Positions 1 to 64,000 of a stretch of 64,000 nucleotides of DNA are shown piece after piece. The position numbers and the translations under genes are program-made. Under the pieces are notes generated by a model. It made no database searches. It was not told where the DNA came from and saw only the letters and a program-made list of their open reading frames with translations. Source of the DNA: Verrucomicrobiota bacterium (lineage in GTDB: Bacteria; Verrucomicrobiota; Verrucomicrobiia; Verrucomicrobiales; DEV007); the NCBI GenBank assembly GCA_030625775.1, contig DAOUQC010000002.1, positions 62,001 through 126,000 on the forward strand, in the 5' to 3' direction. The stretch's first letter is position 1. Every line of letters begins with the position of its first letter.

Positions 1-615
1 ATCATTCCAGTAAACTTTATAGCCACTGTCATGCGGTGGGTTGTGACTGGCTGTCAGCACGATCCCACCGGAGGCATTCAGATGCCTTACAGCAAAGGAC
101 AACTCAGGTGTCGAGCGCGGGCTGGTGAACAAATAAACATCGACTCCATTCCGGGTAGCGACCTCGGCAACATGGGCGGCGAACTCTTCGGCAAAGTGAC
201 GAGTGTCATGGGCAATCACGATCGAAGTCCTTCCCCCGCCCGCCTGCTCCCCGGCTGTGATCAAAGACCTCACATAACCGGCCGTCGCCCGTTTCAGATT
301 GTAAAAATTCACCACATTGGTTCCCACACAGGGGAATTCAGGCCGCCCAAGTTCATTGGGGGTGCCCCGCTCAGCCGCAGTGACAATTTTACCAATGCTT
401 CTGCCACGCAAGCCTCCCGTGCCGAACTTCAATGTTTGATAAAACCGGTCATTGAGTTCCGACCACTCCTGCTGGTCGATTAACTCCGCCACGCTGTCGT
501 GATAAAGCGGCAGATCACTCGAATCGAGCAAATGGCGGATATTCTCCGCACTGGATGAAAAAAGGTGGCCGTCGGCGACAGCTTGTTTAATGGTCTCACT
601 AAGTTCAGGTGTCAT
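1..615 (-). CDS. Phosphoglucomutase/phosphomannomutase family protein (3' end outside window)
   Basis: Reading the minus strand from the ATG at 615 gives an open frame of 205 codons that runs off the window edge, so only the N-terminal part is present. Near residue 64 it has FGTGGLRG, the N-terminal signature of alpha-D-phosphohexomutases. Near the window edge it has TASHNPPHDSGYKVYW; the Ser of TASHNP is the residue that carries the phosphate in this family. The family interconverts hexose 1- and 6-phosphates in the cytoplasm, feeding glycogen, cell-wall and nucleotide-sugar pathways. The N-terminal extension before FGTGGLRG fits the long (about 550-600 aa) PgcA-like type rather than the short ManB/GlmM type. 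The substrate cannot be decided from this part. The gene is divergent from the methyltransferase at 778. Confidence 0.88.
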   Translation of the reverse strand, partial: MTPELSETIKQAVADGHLFSSSAENIRHLLDSSDLPLYHDSVAELIDQQEWSELNDRFYQTLKFGTGGLRGRSIGKIVTAAERGTPNELGRPEFPCVGTNVVNFYNLKRATAGYVRSLITAGEQAGGGRTSIVIAHDTRHFAEEFAAHVAEVATRNGVDVYLFTSPRSTPELSFAVRHLNASGGIVLTASHNPPHDSGYKVYWND

Positions 616-656
616 TTCGTTTGCATTGTAGTTCTTCGCCGTGAGAATTGAAAGCA

Positions 657-676
657 CCTCGTGGCAAGCCACGAGG
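657..676. repeat. Perfect intergenic hairpin, REP-like
   Basis: CCTCGTGGC-AA-GCCACGAGG has two perfect 9-bp arms with a 2-bp centre. It lies in the 162-bp gap between two divergent genes, so it is not placed as a terminator for either. It resembles the other intergenic palindromes at 8977 and 32311 in style (short, GC-rich, near-zero loop). It may be a dispersed palindromic repeat or a 5'-UTR stem-loop of the mutase gene. Confidence 0.5.
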
Positions 677-777
677 AAACTCTCCATACCATCTTGCCTT
701 CGGAAAAACAATATGAACTCGCTAGCTCAGCGGCACACCACTGAGAATACGCTCGTCAGGTATTCAATCATTCTGAA

Positions 778-1674
778 ATGATACAATGGGAATCTCAACT
801 GCAGCCGATGCCCAACGCCCGCACCACCGCCGGGCGTGTTCTGCATGGTTCGGCTCTGGGACGACCCGACCTCAGAATCGATCAATACGATGGCCATTGG
901 CTGGTGCAGACTCGTGATGGTGATTTTCCCGACGAGTTGCGTGGTATCACACCAGGACTGGCCCGCTCCCTGTGGTGGAAACGGCTCGATAAAACCTCGA
1001 AAACCGCACCCCAATGGATTGAAGGTGAAGGCCTCGAAAAAAAATTCCTGGTTGCGGAAAATGACGCCCGTTATGCAATTGATTTCCAGGCAGGCTATTC
1101 GCAGGGCCTGTTTCTCGATCAACGCCTGAATCGTGAGAAATTAAGCCGTCGAACCCAGTCCGGAGACCGGATATTGAACTGTTTCTCCTATACCTGCTCG
1201 TTTTCGGTGGTAGCTGCACTGGCTGGTGCGATCACCAGCAGTATGGATTTGTCTAGACGTTATCTGGATTGGGGCAAGGAAAATTTTCTCCTCAACCAGC
1301 TCCCGCCCGACGACCATTTTTTCTGTAAAGGGGACGTGATGGATTGGCTCAAACGTTTTGCCAGGCAAGGCCGTCGTTTTAACGGCGTGATTCTTGATCC
1401 CCCCACTTTTTCCCGTAATGGCAAAAAAGTATTCAAGGTCGAAAAAAATTATGCTGAGCTGGTTCAGCTGGCTGCGACGCTGTTGAACGAAGACGGAGGC
1501 TGGTTGCTGTGCTCAACCAATCATCACAGCCTGCAGGAATGGAGCTTCGAAACTATGCTCTATGAAGGCATCGATATGGCCGGACGCAACCTGGTCAAAT
1601 CCGAAGCGGGGGAAATGCCTCCTGAATTCGTTGGTGACGATTATTTGAAATCCTTCTGGCTTGATGTTGAGTAG
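778..1674 (+). CDS. Class I SAM-dependent methyltransferase, RlmI/RlmK-like rRNA methylase
   Basis: 298 aa. The N-terminal third has a beta-rich domain ending in GYSQGLFLDQRLNRE; the FLDQR motif is typical of the RlmI/RlmK (YccW/RlmL C-terminal) family. The Rossmann fold follows, with NCFSYTCSFSVVAALAGA (SAM-binding loop I), then an acidic strand end (SSMDLS), and the motif IV signature GVILDPPTFSR near residue 208. DPPxF is characteristic of rRNA base (cytosine-C5 or guanine) methylases of this group. There is no N-terminal PUA domain as in E. coli RlmI. The likely role is methylation of 23S rRNA in the cytoplasm; the target base cannot be read from sequence. The 3' end overlaps the long frame of hisD, but the better hisD start at 1700 lies 25 bp after the stop. 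Confidence 0.8.
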   Translation: MIQWESQLQPMPNARTTAGRVLHGSALGRPDLRIDQYDGHWLVQTRDGDFPDELRGITPGLARSLWWKRLDKTSKTAPQWIEGEGLEKKFLVAENDARYAIDFQAGYSQGLFLDQRLNREKLSRRTQSGDRILNCFSYTCSFSVVAALAGAITSSMDLSRRYLDWGKENFLLNQLPPDDHFFCKGDVMDWLKRFARQGRRFNGVILDPPTFSRNGKKVFKVEKNYAELVQLAATLLNEDGGWLLCSTNHHSLQEWSFETMLYEGIDMAGRNLVKSEAGEMPPEFVGDDYLKSFWLDVE

Positions 1675-1699
1675 TCAGTTCCGAGTCAGCTTTCCTATT

Positions 1700-2992
1700 A
1701 TGCGTTTCATTTCCTATCAGCAGAAAAATTTTAAAACGGCGATCAAAAAATTGTCCCGCCGCTCGCAGCCTCTTGCCCAGGTTGAGCGCACCGTCACGCA
1801 AGTGATTGACGAAGTGAAAGAGGGCGGAGACAAGGCTCTGCTGGCTATAGGCAAAAAATTCGACCGGGTGGATTTTCGCAAGGCCGGCGATCTGAAAGTC
1901 TGTGAAGCTGAACTGAAAGCAGCCGGAACCAGCCTGAATACAAAAGAAAAACGCGCCATCGCCGCTTCACGTAAAAACGCGATTTCCTTCGCCAAGCTCA
2001 GCATGCGGAAAAACTGGACAGCCAAAAATGCCCAGGGAGCTCAGGTAGGAGAAATCTTCCAGCCCTTTGAACGGGTCGGCATCTATGTGCCCGGCGGCAC
2101 CGCTCCCCTGGTCTCGACGGTCAACATGACCGTTGCCCTTGCCAAAGCCGCAGGGGTACCGGAAATCGTCGTCTGCACTCCACCTGCACCCGACGGCACC
2201 ATCAACCCCGCCCTACTCTACGCCCTGCAGCAGGCCGGAGCGACCGAAGTTTACAAAGTCGGCGGCGCCCAGGCCCTTGCCGCCATGGCCATCGGCACCC
2301 GCACTATTTCTCCAGTGGCAAAAGTTTTTGGACCAGGCAATTCCTACGTGGTAGAAGCCAAACGCCAACTTTTTGGCTTGGTGGCGGTGGACCTGCTGCC
2401 CGGCCCCAGTGAAATCCTTGTACTTTGTGACAACACGGCCAAACCTGCCTGGATCGCCACCGATCTGCTGGCCCAGGCTGAACACGGACCGGACAGTGCT
2501 GTAGTGCTGGTCAGCACCAGCGAAAAAACACTGAAATCCGTGCAGCAGGAAGTTGAAAAACAAGCTCTCACATTGAAACGTCAGAAACCTCTGCGTGAAG
2601 TCCTCAAGAAGGGTTCCACCTACGTGCTGGTCGAAAATATGGAAGACGGCGTTCAGATTGCGAATGACTTTGCCCCGGAACATGTATTGCTCATTGCGCG
2701 CAAAGAAAAAAGCCTGCTACCTAAAATCAAAACAGCTGGTGCCATTTTTCTCGGCAATTACTCGCCGGTGGCCGTCGGTGATTTCCTCGCCGGCCCAAGC
2801 CACGAACTGCCGACCGGCGGCGCAGGGAAATCTTTCCCCGGCCTGACCGTTGATCAATTTCAACGCCGGACCAGCGTGGTCAAACTTGACCGGGCTTCGA
2901 TGGAAAAATCAGCCCCCATAGTAGAAGCTTTTGCCCGAATGGAGGGCCTGGACGCGCATGGTCGCTCGGCTGCGATCCGGCTGGAAAAGTGA
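1700..2992 (+). CDS. hisD: Histidinol dehydrogenase
   Basis: HisD oxidises L-histidinol to L-histidine in two NAD-dependent, zinc-dependent steps, the last reactions of histidine synthesis. Signatures in order: FERVGIYVPGGTAPLVSTV, KVGGAQALAAMAIGT, VFGPGNSYVVEAKR, VDLLPGPSEILVL, AEHGPDSAVVLVST, FAPEHVLLI, and the C-terminal GDFLAGPSHELPTGGAGKSF. The last contains the Glu-Leu-Pro-Thr region that binds the substrate. The frame is open from 1661, but starting at the ATG at 1700 gives 430 aa, the normal family size, and avoids overlap with the upstream gene. No other his genes lie in the window, so histidine genes are probably scattered in this genome. It is convergent with the PBP gene, with stops only 5 bp apart. 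Confidence 0.95.
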   Translation: MRFISYQQKNFKTAIKKLSRRSQPLAQVERTVTQVIDEVKEGGDKALLAIGKKFDRVDFRKAGDLKVCEAELKAAGTSLNTKEKRAIAASRKNAISFAKLSMRKNWTAKNAQGAQVGEIFQPFERVGIYVPGGTAPLVSTVNMTVALAKAAGVPEIVVCTPPAPDGTINPALLYALQQAGATEVYKVGGAQALAAMAIGTRTISPVAKVFGPGNSYVVEAKRQLFGLVAVDLLPGPSEILVLCDNTAKPAWIATDLLAQAEHGPDSAVVLVSTSEKTLKSVQQEVEKQALTLKRQKPLREVLKKGSTYVLVENMEDGVQIANDFAPEHVLLIARKEKSLLPKIKTAGAIFLGNYSPVAVGDFLAGPSHELPTGGAGKSFPGLTVDQFQRRTSVVKLDRASMEKSAPIVEAFARMEGLDAHGRSAAIRLEK

Positions 2993-2997
2993 GCTGA

Positions 2998-5415
2998 TTA
3001 TTTCTTTTTGAAAATCTTCTTCAACTTGGTGAAGAAGCCCGGCCCGGAGGGTGCACCTTTTTGTTGTGTTGCCGCTCCACCGCGATGGACAGCACAGACC
3101 GCCCTGGGGAACAAGGTGTCAGGAACCTTGGTTCTGTAAGCCACCCCCTTCTGGCGGCAACCCTTGTTCACCAGTTTTCCAGAAATTCGGCACAGCTCGA
3201 CCTGCATCACATCCATCGCCTGTGGTAGCGGCCCGGCTTGATACTCCTTCATCGCCCCGGCAGTCTTCATCGCATCCGCCCAGATCGGCAGGGCAAGACG
3301 GCTACCGTAACCATGATCGATGATCCTCTGCGGCTGATCCAATCCCACCCACACCCCACCCGTCAAGCGGCTGCTGTATCCTAGAAACCATGCATCCTGA
3401 TAGTCATTGGTTGTACCCGTTTTGCCACCACTGGGCACAGTAAAACCCATCTCCCTCGCCGATGACCCGGTTCCACCTTTCGCCATCACTTTCTCCAGAA
3501 TCCGGGAGGTGACCCACGCCGCTTCAGGCGTTAGAACCCGATAGCCCACCCGCCTGTTTTCATAGACCATGTCATTGCGGCGACCTTTGATCCGCTCGAT
3601 CAAATAAGGTCGCAGGCGATATCCCTCGTTAGGAAATACCGAGTAAGCACTGGTAACCGCCTCCAGAGTTGCCGTCATATTTCCGATATAGAGCTGCGGT
3701 GATTTTTCAATTTTGCCCTCATTGCTGAGCCCTGCATGGATCGCCATTTCTTTCACCACATCGATGCCCGCCCGCTCGCCCACGCGTACACTCATGGTAT
3801 TGCGCGAGCGAATCAATCCAAGTTCTGCCTTCTGCAGACCGAGGTATTTGCCATCTGAATTGCGCGGACTCCAATTACCCGGATACCACTTGATTTCACC
3901 TGGTCGGATCGGGTTGTCGTTGATCAGGGTGCCCGGGAAGGTTCCCGATTCAAATGCTGCAGCGTAGACCAGCGCTTTAAAAACCGAGCCCACTGTGCGC
4001 CGGCCGACTAGAGCACGATTGTATTGACTGTGCTGATAATTGCGCCCCCCGACCATCGCCCGCACCGCTCCGCTTTCATTGTCAATCATCACCACCGCCG
4101 CCTGCAGGTAGTCCGGTTTTTCGTCCTTCTTCTTAAACCAACGAGCCTCGAAGTGTTTCATTGTTCGATGCGGATAGCCCGCCGTGAGCTCGATACCCCG
4201 CAAACGTGCTTCCACCGCCTGCTCAGTAGCCCGCTGCAGACGCATGTCAAAAGTGGTATAAATTTCCAATCCCCCGTCTTCCAATTCGGCCTTCTCCAGA
4301 ATAGCCCTCAGCTCCCTGCGAACCGAACCCATAACTGCTAAATTTACAGGTTCTTTTTTACTGCCCGATTTTTTAAACCAGGAAATAAGCGGCTTCTGTC
4401 TTTTGACCCGCACGGCTTGCCGCTCCACTTTTTTCTTCTCTTCCGGCGTGATCATTCCTTCGACCAATAACCGGTCCAACACCATGTCGCGCTCGCCCAG
4501 CGCGGATTTGTAATGCCGGAAGGGAGAAAAACGATTCGGCGCACGAATGATCCCGGCCAGCATGGCAGCTTCACCCAATGACATCCCGGCAGCGGCTTTG
4601 CCAAAATAAGCCTGCGAGGCCCTTTCGACGCCATACAGTCCGGAGCCGAGAAAAATACGGTTCACATAAAAACCCAGAATTTCCTCCTTCGAATAAGTGG
4701 CTTCGATACGCCGGGCAATGGCCATCTCGAGAAACTTTCGCTTCAGGCTGCGCTCCCGCAGTTCAAAACTATTACGAGCAAGTTGCATAGTCAGAGTACT
4801 GGCACCCTGCACCACTCCGCGATCTTTCACGTTGCGGACAAAGGCTCGCGCCACGCCACGGTAATCAATGCCACCGTGATCGTAAAAGCGCTTGTCTTCT
4901 CGTGCGAGCAAGGCATCCAGAAAGTAAGGGGAAACTTTTTTTAGTGGGACAACGATACGGTCATCGGCCTGCAGACGCCCGATTTCCTCTCCGTGCCTGT
5001 CGTAAATCACCGACTCCCGTGGCATACTGCCAACTTTCCCCATGTCGAAGCCAGCCGCCTGATGATCAAAATACAAAGCTCCGCAAATCAGCAACAAAGT
5101 CCCACTCGCTCCCGCCAGCAACACCAGCATGACAGCGAGACGCATCAAGCGTCCCAAACAACCGCGTTTGTGTTTGCGCTTCGTCTTGCGCTTTGTTTTG
5201 GAATGTTTAGAAGCCCCTGCCTTCTTTTTTTTTGCTGGTTTTTTTTTGCGTGAAGCTGTTTTCTTTTTGGCTGTCTTCCTCGCCGTTTTTTTCTTTGTTA
5301 ATTTTTTTTTCGCCCCTCCTCCACCAGTACGCGCGGCCAGAAAAAACCACTCATCTTCATCAACGTGATTATTATCACCCTCATACTTGGACTTTCTTTT
5401 TCGGGGAAAAAACAT
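2998..5415 (-). CDS. Penicillin-binding protein 1A, bifunctional transglycosylase/transpeptidase
   Basis: A class A PBP of about 805 aa from the ATG at 5415; the 15 codons upstream of it look like leader. It polymerises and cross-links peptidoglycan at the outer face of the cytoplasmic membrane. A short acidic start is followed by about 50 residues that are almost all Lys/Arg/Ala/Thr/Ser (roughly residues 35-85). One membrane helix follows (LAVMLVLLAGASGTLLLICG). The GT51 domain shows LLAREDKRFYDHGGIDYRG near residue 168, with the catalytic Glu in ARED, and GASTLTMQLARN. The transpeptidase has SVFK (nucleophile Ser, near residue 476), SRN and KTGT (near residue 663). The Lys-rich cytoplasmic tail is unusually long. 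The gene stands alone, divergent from nadC. Confidence 0.93.
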   Translation of the reverse strand: MFFPRKRKSKYEGDNNHVDEDEWFFLAARTGGGGAKKKLTKKKTARKTAKKKTASRKKKPAKKKKAGASKHSKTKRKTKRKHKRGCLGRLMRLAVMLVLLAGASGTLLLICGALYFDHQAAGFDMGKVGSMPRESVIYDRHGEEIGRLQADDRIVVPLKKVSPYFLDALLAREDKRFYDHGGIDYRGVARAFVRNVKDRGVVQGASTLTMQLARNSFELRERSLKRKFLEMAIARRIEATYSKEEILGFYVNRIFLGSGLYGVERASQAYFGKAAAGMSLGEAAMLAGIIRAPNRFSPFRHYKSALGERDMVLDRLLVEGMITPEEKKKVERQAVRVKRQKPLISWFKKSGSKKEPVNLAVMGSVRRELRAILEKAELEDGGLEIYTTFDMRLQRATEQAVEARLRGIELTAGYPHRTMKHFEARWFKKKDEKPDYLQAAVVMIDNESGAVRAMVGGRNYQHSQYNRALVGRRTVGSVFKALVYAAAFESGTFPGTLINDNPIRPGEIKWYPGNWSPRNSDGKYLGLQKAELGLIRSRNTMSVRVGERAGIDVVKEMAIHAGLSNEGKIEKSPQLYIGNMTATLEAVTSAYSVFPNEGYRLRPYLIERIKGRRNDMVYENRRVGYRVLTPEAAWVTSRILEKVMAKGGTGSSAREMGFTVPSGGKTGTTNDYQDAWFLGYSSRLTGGVWVGLDQPQRIIDHGYGSRLALPIWADAMKTAGAMKEYQAGPLPQAMDVMQVELCRISGKLVNKGCRQKGVAYRTKVPDTLFPRAVCAVHRGGAATQQKGAPSGPGFFTKLKKIFKKK

Positions 5416-5561
5416 TAGAGATATTCTGACGGTCACTGTCCTACTGCCAACGGCAGGCAACGGTAATGGAAAATTAATAAGGAAACCTTAAGCATATACC
5501 CGATTATTCCATTCTTCCAGTGCCATAAACACAACTTCCCCGGTCAAGCGGATCACCCAGT

Positions 5562-6437
5562 ATGTCCCAGAGTAACGAAATACCGCAAAACGCCCAAGAC
5601 CTGATCGATCTCGCGCTGGCTGAAGATTTGGCTGATCTCGGTGACGTCACCTCGCAACTCTTCATTCCAGCCGATCACAATTCCAGCGCGACCATTGTCA
5701 CCCGGGAATCCGTATGCCTTGCTGGCATCCAGACAGCGCGGGCAGTATTCACTACCGTCGACTCAAAGCTGGAAGTCGAAACTCTACACCCGGATGGCGA
5801 TGTAATAGCACCGGGAGGAAGCATCATGACAGTCCATGGCTCGACCCGCTCTATTCTCACTGCCGAGCGCACCGCACTGAACTTTCTCCAACGCCTGTCC
5901 GGCATCGCTACGGTGACACAACTCTACGTCAAGGCGGTTAAAGGCACCCAGGCCCAGGTTCTGGACACCCGTAAAACAACCCCGGGGTGGCGAATGCTTG
6001 AGAAGGCTGCTGTTGCTGCTGGTGGCGGACGCAACCACCGCATGGGCCTCTACGACGCCATCATGGTCAAAGACAATCACCTCGTAGCTGGAGGCGCTCC
6101 TGCTGACATCTCTGCAGCCATCGACATCGCACGCAAACAATTTGCCAATATCTGTATCGAACTGGAAGTAGACACACTCGAACAATTGCAAAGTTACCTG
6201 AAGATACCCGACATCGATGTGATCCTACTCGACAACATGAATCCGGAATTTTTGGCGCAAGCGGTGGGCATGAGGGATAAAACCGCCCCTTCCGTCAAAT
6301 TAGAAGCCAGCGGCGGGGTCACACTGGACACCATCTACGCCATCGCTGCCACAGGCGTCGATTTTATCTCGGTCGGCGCTCTCACCCATTCTGTTCGCGC
6401 AGTCGACCTGTCACTCGAATTGCAGCCCAATGCCTGA
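5562..6437 (+). CDS. nadC: Nicotinate-nucleotide diphosphorylase (carboxylating)
   Basis: Quinolinate phosphoribosyltransferase: quinolinate plus PRPP gives nicotinate mononucleotide, CO2 and PPi, the entry of de novo NAD synthesis. The 291 aa match the family length. Signatures: LTAERTALNFLQRLSGIAT, LDTRKTTPGWRMLEKAAV, GGGRNHRMGLYDAIMVKDNH, IELEVDTLEQ, VILLDNM, LEASGGVTLDTI and the end motif GVDFISVGALTHS. The conserved Arg/Lys residues that hold quinolinate and PRPP are in these blocks. It starts a four-gene string with tight spacing; its stop overlaps the birA start by 8 bp, indicating co-translation. Confidence 0.95.
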   Translation: MSQSNEIPQNAQDLIDLALAEDLADLGDVTSQLFIPADHNSSATIVTRESVCLAGIQTARAVFTTVDSKLEVETLHPDGDVIAPGGSIMTVHGSTRSILTAERTALNFLQRLSGIATVTQLYVKAVKGTQAQVLDTRKTTPGWRMLEKAAVAAGGGRNHRMGLYDAIMVKDNHLVAGGAPADISAAIDIARKQFANICIELEVDTLEQLQSYLKIPDIDVILLDNMNPEFLAQAVGMRDKTAPSVKLEASGGVTLDTIYAIAATGVDFISVGALTHSVRAVDLSLELQPNA

Positions 6438-7269
6438 ATCCCACACCGACTCGAATTTTCCCGCTTTTGAAGCAAGTAGACTCCGTCTCGCTCTTCAGTC
6501 ACGGCAGGCTGATGCTGCCGTAGGCGATATCCATGTTTTTGACCAGCTACCTTCCACCAATGATGAAGCTTCCCGATTGGCTCGTGCGAGTGCCAAAGAA
6601 AGAACCGTCGTTTTTGCCGAGAGCCAAAGCGCCGGACGCGGGCGACGCGGCAATGCCTGGAACTCACCACCGGGACGAGACCTTTTGTTTTCCCTGGTGC
6701 TTTATCCCAAAAACACCGCTCTTATTAATCACAGCCTTCGCCTCCCTCACTTGATTGCTGTCGCCATTTGCCAGGCCATTGATTCCTCGCTGCCTGATAA
6801 ATCAAGTCAATTAAAGTGGCCTAACGATGTATATGTGAAAGGAAAAAAAATTGCCGGTATCCTGATTGAAAACGCAACGGTATCAGGTCAAACATTTTTC
6901 ATTGCAGGTATAGGTATCAATGTTAATTCCCTCAGCAGCGATCGTCCTGCGGAGCTTCACACGACCGCTACTTCTTTGCGTGAGGAGAACAATCACCCGC
7001 TTGATCGCCATGAAATCGCCGCAGCTTTTCTCTCCAGCTTTGACCACATCTACCCACAGGGTTTGCTGGATTTTGATGCTACTCTAAAAGAACTCAAAAA
7101 ACGCAGCTTGCTCCTCGGCCATGAAATATCAGCTTCTCTAGAGGGCAACAAAATCACTGGTAAGGTCGTCGGTTTTGGTGACAATGGAGAACTGCTTATT
7201 ATTAATCCTCAAGCTTATGGCGAAAAACCTGAAGCCCTCTACAGCGCCGATCAGGTAAGACTGGTATGA
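6430..7269 (+). CDS. birA: Biotin--[acetyl-CoA-carboxylase] ligase
   Basis: Activates biotin with ATP and attaches it to the biotin carrier domain of acetyl-CoA carboxylase and related enzymes. The 279-aa sequence shows the BPL catalytic block: QLPSTNDEASRLA, SQSAGRGRRGNAW (the Gly-Arg-Gly-Arg loop binding biotinyl-5'-AMP), LKWPNDVYVKGKKIAGILIE with the catalytic-site Lys-Trp-Pro-Asn-Asp, and GIGINVN. A small SH3-like C-terminal domain follows. There is no N-terminal winged helix, so it is a monofunctional (group I) ligase that cannot act as the biotin repressor. It overlaps nadC by 8 bp and the next gene by 4 bp (ATGA). Confidence 0.94.
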   Translation: MPESHTDSNFPAFEASRLRLALQSRQADAAVGDIHVFDQLPSTNDEASRLARASAKERTVVFAESQSAGRGRRGNAWNSPPGRDLLFSLVLYPKNTALINHSLRLPHLIAVAICQAIDSSLPDKSSQLKWPNDVYVKGKKIAGILIENATVSGQTFFIAGIGINVNSLSSDRPAELHTTATSLREENNHPLDRHEIAAAFLSSFDHIYPQGLLDFDATLKELKKRSLLLGHEISASLEGNKITGKVVGFGDNGELLIINPQAYGEKPEALYSADQVRLV

Positions 7270-8315
7270 AGTACTCCAAACAAAATCCTATTTTAATCGT
7301 GGGCCAGGGTTTGGCCGGCACTCTGCTCGCCTGGCAATTGATTCGTCAAGGGCAGGAAGTTATGGTGGTTGATCGTGAAGATGCCGTGACCTCTTCCAAA
7401 GTCGCTGGCGGCATCGTTACTCCCATCACTGGAAAACGTTTGGTCAAGACCTGGCGTCTGGACGAATTTTATCCTTTCGCAAAAGAATTTTATCGCTGGG
7501 TCGAAACTCAGACTTCCAGTGAACTCTATTTTGAAAAGCCCATCCAACGTTTGTTCAAGGACCCTGACGAACAATCTGAATTTGACCACCGAATCAAAGA
7601 ACCTGGATTCGCCCGCTATGTATTGAATCGAGGGGTGCCCGACAACCACGGGCTATTGGCAGATAAGGGAGGTTTTGTGATGCCAGGCGCTTACCTCGAC
7701 ATGAATCGTTTTTTAAAGGCCAGTAGGAAATTTTTATCCGAAACGGATGCTTACCAAAACGGAGAAGTAAAACCCGAGGCAATCGAAATCCTTACCGGCG
7801 GTATCCGCTGGCAGGGATCACTTTTCAGTCAGCTGGTATTTTGCGAAGGCTGGACAAAAAATCCGAATCCCTTTTTTGACTGGGTGCCCTTCAAACCTGC
7901 TAAAGGCGAAGTATTGGAAATCACCTGCTCCGGTTTAAGCGAAGACCGGATCATCAATCGCGGAGGTTTCATCGCCCCTCTGGGTGACGGCAAATTCCGC
8001 TCCGGCTCCACCTACGAATGGCAGCAACTCGACAATCAGCCCACTGAATCCGGTCGCAATCAAATCTGCGAAAAAATCTGCAGCATGACTGATTTGCCCT
8101 TTGAAATCACCGATCACCAAGCAGCCGTGCGCCCCGTGATCGGGGGAAGCAAAGCCCTGCTCGGACGACATCCCGGAGAAGAACGGCTGGCGTATTTCAA
8201 CGGATTGGGCTCAAAAGGCGTGCTCAACGGCCCCTTCCTATCCGCCACGCTCGCTGACCACCTCATCAAAGGCAGCCCCATCGAGGAATGTGTCGATGTA
8301 AGGAAAAACCTCTGA
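7266..8315 (+). CDS. FAD-dependent oxidoreductase, DAO family
   Basis: 349 aa. The N-terminus carries a dinucleotide-binding motif, ILIVGQGLAGTLLAWQL, followed by VMVVDRE, the usual acidic end of the second strand. The C-terminal half contains AAVRPVIGGSKALLGRHP and FNGLGSKGVLNGPFLSATLA, as in D-amino acid oxidase-like (PF01266) proteins such as the C-terminal domain of MnmC. The substrate is unknown. In this string it sits before a probable tRNA wobble-base methyltransferase, and MnmC-type oxidases act on the same base. A link to tRNA U34 modification is therefore possible but unproven. The start is fixed by the ATGA overlap with birA. Confidence 0.78.
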   Translation: MKYSKQNPILIVGQGLAGTLLAWQLIRQGQEVMVVDREDAVTSSKVAGGIVTPITGKRLVKTWRLDEFYPFAKEFYRWVETQTSSELYFEKPIQRLFKDPDEQSEFDHRIKEPGFARYVLNRGVPDNHGLLADKGGFVMPGAYLDMNRFLKASRKFLSETDAYQNGEVKPEAIEILTGGIRWQGSLFSQLVFCEGWTKNPNPFFDWVPFKPAKGEVLEITCSGLSEDRIINRGGFIAPLGDGKFRSGSTYEWQQLDNQPTESGRNQICEKICSMTDLPFEITDHQAAVRPVIGGSKALLGRHPGEERLAYFNGLGSKGVLNGPFLSATLADHLIKGSPIEECVDVRKNL

Positions 8316-8340
8316 AGCCCCCGGCGATCCCCGTAAATCA

Positions 8341-8967
8341 ATGCCGGAACATCAATCATCACGCTATAGGGACAGACCCCCTGTAGATAACAATATCATT
8401 CGCATGCTTTGCGGCCGCCCTACCGCAGTGGCCCACGATTTGATTTGTGAACATGTAAAATTGGGTGACCGGGTGGTAGATGCAACGCTTGGCAATGGGT
8501 ATGACACCATTTTTCTCGCTGGACTGGTAGGGCCAACAGGCCATGTCGATAGTTTTGATATTCAAAAAGAGGCGATTGAATCAGCCCGGGAAAAACTGCG
8601 CGAACACAACACTTGCTCCAATCAAGTCACCCTTCACCACGCCAGTCATGAAAAAATAGGCTCTCTGGTAAAAACACCCCTGCAGGCGGTGATGTTTAAT
8701 CTGGGTTATTTACCCGGTGGAGACAAACAGGTGATCACCCGGGCAGCCAGCACCCTGTCCGCTCTGCAGGCCGCTCTCGATCTTTTGCTGCCTGGAGGAA
8801 TTGTGAGCATCGTGGCCTACATCGGTCACCCCGGAGGAATGGAAGAAGGGGAGGCGCTTAGAGTATTCTGCCGCGCTCTGGAGGGAAGCGCTTTCTCGGT
8901 GACCTTCCATGAATCACCCTCAGACAACCCTATCGCGCCCTTTCTGATCACGATCAACCGCGATTAG
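8341..8967 (+). CDS. Class I SAM methyltransferase of the YtqB/MnmM (tRNA U34) type
   Basis: 208 aa. The SAM site is VVDATLGNGYDTIFLAGLVG, with VDSFDIQKEAI as the second strand. The family block VMFNLGYLPGGDK is the rRNA_methylase (PF06962) signature seen in YtqB, and is followed by GGIVSIVAYIGHPGG. In Bacillus and plants this family has been shown to methylate nm5(s2)U34 of tRNA (MnmM). That function is known for the family; assignment here is by motif only. It ends the nadC-birA-oxidoreductase string, 25 bp after the oxidoreductase, and is convergent with ndk. Confidence 0.82.
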   Translation: MPEHQSSRYRDRPPVDNNIIRMLCGRPTAVAHDLICEHVKLGDRVVDATLGNGYDTIFLAGLVGPTGHVDSFDIQKEAIESAREKLREHNTCSNQVTLHHASHEKIGSLVKTPLQAVMFNLGYLPGGDKQVITRAASTLSALQAALDLLLPGGIVSIVAYIGHPGGMEEGEALRVFCRALEGSAFSVTFHESPSDNPIAPFLITINRD

Positions 8968-8976
8968 GCTGTCAAC

Positions 8977-8997
8977 GGGCCTGCGAGTCGCAGGCCC
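8977..8997. terminator. Perfect hairpin between convergent genes
   Basis: GGGCCTGCGA-G-TCGCAGGCCC: 10-bp perfect arms in the 57-bp space between the stops of the methyltransferase (8967) and ndk (9025). The position suits a bidirectional terminator, but neither side has a T-run. It may equally be a REP-like palindrome; read on the minus strand it is preceded by GTAGGG, as is the second hairpin at 32340. Confidence 0.5.
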
Positions 8998-9024
8998 CTA
9001 CCATTACGGCTTCACAGAAAATTC

Positions 9025-9450
9025 TTAATAAACAAAGAGTTCGCCGTCGGAAAAGAAACGCTTGAGCTCGATCTCGGCAGATTCCTGAGAATCCGAGGCA
9101 TGGCAAACATTGTTCTGGGTATCCACGCCGAGATCACCACGAATCGTTCCCGCATCCGCTTTGGTGGAATCGGTTGGTCCGAGTAAATCCCGCACACGGC
9201 CAATCACATCCTCACCCTCCAGGGCCATGGCGATGATTGGTGATGAAGTCATGAACTCCACCACACTTGGGAAAAAAGGTTTGTCGGAAATATGCGCATA
9301 ATGTTCCTGCAACAGGGCATCTGACATTTTCAACATTTTGACTCCACGGATTTTAAAACCCTCGGCTTCGTAGCGCTTGATCACCTCCCCACATAACATT
9401 TTAGTTACACAGTCAGGCTTGAGAAGAATAAGTGTGGTTTCTAAGGACAT
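9025..9450 (-). CDS. ndk: Nucleoside diphosphate kinase
   Basis: Transfers the gamma-phosphate from ATP to nucleoside diphosphates through a phosphohistidine. The 141 aa are the normal size. TLILLKPDCV is the N-terminal strand with the conserved Lys. LLGPTDSTKADAGTIRGDLG is the nucleotide-binding block. NNVCHASDS carries the active-site His117; the common form is NxxHgSDS, so the Ala in place of Gly is a mild variant. Monocistronic; convergent with the upstream string and divergent from the first sulfatase. Confidence 0.96.
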   Translation of the reverse strand: MSLETTLILLKPDCVTKMLCGEVIKRYEAEGFKIRGVKMLKMSDALLQEHYAHISDKPFFPSVVEFMTSSPIIAMALEGEDVIGRVRDLLGPTDSTKADAGTIRGDLGVDTQNNVCHASDSQESAEIELKRFFSDGELFVY

Positions 9451-9623
9451 AATAAAATTCAGTTCAAGTTGAAATTACCGATCATTCTGCGGCGGGCGAT
9501 ACCTGTAAACGGGTTTTGCTAGATGGAAAGAGGAAAAACAAGCCGCCCCTCTTGCTCTCGAGCCCCGCACTGCCGCAATCGCGCTAATTGCCTCAAGTCC
9601 TCGCGTCCGATAGCTTTGCCTTC

Positions 9624-11117
9624 ATGTCGCGTATTCCGCTCACTATCATTACTTTCATTTTTGCCATCGCGACGCTTACCTCCGGTACCGACAAAAAACC
9701 GAATCTGATTTTCCTTTTCGCCGACGATCAGAATTTCGATTCGCTTGGCTGTTACGGAAATCAGGATGTCCAGACCCCGAACATCGACCAACTCGCAGCG
9801 GACGGCCTCGCCTTTGACCGCCACTACAATACCTCCGCTATCTGCATGGCCAGCCGGGCAAACGTATTTCTCGGACAATACGAATACAAAACCGGCTGCA
9901 ATTTCGGCACCGGTAATCTCAGTATTTCCCAATTTGAAAAAAGCTACCCCGCCCTCTTGCGTAAAGCTGGCTACCAAACCGCCTTTGCCGGAAAATTCGG
10001 AGTCGTCATCAACGGCAAAAAAGATGATCACGGCAGTTTTTTCGATGCCTGGGGCGGAGGGCCAGGGCAGACAAATTACGCAACAGCCAAAAATAAATCT
10101 ATGGCCAAGTATGCGAAGCAGTTCCCACACTCAACTCTCTCTTATGGAGCCTTCGGACGTGACTTTGTTAAACAGTCCGCCACTGGCGGCAAACCCTTCT
10201 GCCTGTCGATCAGTTTCAAAGCCCCTCACCGACCAGTGACCCCTGACCCAAAATTTGACAATATATACGCGGGGAAAACTTTCAGTAAACCGGCCAATTA
10301 CGGCCGTGAGGCAGGTGCACATTTTTCCGAACAGAGTAAAATAGGCCGTCAATATTCCAGATTCGAAAGCTGGGGATACGCTGACGATTTCGACGCCGTG
10401 ATGGCAAAATATCATCAGCTCATTTACGCCGTCGATGTTGCCGTCGGCATGGTTCGTGATGCGGTGGAAAAAGCCGGGGTCGCGGACAACACTGTCATCA
10501 TCTATACCTCGGACAACGGATATTTTTGTGGCGCCCACGGTTATGGATCCAAAGTGCTTCCCTATGAAGAAAGTAGCCGTGCTCCACTGATCATTTATTC
10601 CCCCCACCACGCATCTGCAGGGAAAAAATTACGCAGTCCGGCCCTCACCGGCAATATCGATTTTGCACCAACTCTGCTCGATCTCGCCGGGCTGCCCATC
10701 CCAAAGGAGATGGACGGGGAAAGTCTCGTGCCCCTGCTTGACAAACCATCCGGGAGAATTCGCTCTCATCTTTCCATCATGAATTTCTGGGGACCACAGC
10801 AAACCCACTCATTCGGAATCGTAACCGAAAAATACAAATACCTTCACTGGTACTATGCCGGTGAAGGCATGCAGCCCACCGAAGAATTATACGACCTGCA
10901 GAACGATCAGCTCGAAATGCTGAATCAAATCTCTGATCCCAAGTCCCCAGGCCACCTCGAATCGATCCGTCAGATTTATGACCAGGAAATTACTGGTCTG
11001 GAAAAAACTTCTCGCTCGCCATATTACGCAAAATACTCAATCCTGTTCGACCGTACCACCACTTGGGAGAAAAAACGCCCCTTGCTCCCGAAAAAACTCA
11101 CGCCAGCAGGAAAATAA
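9624..11117 (+). CDS. Secreted sulfatase with CxAxR active site (CMASR)
   Basis: Formylglycine-dependent sulfatase, family S1. The frame is open from 9588, but the ATG at 9624 starts a clear signal peptide (hydrophobic [20 protein letters not shown]), giving 497 aa. Metal-site Asp pair in [19 protein letters not shown]; the nucleophile Cys is C74 in [13 protein letters not shown]. The motif has Ala where CxPxR sulfatases have Pro; CxAxR is accepted by anaerobic-type sulfatase-maturating enzymes. [13 protein letters not shown] supplies the C-terminal Asp-Asn pair, followed by [15 protein letters not shown]. It probably removes sulfate from a polysaccharide or sugar in the periplasm; substrate unknown. 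It is first in a run of three sulfatases on the same strand, 22 bp from the next. Confidence 0.9.
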
Positions 11118-11139
11118 AAATCCCAGCAGTTAAATAAGC

Positions 11140-12669
11140 ATGAATAAATTTATTTCCATTATCGCCATAACCGGCCTCCTCTGTGCCCAAGCCTTTTCCG
11201 CTGACAAACCCAACATCATTGTCATAATGGCTGATGACCTGGGTTATGGCGATATCTCCTGTTACGGCGCCACCGCCCTCAAAACACCTAACATCGACAA
11301 GCTCGCCTCCGAAGGCCAGCGCTTCACCAGCGGTTACTGCTCGGCCTCAACCTGCACACCAACCCGCTATTCTTTCCTGACCGGCACCTATGCTTTCCGC
11401 GAAAAGGGAAAAGGGATCGCCGCACCGAGCAGCCCACTGATCATTCCTCCGGAAACCTTCACCCTTCCCGATTTGCTCAAAAATGCCGGTTACCAGACCG
11501 CCGTGATCGGCAAGTGGCACCTCGGGCTCGGCGGCAAGGAAGGCCCTGACTGGAACGGTGATTTGAAACCCGGTCCGCGGGAAATTGGCTTCGACTATAA
11601 CTTTCTCCTGCCCACCACCAATGATCGCGTCCCCCAGGTTTATGTCGAGAATCACCGGGTCCTCAATCTTGATCCCAAGGATCCACTCTGGGTCGGCAAA
11701 AGGAAACCGAGCCCGGATCATCCCACTGGAATCAGCCACCGTGACACTCTGAAAATGGACTGGTCCCACGGACACAATTCGACTATTCATAATGGCATCA
11801 GCCGCATCGGTTTTTACACTGGTGGACACGCTGCACGATTCCGCGATGAAGATCTCACAGACAAGTGGGTCGAAAAATCAATCGAGTGGATCGAGGCCAA
11901 TAAAGACCAACCTTTCTTCCTGTTTTTTGCTTCACACGACCTGCACGTTCCACGCATGCCCCATGAACGTTTCCAGGGCAAGACCCCACTCGGCTTCCGG
12001 GGTGACGCCATTGTGGAGTTGGATTGGGGAGTCGGTGAGCTGATGAAAACTCTCGATCGTCTCAATTTGGCCGAGAACACTCTGGTCGTTTTCTGCTCCG
12101 ACAACGGACCAGTGATGGATGACGGTTACAAAGACGGTGCGCTGGAAAAAGTCGGCGATCACCGAGCCGCAGGGCCTTACTCCGGCGGTAAATACAGCGT
12201 TTACGAAGGCGGCACACGAACCCCTTTCATCACTCGCTGGAAAGGGAGAATCAAACCTGGAATTTCAGACAAACTTGTGTGCACCATCGATCTGGCGGCC
12301 AGCTTTGCCTCCCTGACAAATACCAAACTTCCCGATGATGCCTGCCTCGACAGCATGAATGTCATGCCCTCCCTGCTTGGCAAAACGAACACCAAAGGCC
12401 GCGAATCCCTTATTCAACAGGACAACGGCAATGCCGGCAATTACGGCTTCCTGGTCGGCGACTGGAAACTGCAACGTCACGACAAAAAACGTACCCGGAA
12501 TCTGAAGGTTGCCAAAAAACTCGACAACACACCAGTGCCAAAATTCCAACTTTACGATCTTTCAAAAGACCCTGCGGAAAAGAAAAACGTCATCGAACAA
12601 CACCCTGATGTTGCCCAACGTTTGAAAAAACAACTCGCCACTTTAATCGAAAAAGGACGTAGTCGTTAA
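11140..12669 (+). CDS. Secreted arylsulfatase-type sulfatase (CTPTR)
   Basis: 509 aa. Signal peptide MNKFISIIAITGLLCAQAFSA, then NIIVIMADDLGYGDISCYGA (metal-binding Asp pair). Nucleophile C72 lies in the classical CTPTR, with YSFLTG following. Further motifs: IGKWHLGLGG, FCSDNGPVMDDG and GGKYSVYEGGTRTPF. This is the layout of arylsulfatase A-like S1 enzymes. Its CxPxR motif differs from the CxAxR of the genes on either side, so the three neighbours probably act on different sulfate positions (inference). Stop is 157 bp before the next sulfatase start; that gap holds an interrupted inverted repeat (TTTTACA...TGTAAAA, 12672-12702). Confidence 0.92.
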   Translation: MNKFISIIAITGLLCAQAFSADKPNIIVIMADDLGYGDISCYGATALKTPNIDKLASEGQRFTSGYCSASTCTPTRYSFLTGTYAFREKGKGIAAPSSPLIIPPETFTLPDLLKNAGYQTAVIGKWHLGLGGKEGPDWNGDLKPGPREIGFDYNFLLPTTNDRVPQVYVENHRVLNLDPKDPLWVGKRKPSPDHPTGISHRDTLKMDWSHGHNSTIHNGISRIGFYTGGHAARFRDEDLTDKWVEKSIEWIEANKDQPFFLFFASHDLHVPRMPHERFQGKTPLGFRGDAIVELDWGVGELMKTLDRLNLAENTLVVFCSDNGPVMDDGYKDGALEKVGDHRAAGPYSGGKYSVYEGGTRTPFITRWKGRIKPGISDKLVCTIDLAASFASLTNTKLPDDACLDSMNVMPSLLGKTNTKGRESLIQQDNGNAGNYGFLVGDWKLQRHDKKRTRNLKVAKKLDNTPVPKFQLYDLSKDPAEKKNVIEQHPDVAQRLKKQLATLIEKGRSR

Positions 12670-12826
12670 GATTTTACACAAGCCCGATGACAACATGTAA
12701 AATGGATTCCCAATCCGTTGATTCAACCACTATAGAAATAGACGGAATGGATTGACTTCATCTGTCTTTGCTTCGCTTTGGCTCCGCCCTACAATTCTGC
12801 TCCCCATTTTCAAATCCTCCAAAATT

Positions 12827-14389
12827 ATGAAATACCTCACCCTCCTCGCTTCCCTCCTGATCCAGCTTTCATTCTCCGGCCTGCAAGCTGCAGAGCGTCC
12901 GAATATCCTCTTCATCCTCGTCGACGACCAGTCACCCTATGACCTAAAAGCCTACGATCCCAATTCCCCTCTCGACACTCCCAACCTCGACAAGCTCTCA
13001 GCCGAAGGCATGACCTTCGATGGTGCGCACCAAATGGGATCCTGGGTGGGCGCTGTCTGCACCGCATCACGTCACATGATCATGTCTGGTCGTACCGTCT
13101 GGCATATCCCCGACAAACGTGGCCGCACCAACAACCCAAATGTCAGTAAACCAAAGCTGGTTCCCACTGATCTCGCCAGCAACACCATGGCGGCGGTCTT
13201 CAATCGCGCCGGTTACGACACAGTACGCACCTGTAAAAACGGCAACTCTTACGAAGACGCTAACAAGCAGTTCACCACCCGCAATGACGCCACCAAACGC
13301 GGTGGCACCGCGGAAACCGGTAGCGCCTGGCACGGTGAGCAAATTCTCGACTACCTGGGGGAACGATCGCAGCAAAAAAATCGCAAACCCTTCATGATCT
13401 ATTATGGCTTCTCACACCCGCACGATACACGTGACGGTACACCCGAGCTGCTGGCCAAATATGGTGCGGTCAATCACACGGACCCTGAAATTCTGCCGCC
13501 CGCCCACCCCAAACAACCCGCACTTCAAATCAATTACCTGCCCGGCCACCCTTTCCACCACGGCCATCCCGGACTGCGTGATGAAGTCAAAGTAATGGGA
13601 GTCTGGGAAAAACGTGACGAACGCACCATCCGCAACGAACTCGGCCGTGAGTACGCCTGCAGTGAAAATATCGACATCCAGATTGGACGAGTTCTCAACA
13701 AGCTCAAGGAGATGGGCGAACTCGACAACACCTACATTTTTTACACCGCCGATCATGGCATGGCCATTGGCCGTCACGGCTTGCAGGGGAAGCAGAATCT
13801 TTACGAACACACCTGGCGTGTTCCCTTCATCGTTAAAGGCCCAGGCATCGCTCCTAAATCACGGGCAAAAGGTAATATCTACCTGCTCGATGTGCTGAGC
13901 ACGATCTGTGATCTCACCGGCGTCCCCATACCTGACAGCAGTGAAGGCCTCAGCTTCAAACCGGTTCTCGAAGGAAAAAAAGATGCCGTTCGCGATGTGC
14001 TTTATGGCGTTTACTGCGGAGGCACCAAACCCGGCATGCGCTGCGTCAAAAAAGGCGACTGGAAACTCATCAAGTATGATGTGATGGACGGTGAGGTTCA
14101 GGAAACCCAGCTCTTCAATCTCGCTGAAAACCCCAACGAGCTGATTGCGGAACATCACGTCCCGGCAACCATCGCGCTCAACGGCAACACCCCTAAAAAA
14201 AATCAGCGCGACCTCGCAGAAGATCCTGCTTATGCAGACAAACTCGCCGAAATGGAAGCCCTGCTTCTTAGCGAACAGCGCCGCCTGCATGACCCTTACC
14301 GTCTTTGGAACCAGCCTGACGACGGACTGACTCCTCCGGTGATCAAAACTCCTGTTAAGAAAAAAAGAAAGAAAAAGGTGGCCAGGTGA
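12827..14389 (+). CDS. Secreted sulfatase with CxAxR active site (CTASR)
   Basis: From the ATG at 12827 the product is 520 aa with a signal peptide (KYLTLLASLLIQLSFSGLQA); the frame is open 75 bp further upstream, but those codons look non-coding. Motifs: NILFILVDDQSPYDLKAYDP, nucleophile C78 in VCTASRHMIMSGR, and YTADHGMAIGRHGLQGK, where Asp-His replaces the usual Asp-Asn. Together with the choline-sulfatase/iduronate-sulfatase-like spacing this differs from the CTPTR neighbour. The C-terminus ends in a very basic tail (KKKRKKKVAR). Substrate unknown; probably periplasmic desulfation. Confidence 0.9.
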   Translation: MKYLTLLASLLIQLSFSGLQAAERPNILFILVDDQSPYDLKAYDPNSPLDTPNLDKLSAEGMTFDGAHQMGSWVGAVCTASRHMIMSGRTVWHIPDKRGRTNNPNVSKPKLVPTDLASNTMAAVFNRAGYDTVRTCKNGNSYEDANKQFTTRNDATKRGGTAETGSAWHGEQILDYLGERSQQKNRKPFMIYYGFSHPHDTRDGTPELLAKYGAVNHTDPEILPPAHPKQPALQINYLPGHPFHHGHPGLRDEVKVMGVWEKRDERTIRNELGREYACSENIDIQIGRVLNKLKEMGELDNTYIFYTADHGMAIGRHGLQGKQNLYEHTWRVPFIVKGPGIAPKSRAKGNIYLLDVLSTICDLTGVPIPDSSEGLSFKPVLEGKKDAVRDVLYGVYCGGTKPGMRCVKKGDWKLIKYDVMDGEVQETQLFNLAENPNELIAEHHVPATIALNGNTPKKNQRDLAEDPAYADKLAEMEALLLSEQRRLHDPYRLWNQPDDGLTPPVIKTPVKKKRKKKVAR

Positions 14390-14417
14390 CTGATATAAAA
14401 ATCAGCATTTCCAAACC

Positions 14418-14852
14418 ATGGACAGCATTGATGCAGCACGATCTTTTCTGGATCAACAAAACAATGTAGCCATCTGGTATGCCGAATACAAAGGCCGCGA
14501 TGAATACATTCGTTATGCAAACAAATGTTTTTCCGAGGCCTTCGACATCCCTGTTCAACAAATCCTCGCAAGGGGGAAATATCATTTGGTTAATCCCCCG
14601 GGCACTAGTGAAGCCACCATCGAAAGCTACAAAGACGAAGATCAGAAAGCCTTGGACAGTGGGATTTTCATCAATCGCAGCCCACTGCAACCCGGCAAAG
14701 ACATCCTTGTAGTAAAACTCCGCTTTGACCGGGGAATACTCGGCCTGTTTAAAACCATTGAATCAGACCCCGTTTCCGAAAATATCACTTTGAAAAATAT
14801 GGAACCAGAAATCCATGTTGTGATACAGAAAACTTGTCCAGACCTTGTATAA
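14418..14852 (+). CDS. Small PAS-like protein
   Basis: 144 aa, no signal peptide or membrane segment, so cytoplasmic. The pattern NNVAIWYAEYKGRDEYIRYANKCFSEAF, then DIPVQQILARGKYHLVNP and DEDQKALDSGI, resembles a PAS fold: N-cap, the 'N..F...F' helix, a G(R)xxxxL(V)xP turn, and the 'D..AL..G' helix. The C-terminal part (LVVKLRFDRG..G.FKTIE) fits the final PAS strands. No output domain is attached. It follows the third sulfatase by 28 bp and may be co-transcribed as a stand-alone sensor, but neither ligand nor partner can be inferred. The PAS assignment is tentative. Confidence 0.5.
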   Translation: MDSIDAARSFLDQQNNVAIWYAEYKGRDEYIRYANKCFSEAFDIPVQQILARGKYHLVNPPGTSEATIESYKDEDQKALDSGIFINRSPLQPGKDILVVKLRFDRGILGLFKTIESDPVSENITLKNMEPEIHVVIQKTCPDLV

Positions 14853-14902
14853 TAATACCACCTCTCCCCCGTCAATTCAGAAATATTTTTTCTACTGACT
14901 AG

Positions 14903-15142
14903 ATAAGCCCTTCCATTTTCTCCTATCTTACAATCTATGAATTTTATCACTCTTTTATCACAAAATACCCGTTTCCCGAAGTCCTTCACGGAGCCGGAGG
15001 CAAGGCCTTCCATGACGGCGTATTTGTCGTTGTCGGTGGTTTGCCCAAAGGTAACACTGAAAACCACGTCTATGCCTACACGCCCGACTTCAAGTTCATC
15101 GAACGTCATATGATCCGTAGTGGCTATACCCTGCTCAAATAA
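14903..15142 (+). pseudogene. 3' remnant of a secreted beta-propeller-like or hypothetical protein gene
   Basis: The 334-bp gap 14853-15186 holds no intact gene. One frame, bounded by TAG at 14900 and TAA at 15140, reads FPEVLHGAGGKAFHDGVF, then VVVGGLPKGNTENHVYAY and FKFIERHMIRSGYTLLK. This has a protein-like composition but no start codon and no N-terminal domain. It looks like the truncated end of a larger gene of a type found in planctomycete and verrucomicrobial catabolic clusters. A different frame gives a 58-codon ATG ORF of biased composition (Ser/Thr/Pro rich), taken as a shadow. Confidence 0.45.
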
Positions 15143-15186
15143 ACCCGGCAAATCTACATACGTATCCAGCAATCCAGCAATTCCCA

Positions 15187-16458
15187 ATGAATCCACATTT
15201 ATTTATTGTAACTATAATAATAAGCGTAAATTTTACAATTTGCGCACAACAACAAGATTTTCTTCAACCCTATACAGGACCATCAACCCAAGGTATTGAT
15301 ACCTCATCTTTGCAGGGTAAAATTATCTGTGGTTACCAAGGGTGGTTCAATTGTAAGGGAGACGGAGCCGGACTGGGTTGGGTGCATTGGATCAAGAGTC
15401 GCAAGCAAGCTCCCGGCCCCGACAATGTGAGCGTCGATCTGTGGCCGGACGTTTCGGAACTCAAACCCAGCGAGCGTTTTCCAACCGCCTTCAAACACGC
15501 AGACGGCAGCCAGGCCGAGGTCTTCAGTTCTTACAACAAGACCACTGTGTTGCGGCACTTTAAATGGATGCGGGAATACGGCATCGACGGAGCTTTTGTG
15601 CAACGTTTTGCCAACGGCCTGACCAACGTGAAACTAAGTCATCACAAAAACGCCGTACTTTCTCATGCCCGGGAGGGCGCTAACCGAGAGGGACGGACTT
15701 ATGCGGTGATGTACGACTTGAGTGGGCTGAAGGCCGGTGAAGTTTCCCGTGTGAAAGAGGATTGGTCAAAGCTGCGTGCTAAAATGCAGATCACCAAAGA
15801 TCCTGCTTACCTGAAACACAAGGGTGCACCCGTTGTGGTGGTTTGGGGGATTGGATTTAATGACAAAAATCGCCCCTATACACTCAATGAGTGCCGTGAC
15901 CTGGTAGCCTATCTGAAATCTGACGGCTGCACCGTCATGCTCGGAGTTCCAAGTTGGTGGAGGGAAGGAAAACGCGATGCGATAGCTGACCCTGTGGCAC
16001 ATCAAATATTCGAAATGGCTGACATCCTCAGTCCGTGGACGGTCGGTCGTTACCGCAGCCCGGAAGAAGCTACCCTCCACGGCGAAAAAGTCTGGAAACC
16101 TGACGTCGAGTGGTGCGCGAAGCGTGAGATGGACTTCATGCCGGTGGTCTTCCCCGGCTTCAGTTGGCACAACCTGAAAGGCGATCCACTCGGGGCTATC
16201 CCACGATTAAAAGGGCAGTTCTTGTGGGCTCAAATGGTCGCCGCGAAACGCAGCAACAGCAAAATGATCTACGTCGCGATGTTTGATGAAGTGGATGAGG
16301 GCACCGCTATCTTCAAATGCAGCAACCGGCCACCGCTTGGCGATGGTTTCGACTTTCTTGACCTTGAAGGCCTGCCCAGCGATTTTTATCTTCGGCTCAC
16401 CGGACAGGGCGGAAAAATGCTCAATAACAAAATCCCCCTAAGCAATACCCTGCCATGA
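15187..16458 (+). CDS. Glycoside hydrolase family 71/99-like secreted protein
   Basis: 423 aa with a signal peptide (FIVTIIISVNFTICAQ). The mature N-terminus has LQGKIICGYQGWFNCKGDGA, the hallmark of the GH71/99-like group. Next come VSVDLWPDVSEL, VLRHFKWMREYGIDGAFVQRF and later the acidic FDEVDEGTAIFK. GH99 enzymes cleave alpha-mannoside linkages and GH71 cleaves alpha-1,3-glucan; many bacterial members of this broader group are uncharacterised, so the linkage is open. It overlaps the next gene by 4 bp, so the two products are probably made together. Its place among sulfatases suggests attack on the backbone or a side chain of a sulfated glycan. Confidence 0.8.
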   Translation: MNPHLFIVTIIISVNFTICAQQQDFLQPYTGPSTQGIDTSSLQGKIICGYQGWFNCKGDGAGLGWVHWIKSRKQAPGPDNVSVDLWPDVSELKPSERFPTAFKHADGSQAEVFSSYNKTTVLRHFKWMREYGIDGAFVQRFANGLTNVKLSHHKNAVLSHAREGANREGRTYAVMYDLSGLKAGEVSRVKEDWSKLRAKMQITKDPAYLKHKGAPVVVVWGIGFNDKNRPYTLNECRDLVAYLKSDGCTVMLGVPSWWREGKRDAIADPVAHQIFEMADILSPWTVGRYRSPEEATLHGEKVWKPDVEWCAKREMDFMPVVFPGFSWHNLKGDPLGAIPRLKGQFLWAQMVAAKRSNSKMIYVAMFDEVDEGTAIFKCSNRPPLGDGFDFLDLEGLPSDFYLRLTGQGGKMLNNKIPLSNTLP

Positions 16459-18383
16459 AAGCAGTAGTTTTAACCCTCACTTTACTCGGCACACATCAAC
16501 TGTTAGCCGCTGCCGAAACTCCTCAAACTGTTGCCGATGCCTGGGCATTGTTTGACCCCAGAGCCGATCCACTGGAAACTGAAGTGATCCGTGAGACCAC
16601 TGAAAACGGAATTGTGCTACGCTATATTCGCTATGTCGTGGGCACCTTTGACGGCAAAAAAAGCAAGGTGGCCGCATTTTATGCCTTTCCCAAAAACGCA
16701 AAAAATCTGCCTGGCATTGTACAAATCCATGGTGGCGGACAGTTTGCCCGCAAGGGAACGGTGCAATACTGGGCCTCACAAGGTTACGCGGCGATTGCTG
16801 TTAACTGGGGCGAAAAAGTAATCGATCAGCCCAGCGATCCCAACACCGAGTGGGCGGGCATTCCCGCTGGCTTTCTCAATCCCAAACATCACAACGATGT
16901 AACGCCCGGGTCGGGCACGATCCACCAGCTGCCACACCCCTGGAATAGCAGCTGGCTGCTCTACTCGGCTGCCGCCCGCCGCGCAATCACCTTTCTCGAA
17001 AAACAAGCGGAGGCCGACCCGGCACGCATCGGACTAACCGGGCACAGCATGGGAGGCCGACTTACAGTGCTGACTGCGATCGATCCGCGGGTGAAAGCCG
17101 CCTCGCCCTCGGTTGGAGGCAGCGGATATCTCTACAGCGACCTCGCAGGCGTTCCGGGATCGGCGCGGCGCATGCAGGCTGATCTGCAACTCTACAACGC
17201 CACTCTGGATTGCAAAAATTATTGGCCGCTGATCAAGTGCCCGCTGATGTTTCTCGGTGCGACCAATGATTTTAATTCGCCGATGGAACTCGTCCTGCGT
17301 GGATTTCGTTCCCTGCCTGATAAAAACGGAGCCTTCTCGTTCACTCCTCACATGAATCATCGTTTCACCGCCGACAATTACGCCGCCCGGGTGCGTTGGT
17401 TCGATACTCACCTGAAAGGGAACTTCGCATTTCCAAAAACAGCAAGCGTCCAACTTGTTCTGAAATCGAGTGACGGAATTCCGCGATTCACCGTCCGCCC
17501 CGATCTATCGGGACCTCATCCTCTCAAATCAGTCACCGTTTTTTACGGTTACGACCGCGACCCACGTGCCCGTTTTTGGCGTGCGGTCGATCCGGTTCGA
17601 AGTGGAAACGAATTCACCGCAGCCTGTCCGGTGATGGAATCCGGCGAGCCGCTCTTCGTTTTTGCCAACGTGACCTACGATACCGGCAAAGCACTCACCA
17701 TGCCCCAGGGTTACGAAGATACCCGATTGCTGACAATCACCAGTCAGTGCCGTCAGGCATCCCCCCGTCAGCTTGCTGAAGCAGGGGTCACGGCCGCCGG
17801 TGACCGCCAGCGCCTGATCGAAAACTTCAAACATGGTTGGCGGGACTGGTCACTGGTCGGCGTCAGACACACGACCCACTGGAATTATCAAACACACAAA
17901 GTATGTGATCCAGCCTTCGTGGGTCCCCGCGGAGCCTCTCTGGCAATGGAAATAAACACAACAGCGCCGAACAACACACTCGCGGTGATTCTGGAGACGG
18001 ATCAATGGCGCAGCTACACGGGCCGGAAGCCCCGTCGTTATGTGGCGATGGTCGAACTGCCGGAGGCAGGATCCCATTCCCTGCTGCTGCCCATCAAAAA
18101 ATTCACTACCGAAGATAGGGAAGTTCTTGAAAATTACGATTTTGTGACCAGCCTGATCCTGACCCCCGGTCAAAAAGAACGGCCCAAGACCGTACCGAAA
18201 GAATGGCAGGGCAAGGTTCCTACTTTCCAGAATATCCGCTGGCAAGGCGGGCAGTTTGCCTCCAGGCCCCGGCCTTATCTCAAACAGGGTGCATCCAAAA
18301 TTGACGCCGACGCGGCGTTCCGAGAACAGTTTGAGAATGCAGTCGATGAATCCGTCGAACGGGAACAACAGGATCAGAAATAG
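16455..18383 (+). CDS. Secreted alpha/beta-hydrolase, acetylxylan-esterase-like
   Basis: 642 aa with a signal peptide (KAVVLTLTLLGTHQLLAAA). The hydrolase domain shows PGIVQIHGGGQFARKG (oxyanion-side HG), then GYAAIAVNWGE. The nucleophile elbow is GLTGHSMGGRLT, Ser198. A candidate acid is in FLGATNDFNSP and a candidate His in HMNHRF. A second, beta-rich region of about 250 residues follows, as in the large AXE1/prolyl-peptidase-like esterases of polysaccharide-degrading bacteria. It likely removes ester groups (acetyl or similar) from a glycan; substrate unproven. Its start overlaps the GH71/99-like gene by ATGA. Confidence 0.78.
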   Translation: MKAVVLTLTLLGTHQLLAAAETPQTVADAWALFDPRADPLETEVIRETTENGIVLRYIRYVVGTFDGKKSKVAAFYAFPKNAKNLPGIVQIHGGGQFARKGTVQYWASQGYAAIAVNWGEKVIDQPSDPNTEWAGIPAGFLNPKHHNDVTPGSGTIHQLPHPWNSSWLLYSAAARRAITFLEKQAEADPARIGLTGHSMGGRLTVLTAIDPRVKAASPSVGGSGYLYSDLAGVPGSARRMQADLQLYNATLDCKNYWPLIKCPLMFLGATNDFNSPMELVLRGFRSLPDKNGAFSFTPHMNHRFTADNYAARVRWFDTHLKGNFAFPKTASVQLVLKSSDGIPRFTVRPDLSGPHPLKSVTVFYGYDRDPRARFWRAVDPVRSGNEFTAACPVMESGEPLFVFANVTYDTGKALTMPQGYEDTRLLTITSQCRQASPRQLAEAGVTAAGDRQRLIENFKHGWRDWSLVGVRHTTHWNYQTHKVCDPAFVGPRGASLAMEINTTAPNNTLAVILETDQWRSYTGRKPRRYVAMVELPEAGSHSLLLPIKKFTTEDREVLENYDFVTSLILTPGQKERPKTVPKEWQGKVPTFQNIRWQGGQFASRPRPYLKQGASKIDADAAFREQFENAVDESVEREQQDQK

Positions 18384-18458
18384 CCAAACCAACCCATACA
18401 AATAATTTTTTCTGGAACGATTTCGGGAATCTTCAACTCCTTCCGCTTATAAGGCCCC

Positions 18459-19859
18459 ATGAAAACACGATTCTCCCTGCTTACCGCCCTGTTACTTTTC
18501 AGTCCGGGATTCGCAACCGCTGCTGATGCAAGCAAACCGAATATTATTCTCATTCTGGCCGATGACTGGGGCTGGGGGGATCTTGCCTGCCACGGACATC
18601 CTTACGTGAAGACGCCAAACATCGATCGCCTGGCGGCTGAGGGAACGGACTTCTCACACTTCACTGTGGCGAGCGGAGTTTGCTCGCCCAGTCGAACCGC
18701 AATCATGACCGGACATTTCCCGGCGCGTTATAATATCGACGGTCATTTTGCCTGGGTTCCCAGTAATGCAAAACGAAACATGCCAGACTGGCTGGACACC
18801 AAGGCCCCGACCTTGCCGCGCTTTCTCCAACAAGGCGGCTATGCCACTGCGCACTTTGGCAAGTGGCACCTTGCAAACAACATGATCCCGGACTCACCTC
18901 TGCCGAGCGAATATGGCTACGACAGCTATGGCGCCTTCAATTGTGCGGGCGAACAAATGCCCGTGCATGAAGATGCAAACCGCACCATTGCCTTTATTAA
19001 AAAATCCCATCACGAGGAAAAGCCGTTCTTTATCAACTTGTGGCTGCATGAACCTCACACCCCCTTCCATACCTTACCCAAATATGAATGGCGCTTCCGC
19101 AGCATTGAAAAAGAAGCGGACCGGATCTACGCCTCCGTTTTGTCCCATGCCGATGATCGAATAGGTCAAGTGTTGCGCACTCTCGATGATTTGAAACTCA
19201 CTGAAAATACGCTTGTTATTTTCACTTCGGACAATGGCCCGGCACGGGCGGCTCGCCCAACAAAACTTGAACTTCAGTATGACACCGCAACTGGAGCAGG
19301 CTGGGGCATCGGAGCAGCAAAAGGAATCACCGGAGGCAGGAAGGGATATAAAAGCGCCCTTTTTGAAGGTGGAATCGGCGTCCCTTTTATTGCCCGCTGG
19401 CCGGGAAATATTCCAGCAGGCAAAGTGGATGATACAAGCCTGATTTCCGCCGTTGATATACTGCCGACTTTCTGCTCCATCGCCGGAGTGACCTTGCCCG
19501 CCTCCTACTCGCCGGATGGCGTCAGTCAGGTAGAAGCGCTGATGGGCAAAAAAACTTCTATGCGGGAAAAACCGCTTTTCTGGAAAATGGCTACCCCCTG
19601 GCCGGTGCAAAAATCCAAACCCTACCACTGGGTTTCATGGGCCATTGTTGATCAGAACTGGAAACTGATGAGCAACAGGGATTCCACCTACCTGGAACTT
19701 TACGACATCGAGGCAGATCCCTATGAGAAAAATGATTTGAAAAACCAGCAACCGGAAGTCGTGAAACACTTACTCGCAAAACTCGCGCTGTGGAAAAAAA
19801 CTCTTCCTCCCAAACCAAGCGGCAATGTCTTTTCGGCTGAAAGAGCTGCTAAGCATTGA
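18459..19859 (+). CDS. Secreted sulfatase (CSPSR)
   Basis: 466 aa, with signal peptide MKTRFSLLTALLLFSPGFATAA. IILILADDWGWGDLACHGHP gives the metal-site Asp pair. The nucleophile is C75 in VCSPSRTAIMTGHFPAR, the canonical formylglycine motif. FGKWHLA, FTSDNGPARAA and GYKSALFEGGIGVPF complete the active site. This is an arylsulfatase/N-acetylgalactosamine-6-sulfatase-like S1 enzyme by pattern; the exact substrate cannot be read. It closes the plus-strand catabolic run and is convergent with the PQQ-type propeller gene, 38 bp away. That gap has only a short hairpin (CCGTC-CGT-GACGG at 19863). Confidence 0.92.
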   Translation: MKTRFSLLTALLLFSPGFATAADASKPNIILILADDWGWGDLACHGHPYVKTPNIDRLAAEGTDFSHFTVASGVCSPSRTAIMTGHFPARYNIDGHFAWVPSNAKRNMPDWLDTKAPTLPRFLQQGGYATAHFGKWHLANNMIPDSPLPSEYGYDSYGAFNCAGEQMPVHEDANRTIAFIKKSHHEEKPFFINLWLHEPHTPFHTLPKYEWRFRSIEKEADRIYASVLSHADDRIGQVLRTLDDLKLTENTLVIFTSDNGPARAARPTKLELQYDTATGAGWGIGAAKGITGGRKGYKSALFEGGIGVPFIARWPGNIPAGKVDDTSLISAVDILPTFCSIAGVTLPASYSPDGVSQVEALMGKKTSMREKPLFWKMATPWPVQKSKPYHWVSWAIVDQNWKLMSNRDSTYLELYDIEADPYEKNDLKNQQPEVVKHLLAKLALWKKTLPPKPSGNVFSAERAAKH

Positions 19860-19897
19860 CGCCCGTCCGTGACGGATGCCGGGTGAAATTTTTCCCG

Positions 19898-21481
19898 CTA
19901 ACGAAACGCTATCACCTCTTTGATGGTGTGGGCAAAAATCCGTCCATTGGAAAAACTCAAACTGGCTCGGGTCCACGCATGGCCAGCAGGGCCCAGATCG
20001 TTGATCGAGATCAAAGCGTTTTCATCGAGCTTATCCGCATTCCATTTCAAAACGTAAACAGTTCCGTTCATCACCGGAACATATAGATGCTCACCAATCG
20101 CCGTCGGGATCTGGGTCGCCACGTGTCCCCAGCCATTACCGCGGGAACGTTCATCCCCCATCACTTCAAAGCCGCGTGAGTTCTTCATGTCATTGTGCAC
20201 CAGCAACCAGTAATTCTGTTTGAGCGGCCCCTTCTTCTTTTTATTGCCCCACGGCGCAATCGATCCCTCGGCCGACCAGTGCCGCACATCTGCTTTTCCT
20301 TTCTTACGCACGAGTTGCACCGGCAATTGCAAATACTCCACCTGATCCGTTTTCAGATTCACTCGCCCAAGATAATTTTGCAGGTAGTTGCGAAAATAAC
20401 TGAAGTCTCCAATCTGCAAATTTGATTGCTGTGTAATCATCCGGCCTTTCTGGCCAGCTTTCATCGCCACCACTTCTGTCACCCATTTGCCATCTCGGTG
20501 CAGACGGGCAGGAATGCTCTCCACGATCGAAATCCGTTTCACGATTTTACCAGTCTGCACATCCACCTTCAACAAATCGGAGCCATGATAAATAAAAACG
20601 TACCCGCCATGTGCATTGATAATCTGCGTCGCCATAAAACCCTCCAGCGGAAGTGTCCAGATCGTTTTGCCGTTTTTCACATCAACCATCGAAACCCCCT
20701 CCGGCTTCTCGGGTGGAGAATGACCTCCCCCGCGACCGACAAAAACCACCTCTCTACCATCGTTCAACTTTTGCGGCACCGGAATCGATCCCATGTTGAC
20801 TCCGCAGTCCGTTGTCCAGACCACCTTGCCCGTCTTGATATCAAAAGCTTGCAATTGGGTCCACTGATCCAGCGGTGCATCCTTGTGCTCATGAGTGAAA
20901 TGCCCTTCCCCATCCGGAGGATAAATCTGCCGGATATAATGCACCAAATTCTTCCGCAAAAATGGCTGGGTTCGTCCCACCACCAGCCGTTCCACCGACC
21001 ATATTTTTTTTCCCTCCAAATCAAAGCAGGCAATCGTTCCAGAAGCATTGAAGAAGCAAACCCGCTCCCCATCCGTCACCGGTGGCGGTGATGTGCTGTC
21101 ACTGAAACAGCCGGAGAGCCGCAACGGGTGTTTGCCGGCAATCTCCCTAGTCCACAATACTTTCCCCGTCTCCGCTTCACAGCAATACGCCACGATATCC
21201 CGCCCGAGAGTAGAATCCTCCTCGACCGGTTTCATTATAGTGAAAAACAGTTTCCCTTTTGCCGCTACTACCGTGCTCTGCCCCGTCTCTGGCAAGGTCA
21301 GCCTCCACGCGATATTTTCATCGTGTACCACGCTCCAGCTCAATGGAGCCTTGCCATCCGCCATTACAAAGTTGCCTTCCGGCCCACCACCTTGATTCCA
21401 CTCGTTCAACTGTTGAGCCTCTGCGCGGATTGCATGCAGTGTTGCAAATGCCGTGACAATGATAAAAAGCCAGCTTCTCAT
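19898..21481 (-). CDS. Secreted PQQ-like (BamB-type) beta-propeller protein
   Basis: 527 aa with a signal peptide (SWLFIIVTAFATLHAIRA). Repeated blades carry the PQQ/quinoprotein pattern 'D..TGK..W': CEAETGKVLWTREI, FDLEGKKIWSVERL, FDIKTGKVVWTTDCG, VDVKNGKTIWTLPL and VDVQTGKIVKRI. No catalytic PQQ-binding residues or haem motif were seen, so it is more likely a binding or scaffold propeller than an enzyme. Such proteins are frequent near sulfatases in this group; their function is not established. It is 14 bp downstream of the LVIVD gene on the same strand, forming a two-gene operon. Confidence 0.83.
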   Translation of the reverse strand: MRSWLFIIVTAFATLHAIRAEAQQLNEWNQGGGPEGNFVMADGKAPLSWSVVHDENIAWRLTLPETGQSTVVAAKGKLFFTIMKPVEEDSTLGRDIVAYCCEAETGKVLWTREIAGKHPLRLSGCFSDSTSPPPVTDGERVCFFNASGTIACFDLEGKKIWSVERLVVGRTQPFLRKNLVHYIRQIYPPDGEGHFTHEHKDAPLDQWTQLQAFDIKTGKVVWTTDCGVNMGSIPVPQKLNDGREVVFVGRGGGHSPPEKPEGVSMVDVKNGKTIWTLPLEGFMATQIINAHGGYVFIYHGSDLLKVDVQTGKIVKRISIVESIPARLHRDGKWVTEVVAMKAGQKGRMITQQSNLQIGDFSYFRNYLQNYLGRVNLKTDQVEYLQLPVQLVRKKGKADVRHWSAEGSIAPWGNKKKKGPLKQNYWLLVHNDMKNSRGFEVMGDERSRGNGWGHVATQIPTAIGEHLYVPVMNGTVYVLKWNADKLDENALISINDLGPAGHAWTRASLSFSNGRIFAHTIKEVIAFR

Positions 21482-21495
21482 TCATGAACCATAGA

Positions 21496-22647
21496 TCACT
21501 CCATCTTTTTCGCCACCAACTCCAACACCCGGGTATCATTCACTTTAAGAATCCCAAATTGATTGTCATTCTGCGCGGACACATACAAATAGCCATCACG
21601 GTAAACCAAGTCATGCGCGTTATCAAAACGAGCCGCATTTCCCATCATCAATCGGCGAGTTGAAAACAATTTACCTCCACGGTATTGCGCGATGGATACC
21701 GGTTGTGACGGATTAGAAATATCAATCGCCTCCACCGCCTCTCCCCCGGCAACAAATAATATCTGCCCGACTGCTGTCATTCCCGTGGCATGAATATCTG
21801 CGACTGGCATGTTGGCAACCTGTTTCGCTTTTTTTGGATTACTCAGATCCACCACCCCCACCCGGCTTGCAATAAAAGCCCCGATACCCGCATACGACCC
21901 AGTGATCGCTACCCGATTAGCTCCTCCCAGGTGTTCACTCAGTTTGTCATTTCCCGTGATAGAGCTCTCGATTTTCCACTCATCCACCGGCAGCAACTTG
22001 TGCGTCTTCACATCCGCTACTCTATAAACCTGCGCATGATTGACATCTTGATGTCCTGCATTCACCACGATGATGTGATCTCCAAAAGTTGCTATGTCAT
22101 GTGGCTTGCTCAAACCGCCGTGTGTTTTTGTATCGAGCACTTCTTTCAATTTCGGATCGGCCGGGTCACTCACATCGAAGACTCCAACAAAACCGCTTTT
22201 ATTGGCAGAAAAAATATACTTGCCGCGCAAGGCCATTCCGTTGATCAGGTCAATCTGCGGACGAGCGGATATTCGTTTTACGATTATCGGTTTACTCGGA
22301 TCACTGACATCCACCGCCAGAAAATCCCGGGTTCCGACAAGTAGAATATCACCCATCAGTAAAACCGTTTCAGCATCCTCCATTCCTTCTATCCCGAACA
22401 GCGAGGACAACAGTTTTGGCTCGGTCACATCGCTGACATCAATGATAGCCAACGACCCTCCCTTGCCCGGCACGTAAGCTATGTCGCCCTGCAACTCCAC
22501 ATCATGAGCACGGTTCAAAGCTTCGTCATCACGCAACAATCCCACCAGTGTGAAGGCCTCTTCCGTTCGGGCAATATTTGCTGAAACCAGCCAAAAAGCC
22601 AAAAATGCAGCCTCCGTCACCCTTCTTTTCCCAAACAAATGCTTCAT
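21496..22647 (-). CDS. LVIVD-repeat beta-propeller protein, secreted
   Basis: 383 aa with an N-terminal hydrophobic signal (FLAFWLVSANIA). It has repeated 40-45-residue units with the LVIVD pattern, for example AYVPGKGGSLAIIDVSD, LLVGTRDFLAVDVSDPSKP, FSANKSGFVGVFDVSDP, FIASRVGVVDLSNPKKA and LFVAGGEAVEAIDISNPSQP. LVIVD proteins are predicted all-beta propellers at the cell surface with unknown ligands. It is the first gene of the pair with the PQQ-like propeller, and divergent from the transporter gene across a 140-bp gap that contains the TATACAT repeats. Confidence 0.85.
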   Translation of the reverse strand: MKHLFGKRRVTEAAFLAFWLVSANIARTEEAFTLVGLLRDDEALNRAHDVELQGDIAYVPGKGGSLAIIDVSDVTEPKLLSSLFGIEGMEDAETVLLMGDILLVGTRDFLAVDVSDPSKPIIVKRISARPQIDLINGMALRGKYIFSANKSGFVGVFDVSDPADPKLKEVLDTKTHGGLSKPHDIATFGDHIIVVNAGHQDVNHAQVYRVADVKTHKLLPVDEWKIESSITGNDKLSEHLGGANRVAITGSYAGIGAFIASRVGVVDLSNPKKAKQVANMPVADIHATGMTAVGQILFVAGGEAVEAIDISNPSQPVSIAQYRGGKLFSTRRLMMGNAARFDNAHDLVYRDGYLYVSAQNDNQFGILKVNDTRVLELVAKKME

Positions 22648-22668
22648 GAATCAAAACTAGCACTATCC

Positions 22669-22711
22669 ATGTATAATCACAACTATACATACTTATACAT
22701 TAAATATACAT
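22669..22711. promoter_or_regulatory. Phased TATACAT repeats in divergent promoter region
   Basis: TATACAT occurs at 22684, 22694 and 22705, a spacing of 10 and 11 bp, so all three face the same side of the helix. An inverted copy, ATGTATA, sits at 22669, making an inverted repeat with 8-bp spacing with the first. The array lies between the LVIVD gene and the transporter and could bind one regulator that controls both. The half-sites resemble the core of the MarR-type palindrome at 28932 (GTATATAC). Confidence 0.45.
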
Positions 22712-22787
22712 TTATGAATAAACTTAAACAGCTCCTTACTTGATTGCTGTGTGCCGCAGTAATAGATTGGCAATCCAGAATCCCCCC

Positions 22788-24482
22788 ATGTCCTCCCAAA
22801 ACTCAGACCAGCACCGCGACCTGATCCTCAAAGCAAAAGGGCGGGGTCACGATGCCACTTTCAGAGCTTACCTGAAGCTTTCCGGACCCGGTTGGCTGCA
22901 AAGCGCCATCACCCTGGGCGGCGGTTCGCTGGCCGGAAGCCTCTACCTGGGAATCATCGGCGGATACGAACTGATGTGGCTGCAGCCACTGATGATGGTT
23001 TTTGGAATCGTCATGCTCAGCGCAATTGCCTACGTGACACTCTCCACCGGGGAACGGCCTTTCCGGGCACTGAACGAACACGTCAACCCGGTTCTCGGCT
23101 GGACCTGGATTGTGGCCACGATGATGGCGAACCTCGTCTGGGCGATGCCGCAATTCTCGCTGGGAACCGCCGCCCTGCGCCAGAATCTTGGTCTGTTCAC
23201 TTTCGACGGCGGTGAGTTGGTCTGCGCCGCGGCACTGCTCATCGTTTCCGCCCTCGTCGTGTGGCTTTATGACGCCAGCTCTCGGGGCTTCCGCGTCTTC
23301 GACATCCTGCTCAAACTGATGGTCGGCATTGTGGTGCTCAGCTTTGCCATGGTGGTTATCATGCTCGCCACCGGCGAAAGTGGCCTGCCCTGGGGACGCA
23401 TCCTGTCCGGCTTTGTTCCGGATCCAAACCTGCTCTTCCATCCAACGGAATCACTGGGTAAGCTCGTCGAACAATCCTCCGCGCCGGATTACTGGCTGGC
23501 GACCGTCGTCTCGGCCCAGCGCGACCGCATGGTAGCCGCCGCCGCTACCGCGGTCGGCATCAACATGACCTTCCTGCTGCCCTACTCGATGATGAAACGT
23601 GGGTGGGACCGCAACTTTCGGGGACTCGCCCGCTTCGACCTCGCCACCGGCCTGTTCATTCCTTTTTTATTCGCGACCAGCTTTGTCGTTATTGCTGCCG
23701 CCTCACAGTTTCACGCCAAACCCGAGCCCGGCCTCCTTGCCCTGCACACTGGCTCAGGAAAATCTACGGTTCCGGCAAAGTTGCAGGAAGCCTACGAGGG
23801 CAACCTGGGCAAAATGTTACAGTCATCGGGGCGGGAAACTGATCGTGCCACGATGGCGGCCCTGCCCGAGGCGGACCGGATTCTGGCCGCAACCCTCATC
23901 AAGCGGGATGCCTTCGACCTGGCGAATTCACTGCAGGCATTCGCCGGTACGCACGGAGCCCAGATCGTGTTTGGGGTCGGTGTTGTCGGCATGGCGGTTT
24001 CGAGCATCATCATTCTCATGTTGATCAATGGTTTCGTGGTATGCGAGATGATGAACCGTCCGATGGGGGGTTGGCCCTACCGTCTGGGCTGTCTTATGCC
24101 CGCACTCAGCGGGGCTTTCGGAGCGCTCTACCTGTGGTCGGGCAAAGCCCAGTTTTACCTGGCAGTGCCCACCAGCCGTTTCGGCATGGTGTTGCTTCCC
24201 ATCGCCTATATCGCGTTTTTCTGTCTGATGAACAAGCGCAAGCTACTCGGCGACGACATGCCGAAAGGCGGTGCCCGCATCGCCTGGAATGTGCTCATGG
24301 CGATCGCTGTGTTGCTTGCACTCATTGGCGCTGCGGTCTCTATTTTCAACGATACCACAACGATCCCCGGCACCGGAATCTATGTCCGGAATATTGCGCT
24401 TTCCATTCTTGGGGGGCTTGTCCTGCTGGCTATCGTCATTCATTTTATCCGGAGTAAGCATACAAAAAACACCCCCGATTAA
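22788..24482 (+). CDS. Divergent Nramp-family membrane transporter
   Basis: About 564 aa from the ATG at 22788 (frame open from 22740). There are roughly 11-12 hydrophobic segments. TM1 reads SGPGWLQSAITLGGGSLAGS, followed by GGYELMWLQPLMMVFGIVML and STGERPF, recognisable Nramp/APC-fold landmarks. The canonical metal-binding DPGN of TM1 is absent, and the TM6 equivalent reads GINMTFLLPYSMMKRGW instead of the MPH(N/S) motif. It is therefore unlikely to be an ordinary Mn/Fe importer; the substrate is open. It is 12 bp upstream of the MetE-like gene and probably co-transcribed with it, the UroD-like gene and the sulfatase. Confidence 0.75.
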   Translation: MSSQNSDQHRDLILKAKGRGHDATFRAYLKLSGPGWLQSAITLGGGSLAGSLYLGIIGGYELMWLQPLMMVFGIVMLSAIAYVTLSTGERPFRALNEHVNPVLGWTWIVATMMANLVWAMPQFSLGTAALRQNLGLFTFDGGELVCAAALLIVSALVVWLYDASSRGFRVFDILLKLMVGIVVLSFAMVVIMLATGESGLPWGRILSGFVPDPNLLFHPTESLGKLVEQSSAPDYWLATVVSAQRDRMVAAAATAVGINMTFLLPYSMMKRGWDRNFRGLARFDLATGLFIPFLFATSFVVIAAASQFHAKPEPGLLALHTGSGKSTVPAKLQEAYEGNLGKMLQSSGRETDRATMAALPEADRILAATLIKRDAFDLANSLQAFAGTHGAQIVFGVGVVGMAVSSIIILMLINGFVVCEMMNRPMGGWPYRLGCLMPALSGAFGALYLWSGKAQFYLAVPTSRFGMVLLPIAYIAFFCLMNKRKLLGDDMPKGGARIAWNVLMAIAVLLALIGAAVSIFNDTTTIPGTGIYVRNIALSILGGLVLLAIVIHFIRSKHTKNTPD

Positions 24483-24494
24483 CCAAAAAAATCC

Positions 24495-25658
24495 ATGAAA
24501 AACAGTAAGAACCGTATCTTGACTACTCACGTCGGAAGTCTGGCCCGCCCATCAGGCCAACTTAAATTACTTTTCGCCAGGGAAAGAGGTGAATCCACTG
24601 ACGAAGCTGCGTTCGAAGCCTCAACTCGCGAAGCAGTAGCCGACATCATGACTGGTCAGGTCGAGGCGGGTATCGACATCGTCTGCGACGGCGAGCAAGG
24701 CAAGGCAAGCTTTCTGACTTACATCGCCCAACGCCTTAAGGGCTTCTCTCCTCGCGACGAAGAAGGTGAAAATCTGTGGACAGAATCTCGAGAGACCATT
24801 GCCTTTCCCGAATTCTACGATGCCCATCGCAAGTCTCGCGAAGGCTTGGTCGCACGCCCGGTTCGCCTGGTCTGCACCAGTCCCGTGGAGTATGTGGGGC
24901 AGGATATCCTGCAGCGCGATATTGCCAACGTAAAAGCCGCGGCAGAGAAGCACAATGTCGAGGAAGTATTCATGACAGCGGTATCACCTTCCGATGTCGA
25001 AGGACAGCAGGGCAATAAATTCTATGAATCGGACGAGGCCTATCTTTTCGCCATCGCAGATGCCATGCATGAGGAATACCAGGCCATTGTCGATGCGGGT
25101 CTCATCCTCCAGATCGACGATCCCCGTTTACTAACCTATTACATCTCCCGTCCCGACCTCAGCGTGGATGACTGCCGCAAGTGGGCAGAGCTTCGGGTCG
25201 AGGCATTGAACCACGCACTCCGTGGACTTCCTGAGGATCGAGTGCGCTTCCATACCTGTTACGGAATCAACATCGGCCCACGCGTTCACGAGATGAATCT
25301 TGCAGACATCGTGGATATCATGCTCAAGGTAAACGCAGGAGCGTATCTCTTCGAAGCCGGCAACCCGCGACATGAGCATGAATGGAAAGTCTGGGAGAAT
25401 GTGAAACTCGAAGAAGGTAAACTCCTCGTGCCCGGCGTGATTTCTCACTCTACTCCACTTGTGGAGCACCCGGAACTCGTTGCCCAGCGTCTCATTCGTT
25501 TCGCTGACATTGTGGGAAAAGAAAACGTCATTGCTGGCAGCGATTGCGGTTTTGCTTCCTTCGCAGCCACCGAGCAGGAGATTCACCCGAGCATCGTGTG
25601 GGCAAAATTTGCCAGCCTCGCGGAGGGAGCCCGTATTGCCACCCAGGAGTTGAACTGA
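24495..25658 (+). CDS. MetE C-terminal-like (cobalamin-independent methionine synthase II family) methyltransferase
   Basis: 387 aa, PF01717-like, cytoplasmic. It opens with ILTTHVGSLARPSGQL, typical of the family, then a GQVEAGIDIVCDGEQGK block. The likely zinc ligands are visible: VRFHTCYGINIG (His-x-Cys), a Glu in the later strand (LFEAGNPRHEHEW), and the C-terminal Cys in AGSDCGFASF. It lacks the N-terminal half of full MetE, so it is a stand-alone thiol methyltransferase domain; the methyl donor is not evident. It sits between the Nramp-like transporter and a UroD-like methyltransferase, with gaps of 12 and 21 bp. It may pass a methyl group between a small donor and a thiol. Confidence 0.82.
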   Translation: MKNSKNRILTTHVGSLARPSGQLKLLFARERGESTDEAAFEASTREAVADIMTGQVEAGIDIVCDGEQGKASFLTYIAQRLKGFSPRDEEGENLWTESRETIAFPEFYDAHRKSREGLVARPVRLVCTSPVEYVGQDILQRDIANVKAAAEKHNVEEVFMTAVSPSDVEGQQGNKFYESDEAYLFAIADAMHEEYQAIVDAGLILQIDDPRLLTYYISRPDLSVDDCRKWAELRVEALNHALRGLPEDRVRFHTCYGINIGPRVHEMNLADIVDIMLKVNAGAYLFEAGNPRHEHEWKVWENVKLEEGKLLVPGVISHSTPLVEHPELVAQRLIRFADIVGKENVIAGSDCGFASFAATEQEIHPSIVWAKFASLAEGARIATQELN

Positions 25659-25679
25659 AGATAATCCCCGTTTCTAACC

Positions 25680-26714
25680 ATGACCGACCAACAATGGGAC
25701 TATTTACTACGCATCATTGACGGGGAAATATTCGACCCGCTGCCGGTGGGATTTCTGGTGGACGGCCCGTGGGTCGCCGAGCTGGCCGGTGCCTCATTGA
25801 TGGATTACTTCGGTGACGGAGACTTGTGGTTGCGGGCGAACCTGGAGGCACAGCAACGTTTTCCGGAGGTGCTGTGGCTGCCGGGATTCTGGGCAGAGTA
25901 TGGCATGATTTCCAACCCGCCCTCGTTCGGGGCGAAGTGTATCTGGCCGGAGGATGGGTTCCCCACCTGCGAACACATTTTGCGTGGTTACGACGATATC
26001 GCAGACTTGAAACAACCGAATGTGCGCACCGACGGCTTGTTGCCCTTTATCATCCAGCGGCTGGATCGCTACCAGTCGGATATTGAAAAGGCCAGCCATC
26101 GCTACCGCTTCGCCTCGTCCCACGGCCCGCTGACGATTGCCTCATATCTTCTGGGTTATACCGAATTTTTTATCGGGATGGCGGAGAACTCGCAAGCCAT
26201 TCACCAGCTGTTGCGCAGCGTCACCCAATTCATCATCGACTGGGTGAGATACCAAAAGGAGAAATACCCTGACATCGACGGCATCTTAATCCTAGATGAC
26301 CTCATTGGTTTTATAGGAGAAAAAGATTTTAAGGAATTTGTGCAACCCTACATGACGGAGATTTTTTCGAGCCTGGATGTTTCGGTTCGCTTCCTCCATA
26401 ATGACGCGGCCGGCATGATCACTGCGAGCCATCTAGATAGTATGGGCGTCAATCTTTTCAATTTCTCCTTTGAGCACGATGTGAACGAGATCCGCAAACG
26501 CGCCGGGGACAAAGTCACTTTGATGGGGAACATCCCGCCGCGCGATGTCCTCGGGGCAGGCTCCTGTGAGGACGTTCGCCAGAGCGTTGCCCAACTACTC
26601 GAGTCAGTCGAGGACAAACGGCGCTTGATTGTGTCAGGTGGCGGGTTCACCCCGGGTGCATTTTCGGAGGACAAGATCACCGCCTTCCGCGAAGCAGTGC
26701 TTGAGTCGAGTTAA
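25680..26714 (+). CDS. Uroporphyrinogen decarboxylase (URO-D) family methyltransferase-like protein
   Basis: 344 aa, cytoplasmic TIM-barrel of the URO-D superfamily, which includes MtaA/MtbA-type methyltransferases. Seen: FASSHGPLTIASYLLGYTEF, DGILILDDLIGFIGEKDFKEF, VRFLHNDAAGMITASHLDSM, FSFEHDVNEIRKRAGDKVTL, MGNIPPRDVL and the end block IVSGGGFTPGAFSEDKI. These are the usual landmarks of the methyltransferase branch (VxxxGNxxP and SxGC/GGxxPxG). No haem genes are near, so true uroporphyrinogen decarboxylation is unlikely. No corrinoid protein is encoded beside it. Position after the MetE-like gene suggests a methyl-transfer role. Confidence 0.8.
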   Translation: MTDQQWDYLLRIIDGEIFDPLPVGFLVDGPWVAELAGASLMDYFGDGDLWLRANLEAQQRFPEVLWLPGFWAEYGMISNPPSFGAKCIWPEDGFPTCEHILRGYDDIADLKQPNVRTDGLLPFIIQRLDRYQSDIEKASHRYRFASSHGPLTIASYLLGYTEFFIGMAENSQAIHQLLRSVTQFIIDWVRYQKEKYPDIDGILILDDLIGFIGEKDFKEFVQPYMTEIFSSLDVSVRFLHNDAAGMITASHLDSMGVNLFNFSFEHDVNEIRKRAGDKVTLMGNIPPRDVLGAGSCEDVRQSVAQLLESVEDKRRLIVSGGGFTPGAFSEDKITAFREAVLESS

Positions 26715-26732
26715 CTAAAATAAACCATCCCT

Positions 26733-28298
26733 ATGAACAACACGCATTATCCGTTCCCTCTCTTCCTGTTTGGAATCCTGGCTCTGCTCACGTCCTTTGC
26801 ATCTGCGGCAAATGAGCGCCCCAACATCGTCATCATTCTTGCCGATGACTTTGGTGTCGGCGACATCCAGGCTCACTACCCTGACAACAAGATCGCGACA
26901 CCGCATCTAGATCGTCTGGCTCAGCAGGGCATGAGCTTCACTGATGCGCACAGTCCTTCGTCCGTCTGCTCCCCCACTCGTTACGGATTGCTGACAGGCC
27001 GTTACTCCTGGCGAACACGCATGCAGGAATGGGTGATTGCTGTTTACGAACCTCCATTGATCACTGCAGACCGACCGACCTTGCCGGGACTCCTCAAGCA
27101 GCGTGGTTATCACACCGCCATTATCGGCAAGTGGCATCTCGGATGGAATTGGGCCGGCCCACAACCCAGCCGTATGACCGAAATTGGCAATGGACAAAAA
27201 AATCTCATCTGGGACTTCACCAAGCCGATAGGTGGCGGCCCCACCCAACGCGGCTTTGATTATTTTTTCGGCGTTGATCTGCCCAACCTGCCGCCCTTTG
27301 CCTTCATCGAAAATGACCGACTGGTGGTGCAACCAAGCGCAAAATATATCTACGACACCAGTGAGGGAGTGAACCTGCCAAGAGGCTTTGTCGGTGCACC
27401 GATGGCCCCCGGTTGGAAGATGCAGGAAATACTTCCGGAGATCACGCGTCGCGCAGTTAAACACATTCATGAATACGCTAAGAAGGACAAACCCTTTTTT
27501 CTCTACTTCTCGCAAACTTCCCCCCACGAACCCGTCTCCCCCTCCAAGGACTTCGTCGGCAAAAGCGGCATCGCGCCCATCGCGGATTTTGTGATGGAAA
27601 CCGACTGGTCCGCCGGACAGATCATCAAGGCCGTCGATGACGCGGGCATCGCTGATAATACCCTGATCATTTTCACCGCCGACAATGGTCACTCCCATTA
27701 CACCGGCTGGCCTGATTTGATCAAAGCGGGGCACATGCCGAGCGGCCCTTATCGTGGACACAAGGGAGATGTCTGGGAAGGCGGCCACCGGGTTCCTCTC
27801 ATCCTCCGCTGGCCAAAACATATCGCTGCCGGGTCAAGCAGCAAACAAATGGTCAGCCTGACAGATCTGTTTGCGACCTGCGCTGAAATCACCGGCGCAG
27901 ACCTTCCTGAAAATGGAGCTGAGGACAGCATCAGCTTTTTGTCGGCAGCACTCGGGAAAAAAGATGACACACCACGCACCAGCTTGGTCAACCATTCCAA
28001 TCACGGGGAGTTTGCCTGGCGTGACGGTCCGTGGAAACTGGTTTTTAAAGAGAGCTCTCCGAAATACACACAGTCACGTGGCAAGCCCACCCTCGTGGAG
28101 CTGTATAACCTCGACAACGACATCGCGGAAAGTAACAACTTGTCCGGAAATCGTCCGGATGTCGTTAAGCGGATGACAGAAGGACTGACCAAAGTGATCG
28201 CACGCGGCGCGAGTCGCCCAGGACTGAAAAGTACCAATGATACCGATGTGCGCTTCGATACGATCCAGATGCAACGCTGGGCACCAGCGGCGAAGTAA
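26733..28298 (+). CDS. Secreted sulfatase (CSPTR)
   Basis: 521 aa. Signal peptide with the hydrophobic core FPLFLFGILALLTSFASA. IVIILADDFGVGDIQAHYP gives the metal-site Asp pair; the nucleophile is C79 in VCSPTRYGLLTGRYSWR. IGKWHLGWNWAG, FTADNGHSHYTG and GHKGDVWEGGHRVPLIL follow, the arylsulfatase A-like pattern. It is 18 bp after the UroD-like gene and so belongs to the transporter/methyltransferase unit rather than to the sulfatase block at 9624-19859. The substrate is unknown; the setting suggests a sulfated, methylated compound. Confidence 0.92.
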   Translation: MNNTHYPFPLFLFGILALLTSFASAANERPNIVIILADDFGVGDIQAHYPDNKIATPHLDRLAQQGMSFTDAHSPSSVCSPTRYGLLTGRYSWRTRMQEWVIAVYEPPLITADRPTLPGLLKQRGYHTAIIGKWHLGWNWAGPQPSRMTEIGNGQKNLIWDFTKPIGGGPTQRGFDYFFGVDLPNLPPFAFIENDRLVVQPSAKYIYDTSEGVNLPRGFVGAPMAPGWKMQEILPEITRRAVKHIHEYAKKDKPFFLYFSQTSPHEPVSPSKDFVGKSGIAPIADFVMETDWSAGQIIKAVDDAGIADNTLIIFTADNGHSHYTGWPDLIKAGHMPSGPYRGHKGDVWEGGHRVPLILRWPKHIAAGSSSKQMVSLTDLFATCAEITGADLPENGAEDSISFLSAALGKKDDTPRTSLVNHSNHGEFAWRDGPWKLVFKESSPKYTQSRGKPTLVELYNLDNDIAESNNLSGNRPDVVKRMTEGLTKVIARGASRPGLKSTNDTDVRFDTIQMQRWAPAAK

Positions 28299-28413
28299 AT
28301 TCCTCCAACATCCCAAGCAGCTGCCCCTCATCGCCATTTCTCAATTGCAGCGACCCAACCATTTTTTATTAAGACCGAAAAAAATTGTAAGCTCATATCA
28401 AACCATCCGTCTG

Positions 28414-28429
28414 AGTTGCATATACACCT
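28414..28429. promoter_or_regulatory. Putative MarR operator, site 1 (autoregulatory)
   Basis: AGTTGCATATACACCT matches 14 of 16 positions of the perfect palindrome at 28932. It ends 8 bp before the proposed TTG start of the MarR-family gene. The placement is typical for an autorepressing MarR protein. Confidence 0.6.
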
Positions 28430-28437
28430 GCAATATT

Positions 28438-28893
28438 TTGAATAAACCCTCACCAGATAAAATCCACACAGCCGCCTCTACTATCGCTGCTGACTGCCTC
28501 GCCATGCGGGTGCGCTACCTGAATCGCTCGCTGACCTCAATCTACGATGATGCTTTCCGTTCATTGGGCATTACAGCAGGCCAGGTCAATATGCTGGTCG
28601 CCATCATCAAACAGAAGGAACTGTCTGCCGGCCAACTCGGCGACATCCTCAACATCGAAAAATCCACCCTGAGCCGTAACCTCGATCGCATGCGTAAAGC
28701 AGGCTGGATTGAGGTCACTCCCCCGCCCTCGGGGAGAAGCCACATCATTCAGGCCAGCAATAGAGGTAAGGAACTTTTACTCGAGCTGCTACCCTGCTGG
28801 CAGGAGGCTCAGGAGGATGCCGCCCAACTACTCGGCCCAACCGGATCCCGGGCCCTGAAAAAAGCCGGCAATCATGCCCGGGGGAAATCCTGA
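28438..28893 (+). CDS. MarR-family transcriptional regulator
   Basis: About 151 aa from the TTG at 28438. The frame is open further upstream but would overlap the sulfatase, and the first in-frame ATG (28504) would cut the first helix. The winged helix is clear: LGITAGQVNMLVAIIKQKEL, then GQLGDILNIEKSTLSRNLDR (recognition helix), then MRKAGWIEV and the wing SGRSHIIQASNRGKELL. MarR proteins usually bind short palindromes and release on binding a small aromatic or oxidised ligand. Two near-identical 16-bp sites lie just before this gene and just before the next one, so it probably represses itself and the NmrA-like gene. Confidence 0.85.
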   Translation: MNKPSPDKIHTAASTIAADCLAMRVRYLNRSLTSIYDDAFRSLGITAGQVNMLVAIIKQKELSAGQLGDILNIEKSTLSRNLDRMRKAGWIEVTPPPSGRSHIIQASNRGKELLLELLPCWQEAQEDAAQLLGPTGSRALKKAGNHARGKS

Positions 28894-28931
28894 TACTCTA
28901 TTAGATAAGCACCCCATTATTTTTGCTCTTG

Positions 28932-28947
28932 AGTTGTATATACAACT
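28932..28947. promoter_or_regulatory. Putative MarR operator, site 2 (perfect palindrome)
   Basis: AGTTGTATATACAACT is a perfect 16-bp palindrome with no spacer, 9 bp before the ATG of the NmrA-like gene. Its central TTGTATATACAA is of the MarR/OhrR operator type. A close copy precedes the MarR gene itself. Confidence 0.7.
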
Positions 28948-28956
28948 AAAGAGCGC

Positions 28957-29916
28957 ATGACAAAAGCAAAAACAAAAAACACCATGAAAGCAAAAAAAAC
29001 AATACTAGTCGTCGGAGCCACCGGAAAAACCGGGCAGCCAGTTGTGGAACAACTCCTCAGTGAAGGACTCGAGGTCCGCGCCGTCATACGCCGCGAGGAC
29101 AATCGATCTGAGAAGCTTAGAAATGCCGGTGCGCAAACTGTGTTTGGCGATGTCCACGACATGCAATCCGTGCGCGATCTCGTGAAAGGGGTCGATCACA
29201 TCTACTTCGCCTACCCTCCCCAGGAAGAACGCTTGGTCGAAGCTTCCGCCAACATTGCCATCGCGGCAAAAGACGAGGGGATCTCGGGAATTGTGAACAT
29301 GTCTCAGATTTCTGTTCGCGAAAATGCACGTAGTGCCCTCACCCACCATCACTGGTTATCAGAGTCTGTTTTTGACCATGCCAATGTCGGTGCAATTCAT
29401 ATCCGTCCGACTTATTTTATGGAAAATCTTTTACTGTTCAACGCTGGCACGATTGCTTCGGAAGGCAAAATTTACCTTCCCTATGGATCGCGGAGCCATG
29501 CTCCGATCGCCGCTAATGACATCGCACGATCGATCGTCGCCCTGCTTCTTGATCCGGCACCTCACGCCGGTGAACGAATCATCCTGACTGGACCCGACAA
29601 CCTGGGCATCGCCGAGATGGCAAATGTGATTGGACAGGAAATGGGACGGCCGGTTGAATATGTCGATCTCCCAGCCGAGCAATGGCGTAAGATTCTGATC
29701 CAGCAGGTGGGCATGCCCGAATTCCTGGCTGATCACCTGTACAAGGTTGCCATCGATCACCAGGAGGGCATTTTTGATCAGCAGACCGATACCGTGGAAT
29801 CCCTGACCGGAACTGCAGCTCAATCTCTGAAAGACTTTGTACGAGAGCACCTCGTGCAGTTCAAAGGAGAAGAAGCGGTGTTCCTGGGAGGAGTGCCTGC
29901 TTCGGAAGGCGCATAA
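28957..29916 (+). CDS. NmrA-like NAD(P)-binding protein
   Basis: 319 aa. The N-terminal Rossmann motif ILVVGATGKTGQPVVEQLL is followed by VRAVIRRE (NADP-type basic second strand), AGAQTVFGDVHD and VDHIYFAYP. Downstream: GIVNMSQISV and IRPTYFMENLL. This is the atypical short-chain reductase family of NmrA/HSCARG/YtfG, which act as redox sensors or quinone reductases and often lack the YxxxK catalytic pair; that pair is not evident here. An alternative start is the ATG at 28984. The MarR palindrome just upstream predicts induction by an electrophile or redox signal (inference). Confidence 0.83.
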   Translation: MTKAKTKNTMKAKKTILVVGATGKTGQPVVEQLLSEGLEVRAVIRREDNRSEKLRNAGAQTVFGDVHDMQSVRDLVKGVDHIYFAYPPQEERLVEASANIAIAAKDEGISGIVNMSQISVRENARSALTHHHWLSESVFDHANVGAIHIRPTYFMENLLLFNAGTIASEGKIYLPYGSRSHAPIAANDIARSIVALLLDPAPHAGERIILTGPDNLGIAEMANVIGQEMGRPVEYVDLPAEQWRKILIQQVGMPEFLADHLYKVAIDHQEGIFDQQTDTVESLTGTAAQSLKDFVREHLVQFKGEEAVFLGGVPASEGA

Positions 29917-29963
29917 AATAGAAACTGGAAAGCAGTGGCTTCGTCGAGATTCGGCGAAGCCAT

Positions 29964-30239
29964 TCACTTTTTCTCATTCACCAGATGAGTTTTGCTTACC
30001 TCCTCCGGTTTTTCGGGTTTGAATTGATCGCGCAACAAATCCAGATAGCGTTTTTTTAATATGGCACGCCTTTGATGCCACTCGTCCTGTGTTTTTACCC
30101 CAGTCAGCAAATCATCCCACGAGGACTGGATCGCCGGTACCTCCATCAGGGAATTCGTTTGCTGGGCACGGGTCGCTTGCGTAGTGAAAAAAATCAACAG
30201 CACGAGCACAAAATACCAGCGGCTTAGGAATTTTTTCAT
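29964..30239 (-). CDS. Small secreted protein, possible truncated esterase N-terminus
   Basis: 91 aa with a strong signal peptide (WYFVLVLLIFFTTQATRAQ). The mature part contains IQSSWDDLLTGVKTQDEWHQ followed by RRAILKKRYLDLLRDQFKP. The pattern 'V.T...W..RR..L...Y..LL' is common at the mature N-terminus of large alpha/beta-hydrolases (acetylxylan-esterase-like) of Planctomycetes and Verrucomicrobia. No hydrolase core follows, because the frame ends at 29964. It is therefore either a remnant of such a gene or a genuine small exported protein. It lies 22 bp after the SGNH-amidohydrolase gene on the same strand. Confidence 0.5.
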   Translation of the reverse strand: MKKFLSRWYFVLVLLIFFTTQATRAQQTNSLMEVPAIQSSWDDLLTGVKTQDEWHQRRAILKKRYLDLLRDQFKPEKPEEVSKTHLVNEKK

Positions 30240-30261
30240 GAGTGGGGATTTGTAAATAAAT

Positions 30262-32280
30262 TTAGGGAAACTCGAGATCGGGATATTGGTTCTGCAATGC
30301 TTTTTTCACCTGCGGCATGAGTTTTGCGGCATTGCCATAATAAACCTTCCTCAATACTTCATCCGGCAGCTTGAGCCCATAAACCGGTGGGCGGCGACTG
30401 GAAAAACTGATCAGATCATCATCTGTTTCCAGGAATCGAAAATGATTCCGATAAGTTGCCAAAGTCTGTATCCCGTCCTGACCAAACAGAATGCGGTCCT
30501 GGTATTGGATGAAAAACTTGCGAGCCAAGTTCGGTTGCCGACCAAGCGTGATATGCCGCTGACCAATCTCCACATAAAAATTCGGATACTTGTCAAAGGT
30601 TTCACCCAGCCTCTGTAAATCATCCTCCAGGCTTCCCATGTGTGCACCAATGATGACTAGCTCAGGAATCTCTTTCATCAGGGAGTTTCTTCTCAGCATC
30701 ATTTCATCTCGTGAGATCACCGATGTGCCATGCAAATTGTACTTCCGTGAAACATTTCCCCATCGCTCGTAGGGGTGCTCACCACAGGGCGCATAATTCC
30801 CAATGGGCTCCGAGATATGAAAAAGCACGGGTAATTTTAATCGAGCGGCGGCCCGCCAAACAGGCATGATTCTTTTGTCATTCACATGCACCTTGCCTCT
30901 GGCGTCAGGGCGCAGGGCATGACCATACACTCCGGCGCCCTTATCGTGTGTTTCCCCCACCCCGGCAATTCGCATCGTCTTCACATCCGCCTCAAGCTTG
31001 TTGATCGCCTTCCCGGCAAAACCGTCCTGATATCGATTGCTGAAATCAATCGTGCCAAAAGTAATGTAGCGATTAGGAAACAGTTTTTCCAACTGCTGGT
31101 AAGCATCTTCCGTTCTTTGACCAAAAGTCGCCAGAGGTGAATCAACCAGCACCGCAACCCCCGCTTCATCCAGTAACTTCAGATAATCCGTGGGTGTTGT
31201 GTCAGACAAGAGCACATGCGTATGGACATCGACAACCGGGAACCTGGCTTTGTTGATCACCGTCTCCGGAGTAACGATCAATTGCTTGGGATCACGCCTT
31301 TCCAGCGAGCTTGCCGACAGTGGTTTGCGCATAAAATACCAGCCCCAACCTTCGGGCATGAGATCCAGCTCAACCGAGTCCCCTGCCTTTCTCCAGTAAT
31401 CGTATTTAGGCAACTCCGGAGAAAAAGTATAACCCTCCATGGACGGAGCCCCTTTCATTGTCAGAGCCACCTTTTCTGCATTACTATCCTTATCAGAAAT
31501 AATAACAATATGCCATCCCAGGTCTTTGAAAGGCTTGACCTTCACCGTTCCTTTGTCCGCAAAAAAATTTTCTAATTTACTATACTCCCCGTAATTCCCA
31601 AGCCTCCTGCTGATATCAGCTTCTATTGATGACCCGGGCTTCAAGTGTGGCTTGATTATTTTTGCAACTTGCTCAGCCAGTTTTTTAGAACCATTCTGGC
31701 TATAGTGCACATTGTTTTCCGCAATAGAATAGCTCTTCCATTTCGGAGCCATAAAAGCGTGCAGGTCATTCACTTGGATCTTGTGCTTCTTCATGACCCG
31801 CACAGCCGCTTCCAGATATTTCTTCTCGGTTGCCGGATCAACAACCACCTTGCACTTTTGCTCCGCCTCCGGGCATGCGGGAGTGGTGGTCGCCCAGATG
31901 AGTTTGGCTCCGGTTTTTTTCAAGCGCTGCACCAACGTGTCGAGCCTCTTTTCATAGGCTGCAGGAGACCGCTCGTCCTCTTTGTAATTCCACAAATACA
32001 TGTCATGCAGACCCCAGTTGAAATGGATCACATCCCATTGATCCACAGCCAACCATTCATCAATATTTTCAAGCCCCCGCATTGCAGGCCCCGCGTTGCC
32101 TTTGTTGTGAATGACCAATGCCTCATCCTTCATCATCTCAACTACGTAGGGCGTGTAGCCTTTTGAGATGGAATCCCCGATGAGAAGGACCCGGGGAAGC
32201 TTTTTGTTAATTGCCGCATCGTTTTCGGCAAACAGGTTAAACGAGATGAGGGTTAAAATTCCAAATATGATATTTTTCAT
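30262..32280 (-). CDS. Two-domain secreted protein: SGNH hydrolase fused to amidohydrolase
   Basis: 672 aa from the ATG at 32280, with signal peptide MKNIIFGILTLISFNLFA. Residues about 28-210 are an SGNH/GDSL esterase: VLLIGDSISKGY (Ser37), NWGLHDMYLW and NVHYSQNGSKKLA (His192 of the catalytic dyad). A linker with SGLEYTF-like beta elements follows. From about residue 350 there is a metal-dependent TIM-barrel amidohydrolase (PF04909 type): FPVVDVHTHVLL, VGETHDKGAGVYGH, LPVLFHISEPIGNY, VIIGAHMGSLEDD and ILFGQDG supply the His/Asp metal ligands. Each domain alone is common; both in one secreted chain is unusual. A sequential de-esterification and hydrolysis of one substrate is a reasonable inference. 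Confidence 0.82.
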   Translation of the reverse strand: MKNIIFGILTLISFNLFAENDAAINKKLPRVLLIGDSISKGYTPYVVEMMKDEALVIHNKGNAGPAMRGLENIDEWLAVDQWDVIHFNWGLHDMYLWNYKEDERSPAAYEKRLDTLVQRLKKTGAKLIWATTTPACPEAEQKCKVVVDPATEKKYLEAAVRVMKKHKIQVNDLHAFMAPKWKSYSIAENNVHYSQNGSKKLAEQVAKIIKPHLKPGSSIEADISRRLGNYGEYSKLENFFADKGTVKVKPFKDLGWHIVIISDKDSNAEKVALTMKGAPSMEGYTFSPELPKYDYWRKAGDSVELDLMPEGWGWYFMRKPLSASSLERRDPKQLIVTPETVINKARFPVVDVHTHVLLSDTTPTDYLKLLDEAGVAVLVDSPLATFGQRTEDAYQQLEKLFPNRYITFGTIDFSNRYQDGFAGKAINKLEADVKTMRIAGVGETHDKGAGVYGHALRPDARGKVHVNDKRIMPVWRAAARLKLPVLFHISEPIGNYAPCGEHPYERWGNVSRKYNLHGTSVISRDEMMLRRNSLMKEIPELVIIGAHMGSLEDDLQRLGETFDKYPNFYVEIGQRHITLGRQPNLARKFFIQYQDRILFGQDGIQTLATYRNHFRFLETDDDLISFSSRRPPVYGLKLPDEVLRKVYYGNAAKLMPQVKKALQNQYPDLEFP

Positions 32281-32310
32281 TTCTCCTATCAATGTGGCAC
32301 AGAATGGTAG

Positions 32311-32352
32311 CATCGGCATCTTGCCGATGATTTTGTAGGGCAAGCTCCTTGC
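32311..32352. repeat. Pair of adjacent intergenic palindromes, REP-like
   Basis: Two perfect stem-loops lie side by side: CATCGGCA-TCT-TGCCGATG (32311-32329) and GCAAG-CTC-CTTGC (32340-32352), separated by ATTTTGTAGG. They are in the 189-bp gap between the FecR-LamG stop and the SGNH-amidohydrolase start, both on the minus strand. The double-hairpin form is typical of dispersed REP-type elements or a processed intercistronic spacer. The remaining gap shows no other gene. Confidence 0.5.
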
Positions 32353-32469
32353 TGGTGCAGGTGAATATTTTTCTTAACCAATTAGTGCTGGCCTGGCGAA
32401 GTCGTGCCTGACTACTCATGGGCAGAGCCGAACGAAGTGAGACAGCCGGAGGCAATCCCATGCTACAAC

Positions 32470-33945
32470 TCACCGATACGGGTTCCCCGCTTCGAACAGC
32501 GCTAGAACCTCGTCATCACTCATCGCACGTCCAAGGATGAGCAATTCATCAACGCGACCACTGAGCTTGCGGTCATTCTGATCCCAGTTGCCAATCTGTG
32601 CAGAACCCAGTTTTGCCAGGTGTGCAATTTCCTGACACGTTTCGCTGTCGAACTTGCCGTTGAGATAAAATCGAACCGTGTGCTTCTGCGAATCATAGGC
32701 CGCTGCCAGATGCACCCAGCGGCCTTGCTCGGGCAATACAGAGGTTAGGGAATCAGGGTGACCATCGTGCTCCCGGGAACCCGCCTCAAGCGTGTTCGCG
32801 AAAAGTGCCAACCTCATTGTCATGTGAGACGTGACCATCCAGTGAACCTGCCCGGATTTATTTTTACTCCAGCCGTCCGTGTGCAGCAGTGATTGATAGG
32901 GCTCACCGAGGCGGTCCAGCCGCACCCATGCCGCCAGCGTGAGTTGCGGCCAGGCATGGTCACCGCCGACATTGAGTTTCATGTGATCACTCACATTCAC
33001 AAACTCCGGCGCATGGGATCCCGGCCAGCGCCCCTGAACCATCCGGTAAGCGCCCTCGGGAAGATCCCTGGATTCAAAATCAAGCAAGGCAATCAAAACC
33101 GGATCGTTCCTCAGTTTTGTGATCGCCGCATCCGAATGTGCACGCTGACCTGCTGCCAAAGCAGCCTGCAGTGAAGCCACTTCATCCGGCCGAATAAAAG
33201 CCGAAGAGCGCAATTCGCGTGCGGCGCCCGCTCCCGCCCGCAATGAAAAAGCTTCACCATCACGCAAACTCTGTTTTTTGCCACCAGTCGATTGTGCGAT
33301 GACCTCACCCTCGAACACGTGGATTTCCGCCTCACCTTCTTTCGGCGCATCTACTCCAAATTTGGTGCCGAGGTCCACCGCTTCACCCGTCGGCGTGATC
33401 ACCGTGAAGCCGATGGCTCCCGGCGCTACATCGGCTGCCACGCGACCATGCTGCAGATGAAGTCGTTGAGCGGACTCAAAACGAAAGGCTGCCGGCGCTT
33501 CGATAACCACACGAGCTCCGCGTTTGGTGATGAGCTCAACCGAGCCTGCGGTAATTTTATAAGACTCACCGCGAAGTCGAGCGCCATCGGCAAGTTGCTC
33601 GACTCCCGCTCCCAAGTGAACGGTTGCAAAGACTGATTGCTCCGCCCGCCACCACCAGCTGCCGCCCAGAAATAAAGCCAGACAGACAGCGACCGCCAAC
33701 CAGTGTGCCGCAACAGGGAACTTGATGATGCGATGCGATGCGACCGCGCCCTGATTCACTTCACCTTTCTCCAAACTCCAACCCGCGGCTGCCGCAGCCA
33801 GGGCGGAGTCAAGATTCAGCAATTCGGCAAATTCTTTCCGTGCTTCAACATCATCACGCAACAGCTCGTTCAAACGCTCCATGCTTTCAGCAGAAATGGA
33901 TCCGTTAACATAGCTGTCGATGAGCTTTTCCAGATCGCCCTTCAT
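32470..33945 (-). CDS. FecR-domain membrane protein with C-terminal LamG domain
   Basis: 491 aa. A short cytoplasmic N-terminal helix region ([20 protein letters not shown]) resembles an anti-sigma domain. It is followed by one membrane helix ([18 protein letters not shown], about residues 82-99). A FecR domain spans about 115-230 ([46 protein letters not shown]). A concanavalin-like LamG domain lies at the C-terminus ([50 protein letters not shown]). FecR-type proteins relay an outside signal to an ECF sigma factor; the LamG domain may sense a glycan. The ATG overlaps the sigma factor stop by 4 bp. Confidence 0.86.
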
Positions 33946-34475
33946 GATGAAACCTCCCTCGCCGCTTCACGCCGAATGCAATCCAGCAAGCTTCGCCGCA
34001 TGCGGTGCAACCATTGATAAAAACCCGTCACCGTGCGCCCGCTGATACGCGCCACTTCTTGAATCTGTGACTCCTGTTGATAAGCCTGCATCAACAAATC
34101 CCGCTGCTCGGGAGCGACTTTTTTCATGCATGCTTCCAAAGCTTCACGCTGTTGTTCAAGATGCGCTTCATTCTTAACTGTTTCATCTGCAAGTTTGCCA
34201 ACCACGTCTCCATCGAGCACCAGGCGATCGCGCCCTTTGTCACGGAACCAGGCAAGCACTTCAAAACGCGCAACCCCAAATGCCCAGGGACGAAAATCCG
34301 CCCCATCACGAAAGTCACCGAATTTTTCCCACAGCACTACCGACACTTCCTGCATCACATCGTCCGCATCCACCCGACTCGGCACCATGCGCCGGACATA
34401 AGCACGCACGGCCGGCTCATGCGCAGTGAAGCTACGCAGGAATCGATGGTGCCGTTCGTTTTCTTCAAGAGTCAT
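33942..34475 (-). CDS. ECF RNA polymerase sigma factor, Rhodopirellula/Verrucomicrobium type
   Basis: 177 aa. Region 2: [20 protein letters not shown] and [14 protein letters not shown]; the DDVMQEV block is the classical -10-recognition helix. Region 4: [20 protein letters not shown] and [20 protein letters not shown]. The sequence fits the planctomycete/verrucomicrobial ECF family. It would direct RNA polymerase to promoters of its own regulon, under control of the FecR-LamG partner encoded next. The operon order PSD1, DUF1501, sigma, FecR indicates that the sigma factor is co-expressed with its likely targets. Confidence 0.92.
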
Positions 34476-34481
34476 TCTAAT

Positions 34482-35954
34482 TCAGGCCAGCACTTGATGG
34501 ATCAGCTCTCCCTCCACATTGGTCAGACGTCGTTCGAGACCGTTGTGATAAAAGGTCAGCCGTTCGTGATCGAGACCCAGTAGATGTAAAATGGTAGCAT
34601 TAAAGTCGTAGAGACTCAGCACATTCTCTACCGCTTTTTGCCCAAGATCATCGGTCACTCCGTGACTCACGCCCGGTTTCACTCCGGCTCCGGTCATCCA
34701 GCAAGTAAACCCATTCGGATTGTGATCACGCCCCTTCGCTCCCTTCTGGAAAAAGGGCATGCGTCCGAATTCGGTGCACCAGACCACCAGCGTTTCTTCC
34801 AGTAAGCCACGCTGTTTGAGATCGCGGATCAGCGCAGCGGCCGGTTGATCCATGATCTCGGCGTGAATATCATACTGCTCCTTGAGCTTGCTGTGACCAT
34901 CCCAGTTAAGCTTGCCGCCGCTAGCGTAAGCTCCGTTGAACAACTGCACAAAACGCACGCCTTTTTCAATCAGACGCCGTGACAAAATACAATTACGCGC
35001 AAAGGCAGCTTTGTTGGGATTCGATTCATCGTCAGCTCCGTAACTCTTTAAAATGTGATCTGGCTCGGTGGAGAGGTCGCTGATCTCCGGCACACTGAGC
35101 TGCATTCTCGCGGCAAGTTCATAAGAGGCGATGCGGGCGGCAAGTTTGTTATCCCCCGGATTTTGAGTCAGATGACGTTCGTTGGTGCGTTGCAAAAATG
35201 CACGTGTCGCTTGGTCCGTTGATGGCGAAATTCCACCAGGCCTATCGAGATGACGTATCGGATTTTTTGCACTGAAAGGCGTACCCTGAAACTCCGCGGG
35301 CAAAAATCCCGGACCCCAATTATTCACACTGGCCTGCGGAACCCCACGCGGATCCGGAATGGAAACAAAGGCCGGCACATCCTGATTGTCACTACCCAGT
35401 GCATAACTGACCCAGGCCCCCATACTCGGAAAACCATCCTGCACAAAACCCGTGGACAAAAAATTCTCTGCCGGCCCATGGGTGTTCGACTTGCTGGTCA
35501 GGGAATGAATGAAGGCGATGTCGTCGGTCAACTCTGCCAGATGCGGCACCATCTCCGATACCATTTTTCCCGTCTGTCCACGCGGCTTGAACTCATATTG
35601 CGGACGCGCCAGATTCCCCGCTGGCCCTTGGAAGGTCACCGCAGGTCCACCCTTCAACGGTTTGCCGTCCTGCTTGATCAACTCTGGTTTGTAATCCCAG
35701 GTTTCCAGCTGGCTCACCGCTCCCGCACAGAAAATTACGACGACGTTTTTCGCCTTGGCCGTCTGGTGACCCAATCTCGGCGCGTAGGGCTGAGCCGGAT
35801 CGATGATCGGCCGCTCTTGTGCAAGCAAGCCATCCTGTCCCAGCATTTTTGCCAGAGCAATGGAGCCCAAGGCCGTACCCGACTGGGACAAAAAACTGCG
35901 CCGGTCAAGAAATTGACGTCCGACAGAAGAAAGGTATTCGGCTTGATGGCTCAT
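34482..35954 (-). CDS. DUF1501 protein with twin-arginine signal (copy 1)
   Basis: 490 aa. It starts with a twin-arginine export signal ([20 protein letters not shown]). DUF1501 proteins belong to the alkaline phosphatase/sulfatase superfamily fold but lack the Cys motif. Family blocks here: [34 protein letters not shown]-like text near residue 165, [37 protein letters not shown] and [20 protein letters not shown]. They are almost always paired with PSD1-type cytochrome proteins, as here, with a 4-bp overlap. Their biochemical role is not established. Confidence 0.92.
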
Positions 35955-38740
35955 GGGATAAATAAAAATTCACTGCTGTTATAAATAGCACGACAAAGAG
36001 CGGGCAATCCGTTGCTAGAAACTAAAAGCGTCGCATCCTCCAACTCCCCGGCATCAGGCCCACGTCCGTAAGCAATTTGATAAACCCGCTGGATTTGACT
36101 CTTCGACTCGGGTCCGGCTTCTTTTTCAATGCGCTTGGCGAAAGCTGCAGATTCATCAATCGTGAATCGACTGTTGAACAAATTGAGCGCCTGTAGCGGC
36201 GTGGTCGACTGGCGGCGACGGGAAGAAGTCTGGCCTGCATCGGGGCAATCAAATGCGCCAAACACCGCTTCTCGTTCCATGCGAATTTTGTGAGCGTAAA
36301 TCATACGCCGCAGACCCTCCCCTTTGAAAGTTTCAACGGGAGGAAATCCGCTCAACCCCCCGCGTGATTTAAACATATCAAAACCCGAACCACCCATTTT
36401 CAAATTCAACCGACCACTCACCGCAAGCATGGTGTCGCGAATACTTTCACCCTCAAGCCGTCGTGAAGGAAAACGCCACAGCAGACGAACATCGGCATCT
36501 TTGGCCTGGACATCCGGGCGAATTTTAGCGGACTGACGGTAAGTCGCAGAGAGCACCATCATCCGATGCATCTGCTTGATCGACCAGCCGGAGTCGACGA
36601 ATTTTTTTGCCAGCCAATCGAGTAATTCAGGATGAGTGGGCCTGACCCCGGCACGCCCAAAGTCATTGGAGGTCTCAACCAGACCAATTCCAAAATGCCC
36701 CTGCCAGATCCGGTTCACCATCACGCGCGCAGTCAGCACATTCTCCGGACTCGCGACCCAGTCAGCCAAAGCGAGACGGCGTTGTTTGTCTGTCGCACTT
36801 TTGGGCAATTTCAAATCACCCAAAGCAGTAATCGCCGCAGGAGCCACCTCCCCCTTCGGCTGCTCGGGGTCTCCGCGTCGCAGCAAAAACATCGCTTCGG
36901 GCTCGCCAAATATCCCGCCATAAACCAAGGAGTCATTACTGAGTTTTTTGATTCTGGCCTCCAGCATAAGTTTCTCCTGCTGCAAAGCTTTCGCCTCTTT
37001 GCTCTCTTTCGCATTCAGTCCAACCAAAGTGAAATCAGCAGGTTTTTTAAGCTTGGCATCATACTTTTTCCGATCAGTCGAATCTGCGACCACCTGCCAC
37101 TTACCTGTTGCATCCGCAACTTCGATCACATACTCCAGTGGCAAGCGATCAGTAAATTTAGACTGACGGTCACGACCCCAGACGACGCGCTCGATCTTAT
37201 GTTCATCGGCAAACTCCAGCATCACCCAACCCTTGCCCTTTTCATTCGACATCCATGAGCGCGAGTTGCCGTAACGCCCATCGTTGATGTGTTCCAGCTC
37301 GTGACGATTGGCAACTACGATGCTGCCCGAAGCTATTGGTTTCGTGCCGACACTGGCAAGTGCCACATTTTTTCCGTCCGTGTTAAATACTTCCAATTCA
37401 TCCAGACAAGGCTCGAGATTATTAGTCGTCTTGACCGTGAAGCGAACACGTTTGGCTTTCACCGGAGCGAATCGTTCGATGTTGATTTGTGCATTCACCG
37501 ACGGCCGCTTGGCACCGGACTTCGCCAACGGTACAAACTCCGTCAACTGATGATCAATCTCCGCCACCTGCACCTTGAACTTTTTGGCCTCCAATCGCGC
37601 TGAGTCGGCTTCAGGTGATTTGATCGCACGATCCCCATATTTCACACCGGCAAAAAAGGCCTGCATGGAATAATAATCATGAGCGCTGATCGGATCGAAC
37701 TTGTGATCGTGACAACGCGCACAGCCAATGCTGAGCCCAAGAAAGGCCTCGCCGGTATTGATAACAATTTCCCCCAGCTCGTCCTGACGCGCCAAGCGTT
37801 TCGATGCGTCGTCCTTGCCAATTTGGCCCGGCAACAAGACAGCTGAGGTTACAAGGAATCCGGTCGCCGCGTCCTTGCCCATGGTATCACCGGCAAGTTG
37901 TTCACGAATAAACTGAGCATACGGTGTGTCCTTATTGAAAGCTTCGATGACATAATCACGATAGGGCCAAGCATTGGCGCGCGGGGTATTCACCTCGAAC
38001 CCGTGAGTATCGGCGTAACGCACCACATCGAGCCAGTGTTGCGCCCAGCGCTCACCGTAACGTGGAGAAGCGAGCAATCTGTCGACGACTCGTTTGTAAG
38101 CATTGGCTGACTTGTCTCTCAGGAAAGTTGCCAACTCGGCTGATGTCGGCGGCAGGCCGGTAAGATCAAATGTCGCCCGCCGCAGCCAGGTCCATCGATC
38201 AGTTTCCAATGATGCCTGTAAGCCCTCCTGTTCTAATCGTGCGAGAATAAAACGATCCATTTCCGTCCGCGCCCATTGCTGATCTTTCGTCTTGGGTGGT
38301 GCCGGATTCGCAACCGGCTTGAATGCCCAATGATCCCGTCGGTCTTCCAGCTTCACCAAGTCCACCCCATCCGGCCATACCGCTCCCTGATCGATCCATG
38401 CTGTCAGCGTCTTAATCTCGCCAGCCGACAAAGCTTTTCCCTCAGCCGGCATACGCTCACCCTTATCATCAGACGTCACCAGGTGAATCAGCGGACTCTT
38501 GTCAGCTTTCCCCGGAATGATATCCGGCTGGTGGGTATCACCTCCCTTGAGAGCCAGTTCCCTGATGTCCAGCCGCAGCTCGGACTTCTGCTTTTTCTCA
38601 CCGTGACACTCGTAGCAGTGCTTTTGAAAAATCGGCTGAACCTCACGCACAAAATCCACCGGAGCCGCTAATACAGCAGCCGGTAGAGAAAAAATCAGGG
38701 CAAAAACAGCAGGTCGAGGGAAATAAATCATCGTCGTCAC
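35951..38740 (-). CDS. PSD1-type planctomycete cytochrome c protein (PSCyt1-DUF1549-F5/8C-like-DUF1553)
   Basis: 929 aa, secreted (signal [14 protein letters not shown]). PSCyt1 haem motif CYECHG (Cys42) near [23 protein letters not shown]1549 (PSCyt2) region: [40 protein letters not shown] and [21 protein letters not shown] central insert of about 150 residues looks like a discoidin/F5-8 type C domain ([40 protein letters not shown]). DUF1553 follows: [40 protein letters not shown]. The role is presumed redox or binding at the surface with its DUF1501 partner. First gene of the four-gene operon that also encodes the ECF/FecR pair. Confidence 0.92.
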
Positions 38741-38836
38741 CTATTAATCTCCACAAGTCTGGAAGATTTAACGAACTTTTTCGAAAAAAATTCTCCAGCA
38801 TATGAAACTTGCCACAGCCTGACTTTTCAAGGCAGG

Positions 38837-40627
38837 CTATTCGAATAACTTATCGAAGGGAAGGCGGGCAAACACACCTTTCCCCTTCAAAGTTTCGTGC
38901 AAGTCCCGATAGTGAACATATTCATCTCCAAAGACAGATTTGAGCGTTGCCTGGGTCATGTTCTCCGACCAGTTTTCGAGCAGCACTTCCAGTGAAGCTT
39001 TTTGCTCAGGGTATTCAATGATCGAATAATCATCAATTTTTACCATACTGGCTGCCACTTCTATCGATTTTTCCAGCCCTCCAAATTCATCGATCAGACC
39101 AATCTCCAGAGCATCTTTACCCACCCAAACACGCCCCTGCCCAATTTCATCAACTTGCTCACGAGTCATTCCCCGCCCTTTGGCCACTTTCCCTATAAAA
39201 TCACTGTATACGTTTTCCACTGTGGCCTGAACGGCATTTTGCTCAAATGCATTCATCGAACGGTAACCAGAACCGACATCCGAATGACTATTGGAATTCA
39301 CTGTATCGGTAGTCACCCCAAGTTTGTTGTTTAACAGACCTTTGACATTGGGCAACAGCCCGAATACGCCTATAGATCCCGTGATCGTACTCTCGTCGGC
39401 CAGAATGCGATTGGCGCCACAAGCAATATAATAGCCGCCCGAAGCCGCCATGTTTCCCATAGACACGACAACCGGCTTCACCTTTTTCGCCAACTCTACT
39501 TCCCGCCAAATCACATCCGAGGCCAGCGCACTTCCACCCGGGGAATCAACACGTAGCACAATAATTTTCACTTTTTTATTTTTCCGTGCTTTGGCAATGG
39601 CCTTGGAAATAGTCTTAGCCCCCATGATTCCATAATTACTTTTCCCCATTCCGATGCCTCCACTGGCATAAACCACCGCAATTTTACTCTTACTATATTT
39701 GTTACCCAGAGCTGAACTATTTTCCAATAGCCGACTGTATTTTGATATGCGTATTTTACTTAGCGCAGCACCCTCCTTTATCCCGTCAACTTTTTTCAGT
39801 GCGGCAACAAACTCATCCCGGTAACAAATTCTATCAACCAGACGCAATGTCATGGCGTCTTTAGCAGAGCGAAGCTTCAACCCGTCTGCGACCTGATTGA
39901 TGGCTTCGGATGAAATGCCACGCCCATCAGCCATGCCTGAGACCATTTTATCCCACAAAGCTGTTACATATTTTTGAGTCTGCAGTTTGTTCTCCGGACT
40001 CATTGCATCCAGTATAAATGGCTCGACTGCTCCCTTGAACTTGCCATGGCGAATCACCTGCACCTGCACGTCCAGTTTCTCCAATGCTTGTTTATAAAAC
40101 ATCTGCTGACTGCTCAGGCCCTGAAGCTCCAGCCCCCCAGCCGGATTGAGACTGATACTGTCTGCCACCGAAGCCATGAAGTAGGCCTTTTGCCCCATGT
40201 AATCAGCATAGGCATGCACCGGTTTTCCTGATTTTTTGAATTTTTCCAGAGCATCGCGAATCTCATTCATACTGGCAAAACCCACATTGATCTGGGACAG
40301 GTCGAGATACACCCCGCTAAGGCGATCATCCTCAGCGGCAGCTTTAATGCTTTTCAGGATATCATTCAGACCAATCTGCGGCACTGCTTTAAAGCTAATA
40401 AAATCAAAGCTGGCAAAGGGGTCGTTATTGCTTCGGTCCGTGATGATTTCTTTAAAATCCATGTGAAGCCATGAATTATCTTTCATGGATACCGGCCCTT
40501 GATCGGCACCGGAAACAATCATCCCGATAATAGCTGCAATGACAGCAAAGCCGATCAAGGCTATTAGAAAAAGCGTGACCATCAATCCCATGATTGAGGC
40601 CATCATCATTTTGAAAAATTGCTTCAT
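38837..40627 (-). CDS. sppA: Signal peptide peptidase SppA, 67-kDa type
   Basis: About 596 aa from the ATG at 40627; 36 open codons upstream look non-coding. Membrane anchor: MMASIMGLMVTLFLIALIGF. Two tandem S49 domains. The N-terminal one carries the general-base Lys in DYMGQKAYFMASVADSI (near residue 145). The C-terminal one carries the nucleophile Ser in VVSMGNMAASGGYYIACGAN (near residue 395). Downstream STITGSIGVFG is the conserved strand. SppA cleaves left-over signal peptides in the membrane. It stands alone, with 96 bp to the PSD1 start and 194 bp to the next gene. Confidence 0.94.
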   Translation of the reverse strand: MKQFFKMMMASIMGLMVTLFLIALIGFAVIAAIIGMIVSGADQGPVSMKDNSWLHMDFKEIITDRSNNDPFASFDFISFKAVPQIGLNDILKSIKAAAEDDRLSGVYLDLSQINVGFASMNEIRDALEKFKKSGKPVHAYADYMGQKAYFMASVADSISLNPAGGLELQGLSSQQMFYKQALEKLDVQVQVIRHGKFKGAVEPFILDAMSPENKLQTQKYVTALWDKMVSGMADGRGISSEAINQVADGLKLRSAKDAMTLRLVDRICYRDEFVAALKKVDGIKEGAALSKIRISKYSRLLENSSALGNKYSKSKIAVVYASGGIGMGKSNYGIMGAKTISKAIAKARKNKKVKIIVLRVDSPGGSALASDVIWREVELAKKVKPVVVSMGNMAASGGYYIACGANRILADESTITGSIGVFGLLPNVKGLLNNKLGVTTDTVNSNSHSDVGSGYRSMNAFEQNAVQATVENVYSDFIGKVAKGRGMTREQVDEIGQGRVWVGKDALEIGLIDEFGGLEKSIEVAASMVKIDDYSIIEYPEQKASLEVLLENWSENMTQATLKSVFGDEYVHYRDLHETLKGKGVFARLPFDKLFE

Positions 40628-40821
40628 AGTTTTTGGTTTGGTTTCCTGAGCTTCAATTTCTATACCACAATACAGTAGCCAGATGATAGAAGTAGAATTG
40701 CATTTAAAGTCTTCTCCCAATTCAAACTTGTGCAAATGCTGTTTTCAGTTTGCCTTAAGCCCCTTCAATAAACTCTAATCTTCGCTTATTCACACATGCG
40801 AATTATTTTTTTCCAATTACA

Positions 40822-43122
40822 TTATCTCCGCTTGCTGGCCCTGCTTTTTTTCTCTTGTTGATGCTTTATTTTTTCTGCATGCCGGCGTGCCTCCTGCTCG
40901 GCTCGTTTCCGTGAAGCCGTCTCTGCAGCCCGTTTGCGTGACTCCATCCTGGCTTTTCCACGCCGTGACTCGGCGATCACTTTTTCCTTGGCCGCCCGTT
41001 GATGTGCCTCTTGCTCAGCTCGTTTCCGTGAAGCCGTCTCTGCCGCCCGTTTGCGCGACTCCATCCCGGCTTTTTCACGCCGTGACTCGGCAACCGCTTT
41101 TTCTTTAGCCGCCCGTTGATGTGCCTCCTGCTCAGCTCGTTTCCGTGAAGCCGTCTCTGCAGCCCGTTTGCGCGACTCCATCCCGGCTTTTTCACGCCGT
41201 GACTCGACGATCGCTTTCTCCTTGGCTGCCCGTTGATGTGCCTCCTGCTCAGCTCGTTTCCGTGAAGCTGTCTCAGCAGCCCGTTTGTGCGACTCCATCC
41301 CGGCTTTTTCACGCTGCGCCTCGGCAACCGCTTTTTCCTTGGCCGCCCGTTGATGTGCCTCCTGCTCAGCTCGTTTCCGTGAAGCTGTCTCAGCAGCCCG
41401 TTTGCGCGACTCCATCCCTGCTTTTTCACGCCGTGACTCGACGATCGCTTTTTCCTTAGCCGCCCGTTGCCGTGTTTCCTCTTCGGCTTGTTGTTGCATG
41501 ACCACCTGCGCCGCCCATTTGCGCGACTCCATCCCGGCTTTTTCACGCTGCGCCTCGACGATCGCTTTTTCCTTAGCCGCCCGTTGCCGTGTTTCCTCTT
41601 CAGCTTGTTTTTGCATGGCCACCTGCGCCGCCCGTTTGCGCGACTCCATCCCGGCATTTTCACGCCGTGACTCGACGATCGCTTTTTCCTTAGCCGCCCG
41701 TTGCCGTGTTTCCTCTTCGGCTTGTTTTTGCATGACCACCTGCGCCGCCCATTTGTGCGACTCCATCCCTGCTTTTTCACGCTGCGCCTCGGCGATCGCT
41801 TTTTCCTTAGCTGCCTGTTGCCGTGTTTCCTCTTCAGCTTGTTTTTGCATGGCCACCTGCGCCGCCCGTTTGCGCGACTCCATCCCGGCTTTTTCACGCC
41901 GTGACTCGGCAACCGCTTTTTCCTTAGCCGCCTGTTGCCGTGTTTCCTCTTCGGCTTGTTTTTGCATGGCCACCTGCGCCGCCCGTTTGCGTGACTCCAT
42001 CCCGGCATCCCGGAATGTACGTTTCTGCCCAAACCCCCGGTAATTCTTATCCGCCTGGCCTCTCCCGGAAATTTGTTTGCCTGCATCCTCCTTTTGATCC
42101 TTCACCCTGGCCACATGCCTGACACGCTCATCCTTCGAGAGATTCAACGGGTCGACATCCCTCTGTTTTGTGTGATCCAATCCTGCTCCCTGATGCTGCG
42201 CCAGGCCGATTGCATTGCTCGATTCCTCAGTTACTGGTTTTCCCTCCCTTTGAAGCCCTTGCTCAACAGCCCGAAGCCGAGTTTTCATTCCTTTCACACC
42301 AACGCTCACTCCAGTCCTCTTTTGGCTCAATTGCTGACGGAGCCCCTCGTTCCCGGATTCATGTGCTTTTTCAAAAACCTTACTCTCATTCTTCTGCTCC
42401 TGACTTGATTTGCCAACGGCAACTTGATGGATCTCTTTCCGGTGACGCAGCATCACTTTACGAGCTTTTCCCAATTTTAGAGCCTCACGAGCAAGCTCCT
42501 GACGCTTCACGCTTGCCAGGTGAAAACGATCCAAAACGCTACGGTTCATTTTTTTACCTTCGCGCAGCACCTGCACCCTACCCAGATTACTCTTCACGCG
42601 CACTGGGCACACCGCAGGGTTCCACGGGGATTTCACTGACGGGGCAAAAATCCTCAGCTGATTGCCATCCACATAATGCCGCCGCCGATCCCTGACATGA
42701 TCCCGCCCGTGCCTCAAGTCGAGCTTGTAGCGTGTGATCCTCCGCCCGCACATCCTGCTCACCCAATCATATTCCGGGCCACCGCAATACACTCGTTGGT
42801 TGCGAATGTGGATTCTCGTCACATTTGTCGTGTGAATGATAATTGAACTAACGGTTGTTCGCGGAACACAATAGCTAACAACCGGTTGGTAGAAGTGCTC
42901 CATCGGAACAAAGGAATACCACGCCGGTGAAGAATCGTAGTATGAATCAATCCCTGAATCATAGCTATAATCTTCATCGTAAACCGTTTCAGGTGGCAGC
43001 GGCGCCCAGCCAAGATAATCATCATTCGAACGCCATGACACCCAGGCGGGAGCCCAGTCCTCACCGGGAATCCAGACCCAACCCCGGTCCTGTAACAGGG
43101 CCCAACGCCCGTAATGATACAC
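40822..43122 (-). CDS. C-terminal part of a TGA-interrupted DUF6600-like protein with 39-residue repeats
   Basis: The annotated GTG at 43122 is only the first possible start; the same frame is open back to a TGA at 43236, on whose far side the frame of the 43716 gene continues. The residues before 43122 read DPDWRPYIRGRWLYSDQGWT and SDEPFGWAVYHYGRW, and those after it VWIPGEDWAPAWVSWR and DDYLGWAPLPPE. This is a typical Trp/Tyr/Pro-rich DUF6600-like domain. Residues further on are basic, then a long Lys/Glu/Arg/Ala region made of ten 39-residue repeats, probably a coiled coil. The natural product is taken to be one lipoprotein from 43716 to 40822. With the TGA read as stop, this part would have no signal peptide. 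Confidence 0.7.
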   Translation of the reverse strand: MYHYGRWALLQDRGWVWIPGEDWAPAWVSWRSNDDYLGWAPLPPETVYDEDYSYDSGIDSYYDSSPAWYSFVPMEHFYQPVVSYCVPRTTVSSIIIHTTNVTRIHIRNQRVYCGGPEYDWVSRMCGRRITRYKLDLRHGRDHVRDRRRHYVDGNQLRIFAPSVKSPWNPAVCPVRVKSNLGRVQVLREGKKMNRSVLDRFHLASVKRQELAREALKLGKARKVMLRHRKEIHQVAVGKSSQEQKNESKVFEKAHESGNEGLRQQLSQKRTGVSVGVKGMKTRLRAVEQGLQREGKPVTEESSNAIGLAQHQGAGLDHTKQRDVDPLNLSKDERVRHVARVKDQKEDAGKQISGRGQADKNYRGFGQKRTFRDAGMESRKRAAQVAMQKQAEEETRQQAAKEKAVAESRREKAGMESRKRAAQVAMQKQAEEETRQQAAKEKAIAEAQREKAGMESHKWAAQVVMQKQAEEETRQRAAKEKAIVESRRENAGMESRKRAAQVAMQKQAEEETRQRAAKEKAIVEAQREKAGMESRKWAAQVVMQQQAEEETRQRAAKEKAIVESRREKAGMESRKRAAETASRKRAEQEAHQRAAKEKAVAEAQREKAGMESHKRAAETASRKRAEQEAHQRAAKEKAIVESRREKAGMESRKRAAETASRKRAEQEAHQRAAKEKAVAESRREKAGMESRKRAAETASRKRAEQEAHQRAAKEKVIAESRRGKARMESRKRAAETASRKRAEQEARRHAEKIKHQQEKKSRASKRR
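40855..42006 (-). repeat. Ten 117-bp tandem repeats in two subtypes
   Basis: Nine full copies and one partial copy of a 117-bp unit encode AGMESRKRAA-(variable)-AAKEKA(V/I)(A/V)E(S/A)(R/Q)RE(K). Copies 1-5 (42006-41422) carry the variable core QVAMQKQAEEETRQ; copies 6-10 (41421-40855) carry ETASRKRAEQEAHQ. The phase is exact: the motif CCATCCCGGC recurs at 41061, 41178 and so on. The antisense strand is open over the whole array, giving long shadow frames. The block shift from one core to another suggests two separate amplifications. Confidence 0.9.
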
Positions 43123-43233
43123 CGCCCAGCCAAAAGGTTCATCGGAAGCCCATGTCCAGCCCTGATCAGAATAAAGCCACCTCCCTCGTATGTAAGGCCT
43201 CCAATCGGGATCTGTAGTGACCTCTTTTGGCTG

Positions 43234-43716
43234 TCAGACGTATCCATAATCGTCAGTTTGGAACCACTCTCCGAAACGCGCCAACTCCACAAAAAACACC
43301 TGGAAATCCTCCCCTTCAAGAGCCTGCTGAAAAGACGAGGCTTCTTCCTCTACAGTCGCTTGCAATGCTTCGCTCGGCTTGACCACTTTCGCCCGGATAG
43401 GTTCCGGACCTGTTTCCGTGTTTACCTCCGTTTTTGCATCCTCTGCAAACACATTTACAAGAGCTTCACTACGCTGTGCTTCAAGTTTCGCGAGAGCATC
43501 CTGCAACAGCCCGTGGGCCTCCGCCAGTTCATCCGCCATCAGCAGCCGTTCAGGCTCCGCTTGTTTCAATTGCTCGGCTTGTTGCCGCTCCTTCTGCTTC
43601 AGCTGAGCAATCCGCTCCTTCATACCGAGGGGCTCTTCAGGACGTTCACAGCCTCCCAAAAGTAAAGTCCCTGCAGCAAATATTATTATGAATAAATCAG
43701 AGTATGTTGTTTTCAT
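43234..43716 (-). CDS. N-terminal part of the TGA-interrupted DUF6600-like lipoprotein
   Basis: 160 aa from the ATG at 43716 (or 169 from 43743). Lipoprotein signal: LFIIIFAAGTLLLGGC, with the lipobox LLGGC. A charged coiled-coil stretch (RIAQLKQKERQQAEQLKQAE, and LAEAHGLLQDALAKLEAQR) follows. It ends in FFVELARFGEWFQTDDYGYV, then TGA at 43236-43234. In the DUF6600-like family 'GEW..TDDYGYVW.P' runs straight into 'DPDWRPY..GRW', and here the next codons after TGA are exactly that text. The TGA stands where Trp (TGG) is expected. Either the gene carries a nonsense mutation or the stop is read through. Confidence 0.75.
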   Translation of the reverse strand: MKTTYSDLFIIIFAAGTLLLGGCERPEEPLGMKERIAQLKQKERQQAEQLKQAEPERLLMADELAEAHGLLQDALAKLEAQRSEALVNVFAEDAKTEVNTETGPEPIRAKVVKPSEALQATVEEEASSFQQALEGEDFQVFFVELARFGEWFQTDDYGYV

Positions 43717-43877
43717 CACGAGTTTACGGGCTTTCCGATACATTGGACTGATCTCCTCTCAAAAAATTCACCTCGTTTTAGATCTGCCTTAGACTAAAAA
43801 TACACTAACCCTTTAACTGCCCATTTTTAAACACCCCGGGCAGCACTCCCCCACTTTCGCAAATGCACATAATTGGC

Positions 43878-43906
43878 TTGACCTCAATTTCCGGATTATC
43901 TAATAT
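43878..43906 (+). promoter_or_regulatory. Sigma-70-type promoter for a leaderless mRNA
   Basis: TTGACC (43878-43883), a 17-bp spacer, and TAATAT (43901-43906): a near-consensus housekeeping promoter. The GTG start of the CBS gene is at 43915, only 8 bp after the -10 box, about where transcription should begin. No ribosome-binding site fits in between, so the message is predicted to be leaderless. Confidence 0.6.
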
Positions 43907-43914
43907 CAATCTTA

Positions 43915-44358
43915 GTGGAAACGTATCTGACAGAACTCCTCTCCCACAAGGGAGGCGATGTTTTTGGCGTTGCTCCCGAAACAAGCGTTGAGGAAGCAGC
44001 CCAAATAATGGGGGAGAGAAAAATCGGCGCCCTGCTGGTCATGCGCGATGATGAATTGCTTGGTATTTTCACTGAGCGCGACATCCTCATCAAAGTAGTC
44101 GCTAAAAAACTCAATGCCGCTGACATCGAGGTTCATAGCATCATGACCAAAGAAGTGATAGTCATCGATCCGCGTCGTACCGTTCGTGAGGCGATGCAGA
44201 TTGTGACTGAAAAAAAACTGCGCCATCTGCCTATAGTGAAAGAGGGGCAGTTGGTGGGAATGTTATCGGGTGGTGATCTCACCCGCTCAATAGTCAATGA
44301 AGCAGAGGGCGTCATCGAAACCCTCTACGAATATATCCAGGGGAGTTATCCTGCTTAG
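43915..44358 (+). CDS. Two-CBS-domain protein
   Basis: 147 aa, cytoplasmic. Two CBS motifs: VFGVAPETSVEEAAQIMGER with IGALLVMRDDELLGIFTERD, and VIVIDPRRTVREAMQIVTEK with LRHLPIVKEGQLVGMLSGGD. Each ends in the G(I/M)(F/L)(T/S)xxD signature for adenosine-nucleotide binding. There is no attached effector domain, so it is a stand-alone regulatory CBS pair that binds AMP/ATP-type ligands and acts on another protein. The start is GTG at 43915, supported by the conserved N-terminus 'L..L..KG..V..V.P' and by the promoter placed immediately upstream. Confidence 0.9.
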   Translation: METYLTELLSHKGGDVFGVAPETSVEEAAQIMGERKIGALLVMRDDELLGIFTERDILIKVVAKKLNAADIEVHSIMTKEVIVIDPRRTVREAMQIVTEKKLRHLPIVKEGQLVGMLSGGDLTRSIVNEAEGVIETLYEYIQGSYPA

Positions 44359-44438
44359 AAAAATTGGAGTTAGCCAAGTTTTCCTCCCGTTGCCACCAGC
44401 ATATTTGCAATCAGCCCTGTCTCGTTCTTATCCAGCGT

Positions 44439-44732
44439 TCAATAGCGGCAATAATTGCCTCTGTAACCGCCATGCCCATAACCGCCTCCACGCCCTCTCC
44501 TATAGCTCCCATAGCGATAACTCGGACGATAGTAGTTGTTGTTGTAATGATGGTTCCTATTGTCTGCGATAGCATATCCAATAGCACCGGCTGCTACGAT
44601 GCCCGCAGCGGCGACGACGGGATCTACTGACTGTTGCGGTCGTCCATAGGCGTCATACGTGGTGGTGCAGCTGACGGTCAGGCCCAGCAGACAAGCACAA
44701 GCAGTGAATCGAAGGATGGCATCTTTCATCAT
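44439..44732 (-). CDS. Small lipoprotein with glycine zipper and Tyr/Gly/Arg-rich tail
   Basis: About 97 aa from the ATG at 44732 (a frame start at 44768 is less likely). Lipoprotein signal ACLLGLTVSC, giving an N-terminal Cys after processing. A short Ala/Gly-rich hydrophobic segment (VVAAAGIVAAGAIGYAIAD) resembles the glycine zipper of outer-membrane lipoproteins. The C-terminus is low-complexity (NNNYYRPSYRYGSYRRGRGG and GYGHGGYRGNY). It is probably an outer-membrane-associated envelope protein; function unknown. Convergent with the CBS gene. Confidence 0.65.
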   Translation of the reverse strand: MMKDAILRFTACACLLGLTVSCTTTYDAYGRPQQSVDPVVAAAGIVAAGAIGYAIADNRNHHYNNNYYRPSYRYGSYRRGRGGGYGHGGYRGNYCRY

Positions 44733-44800
44733 GACCATTAGGACGGCCATGATACTGCTTTTATTCACCCGGATCCCACTTTTTCAGTGATTTCAAGGAA

Positions 44801-46234
44801 TCACAGCCCCTTTAACTCTGCCAGCATCTGCAAAAGGTTTTTTACCAGAATAACGGAACTGTCTTTTTCAAAACGTGAAGTCCCCAACCAGGTTTCATAT
44901 CCTCCGAGTTTGTGCTGGTTAGGTGGCGGCAGATAGCCGTAACCGCCATTAGCCAATTCGATGGTGAATGTATGCGGAAACGGGCTCTTTTCTTTTATCT
45001 CAAGCCCTATTTCTACCAGCACCTCAAAAGGCATGGAGAGGATGGCCTGGTCACCAATCCTTACTGCCTGGATGATCACACTTTCCGTTCTTTCCTTTTC
45101 CGGGCTGGCGTAAGAGATCGTATTGCTCGCCACGGAACCGGTGCGCTTGTTGATCGCATCACGCTCTTTGCGGGTCAGCTTCATCAACTCAATCGCCTTA
45201 TCCACCTGCTCCCTGGAAGGAGTCCGGTATTTCAAAGTCACCTCACGCTGGAGGATGGCCACCTTTGGATTTTCATTATAGGTCTCGATTTTTTTTACCG
45301 CCCGCCAGGCTGCATCCGCGGTCTTGTGTGCGACAATCTGAATCTGCTCAAAGGGAGCACGCGGTGATCTTTTACGATAAAAATCAATATTGTTGATGTC
45401 CCCACTGGTGCCATTGGTCATCATTGCTACAAAATTTTCCGGTGGCTTCGAAGCCCGTAGCCGAAAGGGCATGATCCTGGCAAATTCTCCATAATAGTCG
45501 GCAGATGCCATCCCCACCACTTTCCCACCCTCTTCTGTTACCTTCGGAATGCCACCTACATAATGAAGCGAATAGTTCGCGATCAGTCCCAACGCACGAC
45601 CCCGACGAGTTCGAACGTCCACCACACACACCTCCGGATCCGTCGGACCCGCAGGTTTCAATAATCTGTCTCCTCCCGCATTGGTGCGCACCTGATCATA
45701 CCCACCCAAGGGGTTTCTATCCATCGTTCCCGGCTTCAAATACCAGCGCCGATTGTAAACTTCACTCGGCTCTTCATCGGAGGCAAATCCCACCTTCGCC
45801 GGCTCAAGAGACTCAATTGCTTTTGTCAGCGCCTCCACCAATCCCTCGCGTCGAGTTTTTTCGTAGGCTATCCGACCAGGCGAGGTATCTCCACCTTTGG
45901 GTGCAGTGTGTGTGTGCGTTCCACTGACCAGCATTTGCTCCGGCTTCCATCCTGTCTTCTTCGCCACAATCGCCTTGGCTTCATCCGTCATCTCGCGACC
46001 CACCCCAATGGCATCCATCAAGGCAATGACCACACGGCCTTCTCCATTTTCGAATGCCACCGCCCGGACATGCAGCGGATCATGCACATATTTGGATTTC
46101 CCTGAGCGCAGTTGCATCGGAAATACAGTTGGAGAAATATCAACAGCGGCAGTCCCGGCGCGAAGACCGGACTGGGCCCGAACCCCTGTGGAAACACACA
46201 GGGCCAATAACAAAATGTAGAGGGAAGTTTTCAT
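44801..46234 (-). CDS. Neutral/alkaline ceramidase-like secreted hydrolase (copy 1)
   Basis: 477 aa from the ATG at 46234. Signal peptide MKTSLYILLLALCVSTGVRA. The PF04734-type N-terminus is recognisable: GLRAGTAAVDISPTVFPM, then VVIALMDAIGVG and LVSGTHTHTAPKGGD, whose His residues are candidate zinc ligands, as in the ceramidase HxH motif. MMTNGTSGDINNIDF follows, corresponding to the catalytic Ser region. The C-terminal Ig-like domain of true ceramidases is short or absent. In this bacterial group such proteins are abundant near sulfatases and their substrate is unknown. It is a tandem duplicate of the gene at 46414. Confidence 0.85.
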   Translation of the reverse strand: MKTSLYILLLALCVSTGVRAQSGLRAGTAAVDISPTVFPMQLRSGKSKYVHDPLHVRAVAFENGEGRVVIALMDAIGVGREMTDEAKAIVAKKTGWKPEQMLVSGTHTHTAPKGGDTSPGRIAYEKTRREGLVEALTKAIESLEPAKVGFASDEEPSEVYNRRWYLKPGTMDRNPLGGYDQVRTNAGGDRLLKPAGPTDPEVCVVDVRTRRGRALGLIANYSLHYVGGIPKVTEEGGKVVGMASADYYGEFARIMPFRLRASKPPENFVAMMTNGTSGDINNIDFYRKRSPRAPFEQIQIVAHKTADAAWRAVKKIETYNENPKVAILQREVTLKYRTPSREQVDKAIELMKLTRKERDAINKRTGSVASNTISYASPEKERTESVIIQAVRIGDQAILSMPFEVLVEIGLEIKEKSPFPHTFTIELANGGYGYLPPPNQHKLGGYETWLGTSRFEKDSSVILVKNLLQMLAELKGL

Positions 46235-46258
46235 TGTTGAGTAGTCTCTAATGGTCGC

Positions 46259-46279
46259 TGAAATACGCAAGCATAATAG
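46259..46279 (-). promoter_or_regulatory. 21-bp upstream element of ceramidase-like copy 1
   Basis: On the minus strand this reads CTATTATGCTTGCGTATTTC followed by A. The same 21 bp occurs at 47869-47889 at exactly the same distance (25 bp) from the start codon of copy 2. Conservation while the surrounding bases differ suggests a shared promoter or 5'-leader element (CTATTAT may be the -10). Confidence 0.5.
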
Positions 46280-46413
46280 GCACAGCGTTATTTCAACTTA
46301 ATCGCCCAGAGTGTAAATACTTTAATGCTGGGGTTGTTGACAGGCAAGGCAGTTAGGCCGACGACCAGATTCGTCATCAAGTGGTTTTCGGACATGATTC
46401 CACAAACATAAAA

Positions 46414-47844
46414 TCACTGCGCTTTCAATTCCGCCAGCATCTCTAACAGATTCCTAACTAAAATGACCGAGGCATCCTCTTCAAAACGCGAAGTTCCCAA
46501 CCAGGTTTCATATCCCCCGAGTTTGTGCTGCTTCGGCGGCGGCAGATACCCGTAGCTACCATTGGCTAACTCGATAGTAAAAGTGTGAGGAAACGGACTT
46601 TTCTCTTTTATCTCAAGCCCGATTTCTACCAATACCTCAAAGGGCATGGATACTATGGCTTGGTCCCCAATGCGGATCGCTTGTATAATTACGTTTTCTG
46701 TTTTTTCTTTTTCCGGACCAGAGTAGACAATTGTATGGTTTGCCACTGAACTGGTGCGCTTGTTGATCGCATCACGCTCTTCGCGCGTCAGCTTCATCAA
46801 CTCAATCGCCTTGTCCAGCTGTGACTTGGAAGGAATCCGGTAATTCAAAGCCAATTCACGCTGAAGGATGCCCACCTTCGGATCTGCGTCATAAGTGTCG
46901 ATTTTTTTCACTGCACGCAAAGCCGCATCCGCAGTCTTGCTTGCCACGATTCGAACCTGTTCAAAAGGCGCCCGGGGCGGTCGTTTACCAAAAAAATCAT
47001 AGTTATTGATATCTCCACTGGTTCCGTTGGTCATCATCGCCACAAACTTTTTCGACCGCTTCGAGCCTCCATATCGGAAGGGCATAATTCGGGCAAACTC
47101 TCCGTAGTAATCGGCAGAAGCCATGCCCACAGCTCTTCCCTTGTCTCCCTTCACCTTTGGAATACCGCCCACATAGTGCAGTGAGTAGTTGGCAATCAGT
47201 CCGAGGGCATAGCCGCGACGAGTGCGAACATCCACCACACACACTTCTGGATCCGTGGGTCCCGCAGGTTTCAAAAGATTGTGCCCTGTATTCGTACGCA
47301 CCTTGTCATACCCGCCCAAAGGGTTTCGATCCATGGTGCCGGGCTTCAAAAACCAGCGCCGATTGTAAACTTCACCCGGTTCTTCATCGGAAGCAAAACC
47401 CACCTTGGCCGGCTCAAGTGATTCGATCGCTACAGTAAGTGCTTTCACCAAACCTTCCATGCGAGTCTTTTTGTAGGCAATTCGTTCCGGCGAGCTGTCG
47501 TCCCCCTTAGGCGCGGTGTGCGTGTGTGTTCCGCTGACCAACATTTGCTCAACTTTCCAACCGGTCTTCTTTGCCGCAATCGCCTTGGCTTCATCCGCCA
47601 CTTCTCGGCTGACGCCTATGGCATCCATCAATGCGATGACAGCACGACCCGCTCCATTTTCAAATGCGACCGCCCGCACATGCAAGGGATCATGTACATA
47701 TTTGGACTTCCCTGAACGCAAATGCATTGGAAAAACAGTTGGAGAAATATCAACAGCGGCGGTTCCGGCGCGAAGGCCTGATTGAGCCCTAATCCCCGTG
47801 GAAACACACAGGGCCAATAACAATATGTAGAAGGATGTTTTCAT
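46414..47844 (-). CDS. Neutral/alkaline ceramidase-like secreted hydrolase (copy 2)
   Basis: 476 aa from the ATG at 47844; signal peptide MKTSFYILLLALCVSTGIRA. The sequence follows copy 1 closely over its whole length: GLRAGTAAVDISPTVFPM, LMDAIGVSREVADEAKAI, LVSGTHTHTAPKGDD, MMTNGTSGDINNYDFF and the C-terminal GGYETWLGTSRFEEDASVIL. All candidate metal and Ser residues are kept, so both copies appear functional. Differences cluster in surface-like Lys/Glu stretches and in the KRSKKF segment (copy 1: KPPENF). It is upstream of copy 1 in the direction of transcription, with a 179-bp gap that includes copy 1's own upstream element, so each may be transcribed separately. Confidence 0.85.
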   Translation of the reverse strand: MKTSFYILLLALCVSTGIRAQSGLRAGTAAVDISPTVFPMHLRSGKSKYVHDPLHVRAVAFENGAGRAVIALMDAIGVSREVADEAKAIAAKKTGWKVEQMLVSGTHTHTAPKGDDSSPERIAYKKTRMEGLVKALTVAIESLEPAKVGFASDEEPGEVYNRRWFLKPGTMDRNPLGGYDKVRTNTGHNLLKPAGPTDPEVCVVDVRTRRGYALGLIANYSLHYVGGIPKVKGDKGRAVGMASADYYGEFARIMPFRYGGSKRSKKFVAMMTNGTSGDINNYDFFGKRPPRAPFEQVRIVASKTADAALRAVKKIDTYDADPKVGILQRELALNYRIPSKSQLDKAIELMKLTREERDAINKRTSSVANHTIVYSGPEKEKTENVIIQAIRIGDQAIVSMPFEVLVEIGLEIKEKSPFPHTFTIELANGSYGYLPPPKQHKLGGYETWLGTSRFEEDASVILVRNLLEMLAELKAQ

Positions 47845-47868
47845 CGCTGAATAGTTTCTAAGCCACGA

Positions 47869-47889
47869 TGAAATACGCAAGCATAATAG
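47869..47889 (-). promoter_or_regulatory. 21-bp upstream element of ceramidase-like copy 2
   Basis: Identical to the element at 46259-46279 and at the same distance from the start codon. It overlaps the short gap to the EamA gene, whose stop is at 47899. Confidence 0.5.
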
Positions 47890-47898
47890 ATAGGGTGT

Positions 47899-48831
47899 TC
47901 ACGGCCTCGTGCCCAAAGATGTAGGCACCGTTTTCCGGTCAAGGTAATTCACATACACTAAAGAACCCAATATCAGCACCGCTCCTATATAAATCCCCAT
48001 GCCAGGTTTTTCATTGGGGATCAGCAGTGACGACAGAATGATTCCCGCCAGTGGGATCAGAAAACGATAACCCGCCAGAATGTTTACCGAAAATTCCCTG
48101 GCCAGACGATTCCAGAGCACAAAAGCCGCGGCGGAAACAAAAGCGAGGTAAAGTATCATCCCCGCAACTTGAGGTTTCAACAAAATACCAAGTTGCGGCC
48201 ATGCACTACTCCCCACGACAGTGAACACAACACCTCCCAGAAACAGCGAAAAGGCGGTGGCTGTCGTACTATCCAGAGTTCGGTGCAGTGACTTCAGGAT
48301 GATGAGACCAAGCGCACCGCTGAAGCTGGCCACCAGAAAACTAAGTGCCCCCAGCATTGGAGAACCACTCCCTATTCCCGGTTTGTAGACGGCCGCCGAA
48401 ATTCCAAGCGCACAGATGATCAGCACCACCCAGTGACGGGTATCAGGTTTTGGTGTTTTTAAAATCAAGGGAGCAAGCAGGATCCACCAAAAGCTTCCCG
48501 TGGAAACCATCAGGGATCCCAGCACCCCGCTTGAAAGTGACAAGCCCATGTAAAAAAATACATACTGGGCAAAGGTCTGAGTCAAAGCCAGCGCCGCCAG
48601 CAATCGGAGGTCCGCTTCTTTCAACTGAGCAATAATACCTTCCCGGCGGGCAAAAGGCATGATCATCAGCCCCGCAATCATAAAGCGGATCCCTGCAAAC
48701 AGCATTCGTCCATCCCATTCCCGGCTTTCCGGCCAAGTGCTGTAAACGAATTTGATCCCTGGAAACGCCGTGCCCCATAGAATAGCACAGATCATCACGT
48801 AAACGGGCAGCAGCCGGGCCTGTATTTTCAT
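47899..48831 (-). CDS. EamA/DMT-family transporter
   Basis: 310 aa with about ten membrane helices in two repeats of five. The first EamA unit starts VYVMICAILWGTAFPGIKFV and includes AGIRFMIAGLMIMPFARREG and GLSLSSGVLGSLMVSTGSFW. The second includes LGALSFLVASFSGALGLIIL and LAFVSAAAFVLWNRLAREF, ending in GIYIGAVLILGSLVYVNYLD. The family exports or imports small metabolites (amino acids, nucleotides, sugars); the substrate here is unknown. It is just upstream of, and on the same strand as, the two ceramidase-like genes (54 bp). Confidence 0.9.
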   Translation of the reverse strand: MKIQARLLPVYVMICAILWGTAFPGIKFVYSTWPESREWDGRMLFAGIRFMIAGLMIMPFARREGIIAQLKEADLRLLAALALTQTFAQYVFFYMGLSLSSGVLGSLMVSTGSFWWILLAPLILKTPKPDTRHWVVLIICALGISAAVYKPGIGSGSPMLGALSFLVASFSGALGLIILKSLHRTLDSTTATAFSLFLGGVVFTVVGSSAWPQLGILLKPQVAGMILYLAFVSAAAFVLWNRLAREFSVNILAGYRFLIPLAGIILSSLLIPNEKPGMGIYIGAVLILGSLVYVNYLDRKTVPTSLGTRP

Positions 48832-48984
48832 GCGGTCACAGTAAAGAAGAGAAAAGCCGGAAAGTCCAGTTGGATGATTTTTGTCACAGAAAAAGAGAAA
48901 AAAAGAAGCACTATGGTATAAAATCCTGACTCTAGTGAAACTTAAGGAGCCCTCAGATCACTTATGATTACCGGCTTCCGAAAG

Positions 48985-49252
48985 TCTGTAGCTTTGCGGG
49001 GTCAATATCAAAAGACGGCTGGCTGCTGGTCGCCACTGCAATGGGGCTCACGTTTGTGATCAACCAGAACGCGTCCACCTCATCATCCCCTCTCCTCCGG
49101 GCGTTCGCTATCCTGCCACTGTCACTTCCGGCGGACCTAACTGGAAAACCATTTACGCCACCTGCGGCGACAAGGTTTACAAGCGGAAAACACAGATGAC
49201 TGGAGCGATTCCATGGAAATCTGCTGTCAAATCCCCAAAACCAAGGCTTTAA
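48985..49252 (+). pseudogene. SMP-30/gluconolactonase C-terminal remnant with frameshift
   Basis: The 464-bp gap 48832-49295 has no intact gene. One frame reads SFAGSISKDGWLLVATAMG up to about 49050. A second frame then continues with CDQPERVHLIIPSPPG, GGPNWKTIYATCGDKVYKRK and ends at TAA 49250-49252. Together these match the C-terminal blades of SMP-30/gluconolactonase lactonases ('GWL.VAT..G...CDQ..R...I..P', 'FGGP....Y.TCGDKVYRRK'). Restoring one T in the CGTTT run near 49051-49055 joins the two frames. The N-terminal two-thirds is missing. 48832-48984 shows nothing recognisable. Confidence 0.65.
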
Positions 49253-49295
49253 TAACTTTATCCAAAAATTTGCAGGCCCGAAAAGTTACCTATAG

Positions 49296-49610
49296 ATGAA
49301 AAAAACATTCAAACTAACGCACCCCAAAATCAAAGTTGCCCGCCTGTTCGATGCGGTTAGAAGAGACGTTAAAAAATACATCAAACGAGAGCGCAATAAA
49401 GATTTGCCGGAAGGAGACGATTTCTGGGATTTTGACTGTAAATTCGGTCCGACAGTTGAAGAGGCGGAGGTGATCCATGTGGCTGAAATAGGCAAATGCA
49501 TCAGTACTGCTGAGCAGCAGCAACTGGAGTCATTTTATGTGGAGATCCTCGCCAAGCCTGCCCGTAGGACAAAGAAGCCTAAACTCTCTCCAAAAGGCAC
49601 CGCAGACTAA
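49296..49610 (+). CDS. DUF6172 family small protein
   Basis: 104 aa, cytoplasmic, strongly basic at both ends. The sequence KKTFKLTHPKIKVARLFDAV, then VKKYIKRERNKDLPEGDDFW, DFDCKFGPTVEEAE and HVAEIGKCI with LESFYVEILAKPARRTKKPK, is characteristic of DUF6172, found in many Gram-negatives as a single-copy small protein. The function is unknown; the basic KRER and KPKLSPK segments could contact nucleic acid. It is isolated, following the SMP-30 remnant by 43 bp. Confidence 0.75.
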   Translation: MKKTFKLTHPKIKVARLFDAVRRDVKKYIKRERNKDLPEGDDFWDFDCKFGPTVEEAEVIHVAEIGKCISTAEQQQLESFYVEILAKPARRTKKPKLSPKGTAD

Positions 49611-49768
49611 ACAAGCAGCCACCCTCGATTCGGCAAATTTGTCTTTGCCAATCTATATATCTAGTTGACGATTTGTCTTTACGTCTGCTTTTTTACACTT
49701 ACCCTGTGCCAACAGGCGGGGAAGTCCCAACACCTCGAAACTCAATACCAAATCGAAAGAAGCGAATC

Positions 49769-50242
49769 ATGAAAATTACAGCTGTCCTATCCACAATCAG
49801 CATTCTAGTTGTCTCAACCCTTCTCCTATCATGTGGCAAAGATAATGGTGACTCCCAGCCCCATGACCCTGACAGCCACTCGACCCACTCAGACTCGATT
49901 ACCATAGAAGACAGCCTTGACGGACTTAGCCTAAACAAGGGGGGGAAATGGAAAATGGATGATCACACCCGGTCTATGTTTGCCAAGATGGCCTCTTCCT
50001 TTTTAAACTCCGATTACGCAGACTTGGAAGAAGCCGATTTGAAAAAGGCAGGGGCTGGCCTTCAAGTTAATATCAATGAATTGATTCAAGGTTGCTCCAT
50101 GGAGGGAGATGCTCACGACCAATTGCATGCTTATCTCAATGGCTACATTCCAGCAGTCACCGATCTTTCGGAGTCGGGTCAGATGAAAGACGCTAGGGAA
50201 GTCGCGCGTTATTTGAAAAAATACAGTGACTACTTTGAGTAG
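49769..50242 (+). CDS. Hypothetical lipoprotein
   Basis: 157 aa from the ATG at 49769; the frame is open from 49673, but those codons do not look coding. Lipoprotein signal MKITAVLSTISILVVSTLLLSC, with the lipobox LLLSC. A His/Ser/Asp-rich linker (DSQPHDPDSHSTHSDS) follows; it could bind metal, which is not shown. The helical C-terminal part starts LSLNKGGKWKMDDHTRSMF and continues with FAKMASSFLNSDYADLEEAD. Envelope-anchored, function unknown. It is convergent with the DUF1501 gene, stops 3 bp apart. Confidence 0.7.
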   Translation: MKITAVLSTISILVVSTLLLSCGKDNGDSQPHDPDSHSTHSDSITIEDSLDGLSLNKGGKWKMDDHTRSMFAKMASSFLNSDYADLEEADLKKAGAGLQVNINELIQGCSMEGDAHDQLHAYLNGYIPAVTDLSESGQMKDAREVARYLKKYSDYFE

Positions 50243-50245
50243 AAC

Positions 50246-51676
50246 TCACGCGATAATCTGCTCAATCGGCTCACCGAAATCCATGTCAATTCGCTTCTGC
50301 CCGGGAACCTCGAGCTTTCGTGCATCCAAGCCCAATTGTTTCATGATGGTCGCGTGTACATCTGTGACATAATGCGGGTGTTCGGTGGCGTGGAAACCAA
50401 GTTCATCGGTAGCTCCATGCACCACGCCACCTTTGATTCCGCCACCTGCCATCCACACGCTGAAGCCAAAAGGGTGATGATCGCGGCCATCGGAACCCTG
50501 TGACCCGGGTGTGCGTCCGAATTCAGTCGCAAACACCACAATGGTTTCATCGAGCAAACCTCGTTGTTTCAAATCCTTGATCAGACCCGCCACCGGGCGA
50601 TCCACCTGCATGGCGTTCACTGCGTGTTTTTCCTTCATCTTCGAATGCTGATCCCAGGCTCCGGCAGCTCCCGTGCCATGCATAATTTGAATGAAGCGCG
50701 TACCTTTTTCAACAAAGCGACGCGCAGCCAGCAACTGCTCACCGAAGGGTTTGGTTTCTTTCTGGTCGAGACCGTAAAGTTTTTTGGTCGACTCGGACTC
50801 CCCCTTGAAATCAATGATCTCCGGTACAGCACTCTGCATGCGATAAGCGAGTTCGTAGGATTTGATTCGTGCTTCCAGCACCGGATCGTGCGGAAATTTT
50901 TCAGCGGTCAGGCGATTGAGCTGATTGGATAATCCAAAACCAAGGCGCTGTTCTGCCGCAGTGACATTGCCCTCAGGCTTGGCAAAATCCAGCGGGTTGT
51001 TGGGATCTACTTTCAAAGCAACCGCATCGTGAGCCGGCCCAAGATAATGGCCGTCACGTTTGTCAAAGTAGCGCGGCCCCATCATGATGAACTGAGGTAA
51101 GTCATCGTTGAGTGATCCCAATCCGTAATGAATCCACGCACCAATAGTGGGAACCCGAGGATCAAGCATGTGACGTCCCGAGAAAAACTGCACCTGGGCT
51201 CCATGATTGTTATCAGTCGTCCACATCGAACGAATGATCGAAATATCATCGGCACAGGATCCAATATGCGGAAACCAATCACTGATCCTGGCTCCACTCT
51301 GACCGTATCTTTTGGACCCCACCTGCAGCGGATAAATTTTAGTGCGTTGTTTGCCATTGGCGTCATTGACCACCACGACGCGCAGGTCTTTAAACTTTTC
51401 AGGATTGAGAACATCAGCGTGGGGCGTTTCCTCGATGGTTTTGCCCTCGTATTTAGTCAAGGCAGGCTTCGGGTCAAAGCTCTCCATATGGCTAAGGCCA
51501 CCGCGCATGAACAGGAAAATCACGCTCTTTGCTTTTGGCGAAGAATAGGGTAGGCCGGAGGGATTAGTAAGCTCCTCACCCCGAAGCAAATTCTGGAGAG
51601 CAAGGCTACCAAAACCATATCCTCCATATTGAAGGAACTGGCGACGAGCGAGGGCGGTTTTGATATCGGGATTCAT
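50246..51676 (-). CDS. DUF1501 protein (copy 2)
   Basis: 476 aa. N-terminal [20 protein letters not shown] is a twin-arginine-like export signal. Blocks: [80 protein letters not shown] and [20 protein letters not shown]. It differs from copy 1 in keeping the arginine-rich GRTPGSQG and the His pair of DHHPFGFS. It is 18 bp after the PSD1 protein on the same strand, so it is the second gene of a pair. Function unknown. Confidence 0.92.
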
Positions 51677-51694
51677 GGCTTGGGGGAGCTGGGT

Positions 51695-54600
51695 TCAGCG
51701 GATATTGATAAAATCATTGTGATTAAAGAGAGCGTGAACCAGTCGGGTCCGAGCCGGGCCTTTTGGTGAAACCTCTTCGAGTCGGACTAAAAAAGTCTTG
51801 CACGCATCGAGTTCCGCTGCACTTGGTTTCCGGCAGAGAACGAGCTCAAAAGCCTGGGCTGCAAATTTGTCATCACTCTTTTCAGCCTTCAACGAAGCCG
51901 CTACTTGTGCACTCGAATCGATCGAAATCTTACTGTTGAAAAGCGCCAGGGCCTGCTGCGGAACAATACTTTCGCTGCGGCGATAACAAACGAGGGCATC
52001 GGCGTCATCAAACATGGAAAGCAGTTTCACCTGTTGCTTGGGTGAGCGCGAGAAATACAGGCTGCGGCGAAGAACACTCGGATTGGATTTAACGGACGGC
52101 CCTCCCTGCTTCGGATCCAGAGTGCCCGCCAGATTGAGCAAGCTGTCACGAATGACTTCCGATTCCATACGATGTGAGTTCATGCGCCAGTAGAAGTGAT
52201 TGTTCGAATCTTTTGCCAAAGTTGCGGGATCGGCATTCAAATTAGACGAAGTCCGGCGCCAGGCTTTTGAGGTCACAATCAACTCATGCAGGTGCTTCAT
52301 GCTCCAGCCAGACTCGATCAATTCGGCAGCAAGGTAATCCAGTAACTCCGCATGTTCCGGGCGCGGTGCTCGCAAACCAAAGTCATCAACACTTTCCACC
52401 AGTGGTTCACCAAAATGCCTCAGCCAGATATGATTGACTGCCACACGCGCAGTGAGCGGATTCTGCCGGGAGATCATCCACTGGGCGAGAGCCAGTCGGC
52501 GCCCCGTACTCGTTTTTGCATAGGTGGCCGCGTACTGAGGCTCTTTATGCTCCGGTGTTTCGAGGGCTTTGTAACTGCCACGAAGCGATTTGTATTTTGC
52601 ATCGCTTTTCTTGAGCTTCGCCTCCGCAGTTTTCAGGGTCTTTTCAGCGGCCTTCAGTTTACCCGCCTCTGCGGTGAGGACTCCCACCCGGGCGAGTTCA
52701 ACCACATGCTCGCGTTCCAGTCGGGCGCTGACGGCCGGATCCCCTTTGCCCTTGCCAAGCAAAGTCGCGTTATCGGCGGCGATTTTTGCTTCAAGTGATC
52801 GCAAACCAATTTGAGCCTCCTTCACCCGGGCTTCTGTTAGTTTCAAAGCCTCAGCCGGATCCACCGACTTGGATTTCTGAGCCGGTGTACCTGACTTCAT
52901 CAGTTCAATATCCTTGGACAAAGCTTGAACCTCTATCGAGTCAAAGTCGGCAGTTGCATCGAAGGCAAACAACTCAATACGCCCATTCGGATTCCGATTC
53001 GGCAGATTGTAAGCGATCAGGAATTTATCGTTCAGCAACACATTGATGAGATTCCCACGCACCTGAACGCGCAGTTTGTAATCCTCATTCACTTTGACCG
53101 GATAGGCAGCTCTGGCATTCGGGTAAGTGGTCTTGCTGTCATGAGTATGGGAAACCTGTACTTTAGGGCCTTTATCATAAGCACTGGCATAAACGGTGTG
53201 TGAATTTTTACCGTTATCGGTCACGTCAAAACGAATGCCCACGGATTTGTAAGTCGTTCCTCCGGTTGTCCGAAAATCGAGAGCAAGATCAAAGTCGGCT
53301 GGGTGTGAATTTTTGGAACGGGCAAACTGCTTGTCCCGGGATGGCATCGTCTGAATCAAGATACCTCCGTTGTAACTCCATCCGCTTCCGACGATATCCC
53401 AGAGCTTCGGATTTGCGCGGTCGAAACTATCTTTGATAACAGTTCCGGAGTTATTTTCACCCTGGGATACAGACTCAGGGTTTTTTTGCGAAGCAACAGC
53501 CAGCCTGGCTTTCTCCAGAGCTTTTTGTGCTCGGTCAAGTTTCAGCCTGGCTGCTGAGAGTTGATCCTCCTGCACGTAAGCTCGGGCACCGGGCGCCCAG
53601 GCATAGGCCGGAAGTTCTACCTCTTTTGCTTTCGGAGCATAACTGGCAAAAATAGCCGGCACACCAGCTGTAACTTTTTTACTGGCATCCGGAGTCGTCG
53701 GATTACCGCGAATATGAAATTGGGTCTTTGCGTCGGGGTGGTCATCGAAGGCTCGCGGCAATCCGTCTTTTTCGAAATCAGTTACCCCGGCTATGGGATC
53801 GAGGCGTATTTGATGCGGTTCGAAAATGGCACGCATATTATAATAGTCCGTCTGCTCGATCGGATCGTATTTGTGGTCGTGACACTTCACACAATTCATC
53901 GTCAGTCCGAGGAAAGCCTTGCTGGTATGTTCAAGCGTGCTGTCGAGCCAGGTCGTGCGATTGAATAGATAATAATTGCGTGCAAGAAAACCGGTGCCGG
54001 CGACCACCTCAGGATTCTCGGGCTCGAGCTCATCCCCCGCAAGCATCTCGAGAATCATCTGATCATAACCCTTGTCTTTATTGACCGAGTTGACGATCCA
54101 ATCGCGCCAATGCCAGATATGCTTCTGACTATTGCGAACCTGTTTGCCGAGACCATACCAGTCGGAATAGCGCCAGATGTCCATCCAGTGTCGCGCCCAG
54201 CGTTCTCCGTATTGAGGGCTGGCCAGTAAGTCCTGAACCATCGATTCAAACGGGACGTCGCTGGCAAGTTGTTTCCTGGTCGGCGCCAGCCCGATCAAAT
54301 CTAGGTACAGGCGGCGAACGAGCAAGGATCGCTCGGCTTCCGGCTGAGCTTTCAAACCCAGCTCTTGCTGTTTTGCTGCCAGGAAAGCATCAATCGGATT
54401 GGCCTCCTTCACGCCCTCCGGAAGAGAGGGTCGCTCTATTTTTTGGAATGACCAATGATTGGCGGGATCATCCGCCGGCTTTTCATCAACTGGCACAGGC
54501 ATTCCGTCGGTAATCCATTCACGAATTGCGTCGATCTCTTCCGCGTGAAGCGCCGGGCCTTCCTGTGGCATTCTTTCTTCGAGGTCGGAAGCCGTCAGGC

Positions 54601-54832
54601 GTTTGAGCAGTTCTCCGCTCTTGATAATACCCGCGTCAATGATCTGTTGTGCCGTGTCGAGCCGCAGGTCTTTCTTTTGTTTGAGCGCTCCATGACAGGC
54701 ATAACACCGCTCCTTGAGCACGGGCTTGACTTTATCAAGGTAATCCTTTGCTTCTGCGGATTGAGAATCTGACAAACAAAATCCGATGACGGACAGCAAA
54801 GTAAGGATTAAATAGGGGATGCGGTATTTCAT
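51695..54832 (-). CDS. PSD1-type planctomycete cytochrome c protein with LamG/DUF1080-like insert
   Basis: About 1045 aa from the ATG at 54832; signal [20 protein letters not shown]. PSCyt1 haem motif CYACHG (Cys43). DUF1549: [60 protein letters not shown]. A central insert of about 200 residues resembles a laminarin/3-keto-disaccharide-hydrolase-type jelly roll ([59 protein letters not shown]), followed by a coiled coil. DUF1553 closes: [20 protein letters not shown]. The insert differs in type from the discoidin-like insert of copy 1. It follows the GntR gene by 10 bp. Confidence 0.92.
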   Translation of the reverse strand: [1045 protein letters not shown]

Positions 54833-54842
54833 AAGGGGAAAT

Positions 54843-55643
54843 TTATCTGCTTGTCCAGATCTCGCTGAGAACCCGGTGATTGCGAATGTGACACGAGAGC
54901 GCCTTGCGCGCACCACGCCAATCTTTATCCAGCAGTGCCGTTAGGATATCCTGATGTTCGTGAACAGCCTTGATCGCTGCATCACGATACTTGGCTTCTT
55001 TTCTGAACATCATGGTGAAGTATCCGCCGTGACGTTTGAAAAAATCCTTGATGTAAAAATTGTCCGCTTTGTCGATGAAGTATGAGTGCAGCAAATTATC
55101 AAGAACCGGAGCCTCCCCCACCGACGAAGGCAGACGATTGCTAGCAAGCATCGTCTGCAAGTCAGCATCAAGCAGATGTGGTTGGGCCAAATCGAGTGCT
55201 TTGAGTTCAAGAACCTCGCGCGCTTCACAAAACGAATCCAAATCATCCTGACGGAAAGTTCGCAACCTCCAGCCACGCCGTGGAATGTGATCCAGTATTC
55301 CAGAGCCCGCCAGACGATGAAATATGTTCCTTACCGCCGAACGACTGAGTCCATATTTTTCTGCCGTGGCCTCTTCCCTCAGGTAAATCGACTCCCCTTC
55401 CAGACTAAGATCCACCAAGTCACCTTCGATAATGGTGTATGAATTTCGTGGAGGCGTTGGTAGTTCTGCTTCATCAAGCTTCGATGTAGCCCCTTTCTCA
55501 CTGGGCTCAATACGAGCGAGGCGTCCATTTGGCATTTTTGTCAAAAGGCCCTGTTCAGCCAGTTGCTCCAAGGCCGTGCGAACTGGCGTGAAGCTAACTT
55601 CATAGTGCTTCGCCAGCGCATTGATAGTCAGAGGCACGGGCAA
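54843..55643 (-). CDS. GntR/FCD-type regulator with two winged-helix domains
   Basis: At least 266 aa. Two winged helices in series: LTINALAKHYEVSFTPVRTA with LEQLAEQGLL, and LREEATAEKYGLSRSAVRNI with FHRLAGSGILDHIPRRGWRL. An FCD-type ligand domain follows (FCEAREVLELKALDLAQPHL; VLDNLLHSYFIDKADNFYIK; AAIKAVHEHQDILTALLDKD). The start is doubtful: the TTG at 55643 cuts off the usual first helix, whose codons (IATYINEDLGARLQAGQALP) are in frame upstream to a TGA at 55709, with no ATG. An ATG one base out of frame (55710) suggests a small frameshift. It probably controls the PSD1-DUF1501 pair downstream, 10 bp away. Confidence 0.8.
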   Translation of the reverse strand: MPVPLTINALAKHYEVSFTPVRTALEQLAEQGLLTKMPNGRLARIEPSEKGATSKLDEAELPTPPRNSYTIIEGDLVDLSLEGESIYLREEATAEKYGLSRSAVRNIFHRLAGSGILDHIPRRGWRLRTFRQDDLDSFCEAREVLELKALDLAQPHLLDADLQTMLASNRLPSSVGEAPVLDNLLHSYFIDKADNFYIKDFFKRHGGYFTMMFRKEAKYRDAAIKAVHEHQDILTALLDKDWRGARKALSCHIRNHRVLSEIWTSR

Positions 55644-55715
55644 AGCCTGCCCAGCCTGCAGGCGCGCACCGAGATCTTCGTTGATGTAAGTCGCGATACT
55701 GATGCTTCATCAATA

Positions 55716-55739
55716 TTTGCTTTTGGCGACAAAAGCAAA
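55716..55739. promoter_or_regulatory. Perfect inverted repeat upstream of the GntR gene
   Basis: TTTGCTTTT-GGCGAC-AAAAGCAAA: 9-bp perfect arms around a 6-bp centre, 6 bp upstream of the ATG at 55710. A further half-site, TTTGCTTTTTG, lies at 55756-55766. This is a strong candidate operator for the GntR protein itself. Confidence 0.6.
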
Positions 55740-55909
55740 TTATTCCTGCCGGCAATTTGCTTTTTGAGCCCCTGCTGTCCCCATCGCCTTGTAGTTGAAA
55801 AAAATCCCTATGATGCGTGACTAGTGTAACTACTATCAGCAAATTAATCAGGCCGAATGCAGCAGAGGGGGGCAGTGAAAACGGCTTCGTTCGCATTGAG
55901 CGTTAAGGG

Positions 55910-55927
55910 AAGCTTCTATAGAAGCTT
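55910..55927. promoter_or_regulatory. Perfect 18-bp palindrome upstream of a secreted protein gene
   Basis: AAGCTTCTATAGAAGCTT is a perfect 18-bp palindrome in the 284-bp gap between the GntR gene and the plus-strand gene at 55995. It may be an operator for either gene. A TATAAA near 55976 could be the -10 of the plus-strand gene. The rest of the gap shows no gene. Confidence 0.5.
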
Positions 55928-55994
55928 TATATTTTCCAGTATAGTCAATGACATTATTCACTTGTTTTAAAGGCGTATAAAAGGATGCTCTGTA

Positions 55995-56630
55995 ATGCGT
56001 TATATAATCACCCTGCTTGTTTTACTTTGTGTGTTTGCGCCTTCGGGTTTGATGGCTGGGCCCGGAGCTTTATCGGCAAAGAGCATCCTGGCCAAAGACC
56101 CGGACACCATTGCCTCTGACTTGCATGACGTAAGCGAAGCAGGACAAGATCGCGCCGCTCGAATTTGGGCAACTGCCAAACGTCTTGAGACTGAAACAAA
56201 ACTTGCTGCGACATCGGTGCCAGGAGTGATGCAGCTCGACTATTGGCGCCAAACACTGAACCGCTGGCAAGATTTATGGTTGGATCTTCGGTCAGTAGAA
56301 TCCGGTGGCGGGACAATGTGGGGGCACTTTGCTGCCCGCAATGATGCTACCCTGGAGAAATTTCTCGCCGCCCAATGTGAAGGTTTGAGTATGGATTTTT
56401 CAGACAGCGAAGAAAATGTCTCCCTCGATGTGCTTGGTCGGGCTGCGAAACATGTTCAAAAGGGTAAGGTTCTGGCTAAGGATATGGGGCGTGATATTGA
56501 TCAGCTCAGCAAAAAACTTTTGCAACAGGTGGAGGAGATGCAAGCAGAGCTGCACTTTTCCATTGCCGGGATTCGGGATGCTGAAACGCGAAAATCGGTC
56601 AATCAATGGGTCGTCGACAGGACAAAATAG
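55995..56630 (+). CDS. Hypothetical secreted alpha-helical protein
   Basis: 211 aa. Signal peptide RYIITLLVLLCVFAPSGLMA, cleaved near AGPGA. The mature part is mostly amphipathic helix: DTIASDLHDVSEAGQDRAAR, LDYWRQTLNRWQDLWLDLRS, AAKHVQKGKVLAKDMGRDID and LSKKLLQQVEEMQAELHFSI. One Cys in the mature part (AQCEGL) and no known motif. I do not recognise the family. Isolated on the plus strand, with a short GC hairpin after the stop. Confidence 0.6.
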   Translation: MRYIITLLVLLCVFAPSGLMAGPGALSAKSILAKDPDTIASDLHDVSEAGQDRAARIWATAKRLETETKLAATSVPGVMQLDYWRQTLNRWQDLWLDLRSVESGGGTMWGHFAARNDATLEKFLAAQCEGLSMDFSDSEENVSLDVLGRAAKHVQKGKVLAKDMGRDIDQLSKKLLQQVEEMQAELHFSIAGIRDAETRKSVNQWVVDRTK

Positions 56631-56633
56631 CCC

Positions 56634-56648
56634 CCCCGGCTGCCGGGG
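56634..56648 (+). terminator. Short GC hairpin after the 55995 gene
   Basis: CCCCGG-CTG-CCGGGG starts 3 bp after the stop codon. There is no T-run (TTCTGG follows), so intrinsic termination would be weak. Confidence 0.35.
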
Positions 56649-56765
56649 TTCTGGAAAACAAAAAATCATCCTTTTCCCGGTATAAGTGAGCAAGCAGCAT
56701 GAAACTTTCCGGACTTTCTACTTCCGGGACAAATGATTATAGGAACCTGAAATCACAGTGATATT

Positions 56766-57764
56766 CTATGACGGACATTCCGCAATGATGACGCTCTGGT
56801 GATCATTTACTGCCCGGGTTTGGATCGACAATACATCAAACTGTTCTCCTACTACGCTGCGCATGGCTTCATCGCTATGATAACTGCCATGGTAATATTC
56901 CGGTAACTCCGGGATCGGCATGGTCTTGTAAAAACTGAACCCATCTTCGCTTTTGACCGCCATGTCGGGCGTAAAATGCTCTGCTGCCGCCGTGTCCGGC
57001 ATGAACGACAAAACGATGAGTGCTCCCGGTTTCGCAATTCTGCGCAATTCTTCCAGCCATGCTCGCTCCACGGCCAAAGGCAGATGGGTAAAGACAGAAA
57101 TCGCAAAAATGAAATCCAAGCTGTCACTTTTCAGATTACTTGGAGGCATTTCCGGCAGAACGTAGGTGCCCGCCAAAAAGGGTAAATTATCCTCACACCA
57201 CTGGACCGCTTCTCCGTCGACATCGGATCCATAAATCCGGGCATTGGGAAAAATATCCGGCAGACGGCGTAAGACCCTCCCGCAGCCACATCCAAAGTCG
57301 AGAACAGATTGAAATTTTGTAATGTCCCTATCGACCATTTGGCAAAAATTTGCCAAATCCCTCTTCACAGTTTCTCCCACTTGGAGATAGGAGGATGCCG
57401 CCCGCATCCCGCCAATTCGCCAGAGCAGGTCGGAGGAGGGAAGAGGATAATCCAGATCGAGAGGCAATGGATTGGCTTCAGCAAGTTCAAGATCTTTGAT
57501 CACCTCTCTGTGCAGAACGCGAAATTCCTCCCGTTCGACCAAAGCTTTTTCAAGTCGGGCTGTCGTTTCGGCCAATGCAGAAGAGACCGCATCTATTTCT
57601 CCGGCATCGGTCGGTTTTGACCCCTCCCCCTTTGATACACGCAAACGATAACGATCCCTCTGTTCACGTGCGTGGTCACGTTGAGATTTCAGTTCATCTA
57701 AACGTTGACGCAATCTATCGGCCTCTTTCTGACATCTTCGTCTTCGGATCCAAGGCCATTTCAT
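56766..57764 (-). CDS. SAM-dependent methyltransferase with N-terminal coiled coil
   Basis: 332 aa. The first 80 residues are a very basic coiled coil (WIRRRRCQKEADRLRQRLDE, then LKSQRDHAREQRDRYRLRV). The methyltransferase starts near residue 145: VLDFGCGCGRVLRRLPDIFP (SAM loop), ARIYGSDVDGEAVQW (acidic strand end), SDSLDFIFAISVFTHLPLAV (motif IV region) and RRIAKPGALIVLSF. The pattern fits small-molecule or sugar methyltransferases. It is divergent from the GT4 gene and beside the large GT2 protein, so a role in methylating a surface glycan or its precursor is a reasonable inference. Confidence 0.85.
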   Translation of the reverse strand: MKWPWIRRRRCQKEADRLRQRLDELKSQRDHAREQRDRYRLRVSKGEGSKPTDAGEIDAVSSALAETTARLEKALVEREEFRVLHREVIKDLELAEANPLPLDLDYPLPSSDLLWRIGGMRAASSYLQVGETVKRDLANFCQMVDRDITKFQSVLDFGCGCGRVLRRLPDIFPNARIYGSDVDGEAVQWCEDNLPFLAGTYVLPEMPPSNLKSDSLDFIFAISVFTHLPLAVERAWLEELRRIAKPGALIVLSFMPDTAAAEHFTPDMAVKSEDGFSFYKTMPIPELPEYYHGSYHSDEAMRSVVGEQFDVLSIQTRAVNDHQSVIIAECPS

Positions 57765-57985
57765 GAAGTCCTCTTAGAGTCATGGTAGAATAAAGTCAAT
57801 TCAAACTCTGCACTACTGTCAGGATGCATTGTAATTGTTTCCTTTCAATGAAACAGGATTCGAAATCTTCGAGAAAAAGTGCATAGTAGGCGGCATGGAA
57901 AAAATCTTGAATCCTCACACAAGTCTATGACGTTTCTATTACAAAATACAGCTCCATAGTTCTCGTGAAACGGGCTGCTACCACG

Positions 57986-59302
57986 ATGAAAATCCTTTAC
58001 CTGATCCACCAGTATATCCCGGACGCCATTGGTGGAACGGAGCTACTGCTTCACGATCTAGCCGAGAGCATCCAGGCTGACGGAAATGATGTTGCAATTT
58101 TTGCCTATCACGAATCTATGGATCCGAATCCAGCCAGTTTTGGCACTCGTATCGAAATGGTAGATGGTATTCGTGTGTATCGCTTCCATTTCAATTTGTC
58201 GATCCATCCAAATATTCACACGGGTGAATTCCGCAATGCTTTTGCTGAGCAAGCCTTGAATGAGGTCATCGAAGACTTCTCTCCTAATGTCGCCCACGTC
58301 GTTCACGCGATGAAACTTGGAGGTGGGATTTTTGAAATTCTGTCGAACACAAAAATCCCAATTGTAACTACACTGAGTGATTACTGGTATTTCTGCCTGC
58401 GCCACAATCTCCTGCTCCCGGATCAATCTCCCTGCACAAAGGGCCCTATCCCAGGTTCCCGTTGCCTGACTTGCCTGCAGGAGAATCTCAGTCAGGCACA
58501 GGCTAAGGAAAGTGATGCGGTAAAAGCTCTCAAGCAACGCAATCCCTACCTAAAGGAAGCCCTGCTGTGCTCACACAGCATTCTCGCTCTTTCTGCCCAT
58601 CAGCGTGAAACCTATGTCCGGTTTGGATTTCCCGCAGAAAGGATTCAGTGTGCAGAACACGGAGTTGATACAGGTTTGCTGGCCCCGGCTCGCGAGCAAC
58701 ACAGCAAGCAGACGGAACGGGAAAGCGAAGCCCCCATCAAGATCTTGTTCGTAGGCACTCTGCTCCCCCACAAGGGAGCCCACCTCTTGGTTCACGCCGT
58801 ATTACAATCACCCGAAGCCCAGGTTGAAGTGCGAATCATTGGCAACCAGGGGCACGGGGGTTCCTATGCGGCTGACCTGGTCACTGCAAGTGCAGAGGAT
58901 AGCCGGATCATCTTTGCAGGAGAATGCGATCATGCCTCCCTCCACAAGGAATACGAATGGTGCGACCTGTTGGCCATGCCTTCAATTTGGGATGAGAACG
59001 AACCCATTGTGGTCAAAGAGGCCCGCTGGTGTGGCATTCCTGTGGCCACTCACGACTTACCCGGAATGGGAGACCTGGTTCACGATGGGGAGGATGGCTG
59101 GATCATAGCAGACCCGTCCATTGAGTCGTGGAAAGACTGGCTCGCTCAATTGGAACAACATACGAATCGATATCTACCGCCGAAAATCGAGCTTCCAACC
59201 AACCCGTCCTTTGCGAGCACCATGTTGGAGTGTTATACAAAGGCTGTCGAGGCAGGGAGTGCCGCCTTGAAAAATTCGGATGTGCTCGCTGAGATTGAAT
59301 AA
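57986..59302 (+). CDS. Glycosyltransferase family 4 (GT-B)
   Basis: 438 aa from the ATG at 57986 (GTG at 57965 is possible but adds residues before the first strand). KILYLIHQYIPDAIGGTELL is the classic N-terminal GT4 start, with the GGxE loop. The C-terminal Rossmann domain shows IKILFVGTLLPHKGAHLLVH, VRIIGNQGHGG and PSIWDENEPIVVKEARWCGI, which carries the EX7E-type donor-binding pair. It transfers a sugar from a nucleotide donor, probably to a cell-surface polysaccharide or glycan. The stop is 2 bp from the start of the 1353-aa gene, so the two are co-translated. Confidence 0.9.
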   Translation: MKILYLIHQYIPDAIGGTELLLHDLAESIQADGNDVAIFAYHESMDPNPASFGTRIEMVDGIRVYRFHFNLSIHPNIHTGEFRNAFAEQALNEVIEDFSPNVAHVVHAMKLGGGIFEILSNTKIPIVTTLSDYWYFCLRHNLLLPDQSPCTKGPIPGSRCLTCLQENLSQAQAKESDAVKALKQRNPYLKEALLCSHSILALSAHQRETYVRFGFPAERIQCAEHGVDTGLLAPAREQHSKQTERESEAPIKILFVGTLLPHKGAHLLVHAVLQSPEAQVEVRIIGNQGHGGSYAADLVTASAEDSRIIFAGECDHASLHKEYEWCDLLAMPSIWDENEPIVVKEARWCGIPVATHDLPGMGDLVHDGEDGWIIADPSIESWKDWLAQLEQHTNRYLPPKIELPTNPSFASTMLECYTKAVEAGSAALKNSDVLAEIE

Positions 59303-59304
59303 CG

Positions 59305-62300
59305 ATGAGCCTAATCCGACTAGTAGAACAATTTGACGAAATCCAACTTGCCGCGGATGGCGAGGCTCCAGAGATCCAAAGAGTCATCATCGGACGTTTG
59401 GCAAAAAATTCAGTCTTCCAGCATCCTCCGTCTCTGTTCTGGTGGCCGGTCACCCGAATTGGAGAGGCAACAAAACTCGACTTCTCAATTGCTATCAATC
59501 CTGCAGTGCGGGACCAGATCCAGACGGCGTGTGATTTCAAAATCTGGCTTGCGATCGGTGAGCACGATGCCGCCACATGCATTTTTCATGAAACCCTGGA
59601 CCCCCTGCAATCCAAAGCCGCATTCGAGTGGAACCCGCAGGAAGTCGATCTTTCTGCCTACGCAGGACAGTTCATCCGATTGGGCTTTCAAACTGTGGCA
59701 CACGATGACAATTCGGCCTATGCCTGGTTGTTGTGGGGAGACCCCCTCCTCACCGAAAATTCGCGGGCGAACGCCACCCCACCCCCCAAAGTAAAAACAC
59801 CAGCCTCCCCGAAACATCCCCACATCTTTCTCATCACCAATGACGCCTTGAGGCAAGACCATTTGAGCTGCTATGGCGCCGAGCAACTGCAAACGCCCAA
59901 CCTGGATTCGCTGGCCGAACAAGGTTTTCTGTTTACCAATGCGCGGAGCAACTCGGACTCAACACTTGCCTCTCACCTGAGCTTGTTTACCGGAAAATCA
60001 CCCGAGATCACCGGCGTATTTTCCGAATGGGGTGACTTCCCCGCACATTTACCAAATCTGGCCACGGTGCTCAAGGGGCAAGGTTACCAAACCCATTTGA
60101 TTTCCAGTGAACGAGAGTTCACCGAGGGTGAGCATTCGCTGGCTCAGGCATTTGACCATGTTTACCACTGTCTGGGTAATCCTGCCCAACCCACCTCCCT
60201 GACCATTGCACGCACCCTGAAACTATTGGAGCAAACTGACTGGTCAACTCCCCAGTTTTTCTGGCTGCAACTGTTCGATCCCCATCCCCCGGAGATGCCG
60301 GATCCTGAATATGCCCGGAAGTTTTATCCTGGTGATCCCACCGATCCTGCCAACCGTCACCACCCCGAACGTGTGACATCGATTCATGCCATCGAATCCT
60401 CCCTGGAACTTGATGCTGCTTTACCCATGCTGGAAGAAGGCAGGGTTGCCTACAGCCTGCTGCAGCGACTCGAGGATACGGTTCGTTACCTGACCGGAAA
60501 AATTCAGTCTGGACCAGATCTCGCTTTCCATCTTCCATCCCTCTTTCCCAATGGATATGAAAACAGGTCACTCGAAAAAACCATCGTGTGGCTGGGTGAG
60601 GAAACGAAACGATTGCGTAGTGAACAGATCACCGAAAATCTCATCCAGTTTCTCAAAGAAACCCATCGACGCTTGCAAATTTCAGAAGGCAGTATGTTGG
60701 CTTGGATGAAGGGGGTCGTAGACAGCCGTTATCCGGAAGCAATGTATGCCGCTTGCATCGAAGAAAATGATGCACAATTGGGCAGGCTGTTTGACTATCT
60801 TCAGGAAAGCGGCCTTTGGGAACATTCCTGCGTGATCCAAACCTCTCCTCATGGGGAATGCCTGGTCGAAAAAAATCTAACCTTCGAACACCACACCCCG
60901 ACAGAAGACGTTCTGCGCATCCCCTTTCTGCTGAAACCTCCGGCAGGAAATTCCCAGGCATCCGGTTCCCGGATCGATACGCCCTTCCAATTGACCGACT
61001 CCGCCAGCCTGATTCTCGATATCTGCGGACTTCAAGGAGGAGAACTCCTCGCGGGAAAAGTGCCTTTCGAAAAACTGGCGGATGGCAAGCTCAGCCCTTC
61101 TCACCAATCATCGAACGGAGCCACTATTTCGATTGGCATGCAGGGTAATTATTATGTCGTGTTTCGATATCCCTACAAACTGCTCTGTGTTCTGGGGGAC
61201 GGCTTGGCCTGGGTGAATGGCGAGCGGCTATCTGGCGGCACCTACTTGTTCGACTGCACCTCGAAAAACGGTGAGACATCGGATCTTGCCTCCACACTAC
61301 CTGATGCCGTTCAAGAACTGCTTAGCTGTGTTGAACCGGATGAATTGCGCCATAGCCTGCCCCGCCCCCCCTTGTCCACTCCGCCCCGAAACATACAAAT
61401 CCCCATCACGACAGAAGTCAGTCCGGTATCAGTAAATGATACACCGGGAAATACGGTCGTTTCCTTTTTTGAGGATATCTCGAACGACCATGACTTTGGC
61501 GGCATGCCTGTTCAAAAATGGATTCGACGGGCCGAGAAAATCATGCTCCGTTTAACGAAAGAACGGGATTACGCCTTACGTCAAGTTGAACAACTCAAAG
61601 ATGCACAGACTTATCTCTATCAATCGAAGAGATGGCGCTTCTCCAATTCCTTCAAGGCTTTCCTCAAGGGCAATCCTCCAGGCTACCCTCCTGTAGATCG
61701 TATTTTTGGAAAAATTGATAACTGGAAAAACAATCACCTCTCCGAAGCAATTGCTTCTCTTTGGAGCAGGGACGGATACGTGAACCAGATCAAAGCCTTA
61801 CGCTCTCGAGAGTCTTCCGTGGATCGGGTCAACCGCTTCCAAGCTAAGAGCTCCGCTAAATTCCTTGTCCTCATCAGTCACATCGAAGCTCATGACGAAC
61901 TGAAAATTTGCAGTGCTTACAGGAGCCTTACCGAACAAAGCTACCCGCATTGGCATTGTGCCCTTAGCACTGGTTCATCAGCCAATCCTCCCTCTGCGGC
62001 TGAATCCACCACCCCCGGGCTGCTCGAAAAATGGCAGGAATCAGACATCTGGTCGCATGTGATCGTGCTGGACTCACGTGATTTGCTCGAGCCTCACGCC
62101 CTGCTGAAGTTTGCCGAGGCCATCTGCGATCATGAAGATGCCGCAATTTATTATGGCGACGAAGATCGCTTGATTGGAGAGGATCAGTGGGATGATCCCT
62201 TTTTTAAACCTGACTGGTCACCTGACTTAATGGAGAACATGGACGCAGTTGGCAATGCAGTAGCGATCTCGCGAAAGATCCTTGCTGACACCGCCACCAC

Positions 62301-63366
62301 CTACCCATGGCTGCTGGAAAAACGCATTTACCGTTTGCTCCTGTTTCTGGTTAATACTTATAAGCTGAAGCCTTTTCACATTCGCAATGTCCTGCTGCAT
62401 GTTCATGAGAAAGAGCCGGAAGACTGGCAGCGCCGTAACGCACACGAAGCGAAGCGGGTAGCGCGAGAATTATCCGAACATTCAGAATCCATCGGAGAAA
62501 AAGTGTGGATCGAAGCACGCCCTGCCTATGGAACGGTAAGAATGCGTCGCATCGTATCGATTCGAAAAAAGGTTTGCATCATTATTCCAACCCGTGACCG
62601 TCTGGATCTGTTACAGAAATGTATAACCAGTATCGAACAGCACACATCCTACGAGAACTATGAAATCCTCATCATAGACAATGCCAGTTCCGAACCTTCC
62701 ACACTGCACTACCTGGCGCACTGCAGCCATAGAGTAAAACGCATCGAAGGCAAGTTTAACTACGCGGCCATCCACAACAATGCCGCAAAAGACGTCGATG
62801 CGGACTGGATGATTTTTCTCAACAATGACACCGAAGTGATCGATCCCGACTGGATTCAAGCCATGGCGGAATACGGACAATTACCCGAAATCGGAGCAGT
62901 GGGTATACGCCTGTTGTTTCCCGACCAGAGCATCCAGCATCAAGGAGTTGTCATGGGTATCCAGGCACGTGCTTCTCACGCTTTTGCCGGCTGCCTTCCC
63001 AATGACGCTTTTGCACGAGGCCAATTGCAAGCTGCTCGAAACTTCAGTGCTGTCACCGCTGCCTGCATGTTCACCCGGCGCAGTGTGTTTCTCGAGATGG
63101 GCGGTTATGATACTGAGAATTTTAAAATCGCCTATAACGATGTGGATTACTGTTTGCGCTTATGGACCAAGGGATACCGTGTTGTCTGCACTCCCCATTC
63201 CTCACTGATCCATTATGAAACCTCGAGTCGCCCGAACAAAGACAATCCGGAAGAAGTCGCCGAACTGCAAGCCAGATACTTAAGCGATCCCACCTGGAGG
63301 GATCCTTATTACCATCCCTACCTGAGGCAGGATTTTCCGAATTTTGTACCGGATAGAATCGGCTGA
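59305..63366 (+). CDS. Sulfatase-fold / tandem GT2 glycosyltransferase fusion, 1353 aa
   Basis: No signal peptide or membrane helix is evident. Residues 1-155: beta-rich region resembling a carbohydrate-binding or glycan-sensing module. About 170-660: alkaline phosphatase/sulfatase fold, with IFLITNDALRQDHLSCYGAE (metal-site start), SNSDSTLASHLSLFTGK at the nucleophile position, and EECVI-like later motifs; there is no CxPxR or CxAxR, so Thr or Ser would be the nucleophile. About 740-780: coiled coil. About 850-1010: a GT2-like domain with YYGDEDRLIGEDQWDDPFFK. About 1089-1330: GT2 with CIIIPTRDRLDLL, MIFLNNDTEVIDPDW (DxD-like) and YNDVDYCLRLWTKGYRVVCT. It likely both builds and decorates or trims a surface glycan. 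Confidence 0.85.
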   Translation: MSLIRLVEQFDEIQLAADGEAPEIQRVIIGRLAKNSVFQHPPSLFWWPVTRIGEATKLDFSIAINPAVRDQIQTACDFKIWLAIGEHDAATCIFHETLDPLQSKAAFEWNPQEVDLSAYAGQFIRLGFQTVAHDDNSAYAWLLWGDPLLTENSRANATPPPKVKTPASPKHPHIFLITNDALRQDHLSCYGAEQLQTPNLDSLAEQGFLFTNARSNSDSTLASHLSLFTGKSPEITGVFSEWGDFPAHLPNLATVLKGQGYQTHLISSEREFTEGEHSLAQAFDHVYHCLGNPAQPTSLTIARTLKLLEQTDWSTPQFFWLQLFDPHPPEMPDPEYARKFYPGDPTDPANRHHPERVTSIHAIESSLELDAALPMLEEGRVAYSLLQRLEDTVRYLTGKIQSGPDLAFHLPSLFPNGYENRSLEKTIVWLGEETKRLRSEQITENLIQFLKETHRRLQISEGSMLAWMKGVVDSRYPEAMYAACIEENDAQLGRLFDYLQESGLWEHSCVIQTSPHGECLVEKNLTFEHHTPTEDVLRIPFLLKPPAGNSQASGSRIDTPFQLTDSASLILDICGLQGGELLAGKVPFEKLADGKLSPSHQSSNGATISIGMQGNYYVVFRYPYKLLCVLGDGLAWVNGERLSGGTYLFDCTSKNGETSDLASTLPDAVQELLSCVEPDELRHSLPRPPLSTPPRNIQIPITTEVSPVSVNDTPGNTVVSFFEDISNDHDFGGMPVQKWIRRAEKIMLRLTKERDYALRQVEQLKDAQTYLYQSKRWRFSNSFKAFLKGNPPGYPPVDRIFGKIDNWKNNHLSEAIASLWSRDGYVNQIKALRSRESSVDRVNRFQAKSSAKFLVLISHIEAHDELKICSAYRSLTEQSYPHWHCALSTGSSANPPSAAESTTPGLLEKWQESDIWSHVIVLDSRDLLEPHALLKFAEAICDHEDAAIYYGDEDRLIGEDQWDDPFFKPDWSPDLMENMDAVGNAVAISRKILADTATTYPWLLEKRIYRLLLFLVNTYKLKPFHIRNVLLHVHEKEPEDWQRRNAHEAKRVARELSEHSESIGEKVWIEARPAYGTVRMRRIVSIRKKVCIIIPTRDRLDLLQKCITSIEQHTSYENYEILIIDNASSEPSTLHYLAHCSHRVKRIEGKFNYAAIHNNAAKDVDADWMIFLNNDTEVIDPDWIQAMAEYGQLPEIGAVGIRLLFPDQSIQHQGVVMGIQARASHAFAGCLPNDAFARGQLQAARNFSAVTAACMFTRRSVFLEMGGYDTENFKIAYNDVDYCLRLWTKGYRVVCTPHSSLIHYETSSRPNKDNPEEVAELQARYLSDPTWRDPYYHPYLRQDFPNFVPDRIG

Positions 63367-63415
63367 GTAAAGCATGTCGGACGTTGTGCGCTCCGTCCCT
63401 TCAGACAAGCGGTCA

Positions 63416-64000
63416 TTATAAATCCCATCGGATGAAGATGGTTTTCACTTCTAATTTCATTTTTTTCATGACTTTGTTCGAACTCTTGAATTCCCCATCA
63501 CCCGCAATTTTTTGTGCATCGCTCTCTGCAATTTTTTTGTCTGTCCAGAAGTCCAACTGCAAATTTTCAGAGAGCTTTCCTTTTTCCCATGAGGTGGTTC
63601 TGCCCGGGTAATCCCATTGAAATCCCGTAAGTTTAAAAACAGTCGAATTATATTTTTCAACTTTCTCCAAAGAGTCTCCTATTTTCAGACCATTGGAAAA
63701 CCACCATAACCCTTTCGACGAACTGATCGTAATTCTCTCCGGGTTTTTCAGCTTCCCCCTCCACTCAATCAACAATTCGTTTTTTGTCCCTGCAAACAGA
63801 ATCGCACCTTCGACAAACATCCCCTCTCCAGCCGGGAGTTGCTGTCTCTTCACATTCTCTTTCCCGTAAATCCTGATCAATTCTTCTTCCGAAGTGTTTT
63901 TGTTTATTTTTCCTACCTTCTCTGATGGATCTATCAGCCAGTCATCCTTGTCCTCACCTTTTGCTGAGATAAAAAACGGCAGGAAGGTGATTAGAACCAG
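63416..64000 (-). CDS. Hypothetical secreted protein (5' end outside window)
   Basis: The frame is open from the window edge (64000) to 63416, 194 residues plus stop. It begins inside a probable signal peptide (LVLITFLPFFISAKG), then DDWLIDPSEKVGKINKNTSE, ELIRIYGKENVKRQQLPAGE, LWWFSNGLKIGDSLEKVEKY and FKLTGFQWDYPGRTTSWEKG. The TTG at 63880 is a possible but unlikely start. I do not recognise the family; the 'GLKIGDSLEKVEKYNS..F.LTGFQWDYPG' pattern suggests a beta-sandwich or SmpA/Lpp-like fold of exported proteins. Confidence 0.6.
   Translation of the reverse strand: MVLITFLPFFISAKGEDKDDWLIDPSEKVGKINKNTSEEELIRIYGKENVKRQQLPAGEGMFVEGAILFAGTKNELLIEWRGKLKNPERITISSSKGLWWFSNGLKIGDSLEKVEKYNSTVFKLTGFQWDYPGRTTSWEKGKLSENLQLDFWTDKKIAESDAQKIAGDGEFKSSNKVMKKMKLEVKTIFIRWDL

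Follow-up and report, generated by a model that had tools for sequence, protein, structure and literature searches.

Pseudogenes that are young and quickly removed are usual in bacteria, as described in Salmonella (PMC2916853). Internal-stop artefacts are frequent in draft assemblies, and many of the internal-stop pseudogenes reported from bacteria are assembly artefacts (PMC11017572). In E. coli and Salmonella, UGA is leaky and inserts Trp, and a number of in-frame stops in prokaryotic genes have been attributed to read-through (PMC7918605). A literature search for DUF6600, the domain of the protein considered here, found no mention of it.

The locus described below lies in a window of 64,000 nucleotides (the whole stretch of DNA analysed, from contig DAOUQC010000002.1 of the Verrucomicrobiota assembly GCA_030625775.1), in which a gene for a lipoprotein-like DUF6600 protein is interrupted by one in-frame TGA. 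If the base is real, it is like recent single-nonsense pseudogenes of bacteria (PMC2916853) in carrying one disabling change in an otherwise intact frame; like them, too, it is restricted to one lineage and affects a patchily distributed gene. Prokaryotic stops attributed to read-through (PMC7918605) also occur in genes free of decay and as UGA at a Trp position; the window's TGA differs from these in being conserved in no relative, so that the dN/dS argument of that study is inapplicable here. With other DUF6600 proteins (PF20245) the window's copy shares the full domain, at 126–128 bits, and a lipobox-like N-terminus, and with the copy from the same genus a long, charged or repetitive C-terminal tail; it differs from the other DUF6600 proteins examined in that it alone has a stop inside the domain. 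The features of the locus, in positions of the window, are:

40822..43743, minus strand: complete lipoprotein-like gene with DUF6600, of 973 codons and a terminal TAA, with a single TGA interruption
43234..43236, minus strand: in-frame TGA in a normally-Trp aromatic column of DUF6600; the next base is C
43234..43743, minus strand: upstream fragment of 169 aa, in which the signal/lipobox region and a coiled linker precede roughly the initial 22 positions of DUF6600
42988..43287, minus strand: DUF6600 domain (PF20245; Pfam match), split by the TGA
40886..42006, minus strand: C-terminal tandem array of 117-bp (39-aa) repeats, 9.6 copies, all in frame
43915..44358, plus strand: divergent CBS-domain gene adjoining the DUF6600 gene

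Between 43743 and the TAA at 40822, the only internal stop in the minus-strand frame is the TGA at 43236..43234, located, as a preliminary description had reported, between ...GEWFQTDDYGYV and QPKEVTTDPDWRPYIRGRW.... The start at 43716 given in that description is not favoured; a better-placed codon, and probably the start of the gene, is the ATG at 43743, which follows AGGAG after a 9-base spacer. In the protein read from that start, a signal-like stretch ending in LLGGC would be followed by a charged linker and then by DUF6600, with a middle part between this domain and the 39-residue repeat array; the lipobox-like LLGGC points to a lipoprotein-like N-terminus. The joined frame matches PF20245 at 126.3 bits, above the curated cut-off of 27 bits, and thus belongs to the DUF6600 family; the post-stop piece alone scores 103 bits, and the upstream fragment alone has no Pfam match. 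Since the TGA falls inside one Pfam domain, the two open reading frames are not neighbours by chance. The tail of the same-genus copy is comparable and rich in Lys, Arg and Glu, without a close sequence match to the 39-aa array (40886-42006); rapid turnover of repeats in the C-terminal tail is suggested.

Elsewhere in the window, two adjacent and very similar minus-strand genes (44801-46270 and 46414-47880) show a weak, below-cut-off match to neutral/alkaline ceramidase (PF04734), and the pair may have arisen by recent tandem duplication. A TAG at 50240 splits same-frame open stretches of 219 and 86 codons, whose codon usage resembles that of coding sequence and for which no start codon lies nearby; neither piece, nor the two joined, has a Pfam match.

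In the nearest genome of the genus (G002), the DUF6600 gene has TGG at the position of the TGA and is likewise adjoined, upstream, by a CBS-domain gene; this divergent neighbour, common to both genomes, places the two DUF6600 copies at the same (orthologous) locus. The column is aromatic in all 65 distinct homologues, with TGG (Trp) in 55, TTC or TTT (Phe) in 8, TAT (Tyr) in 2 and a stop in none. The earlier expectation of Trp at this site is therefore right in substance, but the column is aromatic and not Trp only. A search of the family found no stop among the 24 other DUF6600 matches listed (25 including the window's copy), and a search of the order found one in none of the approximately 150 matches listed, the window's copy aside. 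When aligned, intact homologues run through the site unbroken, and homologues with two separate proteins meeting here, named in the preliminary description as the pattern that would speak against a split gene, were looked for and none was seen. The single change of TGG to TGA that it proposed agrees with TGG in the closest relative and with a frame that is open apart from the TGA. A second interrupted copy in the same genus, suspected from a count of "1 TAA", was rejected; the TAA is the normal terminator, which the alignment had overrun. Scans for the exact site with either G or A returned nothing from viral contigs and nothing from genome contigs, the latter a set from which records very near the window's genome are possibly excluded, and a first protein scan of the genome contigs confirmed no relative.

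The genome uses the standard code. Of the 193 genes that reach 200 codons or more in approximately 346 kb of the assembly, 86 end in TGA; release factor 2 (prfB) is present and intact (496 bits); and all 43 tRNA matches were typed by ARAGORN, giving CCA as the sole tRNA-Trp anticodon and no UCA anticodon among them. The exclusion of a global code change, made earlier from the use of TGA as a stop in other genes, is borne out by all three observations, and reassignment of UGA to Trp (code 4-like) was rejected in view of release factor 2, the CCA-only tRNA-Trp and the TGA terminators in use. A selenoprotein was rejected as well. The lone match above the tRNA-Sec threshold of 47 bits scored 47.4 bits and is a tRNA-Leu(TAA), SelB has no match over the cut-off in the genome, no stable fold follows the stop, and the column holds Trp, Phe or Tyr and not Cys or Sec. 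The fold of the 113 nt around the TGA is no better than that of shuffled sequences (z = 0.56), and a structured read-through element was rejected on this ground. In programmed read-through the stop is kept among relatives, with conserved coding sequence to either side of it; here the TGA occurs in one genome only, which argues against a conserved recoding site. Conserved recoding or reassignment at the TGA is thus not supported. Low background read-through of UGA to Trp is plausible from what is known of the codon, and C, the base that follows, is the rarest after TGA terminators in this assembly (12 of 86).

The gene shows no further sign of decay. All 803 codons downstream of the TGA are open, in a gene in which 450 of the 8,757 possible single changes could create a stop; the 973-codon frame contains one disabling change only. 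Columns in which at least 85% of homologues agree are all unbroken in the window's copy (the TGA being read as Trp for this test). Among the repeat copies, pN/pS is 0.46 in the coding frame, whereas the two alternative frames give 1.35 and 0.80. Beyond the stop, DUF6600 shares 86% identity with its same-genus counterpart, at a pN of 0.105 and with synonymous change saturated; because of this saturation, a dN/dS comparison of the window's copy with that counterpart was set aside as uninformative, and in any case the two would have diverged for the most part before the stop arose. Relative-rate counts against 15 outgroups gave no indication that the window lineage has evolved faster, more unique changes falling in the sister in most comparisons. 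Further decay or relaxed selection was looked for in these ways and not seen, and a very recent event could lack such signs. Together, these observations argue for selection that acted until very recently or is ongoing; the stop would then be young, spurious, or harmless by way of read-through.

The preliminary description left a nonsense mutation, a sequencing error and read-through side by side; these can now be ranked in that order, with functional read-through a distant third. With modest confidence we favour a nonsense allele, real and of recent origin, by which TGG became TGA in a dispensable, formerly intact DUF6600 gene. One recent G-to-A change would have turned the Trp codon into TGA, at which most ribosomes would terminate and release a lipoprotein stub of 169 residues, without about 80% of DUF6600 and without the entire repeat tail; too little time would have passed since the mutation for the remaining frame to decay, and full-length protein would be made at most in small amount, through ordinary misreading of UGA by tRNA-Trp. 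The stop itself, and its absence from every relative examined, are observed, as are the standard code and a gene free of other decay; that the base is real and the product lost, we infer. In assembled sequence a recent mutation and a consensus error would look the same, and an error at one base, or a minority strain allele taken into the consensus, with the true gene intact and carrying TGG, is a possible but less probable account. In its favour are the draft state of the assembly, which is fragmented into 158 contigs, the rest of the gene, which appears intact and constrained, and the frequency of artefacts of the kind noted above; against it, the TGA is a substitution that does not lie in a homopolymer, is distant from the contig ends (contig position 105234-105236 of 131,661) and is separated from the repeat array by approximately 1.2 kb. 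Nor did a codon-usage scan of approximately 346 kb of the same assembly, which has low power, find a run of other nonsense-split genes; in most of the in-frame pairs that it gave, a start codon lies close to the second frame, and the known DUF6600 split, which scores +0.23 upstream and −0.02 downstream, was not listed by it.

A decay-free downstream frame is equally expected of a gene that is functionally read through. A real TGA read as Trp by tRNA-Trp(CCA), with a useful level of full-length protein, would fit this frame, the C after the TGA and the insertion of the very residue required here, yet it is unlikely given that the TGA is confined to one genome among the relatives examined, that the surrounding fold is at shuffle level, and that the genome combines an intact release factor 2 with no UCA tRNA, tRNA-Sec or SelB over the cut-off. 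More doubtful still is that a real TGA is tolerated because leaky decoding of UGA(C) as Trp supplies enough DUF6600 protein, which might then act as a low-dose or switchable surface lipoprotein. Two separate proteins, a short lipoprotein ending at the TGA and a second one starting downstream, are very improbable; an open reading frame of 766 aa does begin with GTG at 43122, but this codon lies 37 codons past the TGA, within DUF6600 and without an evident Shine-Dalgarno sequence, and no homologue is split at the site.

A DUF6600 match is present in 22 of 75 genomes of the family and in 137 of 289 of the order, a patchy distribution which implies that loss is tolerated in the group; by this measure the nonsense allele favoured here would affect a gene that is apparently dispensable. 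As one broken or mis-sequenced copy of a patchily distributed gene, the case is of little import alone. For annotation it calls for caution, as gene callers would report two products, a lipoprotein of 169 aa and a DUF6600 fragment of 766 aa, for what is one gene.
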